Assembly: GCF_947500125.1 (NCBI RefSeq)
Contig: NZ_CANMRA010000007.1
Coordinates: 1 to 64,000, forward strand
DNA: 64,000 bases
DNA from: an uncultured Kocuria sp.
GTDB taxonomy: Bacteria > Actinomycetota > Actinomycetes > Actinomycetales > Micrococcaceae
Direction: 5' to 3'
Shown: positions 1-64,000 of the stretch, in pieces
Numbering within the stretch: position 1 is the first letter of the stretch
How the letters are laid out: the number at the start of each line of letters is the position of its first letter
The notes under the pieces: generated by a model
Databases searched by the model: none
Told to the model about the DNA's origin: nothing
The model's input: only the letters and a program-made list of their open reading frames with translations
Made by a program: the position numbers and the translations under genes

Positions 1-65
1 AGCAGCTCCCACCGCTGAGCAGCGCTGAAGTGCTGCCGACGGGAAACACGCACTGGAACATCCAT
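1..65 (-). CDS. Possible 5' end of a gene cut by the window edge
   Basis: A minus-strand reading frame starts with ATG at 63-65 and stays open to base 1, giving about 21 residues that begin MDVPVRVSRRQHF. A GGAAGG-like ribosome site lies about nine bases upstream. The basic, Arg/Gln-rich start followed by FSAAQRWEL is loosely like the N-terminus of a transposase or helix-turn-helix protein, but this is too short to classify. It could equally be chance. Confidence 0.2.
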   Translation of the reverse strand, partial: MDVPVRVSRRQHFSAAQRWEL

Positions 66-433
66 GACGGACACCTTCCCCGCCCCCAGTGTGTCGCACA
101 CCAGGCTGACACACAGGGAAAATGCCCGCATCTCGCACCGACGCGGTGAGTTCGGCGGAGGGGAGTGGGAGCGCGGCGGCGCAGGGCGCCGCCGTGCTCT
201 GCACCACATCGCGGTCCTGCCGGGCTTCCCGTGCTGTAGGGTGAACGGTATTGCACATGGCACTGCTCCCCGTCGCCGGGTGAGCAGGCAGGCGTCGAGC
301 ACCCCTTTCTTCTTCCAGCGTGGCACCGTTCCAGACGGTTTCAGCCCGCTCGCAGGGGCTCCAGGAGTCATTCGGCGCAACCCGGCGCGCTACCCCCTTG
401 CCGGGACATCCGATCGAAAGACGTATCCCAGTT
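66..433. other. Intergenic region upstream of the helicase
   Basis: No convincing gene. The only clear structure is a GC hairpin at 174-194 (CGGCGGCGC, loop AGG, GCGCCGCCG) that could end transcription or form part of a leader. Reading frames that cover the stretch have composition typical of non-coding high-GC DNA. A long 5' leader for the helicase would be plausible because cold-induced DEAD-box helicases often have one, but nothing here proves it. Confidence 0.4.
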
Positions 434-1990
434 TTGGCTACTTTCACCGACCTTGGCGTGCCCAAGGCCCTTTCCGCCGTCCTCGCCCAGCAGGGCATCG
501 AGCAGGCGTTCCCCATCCAGGAGAAGACCCTCCCCGACTCGCTGGCCGGCCGCGACGTGCTCGGCCGCGGCAAGACCGGCTCCGGCAAGACCGTGGCCTT
601 CGCGCTGCCGCTCGTGTCCCGGCTCGCCGGGCTGACCGGCAACGGCGCCCGCGCCGCCCGCCGGGCCAACCGGCCCACCGGCCTGGTGCTGGCCCCCACC
701 CGTGAGCTGGCCACCCAGATCGACCGCGCGATCGCCCCGCTGGCCGAGGCCGCCGGGCAGACCACCACCGTCATCTTCGGCGGGGTCTCCCAGCGCAACC
801 AGGAGAAGGCGCTCGCCAAGGGCGCCGACATCGTCATCGCCTGCCCCGGCCGGCTCGAGGACCTGCTGAAGCAGAACGTCCTCACGCTCGACGACGTCCG
901 CGTGACGGTCATCGACGAGGCCGACCACATGGCCGACATGGGCTTCCTGCCCGTGGTCACCCGCATCCTCAAGCGCACCCCGCAGGGCGGTCAGCGGCTG
1001 CTGTTCTCCGCCACGCTCGACGGCGGCGTGGACAAGCTCGTCAAGCAGTTCCTGTCCAACCCCGTCAAGCACTCCGTGGACGCCCCGCAGGCGTCCGTGT
1101 CCACCATGGACCACCACGTGCTCGTCGTGGACGCGGACGAGAAGCAGGAGCTCATCGAGGCCCTGGCCTCCGGCACGGGCCGTCGCGTGATGTTCACGCG
1201 CACCAAGCACCGCGCCAAGAAGATGGCCCGCAAGCTCAGCCAGATGGGCATCCCCGCCGTGGACCTGCACGGCAACCTGTCCCAGAACGCCCGCGACCGC
1301 AACCTGGCCCAGTTCTCCGCCGGTGACGTGCGCGTGCTCGTGGCCACCGACGTCGCCGCCCGCGGCGTGCACGTGGACGAGGTCGAGCTGGTCGTGCACA
1401 TCGACCCGCCCACCGAGCACAAGTCCTACCTGCACCGCTCCGGGCGCACCGCCCGCGCCGGCGCCTCCGGCTCCGTCGTGACGGTCGCCACCAAGGAGGA
1501 GCGCCGCGAGGTCACGCAGCTCATGAAGGCCGCCGGCGTCACCGCGAACTTCGACACCGTGACCGTCGGCTCCCCGGCCGTCACGGCGCTCGTGGGCGAG
1601 CTCGCCGAGAAGGTCGCCTACGTGCCGCAGCCCGTCCAGGACCAGGGCCGTCCGGCGGGCGGTCAGCGCTCCGGCGCCGGCCGTTCCGGCGGCCGTGCGG
1701 GCGCCCGTTCCGGCGGCAACCGCGGCCGCGGCGGACAGAACCGCTCCGAGCAGCCGCGCAACGCCTCCCGCGACCAGCGCACCGAGACCGGCAACCGCGC
1801 CGGCTCCCGCCCCGGCAACGGTTCGGCCTCCCGCTCGGCGGCGCCGGCGCGCTCCGCGGCGCCCACCCGCTCCGCGGCACCGGCGTACTCGACCGAGTCC
1901 GCGCCGGACCGCTCCACGCAGGCCGCGGCGCGTCGCCGCACCCGGAGCCCGCGCCGTGCGACCTCCCCCCAGGGCACCGCGACCCGCTGA
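434..1990 (+). CDS. DEAD-box ATP-dependent RNA helicase
   Basis: Unwinds RNA duplexes using ATP; cytoplasmic, typically in ribosome assembly, mRNA turnover or cold adaptation. About 518 residues from the TTG start. Visible motifs in order: Q-motif FPIQEKTLPD, motif I GKTGSGKT, PTRELATQ, DEAD (IDEADHMADMGF), SAT, then domain 2 with LHGNLSQNARDR, VATDVAARG and HRSGRTARAG. The last ~140 residues are a basic Arg/Gly/Ser tail with RGG-like stretches, typical of RNA-binding tails. I chose TTG at 434 because the protein then begins M-ATFTDLGVPKAL, where homology to the family should begin; a GTG at 320 is in frame but adds 38 residues of non-conserved sequence. The ribosome site is weak. Confidence 0.93.
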   Translation: MATFTDLGVPKALSAVLAQQGIEQAFPIQEKTLPDSLAGRDVLGRGKTGSGKTVAFALPLVSRLAGLTGNGARAARRANRPTGLVLAPTRELATQIDRAIAPLAEAAGQTTTVIFGGVSQRNQEKALAKGADIVIACPGRLEDLLKQNVLTLDDVRVTVIDEADHMADMGFLPVVTRILKRTPQGGQRLLFSATLDGGVDKLVKQFLSNPVKHSVDAPQASVSTMDHHVLVVDADEKQELIEALASGTGRRVMFTRTKHRAKKMARKLSQMGIPAVDLHGNLSQNARDRNLAQFSAGDVRVLVATDVAARGVHVDEVELVVHIDPPTEHKSYLHRSGRTARAGASGSVVTVATKEERREVTQLMKAAGVTANFDTVTVGSPAVTALVGELAEKVAYVPQPVQDQGRPAGGQRSGAGRSGGRAGARSGGNRGRGGQNRSEQPRNASRDQRTETGNRAGSRPGNGSASRSAAPARSAAPTRSAAPAYSTESAPDRSTQAAARRRTRSPRRATSPQGTATR

Positions 1991-2003
1991 GTCCCCGCAC
2001 CAC

Positions 2004-2066
2004 CCACGAGGGCCCGTCCTCTGCCGTCCCGCATCCCGCGGAACAGCAGGGGACGGGCCCTCGTGG
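2004..2066. terminator. Bidirectional terminator between the helicase and HAD genes
   Basis: A perfect 16-bp inverted repeat (CCACGAGGGCCCGTCC at 2004-2019 and its complement at 2051-2066) lies just after the helicase stop and faces the HAD operon ending at 2239. The 31-base loop is long. The right arm is the founder of a tandem repeat listed separately. Confidence 0.65.
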
Positions 2067-2276
2067 TCGTCGGGCGGAGGGAGCCGGTCCGTGCCGGAAC
2101 AGCAGGGGACGGGCCCTCGTGGTCGTCGGGCGGAGGGACCCGGTCCGTACAGGAACACCGGGGACGGGCCCTCGTGGTCGTCGTCGGGCGGAGGGAGCCG
2201 GTCCGTGCAGGAACACCGGGGGCGGGCCCTCGTGGTCGTCAGGCGGAGGGAGCCAGCCCGCGCAGGAACTCCAGGG
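2051..2276. repeat. Four tandem ~56-bp repeats carrying terminator arm plus HAD gene end
   Basis: Units begin near 2051, 2107, 2162 and 2221, each with GGACGGGCCCTCGTGGTCGT or a close variant followed by CGGGCGGAGGGAGCCGGTCCGTGC and GGAACA. The fourth unit runs into the real 3' end of the minus-strand HAD gene. The repeat therefore looks like tandem copying of the last codons, stop and terminator arm of that gene. Spacing varies by a few bases and units differ by point changes, so they are not freshly made. Confidence 0.8.
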
Positions 2277-2898
2277 TGACGTCCGTGTGGGAGGCCACGA
2301 GCACGAAGCCGGGCGCGGGCTCCACCGGCAGCTCGCCGGGCACCACCACCACCGGCATCCCGGCGGCTGCCGCGCTCGCCGCCCCCGTCTGCGAGTCCTC
2401 GATCGCCACGCACCGTGCCGGGTCCACGCCCAGCCGCCGCGCCGCGAGCAGATAGGGCTCCGGGTGCGGCTTGGCGTGCTCCACGTCCTCCTGGGAGACG
2501 ACCACCCGCAGCACCTCGGGCGCCCCGGACGCGGTGCCCTCCGCGACCACGGTGAGGGCGTTCGTCACGACGGCCCCGGGGATGCCGGCCCGTTCCAGCT
2601 CGGTCAGCAGATCGCGCATGCCGGGCAGGAACGGGACCTCGCCCGTGAGCGAGGCCGCGACCTCCCGCCCGAGCTCGGCGGTGATGGCCTCGACGGTCCC
2701 CTCGGCGCCGCGCTCGACCATCAGCCGCGCCGACGCGGGCACCGTCCTGCCCAGCGTGGCGAGGTCGTCCTCGGCGCTCCAGCCGACGCCGTAACGGCCG
2801 GCCACCGTCCGCTTGGCCACGGCCCACTGGGGCTCGGAGTTCACGAGGGTGCCGTCGTGGTCGAACAGGACGGCGGCGGGGAAGTCTGGGGAGTTCAC
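2239..2898 (-). CDS. HAD-superfamily phosphatase (second of a coupled pair)
   Basis: About 219 residues. HAD hydrolases of this subfamily dephosphorylate small phosphometabolites through an aspartyl-phosphate intermediate; the substrate is unknown. Motif I is DHDGTLVNSE near residue 11, motif II is in VVTNA, the lysine motif is HAKPHPEPYL and motif IV is IEDSQTGAASAAAAGM. The start is GTG at 2896-2898, which overlaps the stop of the upstream HAD gene by four bases (GTGA), so translation is probably coupled. The two proteins are clear paralogues with the same motif spacing. The 3' end lies in a tandem repeat that has copied its last codons. Confidence 0.88.
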   Translation of the reverse strand: MNSPDFPAAVLFDHDGTLVNSEPQWAVAKRTVAGRYGVGWSAEDDLATLGRTVPASARLMVERGAEGTVEAITAELGREVAASLTGEVPFLPGMRDLLTELERAGIPGAVVTNALTVVAEGTASGAPEVLRVVVSQEDVEHAKPHPEPYLLAARRLGVDPARCVAIEDSQTGAASAAAAGMPVVVVPGELPVEPAPGFVLVASHTDVTLEFLRGLAPSA

Positions 2899-3608
2899 GG
2901 GCGGGTCTCCTGCACGGGGTGGAAGGGCGACGACGGGGACTGCGGGTCCAGCGACCGCAGCAGCTCGAGAGTCAGCTCCCGGTGGGATCCCAGGTGCAGC
3001 ATCCCGGGGCCCCGCTCGACCTCCATCTCGCCGGGGACGACCACCGTGGGGATGCCGGCCGCGACGCCCGCGGCGGCCCCGGCGGGGGAGTCCTCGACCA
3101 CGACGCAGCCGGCGGGGTCCACCCCGAGGCGGCGCGCCGCCGTGAGGTAGGCGTCCGGGTCCGGCTTGGGGCGGACCCCCTGCGCGTACTCGTCCGTGCC
3201 GATGACCACCCGGAACAGGCCCTCCGGAGCCGTGGCAGCGGTGTGGTGGCCCATCGCCGAGCTCGCGTTGGTGACGATCGCCGCGGGGATCCCCGCGGCC
3301 GCCAGGTCCTCGAGGAGATCTGTGATCCCGTCGATGAAGGTCAGCTCCGTGCCCTCCAGGACACGGACGCTGTGCTCGAAGACCGCCCGGAACAGTTCGT
3401 CCTCGCCGAGCGGCACGCCGACCTGCTGCATGCGGGCGATCGTCGCGGCGACCGGGCGGCCCAGGGTCGCGAGCGAGTCCTCGGAGGTCCAGAGCAGACC
3501 GTGCTCGGCGGCGAGGTTCTGCTTGGCCCGGTCCCACAGCGGTTCGGTGTCGACGAGGGTCCCGTCGTGGTCGAAGAGGACGGCGTGCGGAAATCCGGGG
3601 GAGGGCAT
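2895..3608 (-). CDS. HAD-superfamily phosphatase (first of a coupled pair)
   Basis: 237 residues, beta-phosphoglucomutase/gph-like HAD phosphatase. Motif I DHDGTLVDTEP at about residues 13-23 supplies the nucleophile and general acid aspartates; a mobile cap follows; VVTNASSAMG is motif II, RPKPDPDAYL carries the lysine, and VVEDSPAGAAAGVAAGI is motif IV. All catalytic residues are present. It heads a two-gene unit with the paralogue at 2239-2898. A TAGGCT -10-like hexamer sits seven bases before the ATG, so the mRNA may be leaderless, although GGAG also precedes the start. The exact substrate cannot be read from sequence. Confidence 0.9.
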   Translation of the reverse strand: MPSPGFPHAVLFDHDGTLVDTEPLWDRAKQNLAAEHGLLWTSEDSLATLGRPVAATIARMQQVGVPLGEDELFRAVFEHSVRVLEGTELTFIDGITDLLEDLAAAGIPAAIVTNASSAMGHHTAATAPEGLFRVVIGTDEYAQGVRPKPDPDAYLTAARRLGVDPAGCVVVEDSPAGAAAGVAAGIPTVVVPGEMEVERGPGMLHLGSHRELTLELLRSLDPQSPSSPFHPVQETRP

Positions 3609-3667
3609 GCGCTCCAGCCTACCGGGACGGCCGGGAGCCGCGGGCGCCCGTCGATAGACTGGCGGGC
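3609..3667. promoter_or_regulatory. Short divergent promoter region, both sides possibly leaderless
   Basis: The 59 bases between the HAD operon and the next plus-strand gene hold a -10-like TAGGCT for the minus strand (3621 to 3616, seven bases before ATG) and TAGACT for the plus strand (3655-3660, seven bases before GTG). The spacing places both transcription starts at or next to the start codons. Clear -35 boxes are not visible. Confidence 0.45.
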
Positions 3668-4201
3668 GTGGAGACAGCCCTCGACCGCGTGCCGCACCAC
3701 CCCACCGCCGCGCAGCGTGCCGTGCCCGTCCTCGGGGTCCCGGCGGCGCTGCTGCTCGGGGCGTGGATCGCCGTGGGCCGCGGTCTCGCCGGGGCCGCCG
3801 GCGACCTGGTGCTGCTGTACACCCTGACGCTGGCCCTGCCGCTGACCGTGCTGCTCCTGGTGGCGAGCGCGATGCTGGGCCGGGACGCCCGCGCCCACGT
3901 GCCGCCCGGGGCGTCCCTGCGGTCCTCGCTGACGATGCCCGCGGCGTGGGCCGTGCTCCTCGGCTTCGGCACGGTCCTCCCGGACCGTGTGGACGGCACC
4001 GGCGTCTCCGTGCTGACGCGGGCCACCGACCCCGTCCACCTGGGTCTGTCCGCGGGGTTCGCCAACACCCTCGGCATCCTCTCGTTCGTCCTGGCGAGCG
4101 CCACGGTGGTGCTCGCCGCGACCGACCTGCGCCGGACCCGCCGCATCCAGCGCGGGGAGCCGGTCAGCGAGGACGAGATCCTGGACCGGCAGGGACTGTG
4201 A
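3668..4201 (+). CDS. Small integral membrane protein of unknown function
   Basis: 177 residues with four predicted membrane segments: around residues 20-40 (VPAALLLGAWIAVG), 45-70 (LVLLYTLTLALPLTVLLLVA), 88-105 and 130-150 (NTLGILSFVLASATVVLAA). It ends in a charged cytoplasmic tail (RRTRRIQRGEPVSEDEILDRQGL). No catalytic or binding motif is recognised, so no function is assigned. Start is GTG at 3668, preceded by TAGACT at seven bases. The DinB-like gene follows after a 58-base gap with its own promoter signal. Confidence 0.75.
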   Translation: METALDRVPHHPTAAQRAVPVLGVPAALLLGAWIAVGRGLAGAAGDLVLLYTLTLALPLTVLLLVASAMLGRDARAHVPPGASLRSSLTMPAAWAVLLGFGTVLPDRVDGTGVSVLTRATDPVHLGLSAGFANTLGILSFVLASATVVLAATDLRRTRRIQRGEPVSEDEILDRQGL

Positions 4202-4247
4202 ACCGCCCGGGCCCCACGGGGTCTCGCCGCGCCTGGTGGAGCCCCGG

Positions 4248-4253
4248 TAGATT
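4248..4253 (+). promoter_or_regulatory. -10 element for a leaderless transcript
   Basis: TAGATT is followed by six bases (gaccgc) and then the ATG at 4260, so transcription would start at the A of the start codon. No ribosome-binding site precedes this ATG, which agrees with a leaderless mRNA. No obvious -35 is seen. Confidence 0.5.
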
Positions 4254-4259
4254 GACCGC

Positions 4260-4811
4260 ATGAGCACCGAGCGCACCGGCACCCCCGACACCTCCCCGGT
4301 CCCGCCGGAGACCAAGGACTGGACCGTGGTGCTCGAGCGGGGCTGCCCCGACTGCGGGTTCGACCCGCGCTACGACGTCACGACCACGGGGGAGCGCGCC
4401 AGGGCCACGGTCGAGCGCTGGGCGGCGGTCCTCGACCGGCTCGGCATGACGGACCGGCCCCGCCCGGGGACGTGGTCCCCGCTGGAGTACGCGTGCCACG
4501 TCCGGGACCTGTGCCGGGTCTTCCGCGAGCGACTGCGGCTCATGCTCGAGGAGGAGGACCCCGTCTTCGCGGACTGGGACCAGGACGCCGCCGCGGTGGG
4601 GGAGCGGTACAACCTGCAGGACCCCTACGAGGTCTCGGGGGAGCTCGCGCAGGAGGTCCGCGCCACCGCGGACGCCTTCGACGCCGTGACCGCGGAGCAG
4701 TGGGCCCGGACCGGCCGGCGCGGGGACGGCAAGGACTTCACCGTGGCGAGCTTCGCGGCGTACTTCCTGCACGACGTCGAGCACCACCTGCGCTTCGACG
4801 TGCGCGGCTGA
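4260..4811 (+). CDS. DinB-superfamily protein
   Basis: 183 residues, DinB/YfiT-like four-helix bundle. Members bind a metal with three histidines and act in thiol (mycothiol or bacillithiol) transfer or are of unknown role. Visible are WSPLEYACHVRDLCRVFRERL (first metal histidine region, about residues 73-93) and the C-terminal FLHDVEHHLRF (about 170-180). An N-terminal ERGCPDCGFDP segment with a CxxC adds two cysteines that could bind a second metal. Likely leaderless. Function beyond the fold is not clear. Confidence 0.8.
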   Translation: MSTERTGTPDTSPVPPETKDWTVVLERGCPDCGFDPRYDVTTTGERARATVERWAAVLDRLGMTDRPRPGTWSPLEYACHVRDLCRVFRERLRLMLEEEDPVFADWDQDAAAVGERYNLQDPYEVSGELAQEVRATADAFDAVTAEQWARTGRRGDGKDFTVASFAAYFLHDVEHHLRFDVRG

Positions 4812-4855
4812 GCCCGGCCGCGGCTGAGCCCGGCCGCCACTGAGCCCGGCCGCCG
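4808..4855 (+). repeat. Three tandem 16-bp units spanning the DinB gene stop
   Basis: The 16-base unit CTGAGCCCGGCCGCNN repeats at 4808, 4824 and 4840 with exact period 16. The TGA in the first copy is the stop codon of the DinB gene; the later copies repeat that stop downstream. Confidence 0.8.
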
Positions 4856-4908
4856 AGGAACTCGCTGCGGCCCGGCCGTCCGGTGCCGGCCGGAACGGGC
4901 GGGGCCGT

Positions 4909-5337
4909 TCAGCCGAGGTGCACGGTCCCGTCGTCGTCGACCCGCCATCCCGGGTTGTGCGCGATCTCCCAGACCACGCCGTTGGGATCGGCGACGTGCG
5001 CGTGGAAGACGCCCCCGAAGGCGCCCGGTCGCGGTCCCGTCAGGACGGTGCCGCCCGCGGCGGCCATGGCGTCGACCGCCGCACGGACGGAGGCCTCGTC
5101 CGCCACGTTGTGCGCGAGCGTCAGCCCCTGCGCCGGGGACGCCGCCGGGAGGCCGAGGTCCTCGGCGAACTTCGCGGCGTCGAACAGGCCCAGCACCGTC
5201 CCGGGGGCGATCCGGAAGAAGAGGATCTCGCCCGGGACGTCGAGCAGCGGCTCCCAGCCGAGGCCCCGCACGTAGAACCCCCGGGCGGCGTCGAGGTCCG
5301 GGGTGGACAGGGTGAGAAAGTGCACGCGAGGGTCCAC
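4909..5337 (-). CDS. VOC-family (glyoxalase/bleomycin-resistance fold) protein
   Basis: 142 residues. It begins [27 protein letters not shown], the usual first beta-alpha-beta unit of a VOC protein, and ends [21 protein letters not shown], where HAHVADPNG holds the typical final metal-side strand. The family includes isomerases, dioxygenases and antibiotic-binding proteins, and the sequence does not decide among them. The start is GTG with an AGGAGG ribosome site in front. It follows the acyltransferase on the same strand after 40 bases and may be co-transcribed with it. Confidence 0.85.
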
Positions 5338-5377
5338 GGCGGCCTCCTGGAGCTCCGGGGGCGGGAACGACCCCGCC

Positions 5378-7480
5378 TCACCAGCCCAGCGTAGACGTCA
5401 GCCGCTCCTCGACGTCAGGGGTCAGCGTGGCCCCGTAGCTCGAGGTGACGTGGTCGAGGTCCCGGTAGACGACGACGTTGCCGACCACCGCGGGGCACAC
5501 GTCCGCCGTGCAGAGCCGGTCCGTGAGGTCCACGACGTGCAGGCCCTCGTGCCGGGCGGCGACCTCGAGCAGCGGGTTGACGTCCAGGAGCGCCTCGGAG
5601 CGGGGCTCGTTGCACCGCGGGTGGTCCGCCCCGTAGGTCTCGACGCACTCGAACATGTCGTACGGGAACCGGGGGTTGTCCCGGAAGGCGACCACCGGCA
5701 GCCCGGCCTCGAGCAGCGGGGCGATCCCCTCCTCGTAGCCGTCCTCGAGCTCCTCGTGCGGGGCCTGGGCGAGGCTGCGGGTCCCGATCGTGAGCACCGC
5801 GTCCGGCCGCTGCTCGAGGGCGGCGTCCCGGGCGGCGGCGTTGAAGTCGTTGCACGCGTCGCTGCGTCCGGGGGACCCGGCCGCGTACCGGCACCCCATG
5901 CGGAGGTAGCTGATCACCGCCCACCCGCGGCGCTCGGCGGCGCGGGTGACGGGCGTCAGCAGCTGCATCGCGTGGGAGTCGCCGATGACCACGATCGTGC
6001 GCGACGGCGCGGTGCCGTCGGTGGGTCCTACGGCCCAGCAGTCACCGAGCTCCCCGATGGCCTCCAGCCCGTCCCCGGGGGCGCACTCCAGGCCCGTCTC
6101 TCCCCACTCGGTCTCGCGCTCCGCGTCGGTCGGGACGGGCGGGACGCCCGTGGGGGCCGTGGCCTCGCCGCGCAGCACCGCGGCCCCCGGGTAGTTCTCC
6201 TCGCTGCGCTCGAGCCCCTGCTGCTGGGCGGTGCGCAGCAGCGTGCCACCCTGGGCGGCACCCACGGGGACGGCCACGAGCAGCAGGGTGGCGACCAGCC
6301 TGGTGAGGTCCCCCGCGCCCGGCAGCGGCCGCCGCGCCAGGGTCCGCCAGGCGTGCACCAGCAGCACGGGCAGCCGGGTCAGCGGGGCGGTGGCCCAGGT
6401 GAGGAGCAGGGAGCCGAGGAGGATGCCGACCCCGTGCGCCACCGGCACGTCCTCGCGGACGGTGACCAGGGCGTAGGCGATGAGCAGCGGCCAGTGCCAC
6501 AGGTAGACGCCGTAGGCGTGGTCCCCGAGCCGGACGAGCGGACGGACCGTGAGGATCCGGTCCACCCCGCCGCGGGTCCCGGTCGCGAGTGCCCCGGCCA
6601 GCAGCACGGCCGCGGCCCCGAGAGTGGGCGCCAGGGCCACGGAGCCGGGGAAGCGGGTCTGCGCGTCGACCACGAAGGGCGTCGCCACGACCGTCGCCAG
6701 CCCCGCCCACCCGAGGCCGGCCGCGAGCCCACGGCGGGCCGTGGAGGCCGAGGCCCCGGGACGGGACAGGGCGGCGACGGCGAGCGCGGCCAGCGAACCG
6801 AGCGCGAACTCCCACAGCCGGGCGGAGGTGTCGAAGTAGGCGGCGTCCGGGGAGGCCGCGGTGGCGAGCACGGACCGGGCCAGGGACGCCGCGAGGACCA
6901 CCGTGAACAGGATCCCGGCCAGGACCCGGAAGCGCGCTCCGGTCCGGTGCGCCGCCCAGGCGGTGCCGGCCAGCAGCAGGGGCCAGAGCAGGAAGACCTG
7001 GCCCTGCACCGACAGGGACCACGTGTGCTGCAGCGGGGTGGAGGCGGCGCCGCCGCCGGCGTAGTAGTCGACCGCCTCGGCGGCCAGGACCCAGTTCTGG
7101 ACGTAGAGCAGGGAGCCCCAGGCGTGGCCCACCAGGGTCTCCCAGCGGCTGGGCGGGAAGAGGAGCAGGACCACGGCCAGCACCGCCAGCAGCATCACCG
7201 CGAGGGGCCCGAGGAGGCGGCTGAAGGTGCGCAGCCAGTACGCGCGCAGGGCCAGGGGCCTGCCGCTCTCCACGCGGCGCACGAACGAGCCGGTGAGCAG
7301 GAACGCGGAGAGGACGAAGAAGACGTCGACCCCGCCGGAGACACGGTCGGTCCAGACGTGGAACGCGACGACGAGGAGCACGGCGACCCCGCGCAGCCCC
7401 TGGACCTCGGGGCGGTGGACCGGGCCGGCGGCGCGCTCCGCCCGGGACGTGGGCGTGCGCTCGGTGGTCAGCAGGGTCAC
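5378..7480 (-). CDS. Membrane acyltransferase, OafA/YrhL type, with C-terminal SGNH domain
   Basis: 700 residues. The N-terminal half is an acyltransferase-3 domain: [19 protein letters not shown] near residue 28 carries the conserved Arg and the His of the active site, followed by [16 protein letters not shown] and about ten membrane helices. The C-terminal part (from about residue 480) is extracytoplasmic and SGNH-like: [13 protein letters not shown] holds the serine and [12 protein letters not shown] the Asp/His pair. Such proteins O-acetylate cell-surface polysaccharides or peptidoglycan. The acceptor is unknown here; no sugar operon is adjacent. GTG start with GGAG upstream. Confidence 0.9.
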
Positions 7481-7764
7481 GGGGGCTCCGGGCGGGGTCG
7501 GGATCCGCCCCGGCGCGGGCGGGGCACCGGCGGGGGCGCTGCCCGCCGGCAGCGGCGATCAGCGGCTCCGGGGGAGGGAGGGCGGGGCAGGACGGGGGAC
7601 CGGCCTCGCAGAGAGTAGCGCAGGGGCGGGACCAGGGACAACGCGAACGGGCCGGCCCGCGCCGGTCCGGGCCCCGCGCGGAGCGCCGACGGACTACCCT
7701 CGGAAGCAGCAGGGGCGGTCCCCGGAGCCGCCCGCACCGGGCATCAGGAGAGCGGGAAGGCCAG
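7481..7764. promoter_or_regulatory. Divergent intergenic region, acyltransferase / phosphatidyltransferase
   Basis: 284 bases with no gene. It must hold both promoters. A TACCCT at 7695-7700 could be the -10 for the plus-strand gene, whose ribosome site GGGAAGG lies at about 7753-7759. I see no convincing operator or hairpin. Confidence 0.35.
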
Positions 7765-8370
7765 ATGACACAGCACCAGGACGCGGTCGAGCCGGCGGAT
7801 TCGCCGTACTACCACCGCGTGCTCACGGTGCCCAACGTCGTCTCGGTGGTGCGCTTCGCGCTCATCGTCCCGGCCGTGCTCGCCGTCCTCGACATCGACG
7901 AGCGGCCGGTGCTCGCACTGGTCCTCGTCGCCCTCTTCTCCCTGACGGACTGGGTCGACGGCACCCTGGCCCGGGCGCTGAAGCAGCGCAGCCGGGTCGG
8001 CGAGGTCATGGACCCCATCGCCGACCGGCTGGGGACCGTGGCGATCGCCGTGGCCGCGAGCATCGTCGGGCTGTTCCCGTGGTGGGTCCTGATCGTCATC
8101 GCGGTCGTCGACGTCGTGGTGGGGATCGCCACCCTCGTCCGGCGCTCCCTCGGCGCGCTGCGGGTCACGACGGTCGGCAAGGCGAAGACCGCTCTGCTCA
8201 TGGTGGGAACCGTGCTCGTCCTGGCCGGGCCGGCGTGGTCCAGCCCGGAGGTGACGGACGTCGGCCGGGTGATGGTCCAGGTGGCTGCCGTCCTGCACGT
8301 CCTGGCGGGCGTGCAGTACTTCCGGCAGGCCCTTCGGGGTCAGCCCTCCGCGGGCGGCACGGCGAGGTAG
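7765..8370 (+). CDS. CDP-alcohol phosphatidyltransferase, PgsA-like
   Basis: 201 residues. Transfers a phosphatidyl group from CDP-diacylglycerol to an alcohol in the inner membrane during phospholipid synthesis. The family signature D-x2-DG-x2-AR-x8-G-x3-D-x3-D is complete: DWVDGTLAR, then G and MDPIAD, at about residues 58-83. Several hydrophobic helices follow. Acceptor specificity (glycerol phosphate, inositol phosphate, cardiolipin) cannot be set from this alone; the N-terminal VLTVPNVVSVVRF resembles PgsA. ATG with GGGAAGG upstream. Its last 31 bases overlap the convergent gene. Confidence 0.88.
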   Translation: MTQHQDAVEPADSPYYHRVLTVPNVVSVVRFALIVPAVLAVLDIDERPVLALVLVALFSLTDWVDGTLARALKQRSRVGEVMDPIADRLGTVAIAVAASIVGLFPWWVLIVIAVVDVVVGIATLVRRSLGALRVTTVGKAKTALLMVGTVLVLAGPAWSSPEVTDVGRVMVQVAAVLHVLAGVQYFRQALRGQPSAGGTAR

Positions 8371-9176
8371 GCGTGCCGGGCGGCGCCGATGATGCCCGCC
8401 GCGTTGCGCAGCTCGGCCGGGACGACTCGCGTGTCCAGGCGCAGCCGGGGCAGGAAGTCCTCGTGCCGGGCGGAGATCCCGCCGCCGACCACGATCAGGT
8501 CGGGGGAGAAGAGGAACTCCAGATGCGAGAAGTACTGCTGGAGACGCTCGGCGTAGTCGGGCCAGTCCAGCCCGTCCCGCTCCCTGGCCACCGCCGAGGC
8601 CCGCACCTCGGCGTCGACCCCGCCGAGCTCCAGGTGGCCCAGCTCCAGGTTGGGCACGAGCTTCCCGTCCACGAACAGCGCCGAGCCGATGCCGGTGCCC
8701 AGGGTGATGACCAGGACGGTGCCGCTGCTCCCGCGCCCGGCGCCGTAGCGGAGCTCGGCCAGGCCCGCGGCGTCGGCGTCGTTGAGGACCTGGACGGTGC
8801 GGCCCAGGCGCTCCGTGAGGAACCGGTGGACGTCCAGCCCGATCCAGGCGTCGTCGATGTTCGCGGCGGAGCGCGCCACGCCGTGGCGGATGATCGCGGG
8901 GAGCGCGACCCCGACGCTGGCCTCCGGGTGCGGTGCCCCCGGACCGGCGGAGAGCTCCTGCACGAGGAGCACGAGCTGCTCCGCGAGGGCATCCGGCGTG
9001 GCGGGCACGGGGGTGGGGCGCTGGAGGACCGGGGTGGTCAGCGTGCCGTCGGCCATGTCCACGGCCGCGTACTTGATCAGGGTGCCGCCGACGTCCACCC
9101 CGATGTGGTGGCGGTGCAGGGTCGACCAGCCGGTCGGTGCGGGCGGCGGGGCGGTGCTGGGCGAGGGGTTGGCCAT
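8340..9176 (-). CDS. ppgK: Polyphosphate glucokinase (ROK family)
   Basis: 278 residues. Phosphorylates glucose with polyphosphate (and often ATP) to glucose 6-phosphate; cytoplasmic. The ATP/phosphate-binding start IGVDVGGTLIKYAAVD is at about residue 25, ALPAIIRHGVARSAANIDDAWIG follows, VLNDADAAGLAELRYGAG has the catalytic Asp, and LVITLGTGIGSALFVDGKLVPNLELGHLEL contains the LGTGIGSA box and the HLEL stretch typical of PPGK in actinobacteria. The N-terminal ~20 residues are Pro/Ala-rich and variable. Convergent with the gene at 7765-8370, overlapping it by 31 bases. A TAGGAT box five bases before the ATG hints at a leaderless transcript. Confidence 0.9.
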   Translation of the reverse strand: MANPSPSTAPPPAPTGWSTLHRHHIGVDVGGTLIKYAAVDMADGTLTTPVLQRPTPVPATPDALAEQLVLLVQELSAGPGAPHPEASVGVALPAIIRHGVARSAANIDDAWIGLDVHRFLTERLGRTVQVLNDADAAGLAELRYGAGRGSSGTVLVITLGTGIGSALFVDGKLVPNLELGHLELGGVDAEVRASAVARERDGLDWPDYAERLQQYFSHLEFLFSPDLIVVGGGISARHEDFLPRLRLDTRVVPAELRNAAGIIGAARHAYLAVPPAEG

Positions 9177-9511
9177 CCGACATCCTAGGGTCGAGGTGGG
9201 TCACGGGACGACGACGGGCGCGCTGCGGCCGGCTCGGCGAGCCCGACCGGGTGCGGTCCGACGTCGGGACCGGCACCGCGGACCATTCTGCCACCGCGGC
9301 CGCCGCAGCCGTGGCGAAGGCGCGGCGGTGGGGCCCGGGAGGAGCAGACGCGGCGGTGTGGTGGCGCGGTGGAGAGAGCGCGGCGGTGGGCTCGCCGTGG
9401 TGGGGCGAGGGTGGAGCAAGCGCGGCAATGGGGTCGCCGTGGTGGGGTCGCGGTGGTGGGGTCGCCGTGGTGGGAGCGCGGTGGAGACGGTGCTCCGGGT
9501 GAGGCGGCGGC
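9177..9511. repeat. G-rich imperfect repeat region between two minus-strand genes
   Basis: No gene. From about 9366 to 9490 the plus strand is a chain of degenerate GGTGGGG, GTCGCCGTGGTGGGG and GCGCGGTGG units. Many closely spaced runs of three to four G make quadruplex formation possible on the plus strand. The opposite strand would be C-rich mRNA after the gene at 9512-9832 and before the ppgK promoter. Confidence 0.6.
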
Positions 9512-9832
9512 TCAGGCGCGCGGCCAGGTGCTCGGCGTGCTGCCGCGGTCCTGCGGTCCGGTGTCGTTCCGGGCGCCCTCGATCTCCCAGGAGAACGGCA
9601 CCCGGGCGACGGGTGCGCCCCGGACGAGGTCGTTGACGGCGCGGGCGAGCAGGTTGCGGTGGGCGACGGGCAGTCTCAGGCACCCGTGCAGGTAGGCGTC
9701 GACCTCCAGCGTCCCGGCCTCGCCGCCGAGCTGGAAGTAGTGCCACCACAGCCGGGTGAGTTCGAGATCGGCGCGCTCGACGGCGTGCCGGGCGAGACGC
9801 GCCTGCACGGCTCCGATCCTGTCGTCGTCCAC
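9512..9832 (-). CDS. Small protein of unknown function
   Basis: 106 residues if it starts at GTG 9830-9832 (VDDDRIGAVQARLARHAVERADLE). The protein is acidic to neutral, helical and Leu/Arg-rich, with LWWHYFQLGGEAGTLEVDAYLHGCLRLP in the middle and SWEIEGARNDT near the end. An upstream in-frame extension to 10279 is dominated by Arg/Pro/Gly and does not look coding, so I reject it. I do not recognise the family; it looks like a conserved actinobacterial hypothetical protein. Confidence 0.6.
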   Translation of the reverse strand: MDDDRIGAVQARLARHAVERADLELTRLWWHYFQLGGEAGTLEVDAYLHGCLRLPVAHRNLLARAVNDLVRGAPVARVPFSWEIEGARNDTGPQDRGSTPSTWPRA

Positions 9833-10111
9833 GGGTCCCCCACTGTGGTGCTGCGGTGCGGAGACGGCCCCGGACCGGGCGCGACGCTGCGCAGCGGTCC
9901 GGGACCGTCCGTGGCGGTGCGATGGCACCGCCGCCCCCACCATGCTTCCGGGTTGCCTGCCGGGGCACCATTCGACGCCCGAACCGGTGCGTTTTCCGGA
10001 CCGTGGGTGCCTCCTCCGGACAGCCGTGCCAGGACGGACCGGCCGCTCTGCCGTCGAGGCGGGGACCAGGAGCGCCGGAAGGCCAGGAGCGCCGGACGTC
10101 GCCGCCACGCA
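9833..10111. other. Intergenic, nothing recognised
   Basis: About 280 bases between the small gene and the terminator at 10115-10152. I see no gene and no clear regulatory motif. It would be the 5' region of the small minus-strand gene. Confidence 0.3.
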
Positions 10112-10272
10112 GAAAAGGAGCGGGGCGGCCCCCCAGCCGGCCCCGCTCCTTGCTGCTCCCACGCACGGACCGTGTCCCTGCGGCGCTCCGGAATTCCGGA
10201 GATGGCGCACTGTCGTTCGACGGTGCGGGAGCCGGGGGATGATCCTCGACGGACCACAGAATCCCCTGGTGA
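10112..10272 (-). ncRNA. Candidate small RNA downstream of a CRP/GlxR site
   Basis: On the minus strand a possible promoter (TTGCCG at 10307-10302, 17-base spacer, CATTCT at 10284-10279) is followed by about 160 bases with no ATG and then a strong intrinsic terminator ending in TTTTC. A perfect cAMP-receptor-type site lies just upstream. No open frame with coding character fits, so a small RNA, or an attenuated leader for the gene at 9512-9832, are the two readings. The hexamers are not strong matches. Confidence 0.35.
10115..10152 (-). terminator. Intrinsic terminator
   Basis: AAGGAGCGGGG at 10115-10125 pairs with CCCCGCTCCTT at 10142-10152. Read on the minus strand the hairpin is followed by TTTTCTG. 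It ends either the SulP transcript (stop at 10386) or the candidate small RNA. Confidence 0.7.
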
Positions 10273-10316
10273 AAAGCAAGAATGGTCGATCCTGTGGAGA
10301 TCGGCAAGACCCCTGT

Positions 10317-10332
10317 TGTGACCCAGTTCACA
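10317..10332. promoter_or_regulatory. CRP/GlxR-type binding site
   Basis: TGTGACCCAGTTCACA matches the consensus TGTGA-N6-TCACA exactly. Global cAMP-receptor regulators of actinobacteria (GlxR, CRP) bind this sequence. It lies 54 bases after the SulP stop on that strand and about 50 bases before the proposed minus-strand start of the small RNA. No plus-strand gene is near. Confidence 0.6.
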
Positions 10333-10385
10333 TGCAGACACAAAGGGTTGTGATCGCAAATGAGTCTCCCGCCGGCTCCCGCCGA

Positions 10386-11909
10386 TCAGTGCTCGTTGCT
10401 GAGCATCCCGCCCAGGCGCACCCGCATCCGGCGGCTCGCCTGGTTGAGGCCGACCACCCTGACGTCCTTGCCGTAGTGGGCGTACTTGTCGGTGACCGAG
10501 TCCAGGGCCGCGACGGTGGAGGCGTCCCACAGGTGCGAGTCGGAGAGGTCGATGACGACCCGCTGCGGGTCCCCGGCGTAGTCGAACATCGTGTAGAGGT
10601 CGTTGGAGGAGGCGAAGAACAGCTCCCCGTGCACGGTGTAGACCGCCGTCTCCCGGCCGTCGCGCCGCTCGAGCTCACGGTCGACGGTGACGAAGTGGGC
10701 GACCCGGCGGGCGAAGGCGACCATCGCCACGAGCACGCCCACGATCACGCCCAGGGCGAGGTTGTGCGTCCACACGGTCACGGCCACGGTGGAGAGCATC
10801 ACCAGGGTCTCCGGGACCGGCATCCGCGACAGGGTCGAGGGGCGGATCGAGTGCCAGTCGAAGGTCGCCCAGGACACGAAGATCATGATCGCCACCAGCG
10901 CGGCCATCGGGATGACCGCCACGACCTCACCGAGGGTGACGACGAGGATCAGCAGGAAGACCCCGGCCAGGAAGGTGGAGATGCGGGTGCGGGCCCCGGA
11001 GGCGCGCACGTTGATCATGGTCTGGCCGATCATCGCGCACCCGCCCATCCCGCCGAAGAAGCCGGTCACGATGTTGGCCGCGCCCTGGGCCCAGGACTCG
11101 CGGGTCTTGTCGGAGCGGGTGTCGGTGATGTCGTCGACGAGCTTGGCCGTCATCAGCGACTCGAGCAGGCCCACCAGCGCCATGGTCAGCGCGAACGGGG
11201 CGACGATCCGGAAGGTCTCCAGGTCCAGCGGGACGTCGGGGAAGAACAGTGAGGGCAGGGACTCGGGCAGCTCGCCCTTGTCGCCGACGCTGGGCACGTC
11301 CATGCCCATCGGCACCACGATCGCGGTGATCACCACGATGGCCACCAGCGGCGCCGGGACCACGCCGGTGAGCCTGGGGAACAGGAACACGATGCCCAGG
11401 CCCAGGGCCGTGAGCGGGTAGACGGCCCAGGGCACGCCGATCAGCTCGGGGATCTGGGAGCTGAAGATCAGGATGGCCAGGGCGTTGACGAAGCCCACCA
11501 TGACCGACCGGGGGATGAAGCGCATCAGCCGTGCCGCCCCGATCAGGGCCAGCACCACCTGGAAGACCCCGGCCAGGATGACGGCGGCGATGAAGTAGTC
11601 CAGGCCGTGCGAGGCCACCAGCGGGGCGATCACCAGGGCCACCGCGCCGGTGGCCGCGGAGACCATCGCCGGCCGGCCGCCCAGGACGGAGGTGGTCACG
11701 GCCATGGTGAAGGACGCGAACAGGCCCAGACGGGGGTCCACCCCGGCGATGATCGAGAAGGCGATGGCCTCGGGGATGAGCGCCAGGGCGACCACGAGCC
11801 CGGCCAGGACCTCCGTCTTGAGGTGGCGGGGGGACCGGAGGGTCAGGCGCACCGACTGGCGCTGCTCGGGTGCCAGATCGGCTGCGGGGCCGGCTGTCGT
11901 GGTGGCCAA
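10386..11909 (-). CDS. SulP-family anion transporter with STAS domain
   Basis: 507 residues, inner membrane. SulP proteins carry sulfate, bicarbonate or other anions. The N-terminus LKTEVLAGLVVALALIPEAIAFSIIAGVDPRLGLFASF (about residues 30-67) is the SulP signature region, followed by 10-12 membrane helices and GGMGGCAMIGQTMINVRASGARTR. The last ~110 residues are a STAS domain (VVIDLSDSHLWDASTVAALD). Start is TTG at 11907-11909 with GGAG five bases upstream. The MerR gene lies upstream on the same strand with a perfect palindrome between them. The substrate is not evident; bicarbonate or sulfate are the common ones. Confidence 0.9.
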   Translation of the reverse strand: MATTTAGPAADLAPEQRQSVRLTLRSPRHLKTEVLAGLVVALALIPEAIAFSIIAGVDPRLGLFASFTMAVTTSVLGGRPAMVSAATGAVALVIAPLVASHGLDYFIAAVILAGVFQVVLALIGAARLMRFIPRSVMVGFVNALAILIFSSQIPELIGVPWAVYPLTALGLGIVFLFPRLTGVVPAPLVAIVVITAIVVPMGMDVPSVGDKGELPESLPSLFFPDVPLDLETFRIVAPFALTMALVGLLESLMTAKLVDDITDTRSDKTRESWAQGAANIVTGFFGGMGGCAMIGQTMINVRASGARTRISTFLAGVFLLILVVTLGEVVAVIPMAALVAIMIFVSWATFDWHSIRPSTLSRMPVPETLVMLSTVAVTVWTHNLALGVIVGVLVAMVAFARRVAHFVTVDRELERRDGRETAVYTVHGELFFASSNDLYTMFDYAGDPQRVVIDLSDSHLWDASTVAALDSVTDKYAHYGKDVRVVGLNQASRRMRVRLGGMLSNEH

Positions 11910-12059
11910 GGAGGCTCCGTTCGCAGGGGAGGAGGGCAGGGGAGGAGGGCAGGGCGGAAGGGCAGGGGCACTCCGGGTGGTGTGCGTGCACGGGGCGCGG
12001 CGTCGCGCGAGAGCTGCGGCGTCCGGGCGCGGAGGTGCGCCGGTGCGGGCCGCACGGCA

Positions 12060-12085
12060 ACTCTACCCTGGCGTCAGGGTAGAGT
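12060..12085. promoter_or_regulatory. Perfect palindrome, likely MerR operator for the SulP gene
   Basis: ACTCTACCCTG (12060-12070), spacer gcgt, CAGGGTAGAGT (12075-12085): an exact 11-bp inverted repeat. MerR regulators bind such dyads inside promoters with long spacers. On the minus strand TAGAGT at the end of the dyad can serve as the -10 and CAGACT as a poor -35 with 17 bases between. It lies 150 bases before the SulP start and 69 bases after the MerR stop. Confidence 0.65.
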
Positions 12086-12154
12086 CTGCGGCTGCGGCGC
12101 GGAGGAGATGCGTCTCACACTCCGCCGAGGGCGCCGAGGGCGCCGAGCGGCCGG

Positions 12155-12496
12155 TCACCGGCCGAGCCGTTGCTCCAGCAGTGCGATGAACTCGTCCGCC
12201 TGGGCCAGTTTCCTGGCCAGCCGGTCCCGCTCCGGGTGGGCCCGCTCGAGGTAGTCGGCCAGCCGTGCCTCGGCGGGCTCGTCGGCGCCGAGCAGGTCGA
12301 GCAGCTCGGCCATCTCCTCCAGGGAGAAGCCCAGCGGCTTCATCCGCTTGATGTGGGTGAGCCGTTCGACGTCCCGCTCGGTGTACACGCGGAACCCGCC
12401 CTCGGTGCGCGAGGCCGGCAGCAGGCCCACCTCGTCGTAGTGGCGGATGGTGCGCAGGGACAGCTCGGTCCGCTCGGCGAGCTCGCCGATCTGCAT
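12155..12496 (-). CDS. MerR-family transcriptional regulator
   Basis: 113 residues from ATG at 12494-12496, which has GGAGG at ideal spacing; a start nine codons upstream lacks a ribosome site. The winged helix-turn-helix is complete: MQIGELAERTELSLRTIRHYDEVGLLPASRTEGGFRVYTERDVERL. A dimerising helix with many Leu/Glu follows (residues ~75-113). There are no cysteines, so it is not a thiol-based metal sensor of the CueR/ZntR kind; the ligand is unknown. Probable target: the palindrome at 12060-12085 before the SulP gene on the same strand. Confidence 0.88.
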   Translation of the reverse strand: MQIGELAERTELSLRTIRHYDEVGLLPASRTEGGFRVYTERDVERLTHIKRMKPLGFSLEEMAELLDLLGADEPAEARLADYLERAHPERDRLARKLAQADEFIALLEQRLGR

Positions 12497-12616
12497 GGTG
12501 CCTCCACGGACGCGCTGCGGCATCGAACGACCTCCAGAAATCAGGGGACCCCGAGTCTACCAACCGCCCGGCTCCGACGACGGGGCCGGGCGCGGGGCCG
12601 GCCCCGGGCTCCACGC

Positions 12617-12646
12617 GTCCCGCCCGGTCCCGGGACCGGGCGGGAC
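12617..12646 (-). terminator. Perfect 30-bp palindrome after the RNase J gene
   Basis: GTCCCGCCCGGTCCC is followed directly by its reverse complement, giving 15-bp arms with no extra loop. It begins eight bases after the RNase J stop in the minus direction. No U-run follows, as is common for terminators in very GC-rich genomes. Confidence 0.6.
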
Positions 12647-12653
12647 GTGCGGC

Positions 12654-14339
12654 TCAGGCGTCGACGACGACGACGGTGACCAGCGGGGCCCGCCGGTAGG
12701 CGCGCTCCAGGTGGCGGGACACGGTCTCGGCGATGATCGACTCGAGCTTGTCGAGGTCGGTGACCTTGGACGTCGCCGGGCGGGCCAGGGCGTTCTTCAC
12801 CTTGTCGGCGGCCCCGTCGAAGATGTGCTCGTCGTGGACGAAGCCCTTGGCGATGAACTCGAGCGGCTCGGCCAGGGCATTGGTGTCGGCGTCGACGATC
12901 GCCACGACCGTGACCACCCCGCCCTCCTGCAGCAGCCGGCGCTCCACGAGCGTCTCCTCGGTGACCTTGCCCACGGTGTGGCCGTCGACGTAGACCAGGC
13001 CGGCCTCGACCTGCCCGGAGATCCGGGCCCGGCCCTCCACGAGGTCGATGACGGTGCCGTCCCGGCCGATCAGCACGTTCTCCGGATCCACCCCGGTGCG
13101 GATCGCGAGCTCGGCGTTGGCGTGCAGGTGCTTGGACTCCCCGTGCACGGGCAGCACGTGGGTGGGCTGGACGATGTTGTAGCAGTAGATCAGTTCCCCG
13201 GCCGAGGCGTGGCCGGAGACGTGCACCTTGGCGTTGCCCTTGTGCACGACCTTCACCCCGAGGTCGGTGAGCTTGTTGATGATCCCGTAGATCGCGTTCT
13301 CGTTGCCGGGGATCAGCGAACTCGCCATGAGCACCGTGTCCCCGGCGTTGAGCTGGATCTGGTGGGTCTCGCTCGCCATGCGCGAGAGCGCGGCGAGGGG
13401 CTCGCCCTGGGACCCGGTGCACACCAGCGCCACCTTGGCGTCGGGCATGGACTGGAGCTTCTTGAAGTCGACCACCAGGCCCCGGGGGATCTTCAGGTAG
13501 CCCAGGTCCCGGGCGATGCCCATGTTCTTCACCATGGACCGGCCCACGAAGGCGACCTTGCGCCCGTGGGCGTGGGCGGCGTCGAGGACCTGCTGGATCC
13601 GGTGGACGTGGCTGGCGAAGCTGGAGACGATGATCCGCTTCGGGGCGGTGGCGAAGACGTGGTCGATCGCCGGGGTCAGCTCCTTCTCGGAGGTGGTGAA
13701 CCCGGGGACCTCGGCGTTGGTGGAGTCGGTGAGGAACAGGTCCACACCCTCCTCGCCCAGCCGCGCGAAGTGGCGCAGGTCGGTGATCCGGTCGTCCAGC
13801 GGGAACTGGTCCATCCTGAAGTCACCGGTGTGCAGCACCAGCCCGGCGTCGGTGCGGATCGCCACGGCCAGGCTGTCCGGGATCGAGTGGTTGACCGCGA
13901 CGAACTCGCACTCGAACGGGCCGGCCTTGTGGAGGTCCCCGGCCTCGACGTGGACGGCCTTCGGGGTGATCCGGTGCTCCTTGAGCTTGGAGGTGATGAA
14001 CGCCAGGGTCAGCTCGGAGCCGATCACCGGGATGTCCGGGCGCTCCTTGAGCAGGTACGGCACGCCCCCGATGTGGTCCTCGTGGCCGTGCGTGAGCACG
14101 ATCCCCACGATGTCGGACAGCCGGTCGCGGATGGAGGTGAAGTCGGGCAGGATCACGTCGATGCCCGGCTGGTGCTCCTCGGGGAACAGCACCCCGCAGT
14201 CGACGACGAGCAGCTTCCCGGCGATCTCGAAGACGGTCATGTTGCGCCCGATCTCGCCCAGACCGCCCAGCGGGGTGACCCGCAGGCCTCCGGAGGGCAG
14301 CGCGGGCGGGGACTTGAGCTTGCGGGAGGAATTGGTCAA
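12654..14339 (-). CDS. rnj: Ribonuclease J
   Basis: About 561 residues from TTG at 14339. Zinc-dependent endo- and 5'-3' exoribonuclease for mRNA decay and rRNA maturation; cytoplasmic. The metallo-beta-lactamase core shows LTHGHEDHIGGVPYLL at about residue 80, DSTNAEVPG, and the beta-CASP domain VSSFASHVHRIQQVLDAA with SGHASAGEL and VLPVHGESKH; a C-terminal domain follows. The start is uncertain: LTNSSRKLKSPP (TTG 14339) matches where homologues begin, while TTG at 14441 would add a Pro/Arg-rich 34-residue stretch. Lies next to RNase Z on the same strand. Confidence 0.92.
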   Translation of the reverse strand: MTNSSRKLKSPPALPSGGLRVTPLGGLGEIGRNMTVFEIAGKLLVVDCGVLFPEEHQPGIDVILPDFTSIRDRLSDIVGIVLTHGHEDHIGGVPYLLKERPDIPVIGSELTLAFITSKLKEHRITPKAVHVEAGDLHKAGPFECEFVAVNHSIPDSLAVAIRTDAGLVLHTGDFRMDQFPLDDRITDLRHFARLGEEGVDLFLTDSTNAEVPGFTTSEKELTPAIDHVFATAPKRIIVSSFASHVHRIQQVLDAAHAHGRKVAFVGRSMVKNMGIARDLGYLKIPRGLVVDFKKLQSMPDAKVALVCTGSQGEPLAALSRMASETHQIQLNAGDTVLMASSLIPGNENAIYGIINKLTDLGVKVVHKGNAKVHVSGHASAGELIYCYNIVQPTHVLPVHGESKHLHANAELAIRTGVDPENVLIGRDGTVIDLVEGRARISGQVEAGLVYVDGHTVGKVTEETLVERRLLQEGGVVTVVAIVDADTNALAEPLEFIAKGFVHDEHIFDGAADKVKNALARPATSKVTDLDKLESIIAETVSRHLERAYRRAPLVTVVVVDA

Positions 14340-14681
14340 AGGATTCCGCTTTCGTCGTGGGGTCGTGCGAGGTGGCGCGGACGGCTCTCGTGGAGCGCGG
14401 GCCGCGTGCGGGGCCGGATTGCCCCGAGAAGTCTGGGACAACTCTAACGTCGTGTCAGGGTCGAAGGGGACCGCCGGGCGGCACGGACGTGCGCCGGCCC
14501 GCTCCGTGAAGGCTCCAGGGCGGCCCGGGGGACGCGCCGGAAGGCCGGGGGAACACTGCGGGAAGGCCCTCGGGAAGGCCCGCGGGAAGGCTCCGGGAAG
14601 TCTCGGGGAAGGGGCTCCGGACAGGCCCGGGGAGGGCTCCCGGGAGGTGATGACCAGGGGGCGGGGCCGGGGGACGACCGG
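14340..14681. repeat. Intergenic region with 12-bp tandem repeats
   Basis: Between the RNase J start and the RNase Z stop. From 14559 to about 14617 a degenerate 12-base unit CGGGAAGGCCCT repeats at least four times (14559, 14571, 14583, 14594), fading into related GGGAAGG and GGAGGG sequences. A TTAGAGT at 14447-14441 on the minus strand could be the -10 for RNase J. No gene. Confidence 0.6.
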
Positions 14682-15563
14682 TCAGCGTCCGTGCGGGAAC
14701 GGGATCCGGTCCAGGTCCTCCGCGGCCAGCACGGTCGCTCCGCCGGCGCGGTCGCGGGCCTGCTCGGCGAGCCGGGAGACGTCGGTGTACCGCGACGAGA
14801 AGTGGGTGAGGACCAGTGTGCCGACGCCACCGCCGGCGGCCAGCGCGCCGGCCTGGCCGGCGGTGAGGTGGCGGTGCCGCGCGGCGAGGCCGGCGTCGTC
14901 GTCGGCGTACGTGGACTCGGCCATGAGCAGGTCGGCCCCGTCGGCGAGCTCCTCGGCACCCGGGCACGGCGCCGTGTCCATGACGAGGGCGAAGCGCCGG
15001 CCCGCCCGCGGCCTGCTCACGTCCTCGAGGCGCACCCCGCTCAGCCGCCCCTCCCGCTGCAGCCGCCCGATGTCCGGGCCGGAGACCCCTGCCGCCGCGA
15101 GCCGGTCCGGCAGCATCGTGCGGCCGTCGGGCTCCACGAGCCGGTAGCCGTAGGTCTCCACGCGGTGGTCCAGCGGCCGCACCTCCAGCTGCGGCGCCAC
15201 CGTCCCGCCGCCGCCGTGCGGGTGCAGCCGCAGGTCCGTGCCGGGGGTCGCGAGGGAGACCAGGGCGCGGACCACGTCCTCGCCGGAGGCCGGGTAGTGC
15301 AGGTGGACCGGGTGCGGCACGCCGTCGAGGGCCATGCGCGAGAGCACCCCGGGCAGCCCGTAGCAGTGGTCGCCGTGGACGTGGGTGAGGCAGATGCGCG
15401 TGATCCGGTGGGACGGGACGCCCGCGTGCGTCATCTGCCGCTGCGTTCCCTCGCCCGGATCGAAGAGCAGGCCCTCGCCGTCCCACTGCAGCAGGTACCC
15501 GTTGTGGTTGTGGGTCCGCGTCGGGACCTGGGAGGCGGTGCCGAGGACGACGAGCTCACGCAT
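14682..15563 (-). CDS. rnz: Ribonuclease Z (tRNA 3' endonuclease)
   Basis: 293 residues. Zinc endonuclease that trims the 3' end of tRNA precursors. It begins MRELVVLGTASQVPTRTHNHNGYLL; LLFDPGEGTQRQM and the metal motif LTHVHGDHCYGLPG (about residues 58-71) are diagnostic, with VMDTAPCPGAEELADGADLLMAESTY and VLTHFSSRYTD supplying the remaining metal ligands near 195 and 250. Length is normal for the family. It stands alone on the minus strand between CapA and RNase J. Confidence 0.92.
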   Translation of the reverse strand: MRELVVLGTASQVPTRTHNHNGYLLQWDGEGLLFDPGEGTQRQMTHAGVPSHRITRICLTHVHGDHCYGLPGVLSRMALDGVPHPVHLHYPASGEDVVRALVSLATPGTDLRLHPHGGGGTVAPQLEVRPLDHRVETYGYRLVEPDGRTMLPDRLAAAGVSGPDIGRLQREGRLSGVRLEDVSRPRAGRRFALVMDTAPCPGAEELADGADLLMAESTYADDDAGLAARHRHLTAGQAGALAAGGGVGTLVLTHFSSRYTDVSRLAEQARDRAGGATVLAAEDLDRIPFPHGR

Positions 15564-15672
15564 GGGTCCGAGTGTGCCACCCCGGCCCGGATCTGCTCAG
15601 GGCCTGCCCGGACCTCTGCTCAGGGATCTGTTCAGGGGTCTGCGCACCGCGCAACGGCGAGTGCGGAGGGCG

Positions 15673-16644
15673 TCAGCTCAGCGGGATGTCGAGGCACTGC
15701 TCGTCCTCGTGCCACGTGCACGGTGTGCCCAGTTCGGCGCTGAGCCGCTCCATCCGCCGCGCGACGGCCCGGGCCTCGACGGTGGCCCTTCTCGCCCGGA
15801 GGTCCTCGATCACCGTGGGGTGCAGGCGCAGGCGGCGGGGCAGTCCGTCCTCGACGTCGAGCAGGAAGACGAACGACTGGTCGTTGCGCTCCACGGGATG
15901 GACGGCGTAGTCATCGACGAAGTCCCCGGCGCTGTAGACCACCGGTCGGCCGCGGTGCACCTCGACGCCCCGGAAGACGTGGGCGGAGTGGCCGAAGACA
16001 ACGTCCGCCCCGGCCTCCACCAGCGCGTGGGCGAACGCGCGGTGGTCCTCCGGCACCTCCTCGCCCCAGTTGGGGCCCCAGTGGGCGGAGACGACGAGGA
16101 GGTCGGTGCGCTCCCGGGTCCGCCGGACCAGCTCGAGGAGCTCTCGCGCGCGACCGTCCGCGAGACGGACGGGCACGTGGTGGACGCCGGGGGAGCCGGG
16201 ACCGGCCGCCCAGCCCGGCTCGTTGTCCGTGAAGGCGAGAAAGCCCACCGCGGTCCCGGCCCGGGTGCAGAGCGCGGGCCGTCGTGCCGACTCCGCGTCG
16301 GGTCCCGCTCCGGTGTGCAGGATGCCGTGCTCGTCGAGGACGGGGAGCATCTCCTGCAGGGCCTGGACACCGTAGTCGAGCACGTGGTTGTTGGCGAGGG
16401 AGACGATGTCGACACGGGCCGCCCCGAGGCTCGCGACGTTCTTGCGGTCCGAGCGGAAGTGGAACCTCTTGCCGGGCCAGGGGGCGCCGTGGTCGGCGAG
16501 CACGCACTCGAGGTTCGCGAACCGCAGGTCCGCCTGCTCGAGCAGGGGGAGGACGTCCCCCCACGGATGGGCCGGGTGCTCGCGCCGCAGCCGCTCGTTG
16601 ACCAGCCGGCCGAGCATGACGTCGCCGATCAGCGCGATCCTCAT
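15673..16644 (-). CDS. CapA-family metallophosphoesterase-like protein
   Basis: 323 residues from the ATG at 16644, preceded by GGGAGGGGGG. CapA (PgsA) proteins belong to the calcineurin-like fold and are linked with poly-gamma-glutamate or other surface polymers, though many soluble members are uncharacterised. Motifs: GDVMLGRLVNERL at the N-terminus, ANLECVLAD, SLANNHVLDYG, VSAHWGPNWGEEV and FGHSAHVFRGVEV. No signal peptide or membrane anchor and no capB/capC neighbour, so a poly-gamma-glutamate role is doubtful. Confidence 0.85.
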   Translation of the reverse strand: MRIALIGDVMLGRLVNERLRREHPAHPWGDVLPLLEQADLRFANLECVLADHGAPWPGKRFHFRSDRKNVASLGAARVDIVSLANNHVLDYGVQALQEMLPVLDEHGILHTGAGPDAESARRPALCTRAGTAVGFLAFTDNEPGWAAGPGSPGVHHVPVRLADGRARELLELVRRTRERTDLLVVSAHWGPNWGEEVPEDHRAFAHALVEAGADVVFGHSAHVFRGVEVHRGRPVVYSAGDFVDDYAVHPVERNDQSFVFLLDVEDGLPRRLRLHPTVIEDLRARRATVEARAVARRMERLSAELGTPCTWHEDEQCLDIPLS

Positions 16645-16800
16645 GAGCTGCCCCCCTCCCGGGTTGCTCCCATCGTGGCCCGGAGGTCCGGGCCGGGCAA
16701 GAGGGCCGGGAGGAGCGGCCGGCCGGGTCCGAGGGGCGCACCCCGCCCGGAGTCCGGAAGGCTCCGGGCACGAGGGGCCGTGCACGCTCCCGGAACGGCT

Positions 16801-16840
16801 CCGCCGGCGCTGCCTGCACGGACGCAGGCAGCGCCGGCGG
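16801..16840 (-). terminator. Strong terminator after the MFS gene
   Basis: A perfect 17-bp stem (CCGCCGGCGCTGCCTGC at 16801-16817 and its complement at 16824-16840) with a six-base loop, 29 bases past the MFS stop on the minus strand and ahead of the CapA gene. Confidence 0.8.
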
Positions 16841-16868
16841 TCACCGGGTGCGGGTCACCGGTGAGAGG

Positions 16869-18233
16869 TCACCGGCCGAGATCGGCCCAGCTCCTCGTCC
16901 GGGTGCTGTCCGCCGGGACCGGCCCGGCGTACGCCGGCTCGGGCAGGAGCACGACCAGGCCGGAGGCGATGCGGACGGCCCAGGGCGCACGGGCGTCCAC
17001 GGAGGAGGACAGGGCGGAGGACACGGGGGCGGCCCCCGTCCGGTGCAGGCGCGCCGCGTAGCCGAGGACCAGCAGGCCGGCCACGGCCAGGCCCACACCG
17101 ACCCAGGCGGGGGAGCGGTAGCCCCAGCCGGCGGAGATCACGGCGCCGCCGAGGAAAGCGCCCATGGCGTTGGCCAGGTTGAACGCCGCGTGGTTCATGG
17201 CGGCGGTCAGGGACGGGGCGTCCTTGGCCTCGCGCAGCAGGCGCATCTGCAGCGCGGTGCTGAAGAGGGCGCCCATGACGCCGATCCACAGCACGCCCAG
17301 GACGGCCGCGACCGCGGAGTGGGCGAACAGGCCGAAGAAGGCGAGGGCCACCCCGGAGACGGCTCCCGCGCCCAGGGCGGTCTTCTCGATGGAACGGTCC
17401 AGCAGCGGGCCCGCGAGCAGGGAGCCGGCGGTCATGCCCACGCCGTACACGGCCAGCACCCACGGCACCAGCGAGATGTCGAGGCCGCTGAGCTCGGTCA
17501 GGATCGGGGAGACGAACGTGTAGACCGCGAACATGCCGCCGAAGCCGACCGCCCCGGCCACGAGGGTCAGGGCCACCTGGGGCCGGCCCAGGGCGCGGAC
17601 CTCCTGGGACACGGAGACGCCGCCGGTGTTGACCGTGCGGGGGACCCACAGGGCGAGGGCCGCCACGGTCAGCAGGCCGATGATCACCACGAGCCCGTAC
17701 CCCGAGCGCCAGCCCAGGGCCCCGCCGAGCACGGCGGCCAGCGGGACGCCCACGATGTTGGCGACCGTCAGGCCGAGAGCCACCCGGGCCACGGCCGTGC
17801 CGCGGCGCTCGCGCGGCACCAGGGAGGAGGCCACCACCGCGGCGACCCCGAAGTAGGCGCCGTGGGGCAGACCGGAGAGGAAGCGCGCCACGTACAGCCA
17901 CTCGAGGGTCGGCGCGGCCGCCGACAGGACGCTGCCGAGGGTGAACGCGGTCATCAGACCCATCAGGAGCGTCTTGCGCTCCACCCGGGCGGTCAGGGTC
18001 GTGATCAGGGGCGCGCCGACGACCACGCCCAGGGCGTAGAGGGCGATGGCGTGCCCGAGGGAGGGGATGGAGGCGCCGAGGTCCTCGGCGATGAACGGCA
18101 GCAGGCCCATCGAGGCGAACTCGGTGGTGCCCACGCCGAAGCCGCCGAGGGCGAGGGCGAAGAGTGCGAGACGGGTGCCGGTGCGGTCCGGGGCGTTGAT
18201 CACCTGGAGCACGGCAGTGCGAGGTGCGGACAT
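16869..18233 (-). CDS. MFS efflux transporter, AraJ/Cmx type
   Basis: 454 residues, twelve membrane helices. The start MSAPRTAVLQVINAPDRTG has GGAAGGA at good spacing (ATG 18233); the further upstream start is not needed. The sequence LALGGFGVGTTEFASMGLLPFIAEDLG in helix 1 and GLPHGAYFGVAAVVASSL in helix 4 are typical of sugar-efflux/chloramphenicol-resistance MFS proteins of the DHA1 group. The exported compound is unknown. The last ~55 residues are a soluble tail longer than usual. Divergent from the GntR gene, which may or may not control it. Confidence 0.88.
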   Translation of the reverse strand: MSAPRTAVLQVINAPDRTGTRLALFALALGGFGVGTTEFASMGLLPFIAEDLGASIPSLGHAIALYALGVVVGAPLITTLTARVERKTLLMGLMTAFTLGSVLSAAAPTLEWLYVARFLSGLPHGAYFGVAAVVASSLVPRERRGTAVARVALGLTVANIVGVPLAAVLGGALGWRSGYGLVVIIGLLTVAALALWVPRTVNTGGVSVSQEVRALGRPQVALTLVAGAVGFGGMFAVYTFVSPILTELSGLDISLVPWVLAVYGVGMTAGSLLAGPLLDRSIEKTALGAGAVSGVALAFFGLFAHSAVAAVLGVLWIGVMGALFSTALQMRLLREAKDAPSLTAAMNHAAFNLANAMGAFLGGAVISAGWGYRSPAWVGVGLAVAGLLVLGYAARLHRTGAAPVSSALSSSVDARAPWAVRIASGLVVLLPEPAYAGPVPADSTRTRSWADLGR

Positions 18234-18564
18234 GGCAGATCCTTCCGTGTGGACCAAAGGGGGGTGTGGAAGGCGCGTCGTCGGGCCGAACTGGTTGAAC
18301 CTCCGACATTACGGGCGATGTCGAGGACCTCCAAGGGTTCGGGCATGTGATCTTGGACAGATCGGGTACCTGTGTGATATGCATCGCGCTCCCTTCCGTC
18401 GGGGTGGGGAGCGGCCCGGAGCCCCTGTCGTCGTCGGGCAGGACCCGGCTGCACGGCACGGGGGCGGTGCCCGTCGAGCGGGTCGGGCCGACTGCTATGT
18501 TTCCCAGGAGTCGACAGGCCTCCTCCGGGGGTCGCTCGGGACGCAGGACGGGCCGGGAGGGCAG
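18234..18564. promoter_or_regulatory. Divergent promoter region, MFS / GntR
   Basis: 331 bases. Holds an inverted repeat CGACAT-N8-ATGTCG at 18304-18323 near the MFS side. A candidate GntR promoter is TTGGAC at 18353-18358, 16 bases, TGATAT at 18375-18380. The reading frame of the GntR gene stays open through part of this region, but a good ribosome site only precedes ATG 18565. Confidence 0.4.
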
Positions 18565-19230
18565 ATGGGGCGAATCGACCCGTGGGGCGACGGTCTCCAG
18601 CCCGCGGAACTCTCCCGCTCCACCCTCAAGGACTCGACCGAGGCCCTGATCCGCCGTGCCCTGCTGAGCGGGGCCATGAAGCCCGGCGAGATCTACTCCG
18701 CCAACGGCCTCGCGGCCCGTCTCGGGGTGTCCAACAGCCCTGCGCGGGAGGCCATGATGTCGCTGGTCAACAAGGGACTGCTCGAGCTCGTGCGCAATCG
18801 CGGCTTCCGCGTGGTGGAGCTCACGGACCGCGACAAGCAGGAGGTCTACGACCTCCGCCGCCTCATCGAGGTGGAGGCGGTGCGCCGCGTGGCCGCGGCC
18901 GGCGTTCCGGCCGAGCAGGCCGCGCTGCTGCGGACGCTGACCGAACGGACCGTGGAGGCCGCCGGCGCGGACGGCATGCCCGAGTATCTCGAGGCCGACC
19001 AAAGGTTCCACGTGGCGCTCGTGGACCTGCTCGGCAACAGCCGGTGGACGGCGATCGTGGAGAACCTGCGGGACCAGTCCCGCATCAACGGCTCCTATCA
19101 CCTGCAGGAGCGGGGCCTGGTCCGGAGCAGCGCCGAGGAGCACCGGGGCATCACCGAGGCCGTCGTCGCCGGGGATCCCGAGCTCGCCGCGCAGCGGATG
19201 ATCCGGCACCTGGACTACGCCTGCCCCTGA
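18565..19230 (+). CDS. GntR-family (FadR/FCD) transcriptional regulator
   Basis: 221 residues. N-terminal winged helix: IRRALLSGAMKPGEIYSANGLAARLGVSNSPAREAMMSLVNKGLLELVRNRGFRVVEL (about residues 22-80). C-terminal FCD ligand domain, with DLRRLIEVEAVRRVA, FHVALVDLLGN and EEHRGITEAVVAGD giving the usual metal-binding Asp/His pattern. ATG with GGGAGG four bases upstream. It precedes the lysine/pipecolate operon on the same strand and most likely represses it through the palindrome at 19347-19360; the inducer would then be a pathway intermediate. Confidence 0.9.
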   Translation: MGRIDPWGDGLQPAELSRSTLKDSTEALIRRALLSGAMKPGEIYSANGLAARLGVSNSPAREAMMSLVNKGLLELVRNRGFRVVELTDRDKQEVYDLRRLIEVEAVRRVAAAGVPAEQAALLRTLTERTVEAAGADGMPEYLEADQRFHVALVDLLGNSRWTAIVENLRDQSRINGSYHLQERGLVRSSAEEHRGITEAVVAGDPELAAQRMIRHLDYACP

Positions 19231-19346
19231 GGGGCCGGGCGCCGGCCGGGCGCCGGCCGGGGCCGAACCGCAGAGCGGCCCCGGCGCGGGCCCCGCCTCG
19301 ACGACGAGCGTCATCCCTTGACCCGCGCGGACCGCCCGATCATGCT

Positions 19347-19360
19347 GGTTATCGATAACC
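19347..19360. promoter_or_regulatory. Likely GntR operator before the catabolic operon
   Basis: GGTTATCGATAACC is a perfect 14-bp palindrome and one of the few AT-rich patches here. It lies 65 bases before the GTG start of the oxidase gene and 117 bases after the regulator stop. Position and symmetry fit a GntR dimer site. Confidence 0.6.
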
Positions 19361-19424
19361 GATGAGGTGGAGTGGCTGGGCCGGACGGCGCACTCCGCAC
19401 GGAGCAGCGCCGAGGGAGGCCCCC

Positions 19425-20615
19425 GTGCCGGACCAGATCGTCCCGCTGGACCCGAGCTTCGCCACGGCCCAGCCACCGGCCGCCGACGTCGTCGTCGTCG
19501 GCGGCGGGATCATGGGCCTGAGCACGGCCTGGCACCTCGCGTCCCGGGGGGTGCGCAACATCGTGCTGGTGGAGCGCGCCGAGCTGGGCAGCGGGTCCTC
19601 CGCCAAGCCCCTGGGCGGGGTGCGAGCCAACTTCTCCGACCCGGGCAACATCGAGCTCGGCCGCCGCTCGCTGGAGGCCTTCCGACGGTTCCCCCAGCGG
19701 TTCGGGGCGGACATCGGGTTCCAGCAGGTGGGCTATCTCTTCCTCGGCCGGTCCGGGGCGGAGGTCGACGACCTGGAGGGAGCCACCTCGGTCCAGAACG
19801 CCCTGGGGGTCGACAGCCGCATGGTGTCCCCCCGCGAGGCCGCCGAGATCAACCCGCTGCTCGACCCCGCGGCGCTGGTGGGGGCCTCGTTCTCCCCGGG
19901 GGACGGATTCGCCGCCCCGGGCGCCGTGGTCGCCGCCTACGCCGCCGCCTCCGTCGAGCTCGGGGTGACGGTGCTCGACCGCACCCAGGTGGTCGACGTC
20001 CAGCGCACCGCCGCCGGCATCGAGTCGGTGACCACCCAGCGGGGGACGATCCGCACGGGTGCGCTCGTGTGCTGCGCCGGGGCGTGGAGCGCCGGGATCG
20101 GAGTCATGGTCGGGGTGGACCTGCCCGTCACCCCGGTCCGGCGCCTCATCGGCCTCACGCGCCAACGGCCCGTCGTCTACCCGCGGGTGCCCTTCACCCT
20201 GGACCTCTCGACCACGTTCTACCACCACAACTACCGCAACGGCCTGCTGCTGGGCATCTCCCACGAGCAGGAGCCCGGTTTCGCCCGGGAGTTCGACTTC
20301 GACTGGCTGCCCGAGCTCAACGCCGCCGCCGCCGTCTGCGCCCCGCAGCTCGAGAACCCGGACCTGGAGGGCGGCTGGGCCGGGCTGTACGAGAACACCC
20401 CGGACCGCAACGCGCTCATCGGCGAGGCGCGCGGGCTGCCCGGCTTCTTCTACGCCACCGGGTTCTCCGGGCACGGGTTCCTGCAGGGCCCGGCCGTGGG
20501 GGAGCTGGTGGCCGACCTCTACCTGGGCCGACCGTCCTTCCTGGATCCTCGCCGCTTCTCCGCCGACCGCTTCCGCGCCGCCGAGTCCGTGCTGCGCGAA
20601 GTGAACATCATCTGA
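19425..20615 (+). CDS. amaA: FAD-dependent oxidase (DAO family), probable L-pipecolate oxidase
   Basis: 396 residues from GTG at 19425, which has GAGGGAGG upstream. The FAD-binding fold ADVVVVGGGIMGLSTAWHLASRG is at about residues 21-43. The C-terminal GFFYATGFSGHGFLQGPAVGELVADL is the second FAD/active-site block of the sarcosine oxidase-like group. Catalyses oxidation of an amine or amino acid with flavin. The specific role is inferred from neighbours: a 2-oxoadipate decarboxylase and an aminoadipate-semialdehyde dehydrogenase follow, as in the Pseudomonas lysine pathway where AmaA oxidises L-pipecolate. Sarcosine- or other D/L-amino-acid oxidase remains possible. Confidence 0.75.
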   Translation: MPDQIVPLDPSFATAQPPAADVVVVGGGIMGLSTAWHLASRGVRNIVLVERAELGSGSSAKPLGGVRANFSDPGNIELGRRSLEAFRRFPQRFGADIGFQQVGYLFLGRSGAEVDDLEGATSVQNALGVDSRMVSPREAAEINPLLDPAALVGASFSPGDGFAAPGAVVAAYAAASVELGVTVLDRTQVVDVQRTAAGIESVTTQRGTIRTGALVCCAGAWSAGIGVMVGVDLPVTPVRRLIGLTRQRPVVYPRVPFTLDLSTTFYHHNYRNGLLLGISHEQEPGFAREFDFDWLPELNAAAAVCAPQLENPDLEGGWAGLYENTPDRNALIGEARGLPGFFYATGFSGHGFLQGPAVGELVADLYLGRPSFLDPRRFSADRFRAAESVLREVNII

Positions 20616-20655
20616 CCCGTCCCCCGTCCCCCGTCCCCCGTCCCCCGTCCCCGTC
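20616..20655 (+). repeat. 7-bp simple sequence repeat between two operon genes
   Basis: CCCGTCC/CCGTCCC units repeat about five times directly after the oxidase stop. The repeat ends just before the ribosome site (GAGGAGAGGA) of the next gene, so changes in copy number would alter spacing but not a reading frame. Confidence 0.8.
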
Positions 20656-20675
20656 CGAGGAGAGGAACCCCCACC

Positions 20676-22085
20676 ATGACCTTCCAGCAGCTGTGGCAGC
20701 TGCGGGCCCGGTTCGCCCGCCGGCTGTCGGTGATGTACGGCCGGGAGGTGCCGGCCTACACCACCCTGGTCGACGTCTCGGCCGCCGTGAACGAGGACCA
20801 CCTGGCCCGCCACGGCGCCGACGCCGAGCGCCTGGGCAGCATCGACCGCGTCACGGCCGAGCGCCACGGCGCGATCCGGGTGGGCTCGCCGCGGGAGCTG
20901 GCGCAGGTGGCCCGCGTCTTCGCCGCCTTCGGCATGCACCCGGTGGGCTTCTACGACCTGCGCGACGCCTCGGCGTCCTCCGTGCCGGTGGTCTCCACCG
21001 CCTTCCGCCCGACCGACCCCGAGGAGCTCGCCCGGAACCCGTTCCGGGTCTTCACCTCGATGCTGGCCGCCGACGACCCCCGCTTCTTCGACCGGGAGCT
21101 CCAGCGGCAGCTCGAGGAGTTCATCGGCCACCGCACCCTCTTCCCGCAGGAGCTGCTGGACCTGGCCGACCGGGCCGCCGAGCACGGCGGTCTGGCGGAG
21201 CCCGACGCCGAGCGGCTGCTGGACCTGGCCACCGGGTCCTTCGAGCTCTCCGCCGAACCGGTCGACCACGCCTGGTACCGGAGGCTCGAGGCGGTCTCGG
21301 CCGTGGCCGCCGACATCGGCGGGGTCCCCACCACCCACATCAACCACCTCACCCCGCGCGTGCTCGACATCGACGACCTCTACGCCCGCATGGAGGCGCT
21401 CGGGATCGCCATGATCGACGAGATCCAGGGCCCGCCCCGGTGGGACGGCCCCGACGTGCTGCTGCGCCAGACCTCCTTCCGTGCGCTGGCCGAGGACCGG
21501 GTCTTCCGCTTCGAGGACGGCACCGTGGGGCCCGGTGCGCTGCGGGTGCGCTTCGGGGAGGTCGAGCAGCGCGGCGTCGCCCTCACCCCCGCCGGGCGCG
21601 ACCTCTACGACCGGATGGTCGCCGAGACCGACCGCCGGCTGGCCGCCGGGGAGGGCCGCGGCGTCCGGGTCGACGTCGCCCGCACCGTGTGGGAGGAGAA
21701 CCTGCCCCGGACCGAGAAGGAGCTGGCCGTCCAGGGGCTGGCGTACTTCACGTACGCGCTCGACCGGGACGCCCTGGCCCGGGCCGGCGAGTCCGTTCCC
21801 GGCCCGGGCGTGAGCCTCGAGGTGCTGATCGAGGCCGGCGTCGCGGTGCCGCAGCCGATCGTCTACGAGGACTTCCTGCCGCGCTCGGCCGCCGGGATCT
21901 TCCGGTCCAACCTCACCGACGAGGGCTTCCGCGACGACGCCCAGCGCGGCACCGACTACGACCTCACCGTCCTGTCCGACGTCGTCGGCCGTCCCGTCGC
22001 CGACCCCCACGACCTGTACCGGCGTCAGCAGGACGCGTCGGTGGCCCGGCTGCGCGAGGAGCTCGCCGCCGTCGCCGCCCGCTGA
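20676..22085 (+). CDS. hglS: 2-oxoadipate dioxygenase/decarboxylase (DUF1338, HglS type)
   Basis: 469 residues, normal for the family. Converts 2-oxoadipate to D-2-hydroxyglutarate with O2 and Fe(II) in lysine breakdown. Family features: VFAAFGMHPVGFYDLRDA (about residues 82-99) with a metal histidine, PTTHINHLTPRVLDIDDLYARME (about 210-232) with the second, and the LRQTSFRALAEDR stretch near 264. ATG with GAGGAGAGGA upstream. It sits between the FAD oxidase and the ALDH7 gene, a set that matches amaA/hglS/amaB of Pseudomonas putida though in a different order. Confidence 0.88.
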   Translation: MTFQQLWQLRARFARRLSVMYGREVPAYTTLVDVSAAVNEDHLARHGADAERLGSIDRVTAERHGAIRVGSPRELAQVARVFAAFGMHPVGFYDLRDASASSVPVVSTAFRPTDPEELARNPFRVFTSMLAADDPRFFDRELQRQLEEFIGHRTLFPQELLDLADRAAEHGGLAEPDAERLLDLATGSFELSAEPVDHAWYRRLEAVSAVAADIGGVPTTHINHLTPRVLDIDDLYARMEALGIAMIDEIQGPPRWDGPDVLLRQTSFRALAEDRVFRFEDGTVGPGALRVRFGEVEQRGVALTPAGRDLYDRMVAETDRRLAAGEGRGVRVDVARTVWEENLPRTEKELAVQGLAYFTYALDRDALARAGESVPGPGVSLEVLIEAGVAVPQPIVYEDFLPRSAAGIFRSNLTDEGFRDDAQRGTDYDLTVLSDVVGRPVADPHDLYRRQQDASVARLREELAAVAAR

Positions 22086-22177
22086 GCACCCCGCCCGACC
22101 TCTCGTCCCGATCCCGAGCCCGCCACGGAAGCCGCACCCCGCACGAACGAGCACCCGTCAGCACCAGGAGGAGCACC

Positions 22178-23704
22178 ATGTCCCAGACCGTCCAGGAGAC
22201 CACCCTCGCCGCCGAGGTCCGCCGCGCCCTCCGGGCCTGCGGCGTCGACGTCGACGCCCTCTCCGGCGGGCTCGAGGCCCGCAGCCCGCTCACCGGCGAG
22301 GTGCTGGTGACGCTGCCGCGGGCCACCGGGGACGACGTCACCGCGGCCGTCGACAGGGCCCACCGGGCCTTCCCGCACTGGCGGGACGTCCCGGCGCCGG
22401 TGCGCGGGGCCGTGGTCAAGCGGTGGGGCGAGCTGCTGACCGAGCACCAGGACGACCTCGCCGTGCTGGTGCAGGCCGAGGCCGGCAAGATCACCTCCGA
22501 GGCCCGCGGCGAGGTCCAGGAGATGATCGACATCTGCGACTTCGCCGTCGGACAGTCCCGCATGCTCTACGGCCGGACCATGCCCTCCGAGCGCCCCGGG
22601 CACCGGCTGATGGAGACCTGGCACCCGCTGGGGGTCGTCGGGGTGATCTCCGCCTTCAACTTCCCCGTGGCCGTCTACTCCTGGAACACCGCCCTCGCCC
22701 TGGTCTGCGGGGACACCGTGGTGTGGAAGCCCTCCGAGGCGGCCGTGCTCTGTGCCCTCGGCGCCGACGCGCTGCTGCGCCGTGCCGTCGAGGACTGCGG
22801 TGCGCCCGCGGGGATCCACCAGCTCGTGCTCGCCGACCGCGCGGGCGGCGAGCACCTCGTCGACGACCCCCGGGTCGCGCTGGTCTCGGCGACCGGCTCG
22901 GTCCGGATGGGCCGCGAGGTCGCCCCGCGCGTGGCCGCCCGCTTCGGCCGGCTCCTGCTCGAGCTGGGCGGCAACAACGCCGCCGTCGTCGGGCCGAGCG
23001 CCGATCTCGATCTCGCGCTGCGGGGGATCGTGTTCTCCGCCGTGGGCACGGCGGGGCAGCGGTGCACCACCATGCGGCGCCTGATCGTGCACGAGTCCGT
23101 CGTGGACGACCTCGTCGAGAAGCTCGTGCAGGCCTACGGCACGCTCAGCATCGGGGACCCCCGCGAGGCCTCGAACCTGGTCGGACCCCTGATCGACGGA
23201 AACAGCCACGACGCCATGCAGCAGGCGCTGCGCGCCGCCCAGGAGCAGGGCGGCACGGTCCTGACCGGGGGCCGGCGGGTGCTGGCGGACGAGCAACCGG
23301 GCGCCTTCTACGTCGAGCCGGCCATCGTGCGGATGCCCGCCCAGAGCGCGGTCGTGCAGGAGGAGACCTTCGCCCCGATCCTCTACGTGCTCACCTACTC
23401 GGAGTTCGCCGAGGCGATCGAGCTGCACAACGGCGTGCCGCAGGGCCTGTCCTCGGCGATCTTCACCAACGACCAGCTCGAGGCGGAGCGCTTCCTCTCC
23501 TCGGCCGGCTCCGACTGCGGCATCGCCAACGTGAACATCGGCACCTCGGGCGCGGAGATCGGCGGGGCGTTCGGCGGCGAGAAGGAGACCGGCGGCGGCC
23601 GCGAGTCGGGCTCCGACTCGTGGAAGAACTACATGCGCCAGGCCACCAACACCGTCAACCACTCCGGTGAGCTGCCCCTGGCCCAGGGCGTCGAGTTCCT
23701 CTGA
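22178..23704 (+). CDS. amaB: Aminoadipate-semialdehyde dehydrogenase (ALDH7 family)
   Basis: 508 residues. Oxidises 2-aminoadipate semialdehyde (in balance with piperideine-6-carboxylate) to 2-aminoadipate with NAD(P). MLYGRTMPSERPGHRLMETWHPLGVVGVISAFNFPVAVYSWN-type sequence around residues 128-170 and LELGGNNAAVVGP (catalytic Glu, ~265) are characteristic of the ALDH7/antiquitin group; GTAGQRCTTMRRL holds the catalytic Cys at about residue 299. The C-terminal GAFGGEKETGGGRESGSDSWKNYMRQATNT is also ALDH7-like. AGGAGGAG upstream of ATG 22178; third gene of the operon. Confidence 0.9.
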   Translation: MSQTVQETTLAAEVRRALRACGVDVDALSGGLEARSPLTGEVLVTLPRATGDDVTAAVDRAHRAFPHWRDVPAPVRGAVVKRWGELLTEHQDDLAVLVQAEAGKITSEARGEVQEMIDICDFAVGQSRMLYGRTMPSERPGHRLMETWHPLGVVGVISAFNFPVAVYSWNTALALVCGDTVVWKPSEAAVLCALGADALLRRAVEDCGAPAGIHQLVLADRAGGEHLVDDPRVALVSATGSVRMGREVAPRVAARFGRLLLELGGNNAAVVGPSADLDLALRGIVFSAVGTAGQRCTTMRRLIVHESVVDDLVEKLVQAYGTLSIGDPREASNLVGPLIDGNSHDAMQQALRAAQEQGGTVLTGGRRVLADEQPGAFYVEPAIVRMPAQSAVVQEETFAPILYVLTYSEFAEAIELHNGVPQGLSSAIFTNDQLEAERFLSSAGSDCGIANVNIGTSGAEIGGAFGGEKETGGGRESGSDSWKNYMRQATNTVNHSGELPLAQGVEFL

Positions 23705-23922
23705 GCCACCGGTCCGGGGCGCCGGTCCGGGGCCGCCCGTCGTCCTGCGCCGGGGTGCGTCACGAGCCGGCGGGACCTGGCCGACCGCTGTCCGTCTGGC
23801 CTGGAGTCACCAGTGATCAGCACACTGCTGAACGGCGGTACGGGACTGTGCGGCACTCGGGCGCCGGCACTCGCGCCGTCGGCCACGGAACCGCGAACCA
23901 CCACGTCAAGGAGGCACGTCCC

Positions 23923-24498
23923 ATGACCGACACCCACACCGCGGGGCCGGGGGCGGATGTCATCGACATCCTCACCACCGACCACCGGGAGATGCTCGAG
24001 CTGCTCGGCCAGATCGAGGGCGCGCCGGACGCCGGCCGGCGCCGGGACCTGGCCGACACCGTGATCGCGGAGGTCATGCGCCACGCCGTCGCGGAGGAGA
24101 TGTACGTCTACCCGGCGATGGAGAAGCACCTGCCCGGCGGCGCCGAGGAGGTCGAGCACGACAAACAGGAGCACGACGAGCTCGTGCAGGTCATGAAGCA
24201 GGTGGAGGGCGTCGACGCCTCCGAGCCGGCGTTCCTGGAGCTGATCCGGGAGATGCAGTCCCAGCTGCGCCACCACATCGACGACGAGGAGTCCGACCAG
24301 TTCCCGAAGCTGCGGGCCCACATCCCGGCCGGGGACCTCGTGGAGCTGGGCGAGAAGGTGCAGAACGCCAAGAAGGTGGCGCCGACCCGGCCGCACCCCC
24401 ACGCGCCGCACTCCGGGCTGTTCCACAAGACCGTCGGGCCCGGTGTCGGCATGGTCGACCGGCTCCGGGACAAGCTGACGGGGCGGAGCACCTGCTAG
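23923..24498 (+). CDS. Hemerythrin HHE-domain protein
   Basis: 191 residues, soluble. Hemerythrin domains bind a di-iron centre and sense or store O2, NO or iron; members in actinobacteria are often stress-linked. Iron ligands visible: TTDHREMLELL (about 18-28), VMRHAVAEEMYVYPAM (His and Glu, about 50-65), EHDKQEHDELVQVM, and QLRHHIDDEESDQFPKL (about 115-131). The Pro/His-rich tail (TRPHPHAPHSGLFHKT) ends with a basic segment. ATG with AAGGAGG. Monocistronic, closed by a strong terminator. Confidence 0.88.
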   Translation: MTDTHTAGPGADVIDILTTDHREMLELLGQIEGAPDAGRRRDLADTVIAEVMRHAVAEEMYVYPAMEKHLPGGAEEVEHDKQEHDELVQVMKQVEGVDASEPAFLELIREMQSQLRHHIDDEESDQFPKLRAHIPAGDLVELGEKVQNAKKVAPTRPHPHAPHSGLFHKTVGPGVGMVDRLRDKLTGRSTC

Positions 24499-24528
24499 AC
24501 CGGCGCCGAGGCCTGCCGGACCTGCACC

Positions 24529-24584
24529 GCGCGGACCCCTGCCGGACGAGCACCTCGTGAGGCTCGTCCGGCAGGGGTCCGCGC
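24529..24584 (+). terminator. Strong terminator after the hemerythrin gene
   Basis: A perfect 23-bp stem (24529-24551 with 24562-24584; inner part CTGCCGGACGAGC) and a ten-base loop. It insulates the clpB promoter from upstream transcription. Confidence 0.85.
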
Positions 24585-24618
24585 CGTTCTCCGGCTGCCG
24601 ACGCCGGCGGAGGGGGCT

Positions 24619-24662
24619 GGAATACACCCTGTCGGTCCAGGGTTGAGTGGGATAGACTCAGG
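24619..24662 (+). promoter_or_regulatory. SigH/SigR-type promoter overlapping a HAIR (HspR) operator
   Basis: GGAAT at 24619-24623, 18 bases, then GTT at 24642-24644 matches the stress-sigma (SigH/SigR) consensus GGAAT-N18-GTT. GTTGAGT-N7-ACTCAGG at 24642-24662 matches the HspR inverted repeat CTTGAGT-N7-ACTCAAG at 12 of 14 bases. The operator begins within the -10 triplet, so HspR would block this promoter. The same pairing controls clpB in mycobacteria. Confidence 0.8.
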
Positions 24663-24745
24663 TTAGCTGAACTGCTCGGCCGCACTCACTGAAGAGCAGT
24701 GCCCGGGTCGGTTCGTCCCCGATCGCCCACACCCAAGGAGCCGCA

Positions 24746-27361
<2,616 letters not shown>

Positions 27362-27379
27362 GCCCCGGGCGGGGCCGCC

Positions 27380-27406
27380 GTGCGCGCCGCGGGCCGCGGC
27401 GCGCAC
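27380..27406 (+). terminator. Terminator after clpB
   Basis: GTGCGCGCCGCGG (27380-27392) and CCGCGGCGCGCAC (27394-27406) are perfect complements around a single G; flanking GGCC/GGCC pairs lengthen the stem. It lies 18 bases after the clpB stop. Confidence 0.7.
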
Positions 27407-27575
27407 GGCCCGGCAGGGCGGCGGGCCGCCGTCGGGCGGACCCGGCGACGGCCCGCCACCGCCGGACCCGGACCGGGTTCCGCCCGCCTCCCGTGAGGTT
27501 GCCGACAGTCCACCGCGCGGGCCGCGGACCGGGCGCAAGGGGCTGACAAACCATGTACCCTGGTCTCACGAACCA

Positions 27576-27604
27576 TTCATACGACATTTCCGGGGCCGTA
27601 CTCT
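27576..27604 (+). promoter_or_regulatory. Candidate promoter of the DUF3073 gene
   Basis: TTCATA at 27576-27581, 17 bases, TACTCT at 27599-27604, about 48 bases before the ATG. The rest of the 290-base gap after clpB holds only the clpB terminator and GC-rich sequence. Confidence 0.4.
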
Positions 27605-27651
27605 GTGCCTGAGTGCCGCCGTCCGGACCAAGAGACAGAGGGGGTCACGCC

Positions 27652-27876
27652 ATGGGGCGCGGCCGTCAAAAGGCTAAGGCGACACGGCAGGCGCGGGAGA
27701 TGAAGTACTTCAGCCCGCAGACCGACCTCACGGCACTCCAGCGGGAACTGCGCGGCAGTGAGCAGATCCCCCCGCTGCGCGAGCCGGTCGAGGAGACCGT
27801 CGACGAGGACGAGGACGACTACTCGGCCTACGTCGACAAGTACGCCGACGACTACGACGAGGACTTCCGCCGGTAA
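27652..27876 (+). CDS. DUF3073 family protein
   Basis: 74 residues. It begins MGRGRQKAKATRQAREMKYFSP, the conserved basic N-terminus of DUF3073, continues TDLTALQRELRG and ends in an acidic, Tyr-rich tail (DEDEDDYSAYVDKYADDYDED). These small proteins are widespread in actinobacteria and have no established role; the basic head suggests nucleic-acid contact. It faces purM convergently and is often found next to purine genes. GAGGGGG precedes the ATG. Confidence 0.9.
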   Translation: MGRGRQKAKATRQAREMKYFSPQTDLTALQRELRGSEQIPPLREPVEETVDEDEDDYSAYVDKYADDYDEDFRR

Positions 27877-27915
27877 GCACCGGGGACTCCGCTCGTCTCC
27901 ACCGCACGACGCAAC

Positions 27916-27942
27916 AAGGTGCCCGTCCAGGACGAGCACCTT
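27916..27942 (+). terminator. Intrinsic terminator of the DUF3073 gene
   Basis: AAGGTGC and CGTCC pair with GGACG and GCACCTT in a compact hairpin followed by TTCTTCG. Confidence 0.65.
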
Positions 27943-27969
27943 CTTCGCGTACCCACTGCACCGCACCAC

Positions 27970-28003
27970 AGCGAACGCCCCGCCGGCCGGCGGGGCGTTC
28001 GCT
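27970..28003. terminator. 34-bp perfect palindrome, bidirectional terminator
   Basis: AGCGAACGCCCCGCCGG followed directly by its complement. It lies 29 bases beyond the purM stop on the minus strand and behind the DUF3073 terminator on the plus strand, so it can stop both converging transcripts. Confidence 0.8.
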
Positions 28004-28031
28004 GTTCTCGCCGCTGCTTCCCGCGGCCGGA

Positions 28032-29192
28032 TCAGCCCGTGTAGGCGTTGACCATGCGCACGGCGCCGCCGTCCACGCCCTTCGCGCCCTGAACCCAGTC
28101 GGGTCCGCCGTGGTCGGCGTCCGGGTCGATCTCGCCCACGGTGCCCATGACCCACGAGGGCAGCCCGCGGGCGGTGAGGTGGGCGACGGCGTCCTCGGCC
28201 ACCGACGGGTCGACGATCGCGACCATGCCCACGCCGAGGTTGAGGGTCCGCTCGAGGTCGGGCAGCGGGACGTTGCCGAGCTGGCTGATGAGCTGGAAGA
28301 TGGCGGGCAGCTCCCAGGTGCTGCGGTCCACCGTGGCCTCGAGCCCGGCGGGCAGCACCCGGGCGAGGTTCGCGGCGAGGCCGCCGCCGGTCACGTGGCT
28401 GAAGCCGCGGACACCGCGGCCCGTGGTCCGGTCGGGGCCGTTGACGGGGAAGGCGGCGGCGAGGTCCAGGACGTCGGCGGCGTAGACGCGGGTGGGCTCC
28501 AGCAGCTCCTCGCCCAGGGTGCGGCCGAGCTCGGTGACCTGCCGGTCCAGCGACCACCCGGCCACGTTGATGACCTTGCGGACCAGGGAGTACCCGTTGG
28601 AGTGCAGGCCGGAGGAGGCCATGCCGATCACCACGTCGCCGGCGCGCACGCGGTCGGGGCCCAGCAGCTCGTCGGCCTCGACCACACCGGTGGCGGCCCC
28701 CGCCACGTCGTACTCGTCCGGGCGGAGCAGCCCCGGGTGCTCGGCGGTCTCCCCGCCGACCAGGGCGGTTCCGGCCTGCTCGCAGGCCGCGGCGATGCCG
28801 CGCACGATGTCCGCGATCCGCTCGGGCACCACGCGTCCCGTGGCGATGTAGTCGGTCATGAACAGGGGCTTGGCGCCCACCACGACGATGTCGTCGACGA
28901 CCATGCCCACGAGGTCGAAGCCGATCGTGTCGTGCACGTCGAGGGTCTGGGCGATCGCGACCTTCGTGCCCACGCCGTCGGTCGAGGTGGCGAGGTAGGG
29001 CTTGCGGTAGGTGAGCAGCTCCGAGACGTCGAACAGGCCCGCGAACCCGCCGACCCCGCCGATCACGCGGGGGGTGTGCGTGGCCCTCACCGCGCTCTTC
29101 ATGAGCTCGACGGCGCGGTCTCCCGCCTCGACGTCCACGCCCGCGCTGGCGTAGGTGACGGTGCGGTTCGTGGAGGAGGGGGGCTGGGCCAT
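28032..29192 (-). CDS. purM: Phosphoribosylformylglycinamidine cyclo-ligase
   Basis: 386 residues. Fifth step of purine synthesis: ATP-dependent ring closure of FGAM to AIR; cytoplasmic. It begins with VTYASAGVDVEAGDRAVELMK, and PYLATSTDGVGTKVAIAQ (about residues 69-86), the GLVGGETAEHPG stretch and GFSHVTGGGLAANLARVLP are family motifs. Slightly longer than bacterial PurM because of a C-terminal tail (VQGAKGVDGGAVRMVNAYTG). Start is one base after the purF stop, so it is tightly coupled to purF. Confidence 0.96.
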   Translation of the reverse strand: MAQPPSSTNRTVTYASAGVDVEAGDRAVELMKSAVRATHTPRVIGGVGGFAGLFDVSELLTYRKPYLATSTDGVGTKVAIAQTLDVHDTIGFDLVGMVVDDIVVVGAKPLFMTDYIATGRVVPERIADIVRGIAAACEQAGTALVGGETAEHPGLLRPDEYDVAGAATGVVEADELLGPDRVRAGDVVIGMASSGLHSNGYSLVRKVINVAGWSLDRQVTELGRTLGEELLEPTRVYAADVLDLAAAFPVNGPDRTTGRGVRGFSHVTGGGLAANLARVLPAGLEATVDRSTWELPAIFQLISQLGNVPLPDLERTLNLGVGMVAIVDPSVAEDAVAHLTARGLPSWVMGTVGEIDPDADHGGPDWVQGAKGVDGGAVRMVNAYTG

Positions 29193-29193
29193 G

Positions 29194-30978
29194 TCAGGCG
29201 TCCTTCGCGGTCTCGTGCTGGGCGGCGTGCTGGGGTCCGGTCCCGGCTGCGGGTCCGGTGGCGGGTCCGGCGGGGACGCGGTCCTCGGGCAGGATGAGGT
29301 CCTCGAGGTCCGCGTCGGGTCCGGGGTCGCACCCGGTGCAGGTCTCCTGGATGCCCGGATCCTCGTCGGAGATGCTCGTGCGCTCGGCGGGCCGGCGGCT
29401 GAGACCGTCGGTGGCCGAGGGGCGGGTGTCGATGGACACGGCGGAGGCGTGCTCCGGGCGCTGCGCCACGGACGGACCGCCCGGGGCGCGGCGGGGCGAG
29501 GAGTCCACGGGCGTGCTGCGGGTCTCGAAGACGTTCTTGCCCAGCTTGTCCGCGTCCGGCAGGCGGGTGGGGTACGTCCCGGAGAAACAGGCGGTGCACA
29601 GCTCGGTGCGCTCCTGCAGGGTGGCCGCGATCATCCCGTCCTCGGAGATGTAGCCGAGGGAGTCGGCCCCCAGGGACGCCCTGATCTCCTCGACCCCGAG
29701 CCCGTTGGCGATCAGCTCGGCGCGGGAGGCGAAGTCGATGCCGTAGAAGCACGGCCACTTGATGGGCGGGGAGGAGATCCGCACGTGGATCTCGGCGGCC
29801 CCGGCCTCCCGGAGCATCCGGATGAGGGCGCGCTGGGTGTTGCCGCGCACGATCGAGTCGTCGATGACCACGAGCCGCTTGCCCGCGACCACGGACTTCA
29901 GCGGGTTGAGCTTGAGCCGGATGCCGAGCTGGCGGATGGTGTCCGAGGGCTGGATGAACGTTCGTCCTACATAGGCGTTCTTGACCAGGCCGTTGCCGAA
30001 CGGGATGCCGGACTCCTCGGCGTAGCCGATGGCCGCGGGGGTCCCGGACTCGGGGGTGGGCATCACGAGGTCCGCGTCGATCCCGTGCTCCCGGGCGAGC
30101 CGGCGGCCCATCTCCACGCGGGACTCGTACACGGAGCGGCCGTTGATGGTGGTGTCCGGGCGGGCCAGGTAGACGTACTCGAACACGCACGCGGCGCGGC
30201 GGGTCTCGGCGAAGCGCTGGGAGCGCAGGCCGTGCTCGTCGATCACCACGAACTCGCCGGGCTCGATCTCGCGGACCAGGGACGCGCCCACGATGTCCAG
30301 CGCGGCGGTCTCCGAGGCCACCACCCAGCCGCGCTCGAGCCGGCCGAGGACCAGCGGGCGGATGCCCTGCGGGTCGCGGGCGGCGTAGAGGGCGTTCTCG
30401 TCCATGAAGGCCAGGCAGAAGGAGCCCACGAGCTGGGGGAGCAGGTGCATGGCCGCGTCCTCGAGGGACCCGTGCGGGTGCTCGGCCAGCAGCGCGGTGA
30501 CCAGCGCGGTGTCCGTGGTGTTGCCCTGCGCCATCTCGCCCTGGGAGGGGAACCCGGACTTGTCGATGAGCTTCTCGTAGAGCTCCGCCGAGTTGGTGAG
30601 GTTGCCGTTGTGCGCGAGCGCCACGGTCCCGTGCGGGGTGGCGCCCAGCGTCGGCTGGGCGTTGGCCCAGTGGGACCCGCCCGTGGTCGAGTACCGGCAG
30701 TGGCCCACGGCCAGGTGCCCGGTCAGGGTGGTGAGGGTCGCCTCGTCGAAGACCTGCGAGACGAGGCCCATGTCCTTGTACACCGCGATGCGGTTGCCGT
30801 CGCTCGCGGCGATGCCGGCGGACTCCTGGCCGCGGTGCTGCAGGGCGTAGAGGCCGTAGTAGGCCAGTTTCGCGACCTCCTCGCCGGGGGCCCAGACGCC
30901 GAACACGCCGCACGCGTCCTGGGGGCCCTTCTCTCCGGGGAGCAGGTCGTGGCTGAGTTGTCCATCAGGGCGAACCAC
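29194..30978 (-). CDS. purF: Amidophosphoribosyltransferase with long C-terminal extension
   Basis: 594 residues. First committed step of purine synthesis: PRPP plus glutamine to phosphoribosylamine. A 22-residue propeptide precedes the catalytic CGVFGVWAPGEEVA. LYALQHRGQESAGIA, the PRPP loop VVIDDSIVRGNT and the cysteines in WPCFYG and ELCTACFSG (Fe-S type, as in Bacillus PurF) are present. The enzyme should end near residue 495; the last ~95 residues are an extra low-complexity tail (SSPRRAPGGPSVAQRPEHAS...) that includes QETCTGCDPGPDADLEDLILPED. GTG start at 30978. Confidence 0.95.
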   Translation of the reverse strand: MVRPDGQLSHDLLPGEKGPQDACGVFGVWAPGEEVAKLAYYGLYALQHRGQESAGIAASDGNRIAVYKDMGLVSQVFDEATLTTLTGHLAVGHCRYSTTGGSHWANAQPTLGATPHGTVALAHNGNLTNSAELYEKLIDKSGFPSQGEMAQGNTTDTALVTALLAEHPHGSLEDAAMHLLPQLVGSFCLAFMDENALYAARDPQGIRPLVLGRLERGWVVASETAALDIVGASLVREIEPGEFVVIDEHGLRSQRFAETRRAACVFEYVYLARPDTTINGRSVYESRVEMGRRLAREHGIDADLVMPTPESGTPAAIGYAEESGIPFGNGLVKNAYVGRTFIQPSDTIRQLGIRLKLNPLKSVVAGKRLVVIDDSIVRGNTQRALIRMLREAGAAEIHVRISSPPIKWPCFYGIDFASRAELIANGLGVEEIRASLGADSLGYISEDGMIAATLQERTELCTACFSGTYPTRLPDADKLGKNVFETRSTPVDSSPRRAPGGPSVAQRPEHASAVSIDTRPSATDGLSRRPAERTSISDEDPGIQETCTGCDPGPDADLEDLILPEDRVPAGPATGPAAGTGPQHAAQHETAKDA

Positions 30979-30983
30979 GTCGA

Positions 30984-31418
30984 TCAGCCTTCTCTCGAGC
31001 GTCGGGGGTCGGTGGGCCGGGGCGCGTCCTCCGGGGGGCCGGAGGGGGCGCCGTCGTCCCCGTCCACGACCTCGGTGGTGACGGCCCGTGCCCGGGCCAC
31101 GGAGACCCGGTCCAGCACGAGGGCCACCAGGGCCCCCGCGGCCAGGCCCAGGACCGTGCAGACGGAGACCATGAACAGGGTCACGGCCCCCTGGGTGAAC
31201 TCGGCGCTGCCCCCGCCCGACAGTCCCACGAGCACGCCCACGACGGCGCCGAGGACACCGCCGAGCAGGACGAACGCCCAGATGTTGGGAGCGCGCCGCA
31301 GGGTCATCTGCTGGCTGCCGGAAGCGGCCAGCGGCACGACCGTCCGCTCCCGGCGGCGCCGGCGCGGGAACTTCCGCGGCGACGGGCGCGCGGAAGGGGA
31401 TGAGGGAGTGGAACTCAT
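30984..31418 (-). CDS. Small two-helix membrane protein
   Basis: 144 residues. A basic N-terminus (PRKFPRRRRRERTVVP) is followed by two membrane helices (about residues 47-67, WAFVLLGGVLGAVVGVLVGL, and 77-103, LFMVSVCTVLGLAAGALVALVL) and an acidic Pro-rich tail. No enzymatic motif. It lies between the sterol-carrier-like gene (10 bases) and purF (5 bases) and is clearly part of the operon. Function unknown. Confidence 0.8.
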   Translation of the reverse strand: MSSTPSSPSARPSPRKFPRRRRRERTVVPLAASGSQQMTLRRAPNIWAFVLLGGVLGAVVGVLVGLSGGGSAEFTQGAVTLFMVSVCTVLGLAAGALVALVLDRVSVARARAVTTEVVDGDDGAPSGPPEDAPRPTDPRRSREG

Positions 31419-31428
31419 GTCCTCAAGG

Positions 31429-31794
31429 CTACCGGGGAAAGAGGGGCAGGGCGTCCGCGAGATCGGTCCTTGTGCCCGAGGCCACAGCCGCGCCCGAGGC
31501 GACGGCCTCCGGCCAGGTCACGGCACCCGTGACCAGGCCGAGCCACGTGCGGGCGTCGGTCTCGACGACGTTGGGCGGGGTCCCGCGGGTGTGCCGGGGC
31601 CCGGCCACGCACTGGGTCACGCCGAAGGGCGGGACGCGGACCTCCACGCTGTTGCCGGGCACCCGCTCGGCGAGCTCCTCGAGGGAGTAGCGCACGGCGG
31701 TGGCCACGGTCCGGCGCGGGGTGCCGTCCGGGTCCGCGCGCCAGGCGCTCAGGGCCAGGGTCCCGTCGGCGGGATCGACGCGGCGGCGGGCCAT
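31429..31794 (-). CDS. Sterol-carrier-family protein
   Basis: 121 residues. The pattern VATAVRYSLEELAERVPGNSVEVRVPPFGVTQCVAGPRHTRGTPPNVVETDARTWLGLVTGAVTW is that of the actinobacterial sterol-carrier (SCP2-like, DUF) family often encoded beside purF. The proteins are thought to bind hydrophobic ligands but no activity is established. ATG lies four bases after the asparaginase stop codon, so the two are co-translated. Confidence 0.8.
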   Translation of the reverse strand: MARRRVDPADGTLALSAWRADPDGTPRRTVATAVRYSLEELAERVPGNSVEVRVPPFGVTQCVAGPRHTRGTPPNVVETDARTWLGLVTGAVTWPEAVASGAAVASGTRTDLADALPLFPR

Positions 31795-31797
31795 GGC

Positions 31798-32829
31798 CTA
31801 GTCCTGCCCGAGCGCCCGGACCAGCTCCGGCCCGAGCAGCTCCAGGAGGGGCTCCGCCAGGCGGAGCCGGCCGACGGGGCGGGACCCGCCCATGACCGGG
31901 CGCACCACCCGGCCGATCACCGCGGCGGCCGCCGGGGCGGGCACGGCCCCGGCGTGGGCGAGCAGGCTCAGGCCGATGAGCGCGTTGGCGCGGGAGCCGC
32001 CGTCGAGCACCTTCAGCGCCACCGACCACCCGGTGCGGGTGCCGAGCGCGAGCACGCCCTCCGCCCCGAGCTTCGCCACGACGTCCAGCTCCTCCATGAC
32101 CACGGTGTTGTACCGGCCGGGCCCGTGCACGAGCTCGGGGTAGTCGAGCATGCACTGGGCCACCGTGGCGGCGCGGGCGTCCGCGTCGAGGTTGCCCGCG
32201 GCCCGGCCCAGGGTCGAGTACGCCCGGGCGAGGCCGGTCAGGGAGATCGCCGCGAGGGGGGCCCCGCACCCGTCCACGCCCACGTGGGCCACGCGCTCGC
32301 CGGAGAACTCCTCGACGGTCTCCAGCACGGTCCGCTGCAGGGGGTGCTCCGGGTCCAGGTAGCTGTCCGTGGGCCAGTCGTTCTCGGTGCAGGCCCACAG
32401 GAACGCGGCGTGCTTGCCGGAGCAGTTCATGCAGATCCGGGCCTTGCCGCGGCCGGCCCGCACGAGCTCCGTGCGGACCTCCTCGTCCTCGGGCCAGTCC
32501 GGCGGGCACTGGAGCGCGTCCTCGGTCAGGCCGGCGGCCCCGAGGATCGAGCTCACGGCGTCGAGCTGCTCGAAGGAGCCGATGTGGGACGCGGAGGCGA
32601 TGGCCACCTGGGCCCCGCGCAGCGGGACACCGGTCTTCATGGCGGCGATGGTCTGGAACGGCTTGAGCGTGGAGCGGGGGAAGATCGGGGTGCCGATGTC
32701 GCCCAGCGCCACCGCCACGGACCCGTCCGGGGCCAGGACCACGGCGGAGCCGCGGTGGCGGGACTCGACGAAGCCGCTGCGCTCGAGCACGGCGAGGTCC
32801 ACGGCACGTTCCGAGGTGAAGGTCTCCAT
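31798..32829 (-). CDS. L-asparaginase (Rhizobium-type, asparaginase II family)
   Basis: 343 residues. Hydrolyses L-asparagine to aspartate and ammonia; cytoplasmic, no signal peptide. Family features: ESRHRGSAVVLAPDGSVAVALGD at the N-terminus, PRSTLKPFQ (catalytic Ser-Lys region, about residues 51-59), ASASHIGSFEQL, and RICMNCSGKHAAFLWAC (about 149-165) with the conserved Cys-Ser-Gly-Lys-His. First gene of an operon that ends with purF and purM; aspartate is used later in purine synthesis, which may explain the link. CATACT lies six bases before the ATG, so the mRNA may be leaderless. Confidence 0.88.
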   Translation of the reverse strand: METFTSERAVDLAVLERSGFVESRHRGSAVVLAPDGSVAVALGDIGTPIFPRSTLKPFQTIAAMKTGVPLRGAQVAIASASHIGSFEQLDAVSSILGAAGLTEDALQCPPDWPEDEEVRTELVRAGRGKARICMNCSGKHAAFLWACTENDWPTDSYLDPEHPLQRTVLETVEEFSGERVAHVGVDGCGAPLAAISLTGLARAYSTLGRAAGNLDADARAATVAQCMLDYPELVHGPGRYNTVVMEELDVVAKLGAEGVLALGTRTGWSVALKVLDGGSRANALIGLSLLAHAGAVPAPAAAAVIGRVVRPVMGGSRPVGRLRLAEPLLELLGPELVRALGQD

Positions 32830-32934
32830 CGCCCCAGTATGTCAGCGGGGCCGGGAACCACCGATCCCGCGGGAGCGTGCCCGCATGCCGGGAACGATGT
32901 GCCACTTGCCGCTGCCGCCAACTAGCCTGAGGGC
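32830..32934. promoter_or_regulatory. Divergent promoter region of the two purine operons
   Basis: 105 bases between the asparaginase and purD starts. On the plus strand TAGCCT at 32923-32928 lies six bases before the purD GTG; on the minus strand CATACT lies six bases before the asparaginase ATG. Both fit leaderless transcripts. I see no PurR-type box. Confidence 0.5.
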
Positions 32935-34257
32935 GTGAAGGTTCTGGTACTGGGCCCCGGAGGCCGCGAACACGCAATCATCCGCGCACTGCTGGCAGAT
33001 CCCGAGGTCGAGCAGGTGCACTGCGCGCCGGGCAACGCCGGGATCGCACAGCTCGTCCCGGTGCACGCCGTGGACGCCGACGACCCCGCCGCGGCCACCG
33101 CGCTGGCGCGCGAGCTCGCGGTGGACCTCGTCGTCGTCGGTCCCGAGGCCCCGCTGGTGGCCGGTGTGGCCGACGCCCTGCGCGAGGCGGGCTTCCTCGT
33201 CTTCGGTCCCTCCCGGGCCGCCGCCCGGCTCGAGGGCTCCAAGGCGTTCGCCAAGGAGGTCATGGCCTCCGCCGAGGTGCCCACCGCGATGGCGCGGGTC
33301 GCCACCACGGAGGAGGAGGCCGCCGACGCCCTCGACACCTTCGGCGCCCCGTACGTCGTCAAGGACGACGGGCTCGCCGCCGGCAAGGGCGTGGTCGTCA
33401 CCTCCGACCGCGCGGCCGCGCTCGAGCACGCCGCCGCGTGCTTCGCCGCGGGCGGGAGCGTGGTGGTCGAGGAGTTCCTCGACGGCCCCGAGGTGTCCCT
33501 GTTCGTGCTCACCGACGGCTCCCGCGTGATCCCCCTGAGCCCCGCCCAGGACTTCAAGCGGATCCACGACGACGACGAGGGCCCCAACACCGGCGGCATG
33601 GGCGCCTACACGCCGCTGCCGTGGCTGCCCGAGGGCTTCGTGGACGAGGTCGTGGAGCGCGTGGCCCGCCCCACGGTCGACGAGATGCGCCGCCGGGGCA
33701 CCCCCTTCGTGGGCGTGCTGTACTGCGGGCTGGCCGTGACGACCCGCGGTCTGCGGGTCATCGAGTTCAACGCCCGCTTCGGGGACCCCGAGACCCAGGC
33801 CGTGCTGGCCCGGCTCACCACTCCGCTCGGGCGGCTGCTGCGCGACGCCGCGGCCGGGCGCCTCGACGAGGCGGAGCGGCTGCGCTGGCGGCCCGAGACG
33901 GCCGTCGCGGTGGTCGTCGCCGCGCAGGACTACCCGGACAGCCCCCGGAAGGGCGACCCGATCGGCGGGCTGGAGGAGGCCGAGGCGCTCGAGGGCGTGC
34001 ACGTGGTCCACGCCGGCACCGCCGTCGCCCGCGAGGGCGAGCACGCCGGGCGGATCGTCTCCGCCGGCGGGCGGGTGCTCGCGGTCGTCGGCCTCGGGGC
34101 GGACCTCGACGACGCCCGCGAACGCGCGTACCGGGGCGTGGGCCTCGTGACGCTCGACGGGTCCCAGCACCGCACCGACATCGCGCTGAAGGCCGCCCGG
34201 GGCCGCATCACCGTCCCCGGTGCCTCCGATCCCCGACCCCGTCAGGAGCAGGCATGA
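32935..34257 (+). CDS. purD: Phosphoribosylamine-glycine ligase
   Basis: 440 residues. ATP-dependent second step of purine synthesis (PRA + glycine to GAR). It begins VKVLVLGPGGREHAIIRALL; VVVGPEAPLVAGVADALREAGFLVFGPSRAAARLEGSKAFAKEVM is the typical N-domain/linker and YVVKDDGLAAGKGVVV starts the ATP-grasp domain. EEFLDGPEVSLFVLTDG and FNARFGDPETQAVL carry metal ligands. GTG at 32935 has no properly spaced ribosome site, which supports a leaderless start. Its stop overlaps the purC ATG by four bases. Confidence 0.96.
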   Translation: MKVLVLGPGGREHAIIRALLADPEVEQVHCAPGNAGIAQLVPVHAVDADDPAAATALARELAVDLVVVGPEAPLVAGVADALREAGFLVFGPSRAAARLEGSKAFAKEVMASAEVPTAMARVATTEEEAADALDTFGAPYVVKDDGLAAGKGVVVTSDRAAALEHAAACFAAGGSVVVEEFLDGPEVSLFVLTDGSRVIPLSPAQDFKRIHDDDEGPNTGGMGAYTPLPWLPEGFVDEVVERVARPTVDEMRRRGTPFVGVLYCGLAVTTRGLRVIEFNARFGDPETQAVLARLTTPLGRLLRDAAAGRLDEAERLRWRPETAVAVVVAAQDYPDSPRKGDPIGGLEEAEALEGVHVVHAGTAVAREGEHAGRIVSAGGRVLAVVGLGADLDDARERAYRGVGLVTLDGSQHRTDIALKAARGRITVPGASDPRPRQEQA

Positions 34258-35234
34258 CCGAGCAGGGCACCGTCACCACTCCTCCCGAGATCCCCGGGTG
34301 GAGGCACACCTACTCCGGCAAGGTCCGGGAGCTCTACGTCCCCGACGAGTCGCGGCTGCGGGCCACGGGCGTGGCCATCTACGACGACGCCGAGTACCGG
34401 GCCGGCTCGGTCCTGGTGCTGGCCACCGACCGGATCAGCGCGTTCGACGAGATCCTCCCCACGGAGATCCCGGACAAGGGCAAGATCCTGACGCAGCTGT
34501 CCCTGTGGTGGTTCGAGCAGCTCGCGGACGTGCCCAACCACGTCCTGTCGACCGACGTGCACGAGTCCGTCCGGGGGCGGGCCGTCGTCTGCAAGAACCT
34601 GTCGATGTTCCCCGTCGAGTGCATCGCCCGCGGCTACCTGACCGGGTCCGGGCTCAAGGACTACCGGGAGACCGGCGAGGTGTGCGGGATCGCGCTGCCC
34701 CCGGGGCTCGTGGACGGCTCCCGGCTGGACGAGCCGATCTTCACCCCGACCGGCAAGGCGGAGGTGGGTGAGCACGACCTGCCCATCACGTTCCAGGAGA
34801 TGGCCGACGGGGTCGGCCACGCCGTGGCCGACCGGCTGCGCGAGCTGACCCTGGAGATCTACGGCGCCGCCGAGAGGATCGCCCGCGAGCGCGGGATCAT
34901 CGTGGCGGACACCAAGGTGGAGTTCGGGCTGGACTCCTACCGCGGCGCGATCACCCTCGGGGACGAGGTGCTCACCCCGGACTCCTCCCGCTTCTGGGAC
35001 GCCGAGACCTACGAGCCGGGCAAGGCCCAGCCCTCCTTCGACAAGCAGTACGTGCGGGACTGGCTGCGCTCGGACGAGTCCGGCTGGAACGGGACCGGCC
35101 CCGTGCCCCCGCTGCCGGAGCAGGTCGTGGAGCGGACCCGCGCGCGCTACGTCGAGGCGTTCGAGCGGCTCACCGGCCGGACCTTCGACCCGGACGGCAA
35201 CTTCTTCGAGGTGGCGGGCCCGCTGGACTTCTGA
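34254..35234 (+). CDS. purC: Phosphoribosylaminoimidazole-succinocarboxamide synthase
   Basis: 326 residues, the longer eukaryote/actinobacterial type. Joins CAIR and aspartate with ATP to SAICAR. N-terminal GWRHTYSGKVRELYVPD is the ATP-site glycine loop, LVLATDRISAFDEILPTEIPDKGKILTQLSLWWF and IARGYLTGSGLKDY are classic SAICAR synthetase motifs, and VADTKVEFGLD followed by DEVLTPDSSRFW marks the second signature. ATG at 34254 overlaps the purD stop (ATGA). Confidence 0.96.
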   Translation: MTEQGTVTTPPEIPGWRHTYSGKVRELYVPDESRLRATGVAIYDDAEYRAGSVLVLATDRISAFDEILPTEIPDKGKILTQLSLWWFEQLADVPNHVLSTDVHESVRGRAVVCKNLSMFPVECIARGYLTGSGLKDYRETGEVCGIALPPGLVDGSRLDEPIFTPTGKAEVGEHDLPITFQEMADGVGHAVADRLRELTLEIYGAAERIARERGIIVADTKVEFGLDSYRGAITLGDEVLTPDSSRFWDAETYEPGKAQPSFDKQYVRDWLRSDESGWNGTGPVPPLPEQVVERTRARYVEAFERLTGRTFDPDGNFFEVAGPLDF

Positions 35235-35247
35235 ACCGGGGCGTGCG

Positions 35248-35337
35248 GCCCAGCGCATGAGCACCGGGTCCGGGCGCCGGGCCCGAGCACGGGTGGTCAG
35301 CGCTGGGCTCGAGTGTTGATCCCTCGAGTGCTCATCC
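35248..35337. repeat. Nested inverted and 15-bp direct repeats between converging genes
   Basis: GCCCAGCG (35248-35255) pairs with CGCTGGGC (35301-35308), and ATGAGCAC (35257-35264) with GTGCTCAT (35328-35335). CTCGAGTGTTGATCC (35308-35322) is repeated as CTCGAGTGCTCATCC (35323-35337), 13/15 identical. The region separates purC from the convergent ATL gene and probably ends both transcripts. Confidence 0.6.
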
Positions 35338-35367
35338 TGGGCCACGATCCGGTGAGCGGAGCAGGAC

Positions 35368-35709
35368 CTACGCGCAGGGGGAGCCCGGGGTCCACAGCGC
35401 GCGGACCATGTCCACGCGCACGAGGTGCCGGTCGTCCTCGCGCACGGGAGTGCCCTCCTCGCGGTACCGGTCCCGGGCCTCGGCCTGCAGGTGTTCGGCG
35501 AGGGTGCCCTGCACGGTGACCACGCGCCACCACGGGAGCTCCTCGCCGGTCGGGTTGCGCGCCATGACCGTGCCCACGGCGCGCGGGGAGCGGCACTCCG
35601 CCAGCTCCGCGACGTCCCGGTAGGACAGCACCCGGCCCGGAGGGATCCCGGCCACGACGTCCACCACGCGCCGCGCCAGGCCGGGGTCCGGCTCGGCCCG
35701 GCGGGTCAC
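35368..35709 (-). CDS. Alkyltransferase-like (ATL) DNA-repair protein
   Basis: 113 residues. ATL proteins resemble the C-terminal domain of O6-alkylguanine-DNA alkyltransferase, bind alkylated guanine and flag it for nucleotide excision repair, but cannot remove the alkyl group. VVDVVAGIPPGRVLSYRDVAELAECRSPRAVGTVMARNP is the DNA-binding helix-turn-helix and arginine finger; the active-site PCHR is replaced by PWWRVV, so the acceptor cysteine is missing. GTG at 35707-35709 overlaps the histidine kinase stop by four bases, an odd partner for a repair gene. Confidence 0.88.
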   Translation of the reverse strand: MTRRAEPDPGLARRVVDVVAGIPPGRVLSYRDVAELAECRSPRAVGTVMARNPTGEELPWWRVVTVQGTLAEHLQAEARDRYREEGTPVREDDRHLVRVDMVRALWTPGSPCA

Positions 35710-36941
35710 AGGGCGTCCCGGCCGTCCACGGGCAGGCACACGTCGAGGACCCACTGCCCGTTCTGCGGCCCGCTCTCGGCGTGCCCGCCCAGCAGGGACA
35801 CGCGCTCCGCGATGCCCCGCAGGCCGAGCCCCGAGGACAGATCCGAGGATTGGTTGCCCGTGCGCTGGTGGCTGCGGGGCATGGGATTCAGCACTCGCAG
35901 GCGCAGCTCGTGCTCGTCCGCCGCTACCTCGATCCGGCAGCCGGACCCGCGCGGGGCGTACTTGATGATGTTGGTGACCGACTCCTGCAGGATCCGGGCA
36001 GCCGTGCCGCGCACGGTCGTGGGCATGGCCTCGAGGTCCCCGGTGACGGCGACGTCCGGCTCGAAGCGCAGGTCCCGCAGGCTCGCCGCGAGGGACGTGA
36101 CCACGTGCTCCAGGCTGCCGATGGACAGGCCGGCGCCCGTGACGTCCCGGGGATGCTCTCCCTCGTTCTCGTTGCGCAGCAGCCGCAGCATCACCCGCAG
36201 CTCGTGCAGGGCCGAGCGGGCCGCGTCCTCCACGGTCTCGAGGACCTGGTGCAGCTCGCCCACGTCCCCGGAGCGGCGCCGGCTCATGGTCTGCATCGTG
36301 ATGAGGGTGAGCTCGTGGGCGACGACGTCGTGCAGGTCTCGGGCCAGCGCCTGCCGCTCGTCCTCCCGGAGCCGTTCGTTGAGGACCTCCAGGTCCCGGA
36401 CCCGCTCCTCGTTCTTGCGTCGCTGGCCCTGGAAGTACCTGACCGCGGAACCCGCCAGGGTCGCCACGAGCAGTCCGTTGAAGGTGAACCAGAACAAGGG
36501 GGAGTCGAAGGGGGCGTGGAACGTGGCGGCGGCCACCCCCCAGGCGAAGTACACGAGCAGGTGGACGACGAGGAACTTCCTGGTCGCCGTGGCGGCGACC
36601 GCGGCCGTCACCACGAAGACGGTGACGATGGCGGAGGCCTGGTAGTTCGCCAGAAGCGACGTGACCAGGCACGCCACCGAGGCAGCCGAGGCGTAGGTCG
36701 ACCGCCAGGCGATCATGCCGATCGCCGCCGAGGAGAGGATGGCGTCGAGAGTCAGCATGAGGTCGGCGTTGGCGTCGCCCGTGAAATGCTGGAACAGGTA
36801 CTGGAGCTGCGTCAGCAGAATGACGCCGGCATACAGAAGGACCACCACGGACAGCCACATGCCGATGGGTTCGGCTTGGAAGAACGGTGTCTTCGGTGCT
36901 GTGCGAGGTGGTCGCTCTGCAAGTGTTGCTATGTCAGTCAC
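35706..36941 (-). CDS. Membrane sensor histidine kinase (HisKA_3 / NarL partner type)
   Basis: 411 residues from GTG at 36941 (an in-frame TTG at 36947 would add two). The N-terminal ~150 residues form five to six membrane helices with very short loops (WLSVVVLLYAGVILLTQL, IVTVFVVTAAVAATA, FLVVHLLVYFAWGVAAATF, LFWFTFNGLLVATLAG), so the ligand is probably sensed in or near the membrane. ERVRDLEVLNERLREDERQALARDLHDVVAHELTLITMQ is a coiled coil plus the H-box, with phosphorylated His in RDLHD. ILQESVTNIIKYAP and GLGLRGIAERVSLLGG are the N and G boxes. The peptide gene lies about 30 bases upstream; the response regulator is divergent. Confidence 0.9.
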   Translation of the reverse strand: MTDIATLAERPPRTAPKTPFFQAEPIGMWLSVVVLLYAGVILLTQLQYLFQHFTGDANADLMLTLDAILSSAAIGMIAWRSTYASAASVACLVTSLLANYQASAIVTVFVVTAAVAATATRKFLVVHLLVYFAWGVAAATFHAPFDSPLFWFTFNGLLVATLAGSAVRYFQGQRRKNEERVRDLEVLNERLREDERQALARDLHDVVAHELTLITMQTMSRRRSGDVGELHQVLETVEDAARSALHELRVMLRLLRNENEGEHPRDVTGAGLSIGSLEHVVTSLAASLRDLRFEPDVAVTGDLEAMPTTVRGTAARILQESVTNIIKYAPRGSGCRIEVAADEHELRLRVLNPMPRSHQRTGNQSSDLSSGLGLRGIAERVSLLGGHAESGPQNGQWVLDVCLPVDGRDAL

Positions 36942-36971
36942 ACCCAATGGTGTACCGCATCCGAGGAAAAA

Positions 36972-37127
36972 TCATCGGCAGAGGAACGGGAACCACCCGC
37001 ACATGACGTAGCCGGGTGCCTGCGGCTTCTGGACCATGAGGGCGTTGGCGGGGGCGGCCGGGCCGACGATGAAGGACGCGGCGAGGGCGGCGGAGGCGAT
37101 GGCGGTGGTCAGCTTCTTCTTGGACAT
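36972..37127 (-). CDS. Small secreted Cys-containing peptide, putative signal for the adjacent two-component system
   Basis: 51 residues with a strong AAGGAG site six bases before ATG 37127. Residues 1-29 are a clear Sec signal peptide: KKK, a hydrophobic core (AIASAALAASFIVG) and an ANA cleavage site after residue 29. The predicted mature peptide is 22 residues and ends GYVMCGWFPFLCR. Cys43 and Cys50 flank six residues (GWFPFL), so a disulfide or other macrocycle is possible. It is the first gene of an operon with the histidine kinase, about 30 bases apart, and divergent from the response regulator, the usual arrangement of a pheromone-sensor pair. The role as a signal is inference; an immunity or unrelated secreted peptide is possible. 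Confidence 0.75.
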   Translation of the reverse strand: MSKKKLTTAIASAALAASFIVGPAAPANALMVQKPQAPGYVMCGWFPFLCR

Positions 37128-37265
37128 GGGGGGCTCCTTGGATCACGAGGACAGCACCGGATCGGGGGGTTGCGGCCGGTGAGGGGGGAGAGATGTCCCG
37201 GCCGCGAGGGGGGTGTGCTGCCCTGGTAGCTTCCATTTTGCCAACGTTAACCGTGTGCACCTATC

Positions 37266-37340
37266 GACCTTTGTCCAGACCGTTTGTGACTTTTGTCGAA
37301 TATGACGTGTTGCACTTTGGGGGACACGGAAAAATAGACT
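37266..37340 (+). promoter_or_regulatory. Promoter and repeat elements of the response-regulator gene
   Basis: TAGACT at 37335-37340 lies six bases before the GTG start, predicting a leaderless mRNA; TTGCAC at 37310-37315 is a possible -35 with a long 19-base spacer. Upstream are two direct repeats GACCTTTGTC (37266-37275) and GACTTTTGTC (37288-37297), 22 bases (two helical turns) apart. TTGTGACTTT (37284-37293) and TGCACTTTGGGGGAC (37311-37325) both recur in the flp pilin promoter. Confidence 0.6.
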
Positions 37341-37346
37341 GTGTGA

Positions 37347-38030
37347 GTGACTGATTGCAGAGTGCTTGTCGTGGACGACCAGCCGTTGATGCTGGAGGCC
37401 CTGAAGTCCTTCTTCTCCGCCGAGCCCGGATTCGAGGTCATCGGGACGGCGTCCAACGGACGTGAAGCCGTCGACCGATGTCTGGCGATCGACCCGGACG
37501 TGGTGCTGATGGACATGAAGATGCCCGTGATGGACGGGATCGACGCCACCCGGGAGATCACCTCGCGCAGTCCCCGCTCCAAGGTGCTGGCTCTCACGAC
37601 GTTCTCGACCCTGGAGTTCGTGGTGCCGGCCCTGCGTGCCGGTGCGGCCGGCTATCTGGTCAAGGACGCCCGGCCCGACGAGATCATCGACGCCGTGAAC
37701 CAGGTGCTCAACAACGAGATCGCCCTCTCCCCGGCGATCGCCCGAGCACTCGCGGACAACGTCATCTCCGTCCCGGACCAGCAGCAGGCGGCGCGCCCGG
37801 CGGACAGCGCCCTGCGCTCCCTGCTGACCGACCGGGAGATGGAGACCGTGACGCTCCTGGCACAGGGGCTGAGCAACCGGGAGATCGCCGAGCAGATGCA
37901 CGTCTCCGAGGGCAGCGTGAAGGCCTACCTCGGGCGGGTCTGTGAGAAGTTCGGGGTCCGCGACCGCGTGCAGGCGCTCATCAAGGCGTACCAGTACGGG
38001 CTCGTGGATCCGCAGCTGCGCGATCTCTGA
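37347..38030 (+). CDS. LuxR/NarL-family response regulator
   Basis: 227 residues. Receiver domain: VLVVDDQPLMLEAL with the acidic pair, phospho-acceptor Asp in PDVVLMDMKMPVMDG (about residue 53), ALTTFS and YLVKDARPDEI with the conserved Lys. C-terminal LuxR helix-turn-helix: LTDREMETVTLLAQGLSNREIAEQMHVSEGSVKAYLGRVCEKFGVRDRVQAL. Partner of the histidine kinase encoded divergently. GTG at 37347 with the -10 element six bases upstream and no ribosome site. Direct repeats at its own promoter suggest autoregulation. Confidence 0.92.
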   Translation: MTDCRVLVVDDQPLMLEALKSFFSAEPGFEVIGTASNGREAVDRCLAIDPDVVLMDMKMPVMDGIDATREITSRSPRSKVLALTTFSTLEFVVPALRAGAAGYLVKDARPDEIIDAVNQVLNNEIALSPAIARALADNVISVPDQQQAARPADSALRSLLTDREMETVTLLAQGLSNREIAEQMHVSEGSVKAYLGRVCEKFGVRDRVQALIKAYQYGLVDPQLRDL

Positions 38031-38088
38031 GTCCCGCCCGACCTCCGCCGCCCCGGATCCGGACGGAAGTCCAGTCCACGTGTAGACG

Positions 38089-38107
38089 AAAGTGTATTCA
38101 TCTGCAT
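38089..38107 (+). promoter_or_regulatory. 19-bp element shared with the flp promoter
   Basis: AAAGTGTATTCATCTGCAT matches AAAGTGCATGCATCTGAAT at 58736-58754 at 16 of 19 positions. Here it lies 59 bases past the response-regulator stop and just upstream of the candidate structured RNA. No clear -10/-35 pair; CATGAT at 38120-38125 is a weak -10 candidate. Confidence 0.45.
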
Positions 38108-38130
38108 TAGCAAACCCGGCATGATCGGTA

Positions 38131-38410
38131 GTGCGAGCAGAGAAGAAAAGTCGGTGGATGAGTGAGAGACATCCCCACGGTGCACGGCCCAACCCCCCAT
38201 GTGGCCGAGCCCCGGACCGGATGGTCCACCGACCTGCTCACGGTAGGGGGCCGCCCCGGGACAGTCCCCCCTGGATCGGGATGCGGCCGCGCAAGGCTTG
38301 GATCACCTTGCACCCCCCTCGGCCGATGGCCCCCTACCGTGCAACCTCTGCCCCGCGACTCCACGAACGAGAGCGGCCCCACCGGAACCGGTGGGGCCGC
38401 TCTCGTTCGT
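38131..38410 (+). ncRNA. Candidate structured RNA with C6 loops (6C-like)
   Basis: No coding frame of good character covers this 330-base gap. A hairpin CGGCC/GGCCG (38185-38189, 38203-38207) has a loop containing CCCCCC. GGACC/GGTCC (38214-38227) forms a small hairpin. A 14-bp long-range stem, CACGGTAGGGGGCC (38239-38252) with its complement at 38328-38341, encloses a second C6 loop closed by CCCG/CGGG, a GCAAGG/CCTTGC hairpin and a third C6 run. A 23-bp terminator ends it. The 6C RNA of actinobacteria is defined by hairpins with runs of six or more C and is reported near pilus-assembly and chromosome-partition genes. Identity with 6C is not proven. Confidence 0.45.
38363..38410. terminator. 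Very strong bidirectional terminator
   Basis: 23-bp perfect arms (38363-38385 and 38388-38410; core GAGAGCGGCCCCACCGG) with AA between. It separates the response regulator/RNA transcript from the convergent lactate regulator gene. Confidence 0.85.
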
Positions 38411-38480
38411 CCAGTGCGTTCCCTGCGTCCGCCGGGTCGTCCGCACGGGCCCGGGGGTCTTGGACCCTCTGGTCGTCCGG

Positions 38481-39218
38481 TCAGGCCCGCAGGCCCTGCT
38501 CCTCCTGGGCGGCGGCGCTGTGGCCGAAGAACCAGGTGATGTGCTCCCGCAGCGCGGCGGCGGCGTCCTCCCCCCGGCGCTCCTGGGTGGCGAGCAGGAT
38601 CGCCCGGTGCTGCTCCTGCAGGGTGCGGCGCACCTGCGGCCAGTCGTCGAGGCCGGCGACGGTCTCCTGGACGTACCCGATGGTGGCCTGGCGCAACGAG
38701 GACATGATCGTCTCGACCACCACGTTGCCGGCGAGGGACGCGAGCAGGATGTGGAACTGCGCGTCGGCGGCGTGGAAGCGCTCGTCCGGCAGGGCCGGAT
38801 CCTCCATGGCGGCGACCAGCTCCGCCGCGTGCTCGAGCACCGCCGCCCGCTCCGGAGTCTCCGCCGCGGCGGCCGCCTCGTGGGCGGACTGGGTCTCGAG
38901 CAGCAGCCGGGTCTGCATCAGGTCCCGCACCGGCAGGGACCGGGTGGCCACGTGCATCCGCAGCGCCCACCCGAGCGCGGCCGACGGGTCGGAGATGACG
39001 ATCGCTCCGGCGTTGGGCCCCGACCCGGTCGAGGAGCGGACCAGCCCCATGGCGTCGAGGATCCGGATCGCCTCCCGCACCGAGGCGCGGGAGATGCCGA
39101 ACTCCTCGGCCAGGTGGCGCTCCCCGGGCAGCTTGTCGCCCACCGAGATCTCGCCCGAGCGCAGGCGCTCCTCGAGCCAGTCGAGGACGACGGTGTACAT
39201 GCGTGAGGCTGCGGGCAC
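38481..39218 (-). CDS. lldR: FadR/GntR regulator, probable lactate regulator LldR
   Basis: 245 residues. N-terminal winged helix (MYTVVLDWLEERLRSGEISVGDKLPGERHLAEEFGISRASVREAIRILDAMGLVRSSTG, about residues 8-66) and a C-terminal FCD domain (LMQTRLLLETQSAHEAAAA, FHAADAQFHILLASLAGN, EQHRAILLATQERR) with metal/ligand His residues. It follows the lactate permease on the same strand, and three TGGTCNGACCA operators lie at the two lactate promoters, so it most likely represses lctP and lutABC and is released by L-lactate. ATG at 39218. Confidence 0.88.
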   Translation of the reverse strand: MPAASRMYTVVLDWLEERLRSGEISVGDKLPGERHLAEEFGISRASVREAIRILDAMGLVRSSTGSGPNAGAIVISDPSAALGWALRMHVATRSLPVRDLMQTRLLLETQSAHEAAAAAETPERAAVLEHAAELVAAMEDPALPDERFHAADAQFHILLASLAGNVVVETIMSSLRQATIGYVQETVAGLDDWPQVRRTLQEQHRAILLATQERRGEDAAAALREHITWFFGHSAAAQEEQGLRA

Positions 39219-39275
39219 GGGGGCTCCTCGGGGGATGGGCGGGACGCGGACCAGTCTAGGGAAGTGCGGAGGCTC

Positions 39276-39324
39276 GCCGGGCCGGGGGCGACGACGCCCC
39301 CGGCCCGGCGGCCGGGGGCGTCGT
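39276..39324 (-). terminator. Terminator of the lactate permease gene, with alternative pairing
   Basis: GCCGGGCCGGGGGCG (39276-39290), loop ACGA, and its exact complement (39295-39309) form a 15-bp stem. A third arm, GCCGGGGGCGTCGT (39311-39324), can pair instead with 39291-39304. It lies between the permease stop (39351) and the regulator start (39218). Confidence 0.75.
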
Positions 39325-39350
39325 GCAGGACGGTGCCGTCGCGTGCCGGA

Positions 39351-41138
39351 TCAGACCCGGCTCCGCTCCTCCGCCGTCACGTCCTGGCGCGTCAGCCGGC
39401 GCGCCAGGACGGCGAGCCCGGCGACGAGCAGGACCAGCATGACGGTGCCCAGGTTGAAGCCCACGCCGTGGATGAAGAGGTAGGCGACCGCGCCGCCGGC
39501 GAGGCAGTAGTAGGTGGTCACGATGATGGTTTTGCGCAGCAGGTCTCCCTCGCGCCCGAGCAGGCCCACGGTGGCGGAGGCCGCCACGATGTTGTGGATC
39601 GCGATCGGGTTGCCGCCGGCCCCGCCGATGGCCTGGGCGGCCACCACGAGTTCGGGCCGCTCGAGGCCGATGGCGGCGCCGGTGGAGAACTGGAACTGGG
39701 AGAAGGTCAGGTTGGACACGGTGTTCGACCCTGCGATGAAGGCGCCCAGCGCGCCGATCCAGGGAGCGATCACCGGCCAGGAGCCGCCCGAGATCGCGGC
39801 GGCCCCCTCGGCGAGGGTGACCGGCATGCTGGAGAGCCCTGAGTCGTTGAGCGCGGGGCCGGACTGGATGAGCACGCGCACCAGCGGAACGGCGAAGAGC
39901 AGCGCGGCGGCGGTGCCGGCGAGCTGGCCGGCCGAGATCCTGAGCGTCCGGGTGATCTCGCGGGAGCTCATCCGGTGCAGCAGGTAGGCGAAGACCGAGG
40001 CGAGGATCAGCACGAAGCCGGGCAGGTAGAACGGCTGGACGGTGGTGGTGATCTCGGTGCCCAGGATGTTCTCGAACGGGATCGCCAGACCGGTCAGCCA
40101 CTCCTTGAACGGGGTGATGACGCGGGTGGCCACCAGCAGTCCCGCCATCAGGGCGTAGGGGGCCCAGGCGCGGACCGTGCTCATGTGCGTGGACACGTCC
40201 GTGGCCTCGGCCGGCTCGATGGTGCCCATCCAGCGCGCGGGCCAGCCGGCACGGGGGCCGAACTGGAAGGTGTCCTTCGGCATGAGGAAGCCCTTGCTGG
40301 AGGTGAACATCACCAGCACCAGTCCGAGGATCCCGCCGAACATCGAGGGGAACTCGGGGCCCAGGAAGCGGGCGACCAGCACGTAGGGGACGGTCATGGC
40401 CAGGGACGCGTACACGGCGAAGGGCCAGACGGCGAGGCCGTCGCGGAAGCGCCGTTCGGGGCCGAAGAAGCCGGTGAGCAGGGTCACGAGGATCAGCGGG
40501 ATGAGGATGCCCACGATGCCGTGCATGGCCGCGGTGTAGAAGCCGATGGAGTTGACGAACTCGGGCATCGTCACGCCCAGGACCTCGACGCGCTCTGCGA
40601 CCGCCGGGTCACCGCCCAGGCCTCCCGCCACTCCCACCAGGATGGGTGTGCCGACCGCGCCGAAGCTCACGGGGGTGGACTGGACGATCAGCCCCACCAT
40701 GACGGCGGCCATCGCGGGGAAGCCCATGGCCAGGAGCAGCGGGGCCACCACCGCCGCCGTGGTGCCGAAGCCCGAGACGCCCTCGATGAAGGAGCCGAAG
40801 AGCCAGCCGATGATGATGGCCTGGATCCGCCGGTCGGCGGAGATGTTGTTGAAGCCGGCGCGGATCGTGGCCATGGCCCCGCCCACGGTGAGGGTGGAGA
40901 GCAGCAGCAGGGCGCCGAACACGATGTAGAGCATGGTGATGGCCACGATCAGACCCTCGATGGTGGCGGCCAGCACCCCGGTGAAGCTCATGCGCCAGAC
41001 GAGCAGCGCCACCAGCACAGCGGTGAGGTAGCCCACCGGCATCGCGTACTTCGCGGGCCACCGGAAGCCGGCCAGGAGCACGCCCACCAGGAGCAGGGGC
41101 AGCAGAGCCAAGAGGCTCAGCACAGCAAGATTGTCCAC
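39351..41138 (-). CDS. lctP: L-lactate permease, LctP/LldP family
   Basis: 595 residues, about 13-14 membrane helices; imports L-lactate (also glycolate) with protons. Start GTG at 41138 ([22 protein letters not shown]) with an AAGGA site upstream; an ATG at 41279 would put the operators inside the gene and is rejected. Family features: [45 protein letters not shown], and near the C-terminus [22 protein letters not shown] and [29 protein letters not shown]. Divergent from lutABC across a shared operator region. Confidence 0.95.
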
Positions 41139-41230
41139 GGAGAGATCCTTTCTGGGCCCACCTCGTCGAGGGTGGGGCAAGGGGAGAGGACGGGCGTGTG
41201 CGGAAGAGGTCCGGCCATCGGCCGACCCTA

Positions 41231-41255
41231 TGGTCGGACCACAATGGTCTGACCA
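41231..41255. promoter_or_regulatory. Two LldR-type operators at the lactate permease promoter
   Basis: TGGTCGGACCA (41231-41241) and TGGTCTGACCA (41245-41255) are 11-bp palindromes 14 bases apart, 93-117 bases before the lctP start. They match the FadR-group pattern TNGTNNNACNA. A partial CRP-like site (CATGA-N6-TCACA, 41265-41280) lies next to them. Confidence 0.8.
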
Positions 41256-41326
41256 CAAAGAGTACATGACCCACGTCACAACCCCAACCCCCTCGAACGC
41301 ACGGGATCGGCTGTGCCCGGGACTCG

Positions 41327-41365
41327 TTGTGGCGTCCGTCTCATCGGTCTAGTATGGTCAGACCA
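41327..41365 (+). promoter_or_regulatory. lutABC promoter with LldR-type operator
   Basis: TTGTGG (41327-41332), 17 bases, TAGTAT (41350-41355) is the best-formed vegetative promoter in the window. The operator TGGTCAGACCA (41355-41365) starts on the last base of the -10 and covers the transcription start, so a bound repressor would block it. Confidence 0.85.
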
Positions 41366-41418
41366 CACGCGGCGCTGCGCCGTCGTCGCTCCTTCCGCTC
41401 CTCGTTCCCGGAGGCACC

Positions 41419-42270
41419 ATGAGAATCGCCCTGTTCGCCACGTGCATCGTGGACGCGATGTACCCGCGGGTCGCCCTGGCCACGGTCCGGGTGCTCGAGC
41501 GGCTCGGCCACGAGGTGGTGTTCCCGCCCGGCCAGGGCTGCTGCTCCCAGATGCACGTCAACAGCGGCTACTTCGACGACGCCCTGCCCGTGGTCCGCAA
41601 CCACGTCAAGGCCTTCTCCGCCGCGGACTACGACGTGGCCGTGGCCCCCTCGGGCTCCTGCGTCGCCTCCCTGGGCCACCAGCAGCCGATGATCGCCCGT
41701 GCCGGCGGCGACGAGGCCCTCGCCCGGGAAGCGGCGGCCGTCGCCGCGACCACCTACGAGCTCTCCCAGCTGCTGACCGACGTGCTCGGCGTGACGGACG
41801 CGGCCGCGCAGCTCGGCTCCTGGTTCCCGCACCGGGTGACCTACCACCCCTCCTGCCACGGGATGCGGCTGCTGCGCCTGGGGGACCGGCAGAAGAACCT
41901 GGTCGCCTCGGTCGGCGACATCGACTTCGTCGAGCTGCCCGACGCCGACGAGTGCTGCGGGTTCGGCGGGACGTTCTCCTTCAAGAACCCGGACGTCTCC
42001 GCCGCGATGGCCGAGGAGAAGATCGACAACATCGTCTCGACCGGCGCCGAGCTGTGCACCGGAGGGGACGCCTCCTGCCTGATGCACCTGGGCGGGGCCA
42101 TGAACCGCCGGGACTCCGGGCCGGCCACCGTCCACTTCGCCGAGATCCTCGCCTCCACCCGCGAGAACCCGCTCGAGGTCTCCGGGCCGGTCGAGCTGTC
42201 CATCCCGGGCCCGAGGGCGCGCCGCACGGCGTCGTCGTCGGCCCCCACCACCGCTGGAGGTGCTCGATGA
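41419..42270 (+). CDS. lutA: L-lactate oxidation complex subunit LutA
   Basis: 283 residues. (Fe-S)-binding protein with two cysteine-rich CCG domains: QGCCSQMHVNSGYFDDALP near residue 37 and CHGMRLL with ECCGFGGTFSFKN in the second half. LutABC together oxidise L-lactate to pyruvate in the cytoplasm. ATG follows GAGGCACC; the last ~40 residues are a variable Arg/Ser tail longer than in Bacillus LutA. The stop overlaps the lutB start (ATGA). Confidence 0.93.
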   Translation: MRIALFATCIVDAMYPRVALATVRVLERLGHEVVFPPGQGCCSQMHVNSGYFDDALPVVRNHVKAFSAADYDVAVAPSGSCVASLGHQQPMIARAGGDEALAREAAAVAATTYELSQLLTDVLGVTDAAAQLGSWFPHRVTYHPSCHGMRLLRLGDRQKNLVASVGDIDFVELPDADECCGFGGTFSFKNPDVSAAMAEEKIDNIVSTGAELCTGGDASCLMHLGGAMNRRDSGPATVHFAEILASTRENPLEVSGPVELSIPGPRARRTASSSAPTTAGGAR

Positions 42271-44033
42271 GCCGCACGGCCCTGGGCATGCCCGCCGTCC
42301 GCCCCGTCCACGGGCAGGGGAACCTGCACGCGCGGACCGCGTTCCCCGCCGCCGCGAAGGCCGAGATGGGCAACACGCAGATGCGCGCGAACATCCGCCA
42401 CGCCACCCACACGATCCGCGGCAAGCGCGCCGCGGTGGCGGGCGAGCTGCCCGACTGGGAGGAGCTGCGCTCCGCCGGCTCCGCGATCAAGGAGCAGGTC
42501 ATGGCGAACCTGCCGGAGCTGCTCGAGGAGTTCGAGCGCAACGTCACGGCCCGCGGCGGCACGGTGCACTGGGCGCGCGACGCGGAGGAGGCCAACCGGA
42601 TCGTCACCGAGCTCGTGCAGGCCACGGGCTCCACGGACGTCATCAAGATCAAGTCCATGGCCACCCAGGAGATCGGCCTCGAGGAGCACCTGGCCGGCCA
42701 CGGGATCACCGCCACGGAGACGGACCTGGCCGAGCTCATCGTCCAGCTGGGGCGCGACTTGCCCTCGCACATCCTGGTCCCTGCGATCCACAAGAACCGG
42801 CACGAGATCCGCGACATCTTCCTCGCCGAGATGGCCGAGACCGATGAGACCCTCACGTCCGAGCCGCGCGATCTCGCCGAGGCCGCCCGCACCCACCTGC
42901 GGGAGAAGTTCCTCTCCACCTCCGTGGCGGTCTCCGGGGCGAACTTCGGGGTGGCCGAGACCGGGACGCTGACCGTGGTGGAGTCCGAGGGCAACGGCCG
43001 CATGTGCCTGACCCTGCCCGAGACCCTGATCACCGTGATGGGCATCGAGAAGATCGTGCCCACGTTCCAGGATCTCGAGGTGTTCCTGCAGCTGCTCCCG
43101 CGCTCCTCCACCGGGGAGCGGATGAACCCCTACACCTCGATGTGGACGGGCGTGACACCGGGGGACGGCCCGCATAACGTGCACGTGGTGCTGCTGGACA
43201 ACGGCCGCACCGCGGTGCTGGACGACCCCGCCGGGCGCTCCGCGCTGCACTGCATCCGCTGTTCGGCGTGCCTGAACGTCTGCCCCGTCTACGAGCAGGC
43301 CGGCGGCCACGCCTACGGCTCCACCTACCCGGGTCCGATCGGGGCGATCCTCTCCCCGCAGCTGACCGGCATCACCTCGGAGCAGAACGCGTCCCTGCCC
43401 TACGCCTCCTCGCTGTGCGGGGCCTGCTACGACGTGTGCCCCGTGAAGATCAACATCCCCGAGATCCTCGTGCACCTGCGCGACGAGGACGTGCGCACCC
43501 GGCACGGCGAACGCTCCGACGACGGCGCCGCCGCGGCACCGGCCCGGACCCGGCGCCTGCCGCAGGCCCCGTCCGAGATGGACCTCATGATGAAGGGAGC
43601 CTCCTTCGTGATGTCCTCCGGCCGGCGCATGGCGCTCGCCGAGAAGGCCCTGCCGCTGGGTCGCGCTGTCGCAGGCAGGGACCGTGCGATCTCCTGGCTG
43701 CCCGGCGCGGCCGGGGGCTGGACCGACGAGCGGGACATCCCGGCCCCGCCGAAGGAGTCCTTCCGCAACTGGTGGGCCCAGCACGCCGACGAGACCGCGC
43801 AGCGGGTGGCCGCCGACGGCGGCTCCACCGGTGGCGCCACGGACGGGACCACGGACGGGACCACGGACGGGACCACGGACGGGACCACGGACGGGGTCTC
43901 CGACAGGACGTCCGGCGGGACCTCCGGCGGTGCCCCCTCCGGGGCATCCCACGGCGCGCCGCACGAGGGCGCCGCCGGAGCACCGCAGGGCGGGGCCCGG
44001 GACGACACGCAGCACGACGGAGGAGAGCGATGA
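42267..44033 (+). CDS. lutB: L-lactate oxidation iron-sulfur subunit LutB, extended C-terminus
   Basis: 588 residues; typical LutB is about 475. Contains a LUD domain (RGGTVHWARDAEEANRIV, KIKSMATQEIGLEEHL, GANFGVAETGTLTVVESEGNGRM) and two 4Fe-4S clusters: CIRCSACLNVCPVYEQ (about residue 331) and CGACYDVCPVKINIPEIL (about 385). Core homology ends near residue 520; the remainder is a Gly/Thr/Asp/Ser tail built on a 12-base DNA repeat. Overlaps lutA and lutC by four bases each, so the three are translationally coupled. Confidence 0.93.
   Translation: MSRTALGMPAVRPVHGQGNLHARTAFPAAAKAEMGNTQMRANIRHATHTIRGKRAAVAGELPDWEELRSAGSAIKEQVMANLPELLEEFERNVTARGGTVHWARDAEEANRIVTELVQATGSTDVIKIKSMATQEIGLEEHLAGHGITATETDLAELIVQLGRDLPSHILVPAIHKNRHEIRDIFLAEMAETDETLTSEPRDLAEAARTHLREKFLSTSVAVSGANFGVAETGTLTVVESEGNGRMCLTLPETLITVMGIEKIVPTFQDLEVFLQLLPRSSTGERMNPYTSMWTGVTPGDGPHNVHVVLLDNGRTAVLDDPAGRSALHCIRCSACLNVCPVYEQAGGHAYGSTYPGPIGAILSPQLTGITSEQNASLPYASSLCGACYDVCPVKINIPEILVHLRDEDVRTRHGERSDDGAAAAPARTRRLPQAPSEMDLMMKGASFVMSSGRRMALAEKALPLGRAVAGRDRAISWLPGAAGGWTDERDIPAPPKESFRNWWAQHADETAQRVAADGGSTGGATDGTTDGTTDGTTDGTTDGVSDRTSGGTSGGAPSGASHGAPHEGAAGAPQGGARDDTQHDGGER
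43841..43896 (+). repeat. 12-bp tandem repeat inside the lutB 3' end
   Basis: Four perfect copies of GGACGGGACCAC (43841, 43853, 43865, 43877) and a partial fifth, coding (TDGT)n. The period is a multiple of three, so copy-number change keeps the frame. Confidence 0.9.
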
Positions 44034-44671
44034 CCGACGCCAAGACCGAGATCCTGGCCCGCATCCGCGGCGCCCTGCACTACACCCCGGCGCCCGCGCC
44101 TGCGGAGCGCACCTACCGCCGCTCCTCGGACCGTCTGCGCGAGGAGGTCGTCGAGATGCTCGAGGACCGGCTCGTGGACTACCGGGCCGCCGTCCACCGC
44201 GAGACTGCAGAGACCCTGCCGGCCCGGATCGCCGACCTGCTGGGCGTCTCCGCCCGCTACGTGGTCCCCGCCGGCCTGGACCGGTCCTGGCTGCCGGAGG
44301 ACACCGCCGCCCGCCGGGCGCTGGTGGACCCCGGCGACGCCCGGGCCGCGTCCGCGCTGGGGGTGCGCGAGCTCAACGCCGTGGACGCCGTGGTGACCTC
44401 CTCGACCGTCTCCTGCGCCGAGACCGGCACGATCTTCCTGACCGGCCGTCCCGACGAGGGCCGCCGGGCGATCAGCCTGGTCCCCGACCACCACATCTGC
44501 GTGGTGCGACTGGACTCGGTGGTCGAGCTGATCCCCGAGGCCCTGGCCCTGGTGGAGCCCACGGCCCCGGTCACGATGATCTCCGGGCCGTCCGCGACCT
44601 CGGACATCGAGCTCGAGCGCGTGGAGGGCGTGCACGGTCCGCGCACCCTGGACGTGATTCTGCTCGGATGA
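44030..44671 (+). CDS. lutC: L-lactate oxidation subunit LutC (LUD domain)
   Basis: 213 residues, normal length. Third subunit of the lactate-oxidising complex. LUD features: the N-terminal helix AKTEILARIRGAL, DAVVTSSTVSCAETGTIFLTGRPDEGRRAISLVPDHHICVV (about 118-158) and the C-terminal ISGPSATSDIELERVEGVHGPRTLDVILL. ATG at 44030 overlaps the lutB stop; AGGAGAG upstream. Confidence 0.93.
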   Translation: MTDAKTEILARIRGALHYTPAPAPAERTYRRSSDRLREEVVEMLEDRLVDYRAAVHRETAETLPARIADLLGVSARYVVPAGLDRSWLPEDTAARRALVDPGDARAASALGVRELNAVDAVVTSSTVSCAETGTIFLTGRPDEGRRAISLVPDHHICVVRLDSVVELIPEALALVEPTAPVTMISGPSATSDIELERVEGVHGPRTLDVILLG

Positions 44672-44795
44672 GCCGACCCGCTGCCGCGCGGGGTTCCGCG
44701 CGGGGCACCTCCTGATCCCTACAGTTGACGTTGTCCGACAGAGAAGAAGCAGCGCCCGGGGTCCGTGCGACCGGCCGGGTGCGGAACGGGTGTTG

Positions 44796-47700
44796 ATGTT
44801 CTCCAAGATCCTGGTGGCCAATCGTGGTGAGATCGCGATCCGTGCCTTCCGTGCGGCGTACGAGCTGGGTGCGAAGACGGTGGCGGTGTTCCCGTACGAG
44901 GACCGCAACTCGATCCACCGGCAGAAGGCCGATGAGGCGTACCGGATCGGGGAGGAGGGCCACCCCGTGCGGGCCTATCTGGATGTCGAGGAGATCGTCC
45001 GGGTGGCCAAGGAGTCGAGGGCGGATGCGATCTATCCCGGCTACGGGTTCCTGTCCGAGAACCCGGATCTGGCCCGCGCCGCCGAGCGCGAGGGCATCGC
45101 GTTCGTGGGTCCGGCGGCGGGGATCCTGGAGCTGGCCGGGAACAAGGTGGAGGCGCTGAAGGCGGCGAAGCGGGCGGGGATCCCGACGCTGGACTCCTCG
45201 GAGCCGTCCTCCGACGTGGACTACCTGCTGGGGGAGGCCGAGCGGATCGGCTTCCCGGTGTTCGTGAAGGCGGTGGCCGGTGGTGGGGGCCGCGGGATGC
45301 GCCGGGTGGAGACCCCGGAGGCGCTGCCCGAGGCGCTGGCGGCGGCGATGCGCGAGGCCGACACGGCCTTCGGGGACCCGACGATGTTCGTGGAGCAGGC
45401 GGTGCTGCGCCCGCGGCACATCGAGGTGCAGATCCTGGCGGACGCGTCCGGGGAGACCGTGCACCTGTTCGAGCGCGACTGCTCTGTCCAGCGCCGGCAC
45501 CAGAAGGTGATCGAGATCGCCCCGGCGCCGAACCTGGACGAGGGGATCCGGCAGGCCCTGCACCGGGATGCGGTGAAGTTCGCCAAGGAGCTCGGGTACG
45601 TCAACGCCGGCACCGTGGAGTTCCTGGTGGACACGGCCGGGGAGCGGGCGGGTCAGCACGTGTTCATCGAGATGAACCCGCGCATCCAGGTCGAGCACAC
45701 GGTCACCGAGGAGATCACCGATGTGGATCTGGTCGCCTCGCAGCTGCGGATCGCGGCGGGGGAGTCCCTGGCGGACCTGGGCATCGCCCAGGAGTCGCTG
45801 ACGGTCCGGGGTGCGGCGCTGCAGTGCCGGATCACCACCGAGGACCCGGCCAACGGGTTCCGCCCCGACGTCGGGAAGATCTCCGCCTACCGCTCCGCCG
45901 GCGGCGCGGGAGTGCGTCTCGACAGCGGCACCGTGTACGCGGGGGCGGAGATCTCCCCGCACTTCGATTCGATGCTGGTGAAGCTGATCTGCCGGGGCCG
46001 GGACTACGCCACGGCGGTGCACCGGTCCCAGCGGGCGCTGGCGGAGTTCCGGATCCGCGGGGTGGCCACGAACATCGGGTTCCTGCAGGCGGTGCTGGCG
46101 GATCCGCAGTTCCTGGCCGGGGAGGTCGCCACGGACTTCATCGAGTCCCGCCCGGAGCTTCTGGCCGCGAGAACGTCCGGGGACCGGGCGACGAAGGCGC
46201 TGACCTGGCTGGCCGAGGTCACGGTGAACCGGCCCAACGGGGAGCGGGTGGAGGGCATCGACCCGCGCACCAAGCTGCCGCACTACCCGGGCGACAAGCA
46301 TGACGAGCCGCTGCGGTCCCCGTTCGACGGGCCCTCGGAGCACCAGCCCCCGGCGGGCTGGCGGCAGAAGCTGCAGGACCTGGGCCCGGAGGGTTTCGCC
46401 CGGGCCCTGCGGGAGCAGCAGGCGGTGGCGGTGACGTCGACGACGTTCCGTGATGCCCACCAGTCGCTGCTGGCCACGAGGGTGCGGACCCGGGACCTGC
46501 TGGCGGCGGCCCCGGCCTATGCGCACACGCTGCCGCAGCTGCTGTCGGTGGAGGCCTGGGGCGGGGCGACCTATGATGTGGCGCTGCGGTTCCTGGGGGA
46601 GGACCCGTGGGAGCGGCTGCGGCTGCTGCGCGAGGCGATGCCGAACATCCCGATCCAGATGCTGCTGCGCGGGCGCAACACCGTCGGGTACACCCCGTAC
46701 CCGACCGAGGTCACGGACGCGTTCGTGGCCGAGGCGGCGGCGACCGGGGTGGACATCTTCCGGATCTTCGACGCCCTCAACGACGTGGAGCAGATGACCC
46801 CGGCCATCGAGGCCGTGCGCAAGACGGGCACCGCGGTCGCCGAGGTCGCCCTGTGCTACACGGGCGACCTCAACGACCCCGGGGAGACGCTCTACACCCT
46901 GGACTACTACCTGGACCTGGCCGCCCAGTGCGTCGACGCCGGGGCGCACGTGCTGGCGATCAAGGACATGGCCGGGCTGCTGCGGCCCATGGCGGCGGCG
47001 AAGCTGGTGACCGCCCTGCGGGAGCGCTTCGAGCTGCCCGTGCACCTGCACACCCACGACACCGCCGGCGGGCAGCTGGCCACGCTGATGGCCGCGATCG
47101 GCGCCGGGGTGGACGCGGTGGACGTGGCCGACGCCTCGATGGCCGGCACGACCTCCCAGGTGCCGGCCTCGGCGCTGGTGGCGGCGCTGGAGCACACGCC
47201 GCGGGACACCGGGATCGGGCTGGAGGCGATCTCGGCGATGGAGCCCTACTGGGAGGTCATCCGCACGATGTACTCCCCGTTCGAGTCCGGGCTCACCGCA
47301 CCCACGGGCCGGGTGTACCGGCACGAGATCCCGGGGGGTCAGCTCTCGAACCTGCGCCAGCAGGCGATTGCGCTGGGGCTGGGGGAGCGGTTCGAGGCGA
47401 TCGAGGACATGTACACCGCCGCCAACGCCATGCTCGGGCACCTCGTGAAGGTCACCCCGTCCTCGAAGGTCGTAGGCGACCTCGCCCTGGCCCTGGTGGG
47501 GGCCGGGGTGGACCCGGCCGAGTTCGAGGCGAACCCGCAGCGCTTCGACATCCCGGACTCGGTGATCGGCTTCCTCGCGGGCGAGCTGGGCACGCCCCCC
47601 GGTGGGTGGCCGGAGCCCTTCCGGTCCAAGGCGCTCGAGGGGCGCAACGTGCGGGTCGGGGTCACGGAGCTGAGCGAGGAGGACTCGGCGGCGTTGGCCT

Positions 47701-48251
47701 CCGACTCCGCCACGCGGCGGGCCACGCTCAACCGCCTGCTGTTCGCCGGTCCCACCCGCGAGTACGAGGCCGGCCGCGCCAAGTACGGGGACGTGTCCGT
47801 GCTGCACACCCGGGACTTCCTCTACGGGCTGACCCCCGAGCACGAGCACGTGATCTCCCTCGGCAAGGGGGTGCGGCTGCTGGTGACCCTGCAGGCCATC
47901 TCGGAGCCGGACGACAAGGGCATGCGCACCGTGATGCTCACCCTCAACGGCCAGCCCCGGATGATCGAGGTCCGCGACACCTCGATCGCCTCCTCGGTGC
48001 CCGAGACCGAGAAGGCCGACCCCACCGACCCCGGCCACGTGGCCGCCCCCTTCGCCGGCGCCGTGACCGTGACCGTGGCCGAGGGCGACACCGTGGAGGC
48101 CGGCGGTCAGGTCGCCACCATCGAGGCCATGAAGATGGAGGCCTCCATCACCGCCCCCACCGGCGGCACGGTCGCCCGGGTGGCCCTCACGGGGGTCACC
48201 CAGGTGACCGGCGGCGACCTCCTCCTCGCCCTCGACACCACCGAGGGCTGA
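44796..48251 (+). CDS. pyc: Pyruvate carboxylase
   Basis: 1151 residues, the full single-chain form. Makes oxaloacetate from pyruvate, bicarbonate and ATP with biotin; cytoplasmic. Biotin carboxylase domain: KILVANRGEIAIRAFRAAYELGA, KAVAGGGGRGMRRVE and EMNPRIQVEHTVTEEI. Carboxyltransferase domain from about residue 545: TSTTFRDAHQSLLATRVRT, KDMAGLLRP, HTHDTAGGQLATL. Biotin carrier: IEAMKMEAS with the biotinyl-Lys near residue 1116. ATG at 44796 is preferred; GTG and TTG lie just upstream in frame. It follows lutC, so pyruvate from lactate can be fed straight to oxaloacetate. It depends on biotin, and biotin uptake genes are 0.5 kb downstream. Confidence 0.97.
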   Translation: MFSKILVANRGEIAIRAFRAAYELGAKTVAVFPYEDRNSIHRQKADEAYRIGEEGHPVRAYLDVEEIVRVAKESRADAIYPGYGFLSENPDLARAAEREGIAFVGPAAGILELAGNKVEALKAAKRAGIPTLDSSEPSSDVDYLLGEAERIGFPVFVKAVAGGGGRGMRRVETPEALPEALAAAMREADTAFGDPTMFVEQAVLRPRHIEVQILADASGETVHLFERDCSVQRRHQKVIEIAPAPNLDEGIRQALHRDAVKFAKELGYVNAGTVEFLVDTAGERAGQHVFIEMNPRIQVEHTVTEEITDVDLVASQLRIAAGESLADLGIAQESLTVRGAALQCRITTEDPANGFRPDVGKISAYRSAGGAGVRLDSGTVYAGAEISPHFDSMLVKLICRGRDYATAVHRSQRALAEFRIRGVATNIGFLQAVLADPQFLAGEVATDFIESRPELLAARTSGDRATKALTWLAEVTVNRPNGERVEGIDPRTKLPHYPGDKHDEPLRSPFDGPSEHQPPAGWRQKLQDLGPEGFARALREQQAVAVTSTTFRDAHQSLLATRVRTRDLLAAAPAYAHTLPQLLSVEAWGGATYDVALRFLGEDPWERLRLLREAMPNIPIQMLLRGRNTVGYTPYPTEVTDAFVAEAAATGVDIFRIFDALNDVEQMTPAIEAVRKTGTAVAEVALCYTGDLNDPGETLYTLDYYLDLAAQCVDAGAHVLAIKDMAGLLRPMAAAKLVTALRERFELPVHLHTHDTAGGQLATLMAAIGAGVDAVDVADASMAGTTSQVPASALVAALEHTPRDTGIGLEAISAMEPYWEVIRTMYSPFESGLTAPTGRVYRHEIPGGQLSNLRQQAIALGLGERFEAIEDMYTAANAMLGHLVKVTPSSKVVGDLALALVGAGVDPAEFEANPQRFDIPDSVIGFLAGELGTPPGGWPEPFRSKALEGRNVRVGVTELSEEDSAALASDSATRRATLNRLLFAGPTREYEAGRAKYGDVSVLHTRDFLYGLTPEHEHVISLGKGVRLLVTLQAISEPDDKGMRTVMLTLNGQPRMIEVRDTSIASSVPETEKADPTDPGHVAAPFAGAVTVTVAEGDTVEAGGQVATIEAMKMEASITAPTGGTVARVALTGVTQVTGGDLLLALDTTEG

Positions 48252-48315
48252 GCCGATTCCGGGCCCGGGTCCTCCTCCGGGAGGGCCCGGGCCACCACTC
48301 CTGGAGAGGACAGCG

Positions 48316-48642
48316 ATGAGGCGGGTGCTGGGCCGTCCGGTCGACGAGCAGACGCGGTGCGTGCACTACCGGACGCCGTTGGACGTGATCGCCATCAAGT
48401 TCGGGTGCTGCCAGGAGTACTATCCTTGTCATTCGTGCCATGAGGAGACCGCCGGCCATCCGGCGGTGCAGTGGCCGGTCGAGGAGTACGACGCCGAGGC
48501 CGTGCTCTGCGGGGTCTGCGGCCACGAGCTCTCCGTCCGCGAGTACCTGGCGGTGGACGGTTGTCCGCGGTGCCGCGCGCGGTTCAACCCCGGGTGCGCC
48601 CTGCACGCCCACCTGTACTTCGAGCCGGCACCTCAGGACTGA
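48316..48642 (+). CDS. CHY zinc-finger protein
   Basis: 108 residues. Multiple Cys/His pairs of the CHY finger: RCVHYRTPLDVIAIKFGCCQEYYPCHSCHEETAGH, LCGVCGHEL and DGCPRCRARFNPGCALHAHLYF. Binds probably three zinc ions; some relatives act in small-protein or mitochondrial import contexts, but the bacterial role is not established. ATG with GGAGAGGA upstream. It lies between pyruvate carboxylase and the biotin transporter on the same strand and may be co-transcribed. Confidence 0.88.
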   Translation: MRRVLGRPVDEQTRCVHYRTPLDVIAIKFGCCQEYYPCHSCHEETAGHPAVQWPVEEYDAEAVLCGVCGHELSVREYLAVDGCPRCRARFNPGCALHAHLYFEPAPQD

Positions 48643-48758
48643 GACTTCTCGGGGCTGAGATTTCTCGGGGCTGCGCCACCGCCTCCGGGACGCTGCGGTG
48701 CCTGGCGCAGCGGTGTCCGCGTGCCGGTGAGCACGATGAGGAGAGGAAGGCTTCGACG

Positions 48759-49511
48759 GTGTCGATCAAGCATCCGCTGCGGGACCGGTCGCGCCGTGGC
48801 GAGCCTGCGGCGCCGCTGGGGACCGCTCCCACGGGCATCCGGCTGAGCGGTGTCACGGTCACCCGGGAGGGCCAGGACGTCCTGCAGGACGTCGATCTGT
48901 CCCTGGACGAGCAGCGCATCGCGGTGATCGGGCTCAACGGCTCGGGCAAGTCCACCCTGGTGCGCCTGCTCAACGGGCTGCTGCTGCCCACCCGGGGCGC
49001 CGTGCAGGTCGGCGGGCTGTCCACCGCGACGGACGCCAAGCGCATCCGGCGCCAGGTGGGCTTCGTGTTCCAGAACCCGGAGAACCAGATCGTGATGCCC
49101 CTGGTGGCCGAGGACCTGGCCTTCGGGGCGAAGAACCTGGGCCTGCGCGGGGCCGAGCTCACCGCGAGGGTGGACGCGGTCCTGGAGCGGCTGGGCATCT
49201 CCCACCTGCGCGAGCGGGAGTCCTACGCCCTGTCCGGGGGCGAGAAGCAGCTGGTGGCGCTGGCCTCGGTGCTGGTCATGGAGCCGTCCACGATCGTCTT
49301 CGACGAGCCGACGACCATGCTGGACCGGCGCAACCGGCGCCGGCTGCAGGCCACCATCGACGAGCTCGACCAGCGGGCGGTCGTGGTGACCCACGACCTC
49401 GATCTGATCGGCGGCTACCAGCGGGTCCTGGTGGTGCACGAGGGCCGGATCGCCTTCGACGGCGCCCCGGGGCCGGCCGTGGAGTTCTACTGCGGGATCA
49501 GCGACCGGTGA
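48759..49511 (+). CDS. bioM: ECF transporter ATPase, biotin module
   Basis: 250 residues. ABC ATPase that powers an energy-coupling-factor importer. Walker A GLNGSGKST (about residue 63), Q-loop FVFQNPENQIVMPLVAEDLAFG (the EcfA-type signature), ABC signature YALSGGEKQLVALASVL, Walker B STIVFDEPTTMLD and switch VVTHDLD. GTG at 48759 follows GAGGAGAGGAAGG. Assigned to biotin because bioN and bioY follow directly. Confidence 0.9.
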   Translation: MSIKHPLRDRSRRGEPAAPLGTAPTGIRLSGVTVTREGQDVLQDVDLSLDEQRIAVIGLNGSGKSTLVRLLNGLLLPTRGAVQVGGLSTATDAKRIRRQVGFVFQNPENQIVMPLVAEDLAFGAKNLGLRGAELTARVDAVLERLGISHLRERESYALSGGEKQLVALASVLVMEPSTIVFDEPTTMLDRRNRRRLQATIDELDQRAVVVTHDLDLIGGYQRVLVVHEGRIAFDGAPGPAVEFYCGISDR

Positions 49512-50137
49512 CCGGTCCGCAGCGCACCGGTCCGCTGACCCGGATCCCGGCCGGGTACAAGTTCGCCTTCCTGTTCGCAGCCAGCCTCGGCATCTACGCC
49601 GTGACGCACCTGGGTGTGCAGACCGCGGTCTTCGTCCTGGCCGTGGCCGCCGCGGTGCTGACCCGCACCCCGGTCGCCCGTCTGGTGCGCATGCTGCTGG
49701 GGCTGCTCGTCATCGTCGGGATCGTCTTCCTCACGCTGGGGTTCACCACGACCTGGGAGGCCGCGGCGGTTTCGGCCCTGCGGCTGCTCAGCCTGTGCCT
49801 GTTCGCCTGGGCGGTGAGCCTGTCCACCACGTTCAGCGAGATGCTCACCCTGTTCGAGCGGCTGCTGGCCCCGACCCGGCACCTCGGGCTGAACCCGGCC
49901 CAGATGAGCCTGGCCCTGTCGATGACGATCCGGTTCATCCCGCAGATCCGCACCCAGTACCTCGAGGTCCGCGAGGCCCAGTTCGCACGCGGTCTGCACA
50001 ACAGCCCCGTGGCCGTGCTGGTGCCCCTGCTCGTGCGGACCCTGGAATCGGCCCAGGAGATCGCCGCCGCCCTCGACGCCCGCTGCTACGACTCCGCGAC
50101 CCCACCACGCGCCGCGCCCCGGACTACCACCGACTGA
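49508..50137 (+). CDS. bioN: ECF transporter transmembrane protein (EcfT), biotin module
   Basis: 209 residues, about five membrane helices. The two coupling motifs are visible: REAQFARGLHNSP (the standard Ala-Arg-Gly) and QEIAAALDARCYDSA (Ala-Arg-Cys in place of Ala-Arg-Gly). IPAGYKFAFLFAASLG at the N-terminus is typical of EcfT. GTG overlaps the bioM stop by four bases. Links BioM to the substrate-binding BioY. Confidence 0.9.
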   Translation: MTGPQRTGPLTRIPAGYKFAFLFAASLGIYAVTHLGVQTAVFVLAVAAAVLTRTPVARLVRMLLGLLVIVGIVFLTLGFTTTWEAAAVSALRLLSLCLFAWAVSLSTTFSEMLTLFERLLAPTRHLGLNPAQMSLALSMTIRFIPQIRTQYLEVREAQFARGLHNSPVAVLVPLLVRTLESAQEIAAALDARCYDSATPPRAAPRTTTD

Positions 50138-50190
50138 CCCTGGCCCACCCCGACCCTCCCACCCTGACCGTCCTACCCCGACGGATCCAG

Positions 50191-50234
50191 CCCGACCGTC
50201 ACCGCCCCGACCGTCACCGCCCCGACCGTTCCAG
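50191..50234 (+). repeat. 15-bp tandem repeat upstream of bioY
   Basis: CCCGACCGTCACCGC repeats at 50191 and 50206, with a diverged third copy at 50221. It lies in the 152-base gap between bioN and bioY, which otherwise shows no promoter. Confidence 0.75.
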
Positions 50235-50289
50235 ACGTCTCCGCCCCGCCTGCTCGAGCCCAGCCGCTCGTCCCCGACCGAAGGACCCC

Positions 50290-50904
50290 ATGACCGCCAT
50301 GACCTCCCGGACCACCGACAGCTCCCAGACCACCCAGAACACCGTGCTGGTGGCCGTGTTCGCCGCCCTGATCGCCGCTCTCGGGCTGGTGCCGCCGATC
50401 ACGGTCGGGATCATCCCGGTGCCCATCACCCTGCAGACCCTCGGGGTGATGCTCGCCGGTGCGCTGCTCGGACCGGTGCGCGGGATGCTCTCCGTCGTCG
50501 TCCTGCAGGCCCTGGTGCTGGCCGGTCTGCCGCTGCTGGCCGGGGGCCGGGGCGGGCTCGGGGTGTTCCTGGGCCCGACCGGCGGCTACCTGGTGGGGTG
50601 GATCCCCGCGGCCCTGGTGATCGGGGCGCTGGTGCAGTACTGGGCGATCCGGCGCACCGGCCGCGCGGCCCGCTTCACCGCCGTGCTGATGAGCGTGGTC
50701 GTGGGCGGCATCGTGGTGATCTACGCCTTCGGGATCCCGTGGACGGCCGTGGTCACCGGCCTGCCGCTGTCCACCTCCGCCCTGGGCGCCCTCGTCTTCA
50801 TCCCGGGTGACCTGCTCAAGGCGGTCGTGGCGACCCTGGCCGCGATCAACGTCCACCGCAGCTACCGCCGCCTCCTGGGCGGCACGCCGACCGCCGCCCG
50901 CTGA
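50290..50904 (+). CDS. bioY: Biotin transporter substrate-binding protein BioY
   Basis: 204 residues, six membrane helices; S-component that binds biotin. Family landmarks: VPPITVGIIPVPITLQTLGVMLAGALLGPVRGMLSVVVLQALVLAGLPLLAGGRGGLGVFLGPTGGYLVGWI (about residues 37-107), including the PVPIT-TLGVML and PTGGYL blocks. ATG at 50290 (a second at 50299). Together with bioMN it forms a tripartite ECF importer. Confidence 0.95.
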   Translation: MTAMTSRTTDSSQTTQNTVLVAVFAALIAALGLVPPITVGIIPVPITLQTLGVMLAGALLGPVRGMLSVVVLQALVLAGLPLLAGGRGGLGVFLGPTGGYLVGWIPAALVIGALVQYWAIRRTGRAARFTAVLMSVVVGGIVVIYAFGIPWTAVVTGLPLSTSALGALVFIPGDLLKAVVATLAAINVHRSYRRLLGGTPTAAR

Positions 50905-50957
50905 CCCTCGGCAGGACCCCGTCCGGGGGCCGAGCAACCACCACCGAGGACGAGGAC

Positions 50958-52370
50958 ATGCCCTTCCTGGACCGTGTGACCCGCTGGGCCGACGAGCGCC
51001 CGCAGGAGACCGCCGTCGTCTGCGGGAACGAGCAGCTGAGCTGGGGCGGGCTGCGTGCGGAGGCCGCGGCCCTGGCGGCCTCGGGCGCGGCCACGGGCAT
51101 CCTGCGGCAGGGCAACGGCACGGACTTCGCCGTCCGGTGGGCCGCGGGGGTGGCCGAGGAGCGCACGTGCGCCGTCCTGGACCCGTCCTGGCCCGGCGAG
51201 GTCGCCGCGCGGGTGCAGGACCACTGCGCGGAACGGCTCCCCGCCCGGCACGCTCCGGCACGGCTGCGCGACGGCGACCCCGCCTCGGCCTTCCTGATCG
51301 GCCTGACCTCGGGCACCACGGCCCTGCCCAAGGGCTTCACCCGCAGCCGCAGATCCTGGCGCCGCTCGTTCGCGGCCTCCGCCGAGCACTTCGGCCTGGG
51401 ACCTCAGGACCGGGTGCTGGCCCCCGGGCCGCTCTCGGCGAGTCTCAACCTCTACGCCCTGTCCGAATGCCTGTACGCCGGGGCCACCTTCTGCACCCTG
51501 CCGCGCTTCGAGGTCGCCGCCGCCCACGCGGAGATCACCGCAGGCGGCGCCACCCGCCTGGTGCTCGTGCCCACGATGCTGCGGGTCCTGGCCGAGCGCG
51601 GCCTCACCACCGGGGTGGACGCCGTCGGTGTCACGGCGATCGTGTGCGCCGGGCAGAAGCTGGACCCCACCACGCTGGAGGCGGCCCGCCGCTGGGCGCC
51701 GAACGCCACGATCTGGGAGTACTACGGCGCCGCCGAGCTCGGCTTCATCGCCGCCCGGTGCCACCGCTCCGGTGAGGCCGGCGGCGAGTCCGCCGAGCAG
51801 TCCGGCACCGCGGTGGGCGCTCCGTTCCCCGGCGTGGAGCTCGCCGTCCTGGACGAGGACGGCCGTCCCGTGCCGGAGGGTGCGACCGGGACGATCGGTG
51901 TCCGCTCGGACCTGGTCTGCGACGGCTACCTCTGGGGCGACGACGGCCGGGCCTTCGGCCGGCTCGGCGGCACGGCCACCGTGCGGGACCAGGGCTTCCT
52001 CGGGAACGGGCAGCTGCACGTGCTGGGGAGGGCGGCGGAGATGATCAACACCGGCGGGCACAACGTCTACCCCCACGAGGTCGAGGCGGCCCTGGCCCAG
52101 GTGCCCGGAGTGGTCGACGTCGTCGTCGCCGGCCTTCCCGCCGGCACCCGCGGGCAGCGGATCGTGGCCGGCATCCTCCCCGCCGACCACGGCGGACCGG
52201 ACCAGCTGCGCCTCCGGGCCGGCCTGGAGCACCGGCTGGCGCCGGCCAAGCGGCCGCAGCAGTACTGGGAGCTCCAGGAGCTGCCCCTCACCGACAGCGG
52301 CAAGCTCAGCCGCTCGCTGTTCCGCGACTGGATCCTTGAAGGAGATCACCGTGCCCGTCCCCTCGGCTGA
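50958..52370 (+). CDS. AMP-forming acyl-CoA synthetase, YhfT-like
   Basis: 470 residues. Activates a carboxylate with ATP to acyl-AMP and then acyl-CoA. Motifs: LIGLTSGTTALPKGFTRSRRSW (P-loop, about residue 113), WEYYGAAELGF, VLGRAAEMINTGGHNVYPHEVE and the C-terminal LPLTDSGKLSRSLFRDW with the catalytic Lys. Shorter than most (no long N-terminal extension). Directly after bioY and overlapped by a thiolase gene, the same set as bioY-yhfT-yhfS in Bacillus subtilis, so a role in making a biotin precursor (pimelate-type acyl-CoA) is likely. The substrate is not proven. Confidence 0.85.
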   Translation: MPFLDRVTRWADERPQETAVVCGNEQLSWGGLRAEAAALAASGAATGILRQGNGTDFAVRWAAGVAEERTCAVLDPSWPGEVAARVQDHCAERLPARHAPARLRDGDPASAFLIGLTSGTTALPKGFTRSRRSWRRSFAASAEHFGLGPQDRVLAPGPLSASLNLYALSECLYAGATFCTLPRFEVAAAHAEITAGGATRLVLVPTMLRVLAERGLTTGVDAVGVTAIVCAGQKLDPTTLEAARRWAPNATIWEYYGAAELGFIAARCHRSGEAGGESAEQSGTAVGAPFPGVELAVLDEDGRPVPEGATGTIGVRSDLVCDGYLWGDDGRAFGRLGGTATVRDQGFLGNGQLHVLGRAAEMINTGGHNVYPHEVEAALAQVPGVVDVVVAGLPAGTRGQRIVAGILPADHGGPDQLRLRAGLEHRLAPAKRPQQYWELQELPLTDSGKLSRSLFRDWILEGDHRARPLG

Positions 52371-53523
52371 CCCCGCCGCTCCGGTGCTGGTGCTGGGACG
52401 CCGCACGCCCCTGGCACGCGCCGGGACCCTGCTCGACGGCGTGCCGGTCCACCGGCTCCTGGCCCCGGTGCTCCGCTGCCTCCTCGAGGACTCCGGGCTG
52501 GACCCGGGCTGCCTGGCGGACGTCGTGGTCGGCAACGCCGTGGGCGCCGGCGGCAATCTCGCTCGGCTCGCAGCCCTCGAGGCCGGTCTGCCGCTGTCCG
52601 TGCCAGGCCTCACCGTGGACCGGCAGTGCGGCTCGGGACTGGACGCCGTGGTGCTGGCCTGCCGGCTCGCCCGGGCCGGGGCCGGCCGGGCCTTCCTCGC
52701 CGGCGGGGCGGAGAGCATCAGCACCGCACCGCTGCGCGGACGACGACGGGAGGACGGTGCGGTCGAGTTCTACCGCCGCGCCCAGTTCGCTCCGGAGCAC
52801 CTGGGCGACCCGGACATGGGCGAGGCCGCCGAGACGGTCGCCCGGGAGCACGGGATCGGCCGGGAACGCCATGACGCCTACGCCCTGCGCAGCCACCGGC
52901 GCGCCCTCGCGGCGGCCGGTGCGGGACGGTTCGAGGCGGAGCTGGTGCCGGTGACCGGGCCGCGCGGTGTCGTGCGGGCCGACAACGGCCCGCGGCCGAC
53001 GCTGACCGCGGGGCTGCTGGCGCGCTTCCCGCCCGTCTTCGAGGCCGGCGGGACGGTCACGGCCGGCAACTCCTGTCCCGACGCCGACGGCGCGGCGGCC
53101 GTGCTCGTCACGGACCCGGCCACGGCGCGGGAGCTGGGCGTCCCAGCCGGCCTGGCCTTCCGCGGCGCGGCCACGGTCGGGGTCGACCCGGCGCGGCTGG
53201 GCATCGGCGCCGCCGTGGCGGCCCGGCAACTGCTGGACGAGCAGGATGTGGCCGTGGACCAGCTGGCGGCGGTCGAGTTCAACGAGGCCTTCGCCGGACA
53301 GGTCTTGGCCTGTGTCGACCTCCTCGGCCTCGACGAGACGGTGCTCAACGCCGAGGGCGGCGCCCTGGCCCTGGGCCACGCCTACGGCGCCTCCGGGGCG
53401 GTGTCCGTGGTGCGGCTGCTCGCCAGGTCACAGGACCTGCCCGAAGGGAGCCTGCTGCTGGCGATGATCAGCTCCGCCGGCGGCATCGGCACGGCGGCCC
53501 TGTTCGAGAAGGTCGCGCTCTGA
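52351..53523 (+). CDS. Thiolase-family protein lacking the second catalytic cysteine, YhfS-like
   Basis: 390 residues from GTG at 52351, which has AAGGAG six bases upstream inside the synthetase gene (20-base overlap). Thiolase fold: VDRQCGSGLDAVVLACRLA with nucleophile Cys93, GGAESISTAPL, FNEAFAGQVL, and ALGHAYGASGAVSVVRLL where the His of the GHP motif is kept but Pro is lost. The usual C-terminal C-x-GGG-x-G box reads SSAGGIGTAALFE, so the acid/base Cys is a Ser. It may carry out an altered condensation. Context is biotin, as for yhfS. Confidence 0.85.
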   Translation: MPVPSADPAAPVLVLGRRTPLARAGTLLDGVPVHRLLAPVLRCLLEDSGLDPGCLADVVVGNAVGAGGNLARLAALEAGLPLSVPGLTVDRQCGSGLDAVVLACRLARAGAGRAFLAGGAESISTAPLRGRRREDGAVEFYRRAQFAPEHLGDPDMGEAAETVAREHGIGRERHDAYALRSHRRALAAAGAGRFEAELVPVTGPRGVVRADNGPRPTLTAGLLARFPPVFEAGGTVTAGNSCPDADGAAAVLVTDPATARELGVPAGLAFRGAATVGVDPARLGIGAAVAARQLLDEQDVAVDQLAAVEFNEAFAGQVLACVDLLGLDETVLNAEGGALALGHAYGASGAVSVVRLLARSQDLPEGSLLLAMISSAGGIGTAALFEKVAL

Positions 53524-53535
53524 CCGGAGCGCCGC

Positions 53536-53751
53536 TCAGCGCGTCCGCTGCGCCGCCGGCGGCTCGGAGCTGTCCAGGGCCGGGTAGGACGGCCCGTGCT
53601 CGCCGAGCACGCTCACTCCGCGCCGCACGTTGTAGTACACGTCCCGGAGCGTCCAGCTGCGCAGATCCGCGCGCTCCCGCCGCGGGACGGACTGCCGGCC
53701 CACGGTGGCGAACACGACGAGCAGCGCCAGGAGGTAGAGTCCGCCGACCAT
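53536..53751 (-). CDS. Small single-span membrane protein
   Basis: 71 residues. One N-terminal helix (VGGLYLLALLVVFATVG), then a basic cytoplasmic stretch with SWTLRDVYYNVRRGVSVLGE and a Pro/Ser-rich end. AAGGAG lies six bases before ATG 53751. Codon use looks coding. No known family; the stop is 12 bases from the thiolase stop (convergent). Confidence 0.65.
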   Translation of the reverse strand: MVGGLYLLALLVVFATVGRQSVPRRERADLRSWTLRDVYYNVRRGVSVLGEHGPSYPALDSSEPPAAQRTR

Positions 53752-53838
53752 GAGGTACTCCTTCTCGCGACCATCGTCGCGTAAGGGTCTAAACTGATGA
53801 TGACACTCACGCTAGCCATGGAAGGGATAAGTAGTCAA

Positions 53839-54423
53839 GTGCACTTTGCCTATGACACTGAAGACGTGCTCGAGTCCGACGTGGCGCTGATGAACACCGC
53901 GCCGGGCGCCTCCCGATCCGGGGAGGACGAGCTGGTCACCACCCAGCAGCTGCGGGCGCTCCTCCAGGAGCACGGCTGGTCGGGACGCTTCGACCGCGAC
54001 GAGCACGAGCTCGCCGAGGTGCGCGAGGTGCGCGACGAGCTGCGGCGGGTCTGGGCCCTGGACCGGGACGCCATGGTGGACGCGGTCAACGACGTGCTCG
54101 ACACCACCGAGCTCGCCCCGCACCTGGCCCGGCACGACGGCAAGGACTGGCACCTGCACGCCTCGCCCTCGGACGCCCCCCTGGCCGCCCGCCTCCGCCT
54201 GGAGACGGCGTTCGCCCTCGTGGATGTGATCCGCGCCGACGAGACGGACCGGTTGCGGGAGTGTGGGGCCGAGGACTGCGACGGGGTGCTCCTGGACCTC
54301 TCCCGCAACCGCTCCAAGCGCTTCTGCAGCCAGCGCTGCGCCAACCGCACCAACATGAGCGCCTACCGCCGGCGCCAGGCCGGCGATCCGGACGACCGCC
54401 CGGGCTCCGGCGCCGGGGCGTGA
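53839..54423 (+). CDS. CGNR zinc-finger regulator (ABATE domain)
   Basis: 194 residues from GTG at 53839 (VHFAYDTEDVLESDVALMNT); earlier in-frame ATGs are possible but family members begin near VHF. The N-terminal ABATE domain holds LLQEHGW and VREVRDELRRVWAL; the C-terminal zinc finger is RLRECGAEDCDGVLLDLSRNRSKRFCSQRCANRTNMSAYRRRQ, ending with the CGNR-like CANR. Thought to be one-component DNA-binding proteins. Divergent from the 71-residue membrane protein across 87 bases. Confidence 0.88.
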   Translation: MHFAYDTEDVLESDVALMNTAPGASRSGEDELVTTQQLRALLQEHGWSGRFDRDEHELAEVREVRDELRRVWALDRDAMVDAVNDVLDTTELAPHLARHDGKDWHLHASPSDAPLAARLRLETAFALVDVIRADETDRLRECGAEDCDGVLLDLSRNRSKRFCSQRCANRTNMSAYRRRQAGDPDDRPGSGAGA

Positions 54424-54563
54424 GCCGGCCCGGCTGACCGGCGGGCGGGGCGCCGTCGTCGTCCGTCGTCCTCGCGGAGGTCGACGGCTCCGGCTCCGGT
54501 CCTCGGGCGCTGCACCCCCGGACAGCACGAGCCCTGGCGGGGGAGGAGGGGCACACTGTGGGC

Positions 54564-55754
54564 ATGAGGATGATGCTGCTGACCTCCGGAACCCGCGGGG
54601 ACGTGGAGCCCTTCGCCGCTCTGGCCCGCTGTGCGTCCAGCCGCGGGCACGAGGTCCGGCTGGGCGTGCCCGACAACTCCGGGGTGGACCTATCCGGGCT
54701 CGACACCGTCAGCCTGGAGGTGGACTTCCACCGGCTGGTCGCCGAGCACGGCATCTCGCCGTGGACGGCCGTGCGGCACTTCCGCACCGAGGTGGGCCCC
54801 GCCATGCGCCGGATGCTGGCCGCCGCCGTGCGGGAGACGCTCGTGTTCGAGCCGGACGTCGTGGTCTACCACGCCAAGGTGCTCACGGCGCCGGCGGTCG
54901 CGGACGCCCTGGGCGTCCCGCACGTGGTGGTGGAGGCCGTTCCCGTGCTCACGCCCACCCGGACGTTCCCGGCGCCCGGCGTGGTGAACCGGGACCTCGG
55001 CCGGTTCAACCGCGCCACCTACGCGGCCGCCCGGGGCGCCGGGCGGATGTTCCGCCGCGACATCGACCGGGCGTGCGCCCAGCTGCCCGGTGGCGTGCCG
55101 GTCTCCGTCTCCGCGCCGGCGGCCACCCTGCTGCCGATCAGCCCGCAGCTCCTGCCGCGCCCGGACGACTGGCCGGCCTCGGTGCACCTCACCGGGTCCT
55201 GGCACTCCGACGCCCCCGCGCCGGAGCCCGAGCCCGCCGTGCTCGAGTTCCTCCGGGGCGGGCCCTACCTGGTGGCGACCTTCGGGTCCATGGCCTCCGG
55301 GGACCCGCAGCCCCGGGGGAGAACCGTGGTGGAGAGCGCCCGTGCCCACGGTCTGCGCACGCTGCTGCTCACCGGGTGGGGCGGCCTCGCCCTGCCGGAG
55401 GACCTCCGGGGCGACGACGTGCTCGCCGTGCCGTCCCTGCCGCTCGACGCGGTGCTGCCCGGTGCCGCGCTCGCCGTCCACCACGGCGGGGCCGGGACCG
55501 TCCACACCGTGGCCCGGGCCGGTGTTCCGCACGTGGTGGTGCCGTTCCTCGCCGACCAGCCGTTCTGGGGGCGGCAGCTCCACGGGATCGGGCTCGCGGC
55601 CGCGCCGATCCCGCAGAAGAAGCTGACGGTGGAGCGGCTCACCGCGGCGATCGACGACGCCCTGGGCTGCCGTTCCGCCGCTGAGCGGGTGGGCCGGGAG
55701 GTGCGGACGGAGCGCGGACTGCAGACGGCGCTGTCCGTGCTCACGTCCTGGTGA
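54564..55754 (+). CDS. Family 1 glycosyltransferase (sterol/macrolide glucosyltransferase-like)
   Basis: 396 residues. N-terminal RMMLLTSGTRGDVEPFAALARCASSRGHEVRLGVP is the glycine-rich acceptor loop of the GT1 group that includes sterol 3-beta-glucosyltransferases. C-terminal VPSLPLDAVLPGAALAVHHGGAGTVHTVARAGVPHVVVPFLADQPFWGRQLHGIGLA is the nucleotide-sugar signature with the HGG-G and D-Q pair. GGAGGAGGGG precedes the ATG. Acceptor unknown; no natural-product genes are adjacent. Confidence 0.88.
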   Translation: MRMMLLTSGTRGDVEPFAALARCASSRGHEVRLGVPDNSGVDLSGLDTVSLEVDFHRLVAEHGISPWTAVRHFRTEVGPAMRRMLAAAVRETLVFEPDVVVYHAKVLTAPAVADALGVPHVVVEAVPVLTPTRTFPAPGVVNRDLGRFNRATYAAARGAGRMFRRDIDRACAQLPGGVPVSVSAPAATLLPISPQLLPRPDDWPASVHLTGSWHSDAPAPEPEPAVLEFLRGGPYLVATFGSMASGDPQPRGRTVVESARAHGLRTLLLTGWGGLALPEDLRGDDVLAVPSLPLDAVLPGAALAVHHGGAGTVHTVARAGVPHVVVPFLADQPFWGRQLHGIGLAAAPIPQKKLTVERLTAAIDDALGCRSAAERVGREVRTERGLQTALSVLTSW

Positions 55755-55844
55755 CCTCCGGAGCGCGCCGAGCAGTGTAGTTTGCGTTCGAGAACGAGTT
55801 GTCGCCAGGCGTCCGGCCCGGTGCGCCGAGGAGCAAGGACACGC

Positions 55845-57662
55845 ATGGGCGGCGACGAGCAGGCGGAGCGAACCACCGTGGTCGAACGGCTGATCGGCGT
55901 GGCCAGCACCGACGCCCGGGACAGGGCCGAAGGGACCCAGGAACTGGAGCACGCCCTCGCGTTCCTCGGGGAGCTCGACCTCCGGACGCTGCGGGAGATC
56001 GAGCGGGAGCTCGCCCGCCCCGACAGCATGATCACCAGGCCGGTCGGAGGAGCCCGCGGTGGCCTCGCGGCCTTTCTCGGCACGCGCTACGCCGCGGCGT
56101 TCCCCGCCTCCCGCTACCGACCGAGCACACCCGTCCCGCAGATCCGGGCCCGGCTGCTGGACACGCTGGTCTTCCGGGAGATCCGGATCGCCCACGGCAC
56201 CACGATGTTCGACCGGTCCGTGCGAGGAGTCCGGGACGCCCTGGGGCTGACCCCGCGCGACAGTCTCGCAGAGGCAGGTTTCCCCGAGTACGGGGCCTCG
56301 AGCGTGTTCCTGCTGCTCGACGTCGCGGCGTCCTTCGCCACCGTGCAGCTCAGCAGGACCTCCGCCCACATCACCGCGTCCATGGGCTACTCCGGCATGG
56401 ACGCCTACGCGGACGCCCTCGACGCCTGCCACTTCATGACCGCCGCCTTCGCCAAGCACCTCCTGCGATCCCGGCCGAGCCCGGACAAGATCGTGGCCAT
56501 GGCGGCGCGCGGGCGGTTGGACGCCTACGGGATCTCGCCCACGGAGCTCGACGGCGACCGTCTGCGGGCCGAGCTCTCGAAGCTCCGGGACCGGTTGCCG
56601 GCGCTGAGCGGTGCCTACTCCACCTGGGGGCCGACGGAGGGCGTCGTCCGCCGGCAGCCTCCGGCCACCGCCGGGCGTGAGGATGTGGTGCGGACGTCCT
56701 TCGTCGTCTCCGGACGGCCGGGTCGGCCCCGGACCGCCGGCGAGGCCGAACAGCAGCACCTGTCCCGCAGGAGCTGGGCACTGCGGCTGCAGGAGCGCAG
56801 GGCTCTGCTGGGGGCAGTCATGTCGGTCGCCGCGATCGCGGTCTTCTGGTGGTCGGCGCAGGCGGCCTCGCTGGAGCTCTCGTCCAGGCTCGTCGTGCTC
56901 GCGGCTCTGATGGGGGCCATCGCCGGCGCTGCCACGGCCGCCCTGCTCGACTCCCGGGCGCAGGCCTTCTTCCGGGCCGCCGAGGGACTCAGTATGTACA
57001 CGATGCTGCAGGGCCGACGGGACGCGCAGTTCCTGCGCGCCCTGCGGACGCTGCGCCCGGACCTTTTCACCGGTGCCCGGCACGCTGGTCTTCCCCGGCT
57101 CGTCACCGTGGTGGTCGAGCGCAACGGCGTGCTGTTCCTGGGCCGTGGCGTGCGCCCCCGTGTTGTCGCGGCCTTCCACTGGTTGCACGTCCGGCGGATC
57201 ACGGCCCCCGAGGACCCGCCCGGGACGCCCCGCCGGCGAGCGCACCGGGTGGCCTTCGTCGTCCGCAAGGATGGGTCCGAGGTGGTGCTCGGCTTCCCGC
57301 TCGAGCGGGCGAAGGTGGCCTGGACGCGTCGCAACTACCTCGAAGACAAGCCACTGGAGGCGGTGCTCGCGCTCGTGCAGGGCCTGCGGCACACCTGGGC
57401 GCTGCCCCCGCTCGGCGCACGCGATCACGGTGACACCGAGAACACCTCCGAGCGCCTGCGCCTGCTGAGCGGCGCCGACGAGTTGGCCGGCACCCGGTGG
57501 GAACAGGAAGCCCTCGACTGGGAGTTCGGCCCCCGCCCGCCGCTGGAGCTCGTCGGTGCCGCCGCGGCACACCGCGAACAGATCATGCTGGGGGTGGTCG
57601 TCGTGGTCATGGCGCTCGGATGCGTGCTCGTCCCGCCGCTGCTGTCCTGGATCGTCAACTGA
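55845..57662 (+). CDS. Large membrane protein of unknown function
   Basis: 605 residues. I do not recognise it. N-terminal ~300 residues are soluble and helix-rich with DAYADALDACHFMTAAFAKHLL and a start resembling SNARE-like or phage regulatory helices only in composition. Two close membrane helices lie at about 328-348 (LLGAVMSVAAIAVFWWSA) and 352-372 (RLVVLAALMGAIAGAATAALL), then a second soluble domain with a strand-rich segment (VTVVVERNGVLFLGRGVRPRVV) and a last helix at the C-terminus (IMLGVVVVVMALGCVLVPPLL). ATG with GAGGAGCAAGGA upstream. It precedes the Tad locus but is separated by terminators. Confidence 0.8.
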   Translation: MGGDEQAERTTVVERLIGVASTDARDRAEGTQELEHALAFLGELDLRTLREIERELARPDSMITRPVGGARGGLAAFLGTRYAAAFPASRYRPSTPVPQIRARLLDTLVFREIRIAHGTTMFDRSVRGVRDALGLTPRDSLAEAGFPEYGASSVFLLLDVAASFATVQLSRTSAHITASMGYSGMDAYADALDACHFMTAAFAKHLLRSRPSPDKIVAMAARGRLDAYGISPTELDGDRLRAELSKLRDRLPALSGAYSTWGPTEGVVRRQPPATAGREDVVRTSFVVSGRPGRPRTAGEAEQQHLSRRSWALRLQERRALLGAVMSVAAIAVFWWSAQAASLELSSRLVVLAALMGAIAGAATAALLDSRAQAFFRAAEGLSMYTMLQGRRDAQFLRALRTLRPDLFTGARHAGLPRLVTVVVERNGVLFLGRGVRPRVVAAFHWLHVRRITAPEDPPGTPRRRAHRVAFVVRKDGSEVVLGFPLERAKVAWTRRNYLEDKPLEAVLALVQGLRHTWALPPLGARDHGDTENTSERLRLLSGADELAGTRWEQEALDWEFGPRPPLELVGAAAAHREQIMLGVVVVVMALGCVLVPPLLSWIVN

Positions 57663-57736
57663 CTCGGGCGGTTTCTCCAAGAACTCCAGTTTCAGGAAAC
57701 ACTGCCGCCGACACTCAATCGTGCTGAGTCGTCAAG

Positions 57737-57787
57737 CCCGAATTCCTGCGCACGGGAAATTCGGGCGATCTCGCTCCGCGAGCTTTT
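57737..57787 (+). terminator. Two terminator hairpins before the Tad locus
   Basis: CCCGAATT (57737-57744) pairs with AATTCGGG (57758-57765). CTCGC (57770-57774) pairs with GCGAG (57778-57782) and is followed by CTTTTC, a textbook intrinsic terminator. The region from 57663 to 57860 is noticeably richer in A+T than its surroundings. Confidence 0.7.
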
Positions 57788-57845
57788 CAACGTGTGGGCC
57801 GCGAATTCTGGAAATGCTGACTGACGTGCTCAAACACTGAAAAGG

Positions 57846-57873
57846 TTGTCTGCTCGGTTAGTCTTTGTACCGT
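57846..57873 (+). promoter_or_regulatory. Candidate promoter of the prepilin peptidase gene
   Basis: TTGTCT (57846-57851), 16 bases, TACCGT (57868-57873). Downstream at 57888-57896 is TGGGGGACA, which resembles the GGGGGAC core shared by the response-regulator and flp promoters. Confidence 0.5.
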
Positions 57874-57948
57874 ACAGTGGCCCCGAATGGGGGACAACTA
57901 TTCATCCGCGTGTCAGTCGAAGCGCCCACAAGCCGGAGGAACCCTCGC

Positions 57949-58644
57949 GTGGAGCCCATGTTCGGATCAGCGCTTCTTGTCTTGGTGCTGGCCGCCGGTC
58001 TCGTCGGCGCGGTCCTTGGGTGGTTCTTGCCCCGTGTCGTCCTGCGATACAGCCCTGTCACGGACGAACCCACCTCTGCGCCGTCCCATCCACTGTTGGC
58101 TGTCGCCACGGCGGCGCTCTTCGTCCTCGTGGCCGCATTCTTCGGGTTCAGCTGGCAGCTCCCCGCCTACCTTTTCTTGGCAGCGCTCGCCGTGGTGCTC
58201 TCGGTGATCGACCTGCGACACCACCTGCTTCCCAACGCCGTGGTGGTGCCGGCGCTGGGCATCGGCTTCGTGCTGCTCGCGCTCGCCGCCACAGGGGAGA
58301 ACGCCTGGGGTGCGCTGCTGCGGGCTGTGCTGGGCGCTCTCGTGCTGTTCGTCCTCTATCTAGTGCTGGCCCTCATTTCGCCGGCCGGACTCGGGATGGG
58401 CGACGTGAAGCTCGCCGCCGTGCTGGGCTTGTTCCTCGGCTTCCAGGGGTGGGGAGCCCTGTTCGTCGGGGCGGTGCTGGCGTCCGTGGTCGGCATGGTG
58501 GTGGGGCTCGCCGTGCTGGCGTCCCGCCGCGGAGGCCTGCGCAGTGACGTCCCGTTCGGTCCGTCGATGCTCGCCGGCGCCCTGGTGGGCGTCGTCTGGG
58601 GGGAACTTCTGGCGCGGGAGTACCTGCTGCCGGGGCTCTACTGA
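57949..58644 (+). CDS. tadV: Prepilin peptidase, TadV/CpaA type
   Basis: 231 residues from GTG at 57949 with GGAGGA eight bases upstream; an earlier in-frame start lacks a ribosome site. Membrane aspartyl protease that removes the leader of Flp-type pilins. Active-site blocks: VIDLRHHLLPNAVVVPAL (about residues 87-104) and GLGMGDVKLAAVLGLFLGF (about 145-163). The N-terminal methylation domain of larger enzymes is absent, as usual for TadV. About seven membrane helices. First gene of the Tad locus here. Confidence 0.9.
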   Translation: MEPMFGSALLVLVLAAGLVGAVLGWFLPRVVLRYSPVTDEPTSAPSHPLLAVATAALFVLVAAFFGFSWQLPAYLFLAALAVVLSVIDLRHHLLPNAVVVPALGIGFVLLALAATGENAWGALLRAVLGALVLFVLYLVLALISPAGLGMGDVKLAAVLGLFLGFQGWGALFVGAVLASVVGMVVGLAVLASRRGGLRSDVPFGPSMLAGALVGVVWGELLAREYLLPGLY

Positions 58645-58728
58645 CACCGTTCGGGGGACAAGCGTGCCACTGCGGGGGTAGATGCAGATCGATGCAGACC
58701 GCCACTAGGCATTACGTCCGTTTTTGAC

Positions 58729-58786
58729 GTCCCCCAAAGTGCATGCATCTGAATGCTTGTGACTTTGCTGGAGCAAAGTCTAATCT
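58729..58786 (+). promoter_or_regulatory. flp pilin promoter with operator-like repeats
   Basis: TTGTGA (58757-58762), 18 bases, TAATCT (58781-58786). The spacer holds a perfect inverted repeat GACTTTGC-tgga-GCAAAGTC (58761-58780). Upstream is GTCCCCCAAAGTGCA (58729-58743), the reverse complement of the 15-mer at 37311-37325 in the response-regulator promoter, overlapping AAAGTGCATGCATCTGAAT (58736-58754). TTGTGACTTT (58757-58766) also recurs at 37284-37293. Confidence 0.65.
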
Positions 58787-58849
58787 GTTTACAGGTCAGT
58801 AGCCCGGTACGGGGAGAAGCCGCAAGGCAAATACCGACAGAGCTGACGA

Positions 58850-58882
58850 CCCTTTCCTATCACCCCCCCTTTTATCAAAGGA
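58850..58882 (+). promoter_or_regulatory. Hairpin that may hide the flp ribosome-binding site
   Basis: CCTTT (58851-58855) can pair with AAAGG (58877-58881), the Shine-Dalgarno of flp, leaving a loop that carries a run of seven C. Five pairs alone are weak, so a partner RNA or protein acting on the C-rich loop would be needed for real control. Confidence 0.35.
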
Positions 58883-58889
58883 TCCTGCC

Positions 58890-59111
58890 ATGCTGCCTCT
58901 GCTCATCACCATCCAGAACGTCTTCTTCGACGCCGCCGACCGCCTCAAGAAGGACGAGAAGGGCGCCACCGCCGTGGAGTACGGCCTGCTCGTGGGTCTC
59001 ATCGCAGTGGCGATCATCCTCGTGGTGACCACCCTCGGTGAGGACCTGGCGGGTCTGTTCACCGATGTCTCGGATGGCATCACCGGAGTTGATGCCGCGC
59101 CGGTGGAGTGA
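58890..59111 (+). CDS. flp: Flp-family type IVb pilin
   Basis: 73 residues. Major subunit of Tad pili used for adhesion, biofilm and sometimes DNA uptake. Leader residues 1-25 end in KKDEKG; cleavage after Gly25 gives ATAVEYGLLVGLIAVAIILVV with Glu at +5 and Tyr at +6, the Flp hallmark. The mature pilin is about 48 residues with a short C-terminal tail (DVSDGITGVDAAPVE). AAAGGA lies eight bases before ATG 58890. It has its own strong promoter and a partial terminator afterwards, so it should be expressed far above the assembly genes. Confidence 0.93.
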   Translation: MLPLLITIQNVFFDAADRLKKDEKGATAVEYGLLVGLIAVAIILVVTTLGEDLAGLFTDVSDGITGVDAAPVE

Positions 59112-59131
59112 TCTAGAACTGTCGATGAAGC

Positions 59132-59160
59132 GCCGCGGCGTCCCCCGGGGCCCGCGGCGT
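59132..59160 (+). terminator. Hairpin after flp
   Basis: CGCCGCGG (59132-59139) and CCGCGGCG (59153-59160), followed by TTTCTCG. Probably lowers transcription into the downstream assembly genes. Confidence 0.65.
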
Positions 59161-59227
59161 TTCTCGATCCAGAGCCCAGCTTCTGACGGACGTTTCACTC
59201 CTTATTCCTTCCATCAAGGACACCACC

Positions 59228-59599
59228 ATGAGCCTGTGGCGCTCAGAGCGCGGAGCCGCTGCCGTGGAGTTTGCTCTCGTCGTACCGATCCTTCTGGCCC
59301 TGGTGCTCGGGATCATGGAATTCGGCCGAGCCTACAACGCGCAGATCAGCCTCACCCACGCAGCCCGCGAAACGGCGCGCACCATGGCGATCACCAACGT
59401 GTGGACAGATGCCGTGACCCACGGTGTGGGCGCAGCTCCCTCGCTCGATCTCGAAAGCGGCGACTTCACACCCTCACTGACGACCTGCACCCCGGGACAG
59501 CAGATCCAGGTCACGGTGACGCAGAACCTCCAGACCATCACCGGCATCGCCGACGACCTGACACTCACCGGAAAGGCGGCCATGCGATGCGGCGGCTGA
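59228..59599 (+). CDS. tadE: TadE-like minor pseudopilin
   Basis: 123 residues. RSERGAAAVEFALVVPILLALVLGIMEFGRAYN at the N-terminus: cleavage after Gly9 would place Glu at +5, followed by a hydrophobic helix. TadE pseudopilins are processed by TadV and prime or anchor the pilus. ATG with AAGGACACC upstream. Its end overlaps the next gene by 13 bases. Confidence 0.9.
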   Translation: MSLWRSERGAAAVEFALVVPILLALVLGIMEFGRAYNAQISLTHAARETARTMAITNVWTDAVTHGVGAAPSLDLESGDFTPSLTTCTPGQQIQVTVTQNLQTITGIADDLTLTGKAAMRCGG

Positions 59600-60603
59600 T
59601 CAATCGTCTTCGGAGCGCCCGGGCCATCCACCGGGCGAACAATGAGCGCGGCGCCGTGGCGGTCATCACGGCGGTCTCTCTCGTCGTTCTCCTCGGCTTC
59701 GCGGCCATCTCCATCGACGTGGGGATGCTGTACCAGGAGCGCGCCGAGCTGCAGTCGGGGGCGGACGCCTCTGCGCTGGCCATCGCCCAGGACTGCGCGG
59801 TGGGGCGGCTCGCTTGCGACACGCCGACCGACAGCGCCCAGGACCTTGCGGACGCCAACGCCACGGACGACGCGGCCGCGGTCGCCGAGGCCACCGTTGA
59901 CAAGGCCGCGCAACAGGTCGACGTGCGGCTCGCCACCGGCGACGAGTCCGGGGTCGGTTCACTGTCCCTCGCCTTCGCCCGTGTCCTCGGGCACGACTCC
60001 GCAACCGTGGGCGCCTCCTCGGGGGCGCAGTGGGGCGCGGTCAAGAAGGGTCCCGCCCAGCTGTCGATCGCCTTTGCCCAGTGCGAGGTCGACGCGAAGT
60101 TCGATGCCGGGCCTGTCGTGATCGGGATGCAGGACAACAAGAACTCACAGGCGTGCCCATCCGGCACGAGTGGCTCAGCGGGAGGCTTCGGCTGGTACAA
60201 GCTCGCCAAGAACGACAGCGACCCTGCCTGCGGAGCGACGGTGGCCGTCTCCGTCGTCGTGGCCGCGGACACCGGCGCCAATCTGCCGAGCCTGTGCGAC
60301 GAGATCCTGGCCCAGATCAAGAGCGGGGCACTCGACAACATCCTGCTTTTTCCCGTCTACAACACCGTCACCGGCAGCGGAGCCGGCGCCGAGTACACCA
60401 TCACGTCCTGGGTCGCCTTCGAGGTGCTGGGATGGAAGTTCACCAGCAACGAGGAGCACAACTTCCCCGTCTGCACCACCGGCGCCCAGTCCTGCAACAA
60501 GGGCATCTATGGCCAGTTCGTCGAGTACGTCACGCTCGACGACTACGAGCTGTCCCAGCAGCCGCCGTCCAACGGACTCGCCGTGGTCCAGCTCACCGAC
60601 TGA
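59587..60603 (+). CDS. tadG: TadG-like pilus assembly protein
   Basis: 338 residues from ATG at 59587, read in another frame inside the last codons of tadE. NNERGAVAVITAVSLVVLLGFAAISIDVGMLYQERAELQSGADASALAIAQDCA is the Tad-domain N-terminus: a membrane anchor followed by the quasi-conserved Asp and helical stretch. The rest is extracellular with six or more cysteines (CEVDAKF, ACPSG, DPACGA, PSLCDEI, FPVCTTGAQSCNKG), likely in disulfides. No von Willebrand domain is apparent. Typical neighbours support the call. Confidence 0.85.
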   Translation: MRRLINRLRSARAIHRANNERGAVAVITAVSLVVLLGFAAISIDVGMLYQERAELQSGADASALAIAQDCAVGRLACDTPTDSAQDLADANATDDAAAVAEATVDKAAQQVDVRLATGDESGVGSLSLAFARVLGHDSATVGASSGAQWGAVKKGPAQLSIAFAQCEVDAKFDAGPVVIGMQDNKNSQACPSGTSGSAGGFGWYKLAKNDSDPACGATVAVSVVVAADTGANLPSLCDEILAQIKSGALDNILLFPVYNTVTGSGAGAEYTITSWVAFEVLGWKFTSNEEHNFPVCTTGAQSCNKGIYGQFVEYVTLDDYELSQQPPSNGLAVVQLTD

Positions 60604-60648
60604 CAACCCTGTTCTCTCCACCACTCACCTCGTGAGGATGACTCTCCC

Positions 60649-61389
60649 GTGAAGATCCGTATCATCGCCGGCGCCGTGATGGCACTCCTGGCCCTCGCCG
60701 GCCTGGCCATCATCAGCACCTATGTCGGCACCGCCGACGCCCGCGCACTGGAGGACCAGGAACCGCGCGAGGTCTACCTCGTCACCGCTCCCATCCTCGA
60801 GGGCACCCCCGTGGAGGAGTTCGGGGAGTCCGTTACGCTGCACACCGTGCCGGCCGCGATCGTGCCCGAAGGCGCCGTCACAGAGCTCGGGAAGCACTCC
60901 GGCTCGGTGGCCGGGGTGGACCTGCAGCCGGGCGAGCAGCTGCTCGACTCGCGGCTCGTGGATCCCCAGGCACTCGAGGAGCCGGGCACCGTCCCGGTGC
61001 CCGAGGGACTCCAAGAGGTCACCATCCAGCTCGACGCGCCTCGCGTGGTCGGGGGCCAGCTGGCCGCCGGGGACACCGTCGGCTTCTTCGTCTCCTTCGA
61101 GGGAGAAGAGGGGCGGGAATCGAAGACGGCGAAGGACCTGCACAAGGTCCTGGTTACCTCGGTGCAGGGCGCGCCGAGCTCGGCCGCCCCGGTCGAGGAG
61201 GGCGCGGGGACCGCCGCAAACGAGACTCCGGCGGTGCCCGAAGGGTCCATGCTGGTCACGTTCGCCGTGAACGCCGACACCGCAGAGAAGATCGTCTACG
61301 CCTCCGAGTTCGGCCGCATCTGGCTCTCCCTGGAACCGGAGGACGCCGAGGAGAACGACAACGGCGCCACGAGGGGTGATTTCGAATGA
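60649..61389 (+). CDS. cpaB: CpaB/RcpC pilus assembly protein (SAF domain)
   Basis: 246 residues. N-terminal signal anchor (RIIAGAVMALLALAGLAIISTYVGTADARAL), then an SAF domain (VYLVTAPILEGTPVEEFGESVTLHTVPAAIVPEGAV, LQPGEQLLDSRLVDP) and a strand-rich region. In Tad systems CpaB/RcpC is periplasmic or cell-wall-linked and may contact pilin glycans. GTG start at 60649; stop overlaps the next ATG by four bases. Confidence 0.88.
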   Translation: MKIRIIAGAVMALLALAGLAIISTYVGTADARALEDQEPREVYLVTAPILEGTPVEEFGESVTLHTVPAAIVPEGAVTELGKHSGSVAGVDLQPGEQLLDSRLVDPQALEEPGTVPVPEGLQEVTIQLDAPRVVGGQLAAGDTVGFFVSFEGEEGRESKTAKDLHKVLVTSVQGAPSSAAPVEEGAGTAANETPAVPEGSMLVTFAVNADTAEKIVYASEFGRIWLSLEPEDAEENDNGATRGDFE

Positions 61390-62615
61390 GCCGCATTCTG
61401 CTGGTGACCGGTGATCCCGAGTACGACGCGCGGTTCCGCAAGGCCGTCCAGGGGCGGCTCCCGGGCGAGGTGCAGACCGTGATCGATCCCGCCCTGCCGG
61501 CCACCCCGGACCAGGTGCTGGGGCGTTCCGTGGGCAAGATGCCCACCGTGGTCGTCTTCGGCCCGGGGTTGGATCCCCACGCTGCCATGCGACTCGCGGG
61601 CGTGTTCGACATCCAGCGTCCTGAGATCTCCCTCGTGCTGGTCGTGCCGTCCGACATGTCCCTCGCCATCGCGGCGCTGCGGGCCGGCTTCCGCGACGTC
61701 CTCGACCAGGCCGCCGACCCCGACGGCATCCTGGGGGTGCTGAGCCGGGTCTGCGACGCGGCCGACTCGCGGCGCCGTGCGGTGCCCCACGGATCCCTTC
61801 CCAGCGGAGCGCCGCACGTCGATCCGCCCGCACCCCGTGACGACAGCCGCGTCATCGTCGTCACCTCTCCCAAAGGCGGGGTCGGCAAGACGACCATCGC
61901 CACCAACCTGGCCGTGGGTCTGGGCGCCATCGCTCCGATGAACACCGTGATCGTGGACCTGGACGTCCAGTTCGGCGACGTGGCGACCGCGCTGCGCCTG
62001 GCGCCGGACCACTCGCTCACGGACGCCGTCACCGGTCCCGCCGTCGACGACGCCCTGGTCCTCAAGACGTTCCTCACGGTCCACCCCGCCTCGATCTACG
62101 CCTTGTGCACGCCGGCCAACCCGGCCGAGGGCGACCTGATCGGCGCGGCCCAGATCAGTCACCTGCTCGACCAGCTCTCCGGCCAGTTCCAGTACGTCGT
62201 CGTCGACACGGCCCCGGGGATGGGCGAGCACGCTCTGGCCGCCCTCGAGGCGGCCACCGACACCGTGTTCGTCACCGGCATGGACGTCCCGGGTGTCCGA
62301 GGGCTGCGCAAGGAGCTGGACCTGCTCGGCGAACTGGATCTGGTGCCCGAGAAGGTCACGGTCGTGGTCAACGCCGCCGACCGCAGCACCGGGCTGTCCA
62401 TGCAGGACATCGAGGCCACGCTCAGGGCGCCGGTGGACCACGTGGTGCCACGCACACGAATGGCCGCCTACGCCACGAACCGCGGGGAACCCCTGCTGCA
62501 GCACGCCCCGAAGGACAAGGCCGCGCGGCAGCTGCGGGCCCTCGTGGACTCGTTCGCCCCCGACCGCCCCGCGCCCCGCCGGGGCATCCACCGGAAGGCT
62601 CTGGTCCGCTCATGA
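61386..62615 (+). CDS. cpaE: CpaE/TadZ localisation ATPase
   Basis: 409 residues. Receiver-like N-terminal domain without a proper phosphoacceptor (SRILLVTGDPEYDARFRKAV... VVPSDMSLAIAALRAGFRDVLDQAADP) and a ParA/MinD ATPase: VVTSPKGGVGKTTIATNLAVGLG (deviant Walker A, about residue 160), VDLDVQFGDVATAL and VVVDTAPGMGEHALAALEAA. TadZ proteins place the pilus machine at the pole. ATG at 61386 overlaps the cpaB stop; tadA overlaps its stop. Confidence 0.9.
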   Translation: MSRILLVTGDPEYDARFRKAVQGRLPGEVQTVIDPALPATPDQVLGRSVGKMPTVVVFGPGLDPHAAMRLAGVFDIQRPEISLVLVVPSDMSLAIAALRAGFRDVLDQAADPDGILGVLSRVCDAADSRRRAVPHGSLPSGAPHVDPPAPRDDSRVIVVTSPKGGVGKTTIATNLAVGLGAIAPMNTVIVDLDVQFGDVATALRLAPDHSLTDAVTGPAVDDALVLKTFLTVHPASIYALCTPANPAEGDLIGAAQISHLLDQLSGQFQYVVVDTAPGMGEHALAALEAATDTVFVTGMDVPGVRGLRKELDLLGELDLVPEKVTVVVNAADRSTGLSMQDIEATLRAPVDHVVPRTRMAAYATNRGEPLLQHAPKDKAARQLRALVDSFAPDRPAPRRGIHRKALVRS

Positions 62616-64000
62616 ACCTCACAGAACGCCTTGCCGCCGCGCGCGGAGAAACGCTCCACGCACCGGCCGAGCCCACCGACGTCCATGTTGCCGATGTACT
62701 GCCGTATGACATGGATTCCGTCGAGATCTCCGAGCCCGGACTCCCTGAGGCCTGGGACGATCCGGCGGCCGACGCCTCCGTCTCGGATCTCGAGACACCG
62801 GTCTTCTCCGCCGCCGCGCCGGCCGATCCCGCGCCGCGGGTGCAGGCGGGGAAGTTCGATGCGCTCGCCGGGCTCAAGCAGCGCGTCAAGCAGGAGCTGC
62901 TCGACCGCATCGGTTCGCGCCAGTCCGACTCCAGCCTCTCCGACAAGCAGATCAAGGACTTCGCGACGAAGGAGCTGACCCGCATCGTCGCCGAGGAGCA
63001 GGTGCCGATGTCCTCCGAGGAGCGGATCCGGTTGATCCGCTCCGTCAGCGACGACGTGCTCGGCTACGGCCCGCTCCAGGTGCTGCTGGACGACGACACC
63101 GTCACCGAGATCATGGTCAACGGACCCGACCAGATCTTCGTGGAGCAGAAGGGGAAGGTCACGCTCGCGGACGCGACGTTCGCCACCGAGCAAGACCTGC
63201 GCCACGTGATCGAGAAGATCGTCACCCAGGTGGGCCGGCGCATCGACGAGTCGTCGCCCCTCGTCGACGCTCGCCTGCCCGACGGCTCGCGTGTCAACGC
63301 GGTGATTCCGCCGCTGGCGGTCAAGGGCTCCTCGCTGACCATCCGGAAGTTCGCCAAGGACCCGTTGACCATCGAGGACCTCATCCGCTTTGGCTCGGTG
63401 TCCCCGCAGATGGCCGACTTGCTCCGTGCCTGCGTGGAGGCGCACCTGAACATCCTGGTCGCGGGCGGAACCGGTACGGGCAAGACCACGATGCTCAACG
63501 TTGTCTCCTCCTTCATCCCGCACGGAGAGCGCATCGTGACGATCGAGGACGCCGTGGAGCTGCAGCTGCAGCAGGAGCACGTGGTCCAGCTCGAGTCCCG
63601 CCCCGCCAACATCGAGGGCAAGGGGGAGATCTCGATCCGGGACCTCCTGAAGAACTCGCTGCGCATGCGGCCCGACCGGATCGTGGTGGGGGAGTGCCGT
63701 GGGGGCGAGGCCTTGGACATGCTCCAGGCCATGAACACCGGCCACGACGGATCCCTGTCCACCATCCACGCCAACTCTCCGCGCGACACCATCTCGCGGC
63801 TCGAGACCCTGGTCATGATGGCCGGCATGGACCTGCCGCAGCGGGCCATCCGGGAGCAGATCGCCTCGGCCATCCACCTGGTGGTACAGCTCTCCCGTCT
63901 CCGGGACGGTACCCGTCGCGTCACCCACATCACCGAGATCCAGGGCATGGAGGGAGAGACCGTGACGCTGCAGGACGCCTTTCTCTTCGACTGGGACGCG
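62612..64000 (+). CDS. tadA: TadA/CpaF secretion ATPase (cut by the window end)
   Basis: First 463 residues; the stop lies beyond base 64000. Hexameric ATPase that powers pilus extension and retraction. The first ~75 residues are acidic and disordered. Then LLDDDTVTEIMVNGPDQIFVEQKGKV, Walker A LVAGGTGTGKTTMLNVVSSF (about residue 288), the Asp-box region IVTIEDAVELQL, Walker B RPDRIVVGECRGGEALDMLQAMNTGHDGSLSTIHAN with the His box. Complete to near the expected C-terminus. ATGA overlap with cpaE. TadB and TadC would be expected next. Confidence 0.95.
   Translation, partial: MNLTERLAAARGETLHAPAEPTDVHVADVLPYDMDSVEISEPGLPEAWDDPAADASVSDLETPVFSAAAPADPAPRVQAGKFDALAGLKQRVKQELLDRIGSRQSDSSLSDKQIKDFATKELTRIVAEEQVPMSSEERIRLIRSVSDDVLGYGPLQVLLDDDTVTEIMVNGPDQIFVEQKGKVTLADATFATEQDLRHVIEKIVTQVGRRIDESSPLVDARLPDGSRVNAVIPPLAVKGSSLTIRKFAKDPLTIEDLIRFGSVSPQMADLLRACVEAHLNILVAGGTGTGKTTMLNVVSSFIPHGERIVTIEDAVELQLQQEHVVQLESRPANIEGKGEISIRDLLKNSLRMRPDRIVVGECRGGEALDMLQAMNTGHDGSLSTIHANSPRDTISRLETLVMMAGMDLPQRAIREQIASAIHLVVQLSRLRDGTRRVTHITEIQGMEGETVTLQDAFLFDWDA

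Follow-up and report, generated by a model that had tools for sequence, protein, structure and literature searches.

The window analysed here, meaning the whole stretch of 64,000 nucleotides, comes from a 4.3-Mb genome of the genus Kocuria. It contains a small gene for a putative secreted peptide, which lies between a histidine kinase gene and a divergently transcribed response regulator gene. The features of this locus, in which clade A denotes the window's own clade of eight loci, are as follows.

35706..36947, minus strand: histidine kinase of the DesK type, with about six membrane segments and HisKA_3 and HATPase_c domains, the proposed receptor (Pfam, hydropathy, orthologues)
36972..37127, minus strand: precursor peptide gene, 51 residues, with a Sec-type leader and a C-terminal Cys-x6-Cys-Arg (open reading frame, and relatives beside orthologous kinases)
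37041..37127, minus strand: predicted Sec signal peptide, residues 1-29, with the AxA motif A-N-A (by rule from the sequence)
36975..37040, minus strand: predicted mature peptide of 22 residues, LMVQKPQAPGYVMCGWFPFLCR (placed by the AxA site)
36978..37001, minus strand: Cys43-GWFPFL-Cys50, proposed disulphide ring (both cysteines invariant in the nine-row alignment A1; loop frame)
37134..37139, minus strand: ribosome-binding site AAGGAG (from the sequence; AGGAG kept in 8/8 clade-A sequences)
37128..37346, no strand assigned: divergent intergenic control region with the 12-base block CTGGACAAAGGT (block invariant in 8/8 clade-A loci)
37347..38030, plus strand: divergent response regulator of the NarL/LuxR type (Response_reg, E 4.1e-29; GerE, E 6.7e-17)

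The initial annotation had described a 51-residue gene behind a good ribosome site, with a 22-residue mature form that ends in CGWFPFLC plus Arg, about 30 bases from a polytopic kinase with short loops and opposite a NarL-type regulator. These details agree with what is found, although the span given for the system, 36972..38030, covers the peptide and the regulator and omits the kinase. The precursor reads MSKKKLTTAIASAALAASFIVGPAAPANA/LMVQKPQAPGYVMCGWFPFLCR (leader/mature), its tail being CGWFPFLC-R; cleavage after residue 29 follows the AxA rule of thumb, and AAGGAG stands 6 bases from the ATG. Neither Pfam (best E 0.39, none above the cut-off) nor NCBIfam assigns the precursor to a family. 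The kinase would start at a TTG 24 nt past the peptide stop or, alternatively, at a GTG at 36941 (VTDIAT..., compare VTDVIS... in L010), which makes the spacing 30 nt. It matches HisKA_3 with an E value of 3e-12 and HATPase_c with 1.6e-5, the latter at 25.8 bits and so slightly below the cut-off of 26.4. About six membrane segments and no large outer domain are seen in a rough hydropathy count, the raw number of segments ranging from 4 to 9 depending on the orthologue. Among 32 peptide-linked kinases (set A2), HisKA_3 is present in all 32 and HATPase_c in 26 (E<=0.01), while the membrane half has no recurrent Pfam family; the best solved match of the catalytic half is DesK (E 2.1e-24).

The start of the regulator lies 219 nt from that of the peptide. 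An 18-base pattern around CTGGACAAAGGT has a single exact site in the genome, at 37261-37278; together with two sites at two mismatches this makes three, versus seven for the reversed control. A search of the genome with this intergenic pattern gave no second convincing site, and consequently no regulon was found. Several other readings of the peptide region were considered and set aside. A leader RNA spanning the peptide gene finds no support, as the fold of 36950-37260 (minus strand) is no more stable than its shuffles (z -0.33), and plasmid-borne spread of the peptide is rejected, as 72,556 plasmid records hold no match to it. A role in defence was likewise dismissed: in PADLOC neither the peptide nor the kinase has a match, and the six matches of the regulator (best E 9.4e-7) are read as common DNA-binding or receiver domains.

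The initial annotation had named absence of the peptide next to orthologues of the kinase as a result that would refute it, and had asked whether the Cys-x6-Cys tail is kept. Searching 27 Kocuria genomes with the window kinase returned 19 orthologues, the window's own included, that are 37-100% identical to it. In all 19, a Cys-x6-Cys precursor lies immediately upstream and a divergent regulator is present; both cysteines are kept while the residues between them vary. The peptide-signalling system proposed earlier thus comes through this comparison and stays a candidate. One Kocuria genome (G174) carries the same peptide as the window. A twentieth locus with the same arrangement occurs in a sister genus (G148), and it is possible that this is contamination, since the locus sits on a contig of 3.9 kb in an assembly of 430 contigs. 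More distant kinases with different cysteine-pair peptides are found in Kocuria genomes G208, G036, G134, and G207, and at least one candidate is present in 23 of the 27 genomes; in G120, G200, G204, and G206, the single kinase locus inspected per genome had no candidate. With the 51-residue precursor itself as the query, 29 of 197 family genomes matched at E<=0.1. A kinase and a divergent regulator adjoin nine of the matches (G000, G148, G161, G196, G103, G174, G149, G083, G061), and the others are taken for chance. A profile of nine precursors (A1), searched at E<=0.1, matched 22 of the 27 Kocuria genomes, the tail of the list being chance hits.

The kinase search was extended to the family, where at least 120 of 395 genomes matched at E<=1e-26, the best few candidates per genome being scored. 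The census comprised 141 kinase loci from 124 genomes: 30 from the Kocuria search, some of which fall below this threshold, 11 from the family search, and 100 fetched afterwards. Six listed family matches, in G197, G180, G202, G141, G148, and G113, lie outside the 141. The final scan found a cysteine-pair secretory reading frame in front of the kinase at 94 of the 141 loci, and its presence goes with gene order. Where the regulator is divergent and the gap at least 180 bp, 91 of 93 loci are positive. The two misses (L184, L185) have a Nesterenkonia-type precursor that was dropped by the filter, and their addition brings the total to 96 loci, spread over 89 genomes of which seven have two. Three of nine loci are positive when the regulator is upstream on the same strand, none of 20 when it is downstream, none of 18 when it is divergent with a short gap, and the one locus lacking a regulator match is negative. 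Many related kinases in the census thus have no peptide, and a positive locus occurs in 11 of the 32 genera sampled.

Since the filters were set once the first relatives were known, the controls weigh more than the raw counts. Under the final filter, the opposite strand gave 4/141, dinucleotide shuffles 18/1410, and other same-strand windows 4/699. A stricter filter retained 82 of the 93 loci versus 0 of the 48 others, its controls being 3/141 (opposite strand), 11/2820 (mononucleotide shuffles), and 2/699 (elsewhere). The peptide-kinase-regulator arrangement exceeds chance, and a chance origin of the peptide reading frame is excluded by these two sets of controls together with the loop-shuffle test described below. 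A first, loose filter had scored 98/141; the odd reading frames that it accepted in L121, L131, L157, L162, L168, and L196, all loci lacking a regulator-linked peptide, are taken for chance and are gone under the later filters. Among the best 80 named loci, five are positive, namely those of Kocuria varians, Arachnia propionica, Paeniglutamicibacter psychrophenolicus, Arthrobacter sp. C2, and Micrococcus lylae. None of the remaining 75 is, and in 69 of these the regulator is downstream on the same strand.

The peptides are diverse within a fixed frame. Among the 94 precursors there are 73 distinct loops; the cysteines are six residues apart in 70 and 5 to 9 apart overall, and the tail beyond the second of them is 0 to 4 residues long. 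Two cysteines are present in 75 precursors, three in 17, and four in 2. An SD-like motif was scored in just 42 of the 94. The diverse loops have a common frame, C-x-x-[YFW]-[GP]-x-x-C. When the 52 distinct loops of six residues are compared, position 3 is aromatic (Tyr, Phe, or Trp) in 44, and position 4 is occupied by Gly or Pro in 48; for the latter, 5000 within-loop shuffles gave a mean of 10 and a maximum of 20. A fixed turn within a variable ring is what one would expect a family of ring ligands to look like.

The kinases diverge more in the sensor half than in the catalytic half. In clade A, the divergence of the sensor half is 0.51, that of the catalytic half 0.17, and that of the regulator 0.07, which puts the sensor/catalytic ratio at 3.0 (8/8 sequences). 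In clade B (12 loci) the values are 0.47, 0.31, and 0.20. The sensor/catalytic ratio is 1.5 in Kocuria B (12 sequences), 2.0 in group g22 (12/13), 1.7 in g23 (15), 2.1 in g4 (6/7), and 3.3 in Nesterenkonia (9), versus 1.36 (13/14) and 1.25 (11/14) in two groups without a peptide, so that clade B and g23 are little above these controls. Within clade A, mean pairwise identity is highest in the catalytic half (0.82), followed by two inner loops (0.64) and the helices (0.49), and lowest in the predicted outer loops (0.34); the loop borders were placed by hand. One example is the pair L069 and L071, which are 0.97 identical in the regulator and 0.90 in the catalytic half and 0.51 in the sensor.

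Furthermore, loop and sensor vary together in the window's clade. When catalytic distance is taken into account, a partial Mantel test of loop against sensor gives r 0.71 (p 0.0016) for clade A and r 0.41 (p 0.0002) for all 20 loci, 19 of which belong to one genus; for the 12 loci of clade B there is no correlation past catalytic distance (r -0.05, p 0.66). Two clade-A loci, L074 and L075, have the same loop, CYYVPFWC. Their sensors are 0.69 identical to each other versus 0.39-0.49 to other clade-A partners, and their catalytic halves 0.82 versus 0.77-0.84. The sensor tree joins them with 99/99 support, and the catalytic tree does not resolve them. Since the regulator tree also joins them, weakly (87/66), shared descent explains the pair no less well than exchange of a module, and the two may simply be sister species.

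The earlier comparison with the agr and com layouts stands as an analogy and fails as a statement of membership, which is ruled out by the leader, the kinase class, and the regulator class. In the agr system (AgrBDCA of Staphylococcus and relatives), a cyclisable Cys-containing peptide acts with a membrane-helix kinase, and the peptide and the sensor half vary while the catalytic half and the regulator are constant. The present system resembles agr in its cyclisable Cys-containing peptide, in having a regulator, in a kinase built of membrane helices without a large outer domain, and in the pattern of variation, which is clear in clade A and weaker in clade B. It differs in having a Sec-type leader, a pair of cysteines, and a divergent regulator, and in using a HisKA_3 kinase with a GerE regulator rather than the AgrC-type (HPK10) kinase and LytTR-type regulator of agr. 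That no AgrB-like protease is adjacent, as had been remarked, accords with a search for PF04647 (AgrB) that found none in the 27 Kocuria genomes at E<=0.001, the control being weak (one of 14 control genomes responded, below the cut-off). The ComCDE and Blp systems of streptococci likewise have a small precursor gene adjoining kinase and regulator genes. However, the leader in the window is of the Sec type, ends in ...APANA, and is not of the double-glycine type, there being no GG in the precursor; no exporter gene recurs at the loci read, and the kinase and regulator classes are other ones. By sequence, the kinase and regulator belong with the DesK/LiaS-type (HisKA_3) kinases and NarL/LuxR-type regulators, from which they differ in a membrane half without a recurrent Pfam family and in the coupled gene for a secreted peptide. 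Several RRNPP circuits (Rap-Phr, PlcR-PapR, ComRS) have Sec-exported precursor peptides too, but their receptors are intracellular; here no intracellular TPR receptor is adjacent, and the peptide gene is coupled to that of a HisKA_3 kinase in the membrane.

These findings have led to a model with agr-like logic that belongs to neither agr nor com: a Sec-exported, probably disulphide-ringed pheromone system, a reading that is considered probable. In this model, Sec would export the newly made precursor and signal peptidase would cleave it, as predicted from its sequence. Outside the cell, its two C-terminal cysteines would most probably close an eight-residue ring by a disulphide, the presence of two making a disulphide likelier than a thiolactone or lactone ring. 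The genetic data speak strongly for a pair of peptide and receptor, and genetic coupling and the divergence pattern suggest that the ring would bind the adjacent DesK-type kinase in its membrane half. The kinase would then alter the flow of phosphate to the divergent NarL-type regulator, which would probably act on the shared promoter region and on other targets, and pherotypes would differ from species to species. We infer the pheromone role, the disulphide, the binding to the kinase, and the output with its regulon from the arrangement and its variation.

It is also conceivable, if rather improbable, that the product is a partner acting in cis, that is, a small protein kept in or at the membrane of the producer whose cysteine loop tunes the neighbouring kinase as an accessory subunit. 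Five Nesterenkonia-type precursors (L160, L166, L179, L180, L190) have a long hydrophobic stretch and no AxA-like site, and these may remain membrane-bound. In addition, the peptide stop lies beyond the estimated kinase start, which is extrapolated, in 32 of 94 loci (by up to +37), so that peptide and kinase may be co-translated there. Against this, an AxA-like site follows the hydrophobic core in 89 of the 94 precursors by a loose test, and loop diversity of this kind would be commoner for signals that are told apart between cells.

A pheromone is also preferred over two further ideas. Some short peptides that are secreted and carry a disulphide loop act as antimicrobials, and peptides of this kind are often under two-component control. 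The peptide might accordingly be a bacteriocin with its own sensing module, which inhibits relatives while the two-component system governs production or resistance. In one genus, three loci (L103, L112, L125) do have a transporter-like gene after the kinase, and ABC-transporter genes are near the single loci L140, L146, and L241. Yet in 29 representative loci (read by eye with a rough gene picker) no gene for immunity or export turns up repeatedly from genus to genus, and in clade A the sensor half diverges together with the loop, as a receptor would; the bacteriocin is regarded as unlikely. Still less credible is an extracellular redox sensor, in which the cysteine pair would toggle between thiol and disulphide and report to the kinase. 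Such a switch would fit a family defined by two C-terminal cysteines, six apart in most members and with no third cysteine in 75 of 94, but it needs neither diverse loop residues nor a fast-changing sensor half.

Beyond the family, a profile of the A2 kinases matched 57 of 297 order genomes at E<=1e-60. Among 27 of the 30 order loci returned, cysteine-pair precursors are present in four, L213, L215, L216, and L221, which belong to three other families. Across 396 phylum genomes, the sole match of the window kinase at E<=1e-28 was in its own genome, a threshold that distant forms would escape. The system seems to be centred on Micrococcales, with Arachnia an outlier. In Arachnia propionica (L241, 2731-4167), a precursor with the tail CSTPFFHLFCRQ adjoins a kinase; a regulator match is absent from this 7.2-kb locus, and the regulator may be located elsewhere. 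Outside Micrococcaceae, very short leaderless reading frames were seen between regulator and kinase in L218, L219, L220, L222, L227, and L229, that of L219 having 18 residues with C-x5-C and those of L220 and L222 having 15 residues and no Cys. They could be chance, and a leaderless branch is possible.

A wider proposal, to which somewhat better than even chances are given, is that these loci represent a sizeable and so far unreported pheromone family of Micrococcales. It would comprise Sec-exported Cys-Cys rings of the frame C-x-x-aromatic-Gly/Pro-x-x-C, DesK-type kinases of about six helices, and dozens of pherotypes, sometimes with two circuits per cell, and it would possibly control density-dependent traits such as transformation in Micrococcus. 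The earlier remark that no described actinobacterial system with such a peptide is known holds among the best matches in the open-access literature, where no account of this peptide-kinase family was found. For quorum sensing in Kocuria and Arthrobacter, a 2016 review gives bioinformatic evidence only, in the form of LuxR-type domains (PMC4748050). A 2026 study on competence and cell density in Micrococcus luteus reports that its data point to neither a signalling peptide nor a two-component system and favours nutrient or metabolite signals (PMC12849477), and a 2021 study identified a two-component gene whose mutation reduced transformation (PMC8467076). Micrococcus genomes carry peptide-kinase loci (L123, L132, L135, L141, and others), and a candidate link to competence and transformation is consequently now testable. 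Peptide signalling in high-GC Gram-positives has been little charted, and if the proposal is true, the family would provide a natural set of receptor-ligand pairs for studies of specificity.

Several features of the neighbourhood were also observed. Directly after the regulator lies a conserved non-coding stretch (38040-38420, plus strand) that is 76-93% identical over 240-383 bases in seven other clade-A loci and has no hit in the 12 clade-B loci. The part from 38120 to 38350 has an RNA fold z of -3.6. The stretch has no Rfam match at the gathering score; its two C-rich loops are reminiscent of the 6C-type RNA, to which there is no match. A GC-rich inverted repeat at 38363-38410, between the regulator and the next gene, is probably a terminator. 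Right after the kinase, a reading frame from 35368 to about 35706 (minus strand) resembles, by eye, an alkyltransferase-like DNA-binding protein, and L012, L013, and L015 have a comparable reading frame after their kinases. On the other side, 38481-42270 encodes what appear by eye to be a FadR-type regulator, a lactate-permease-like protein, and a LutA-like protein, probably a lactate-use cluster.
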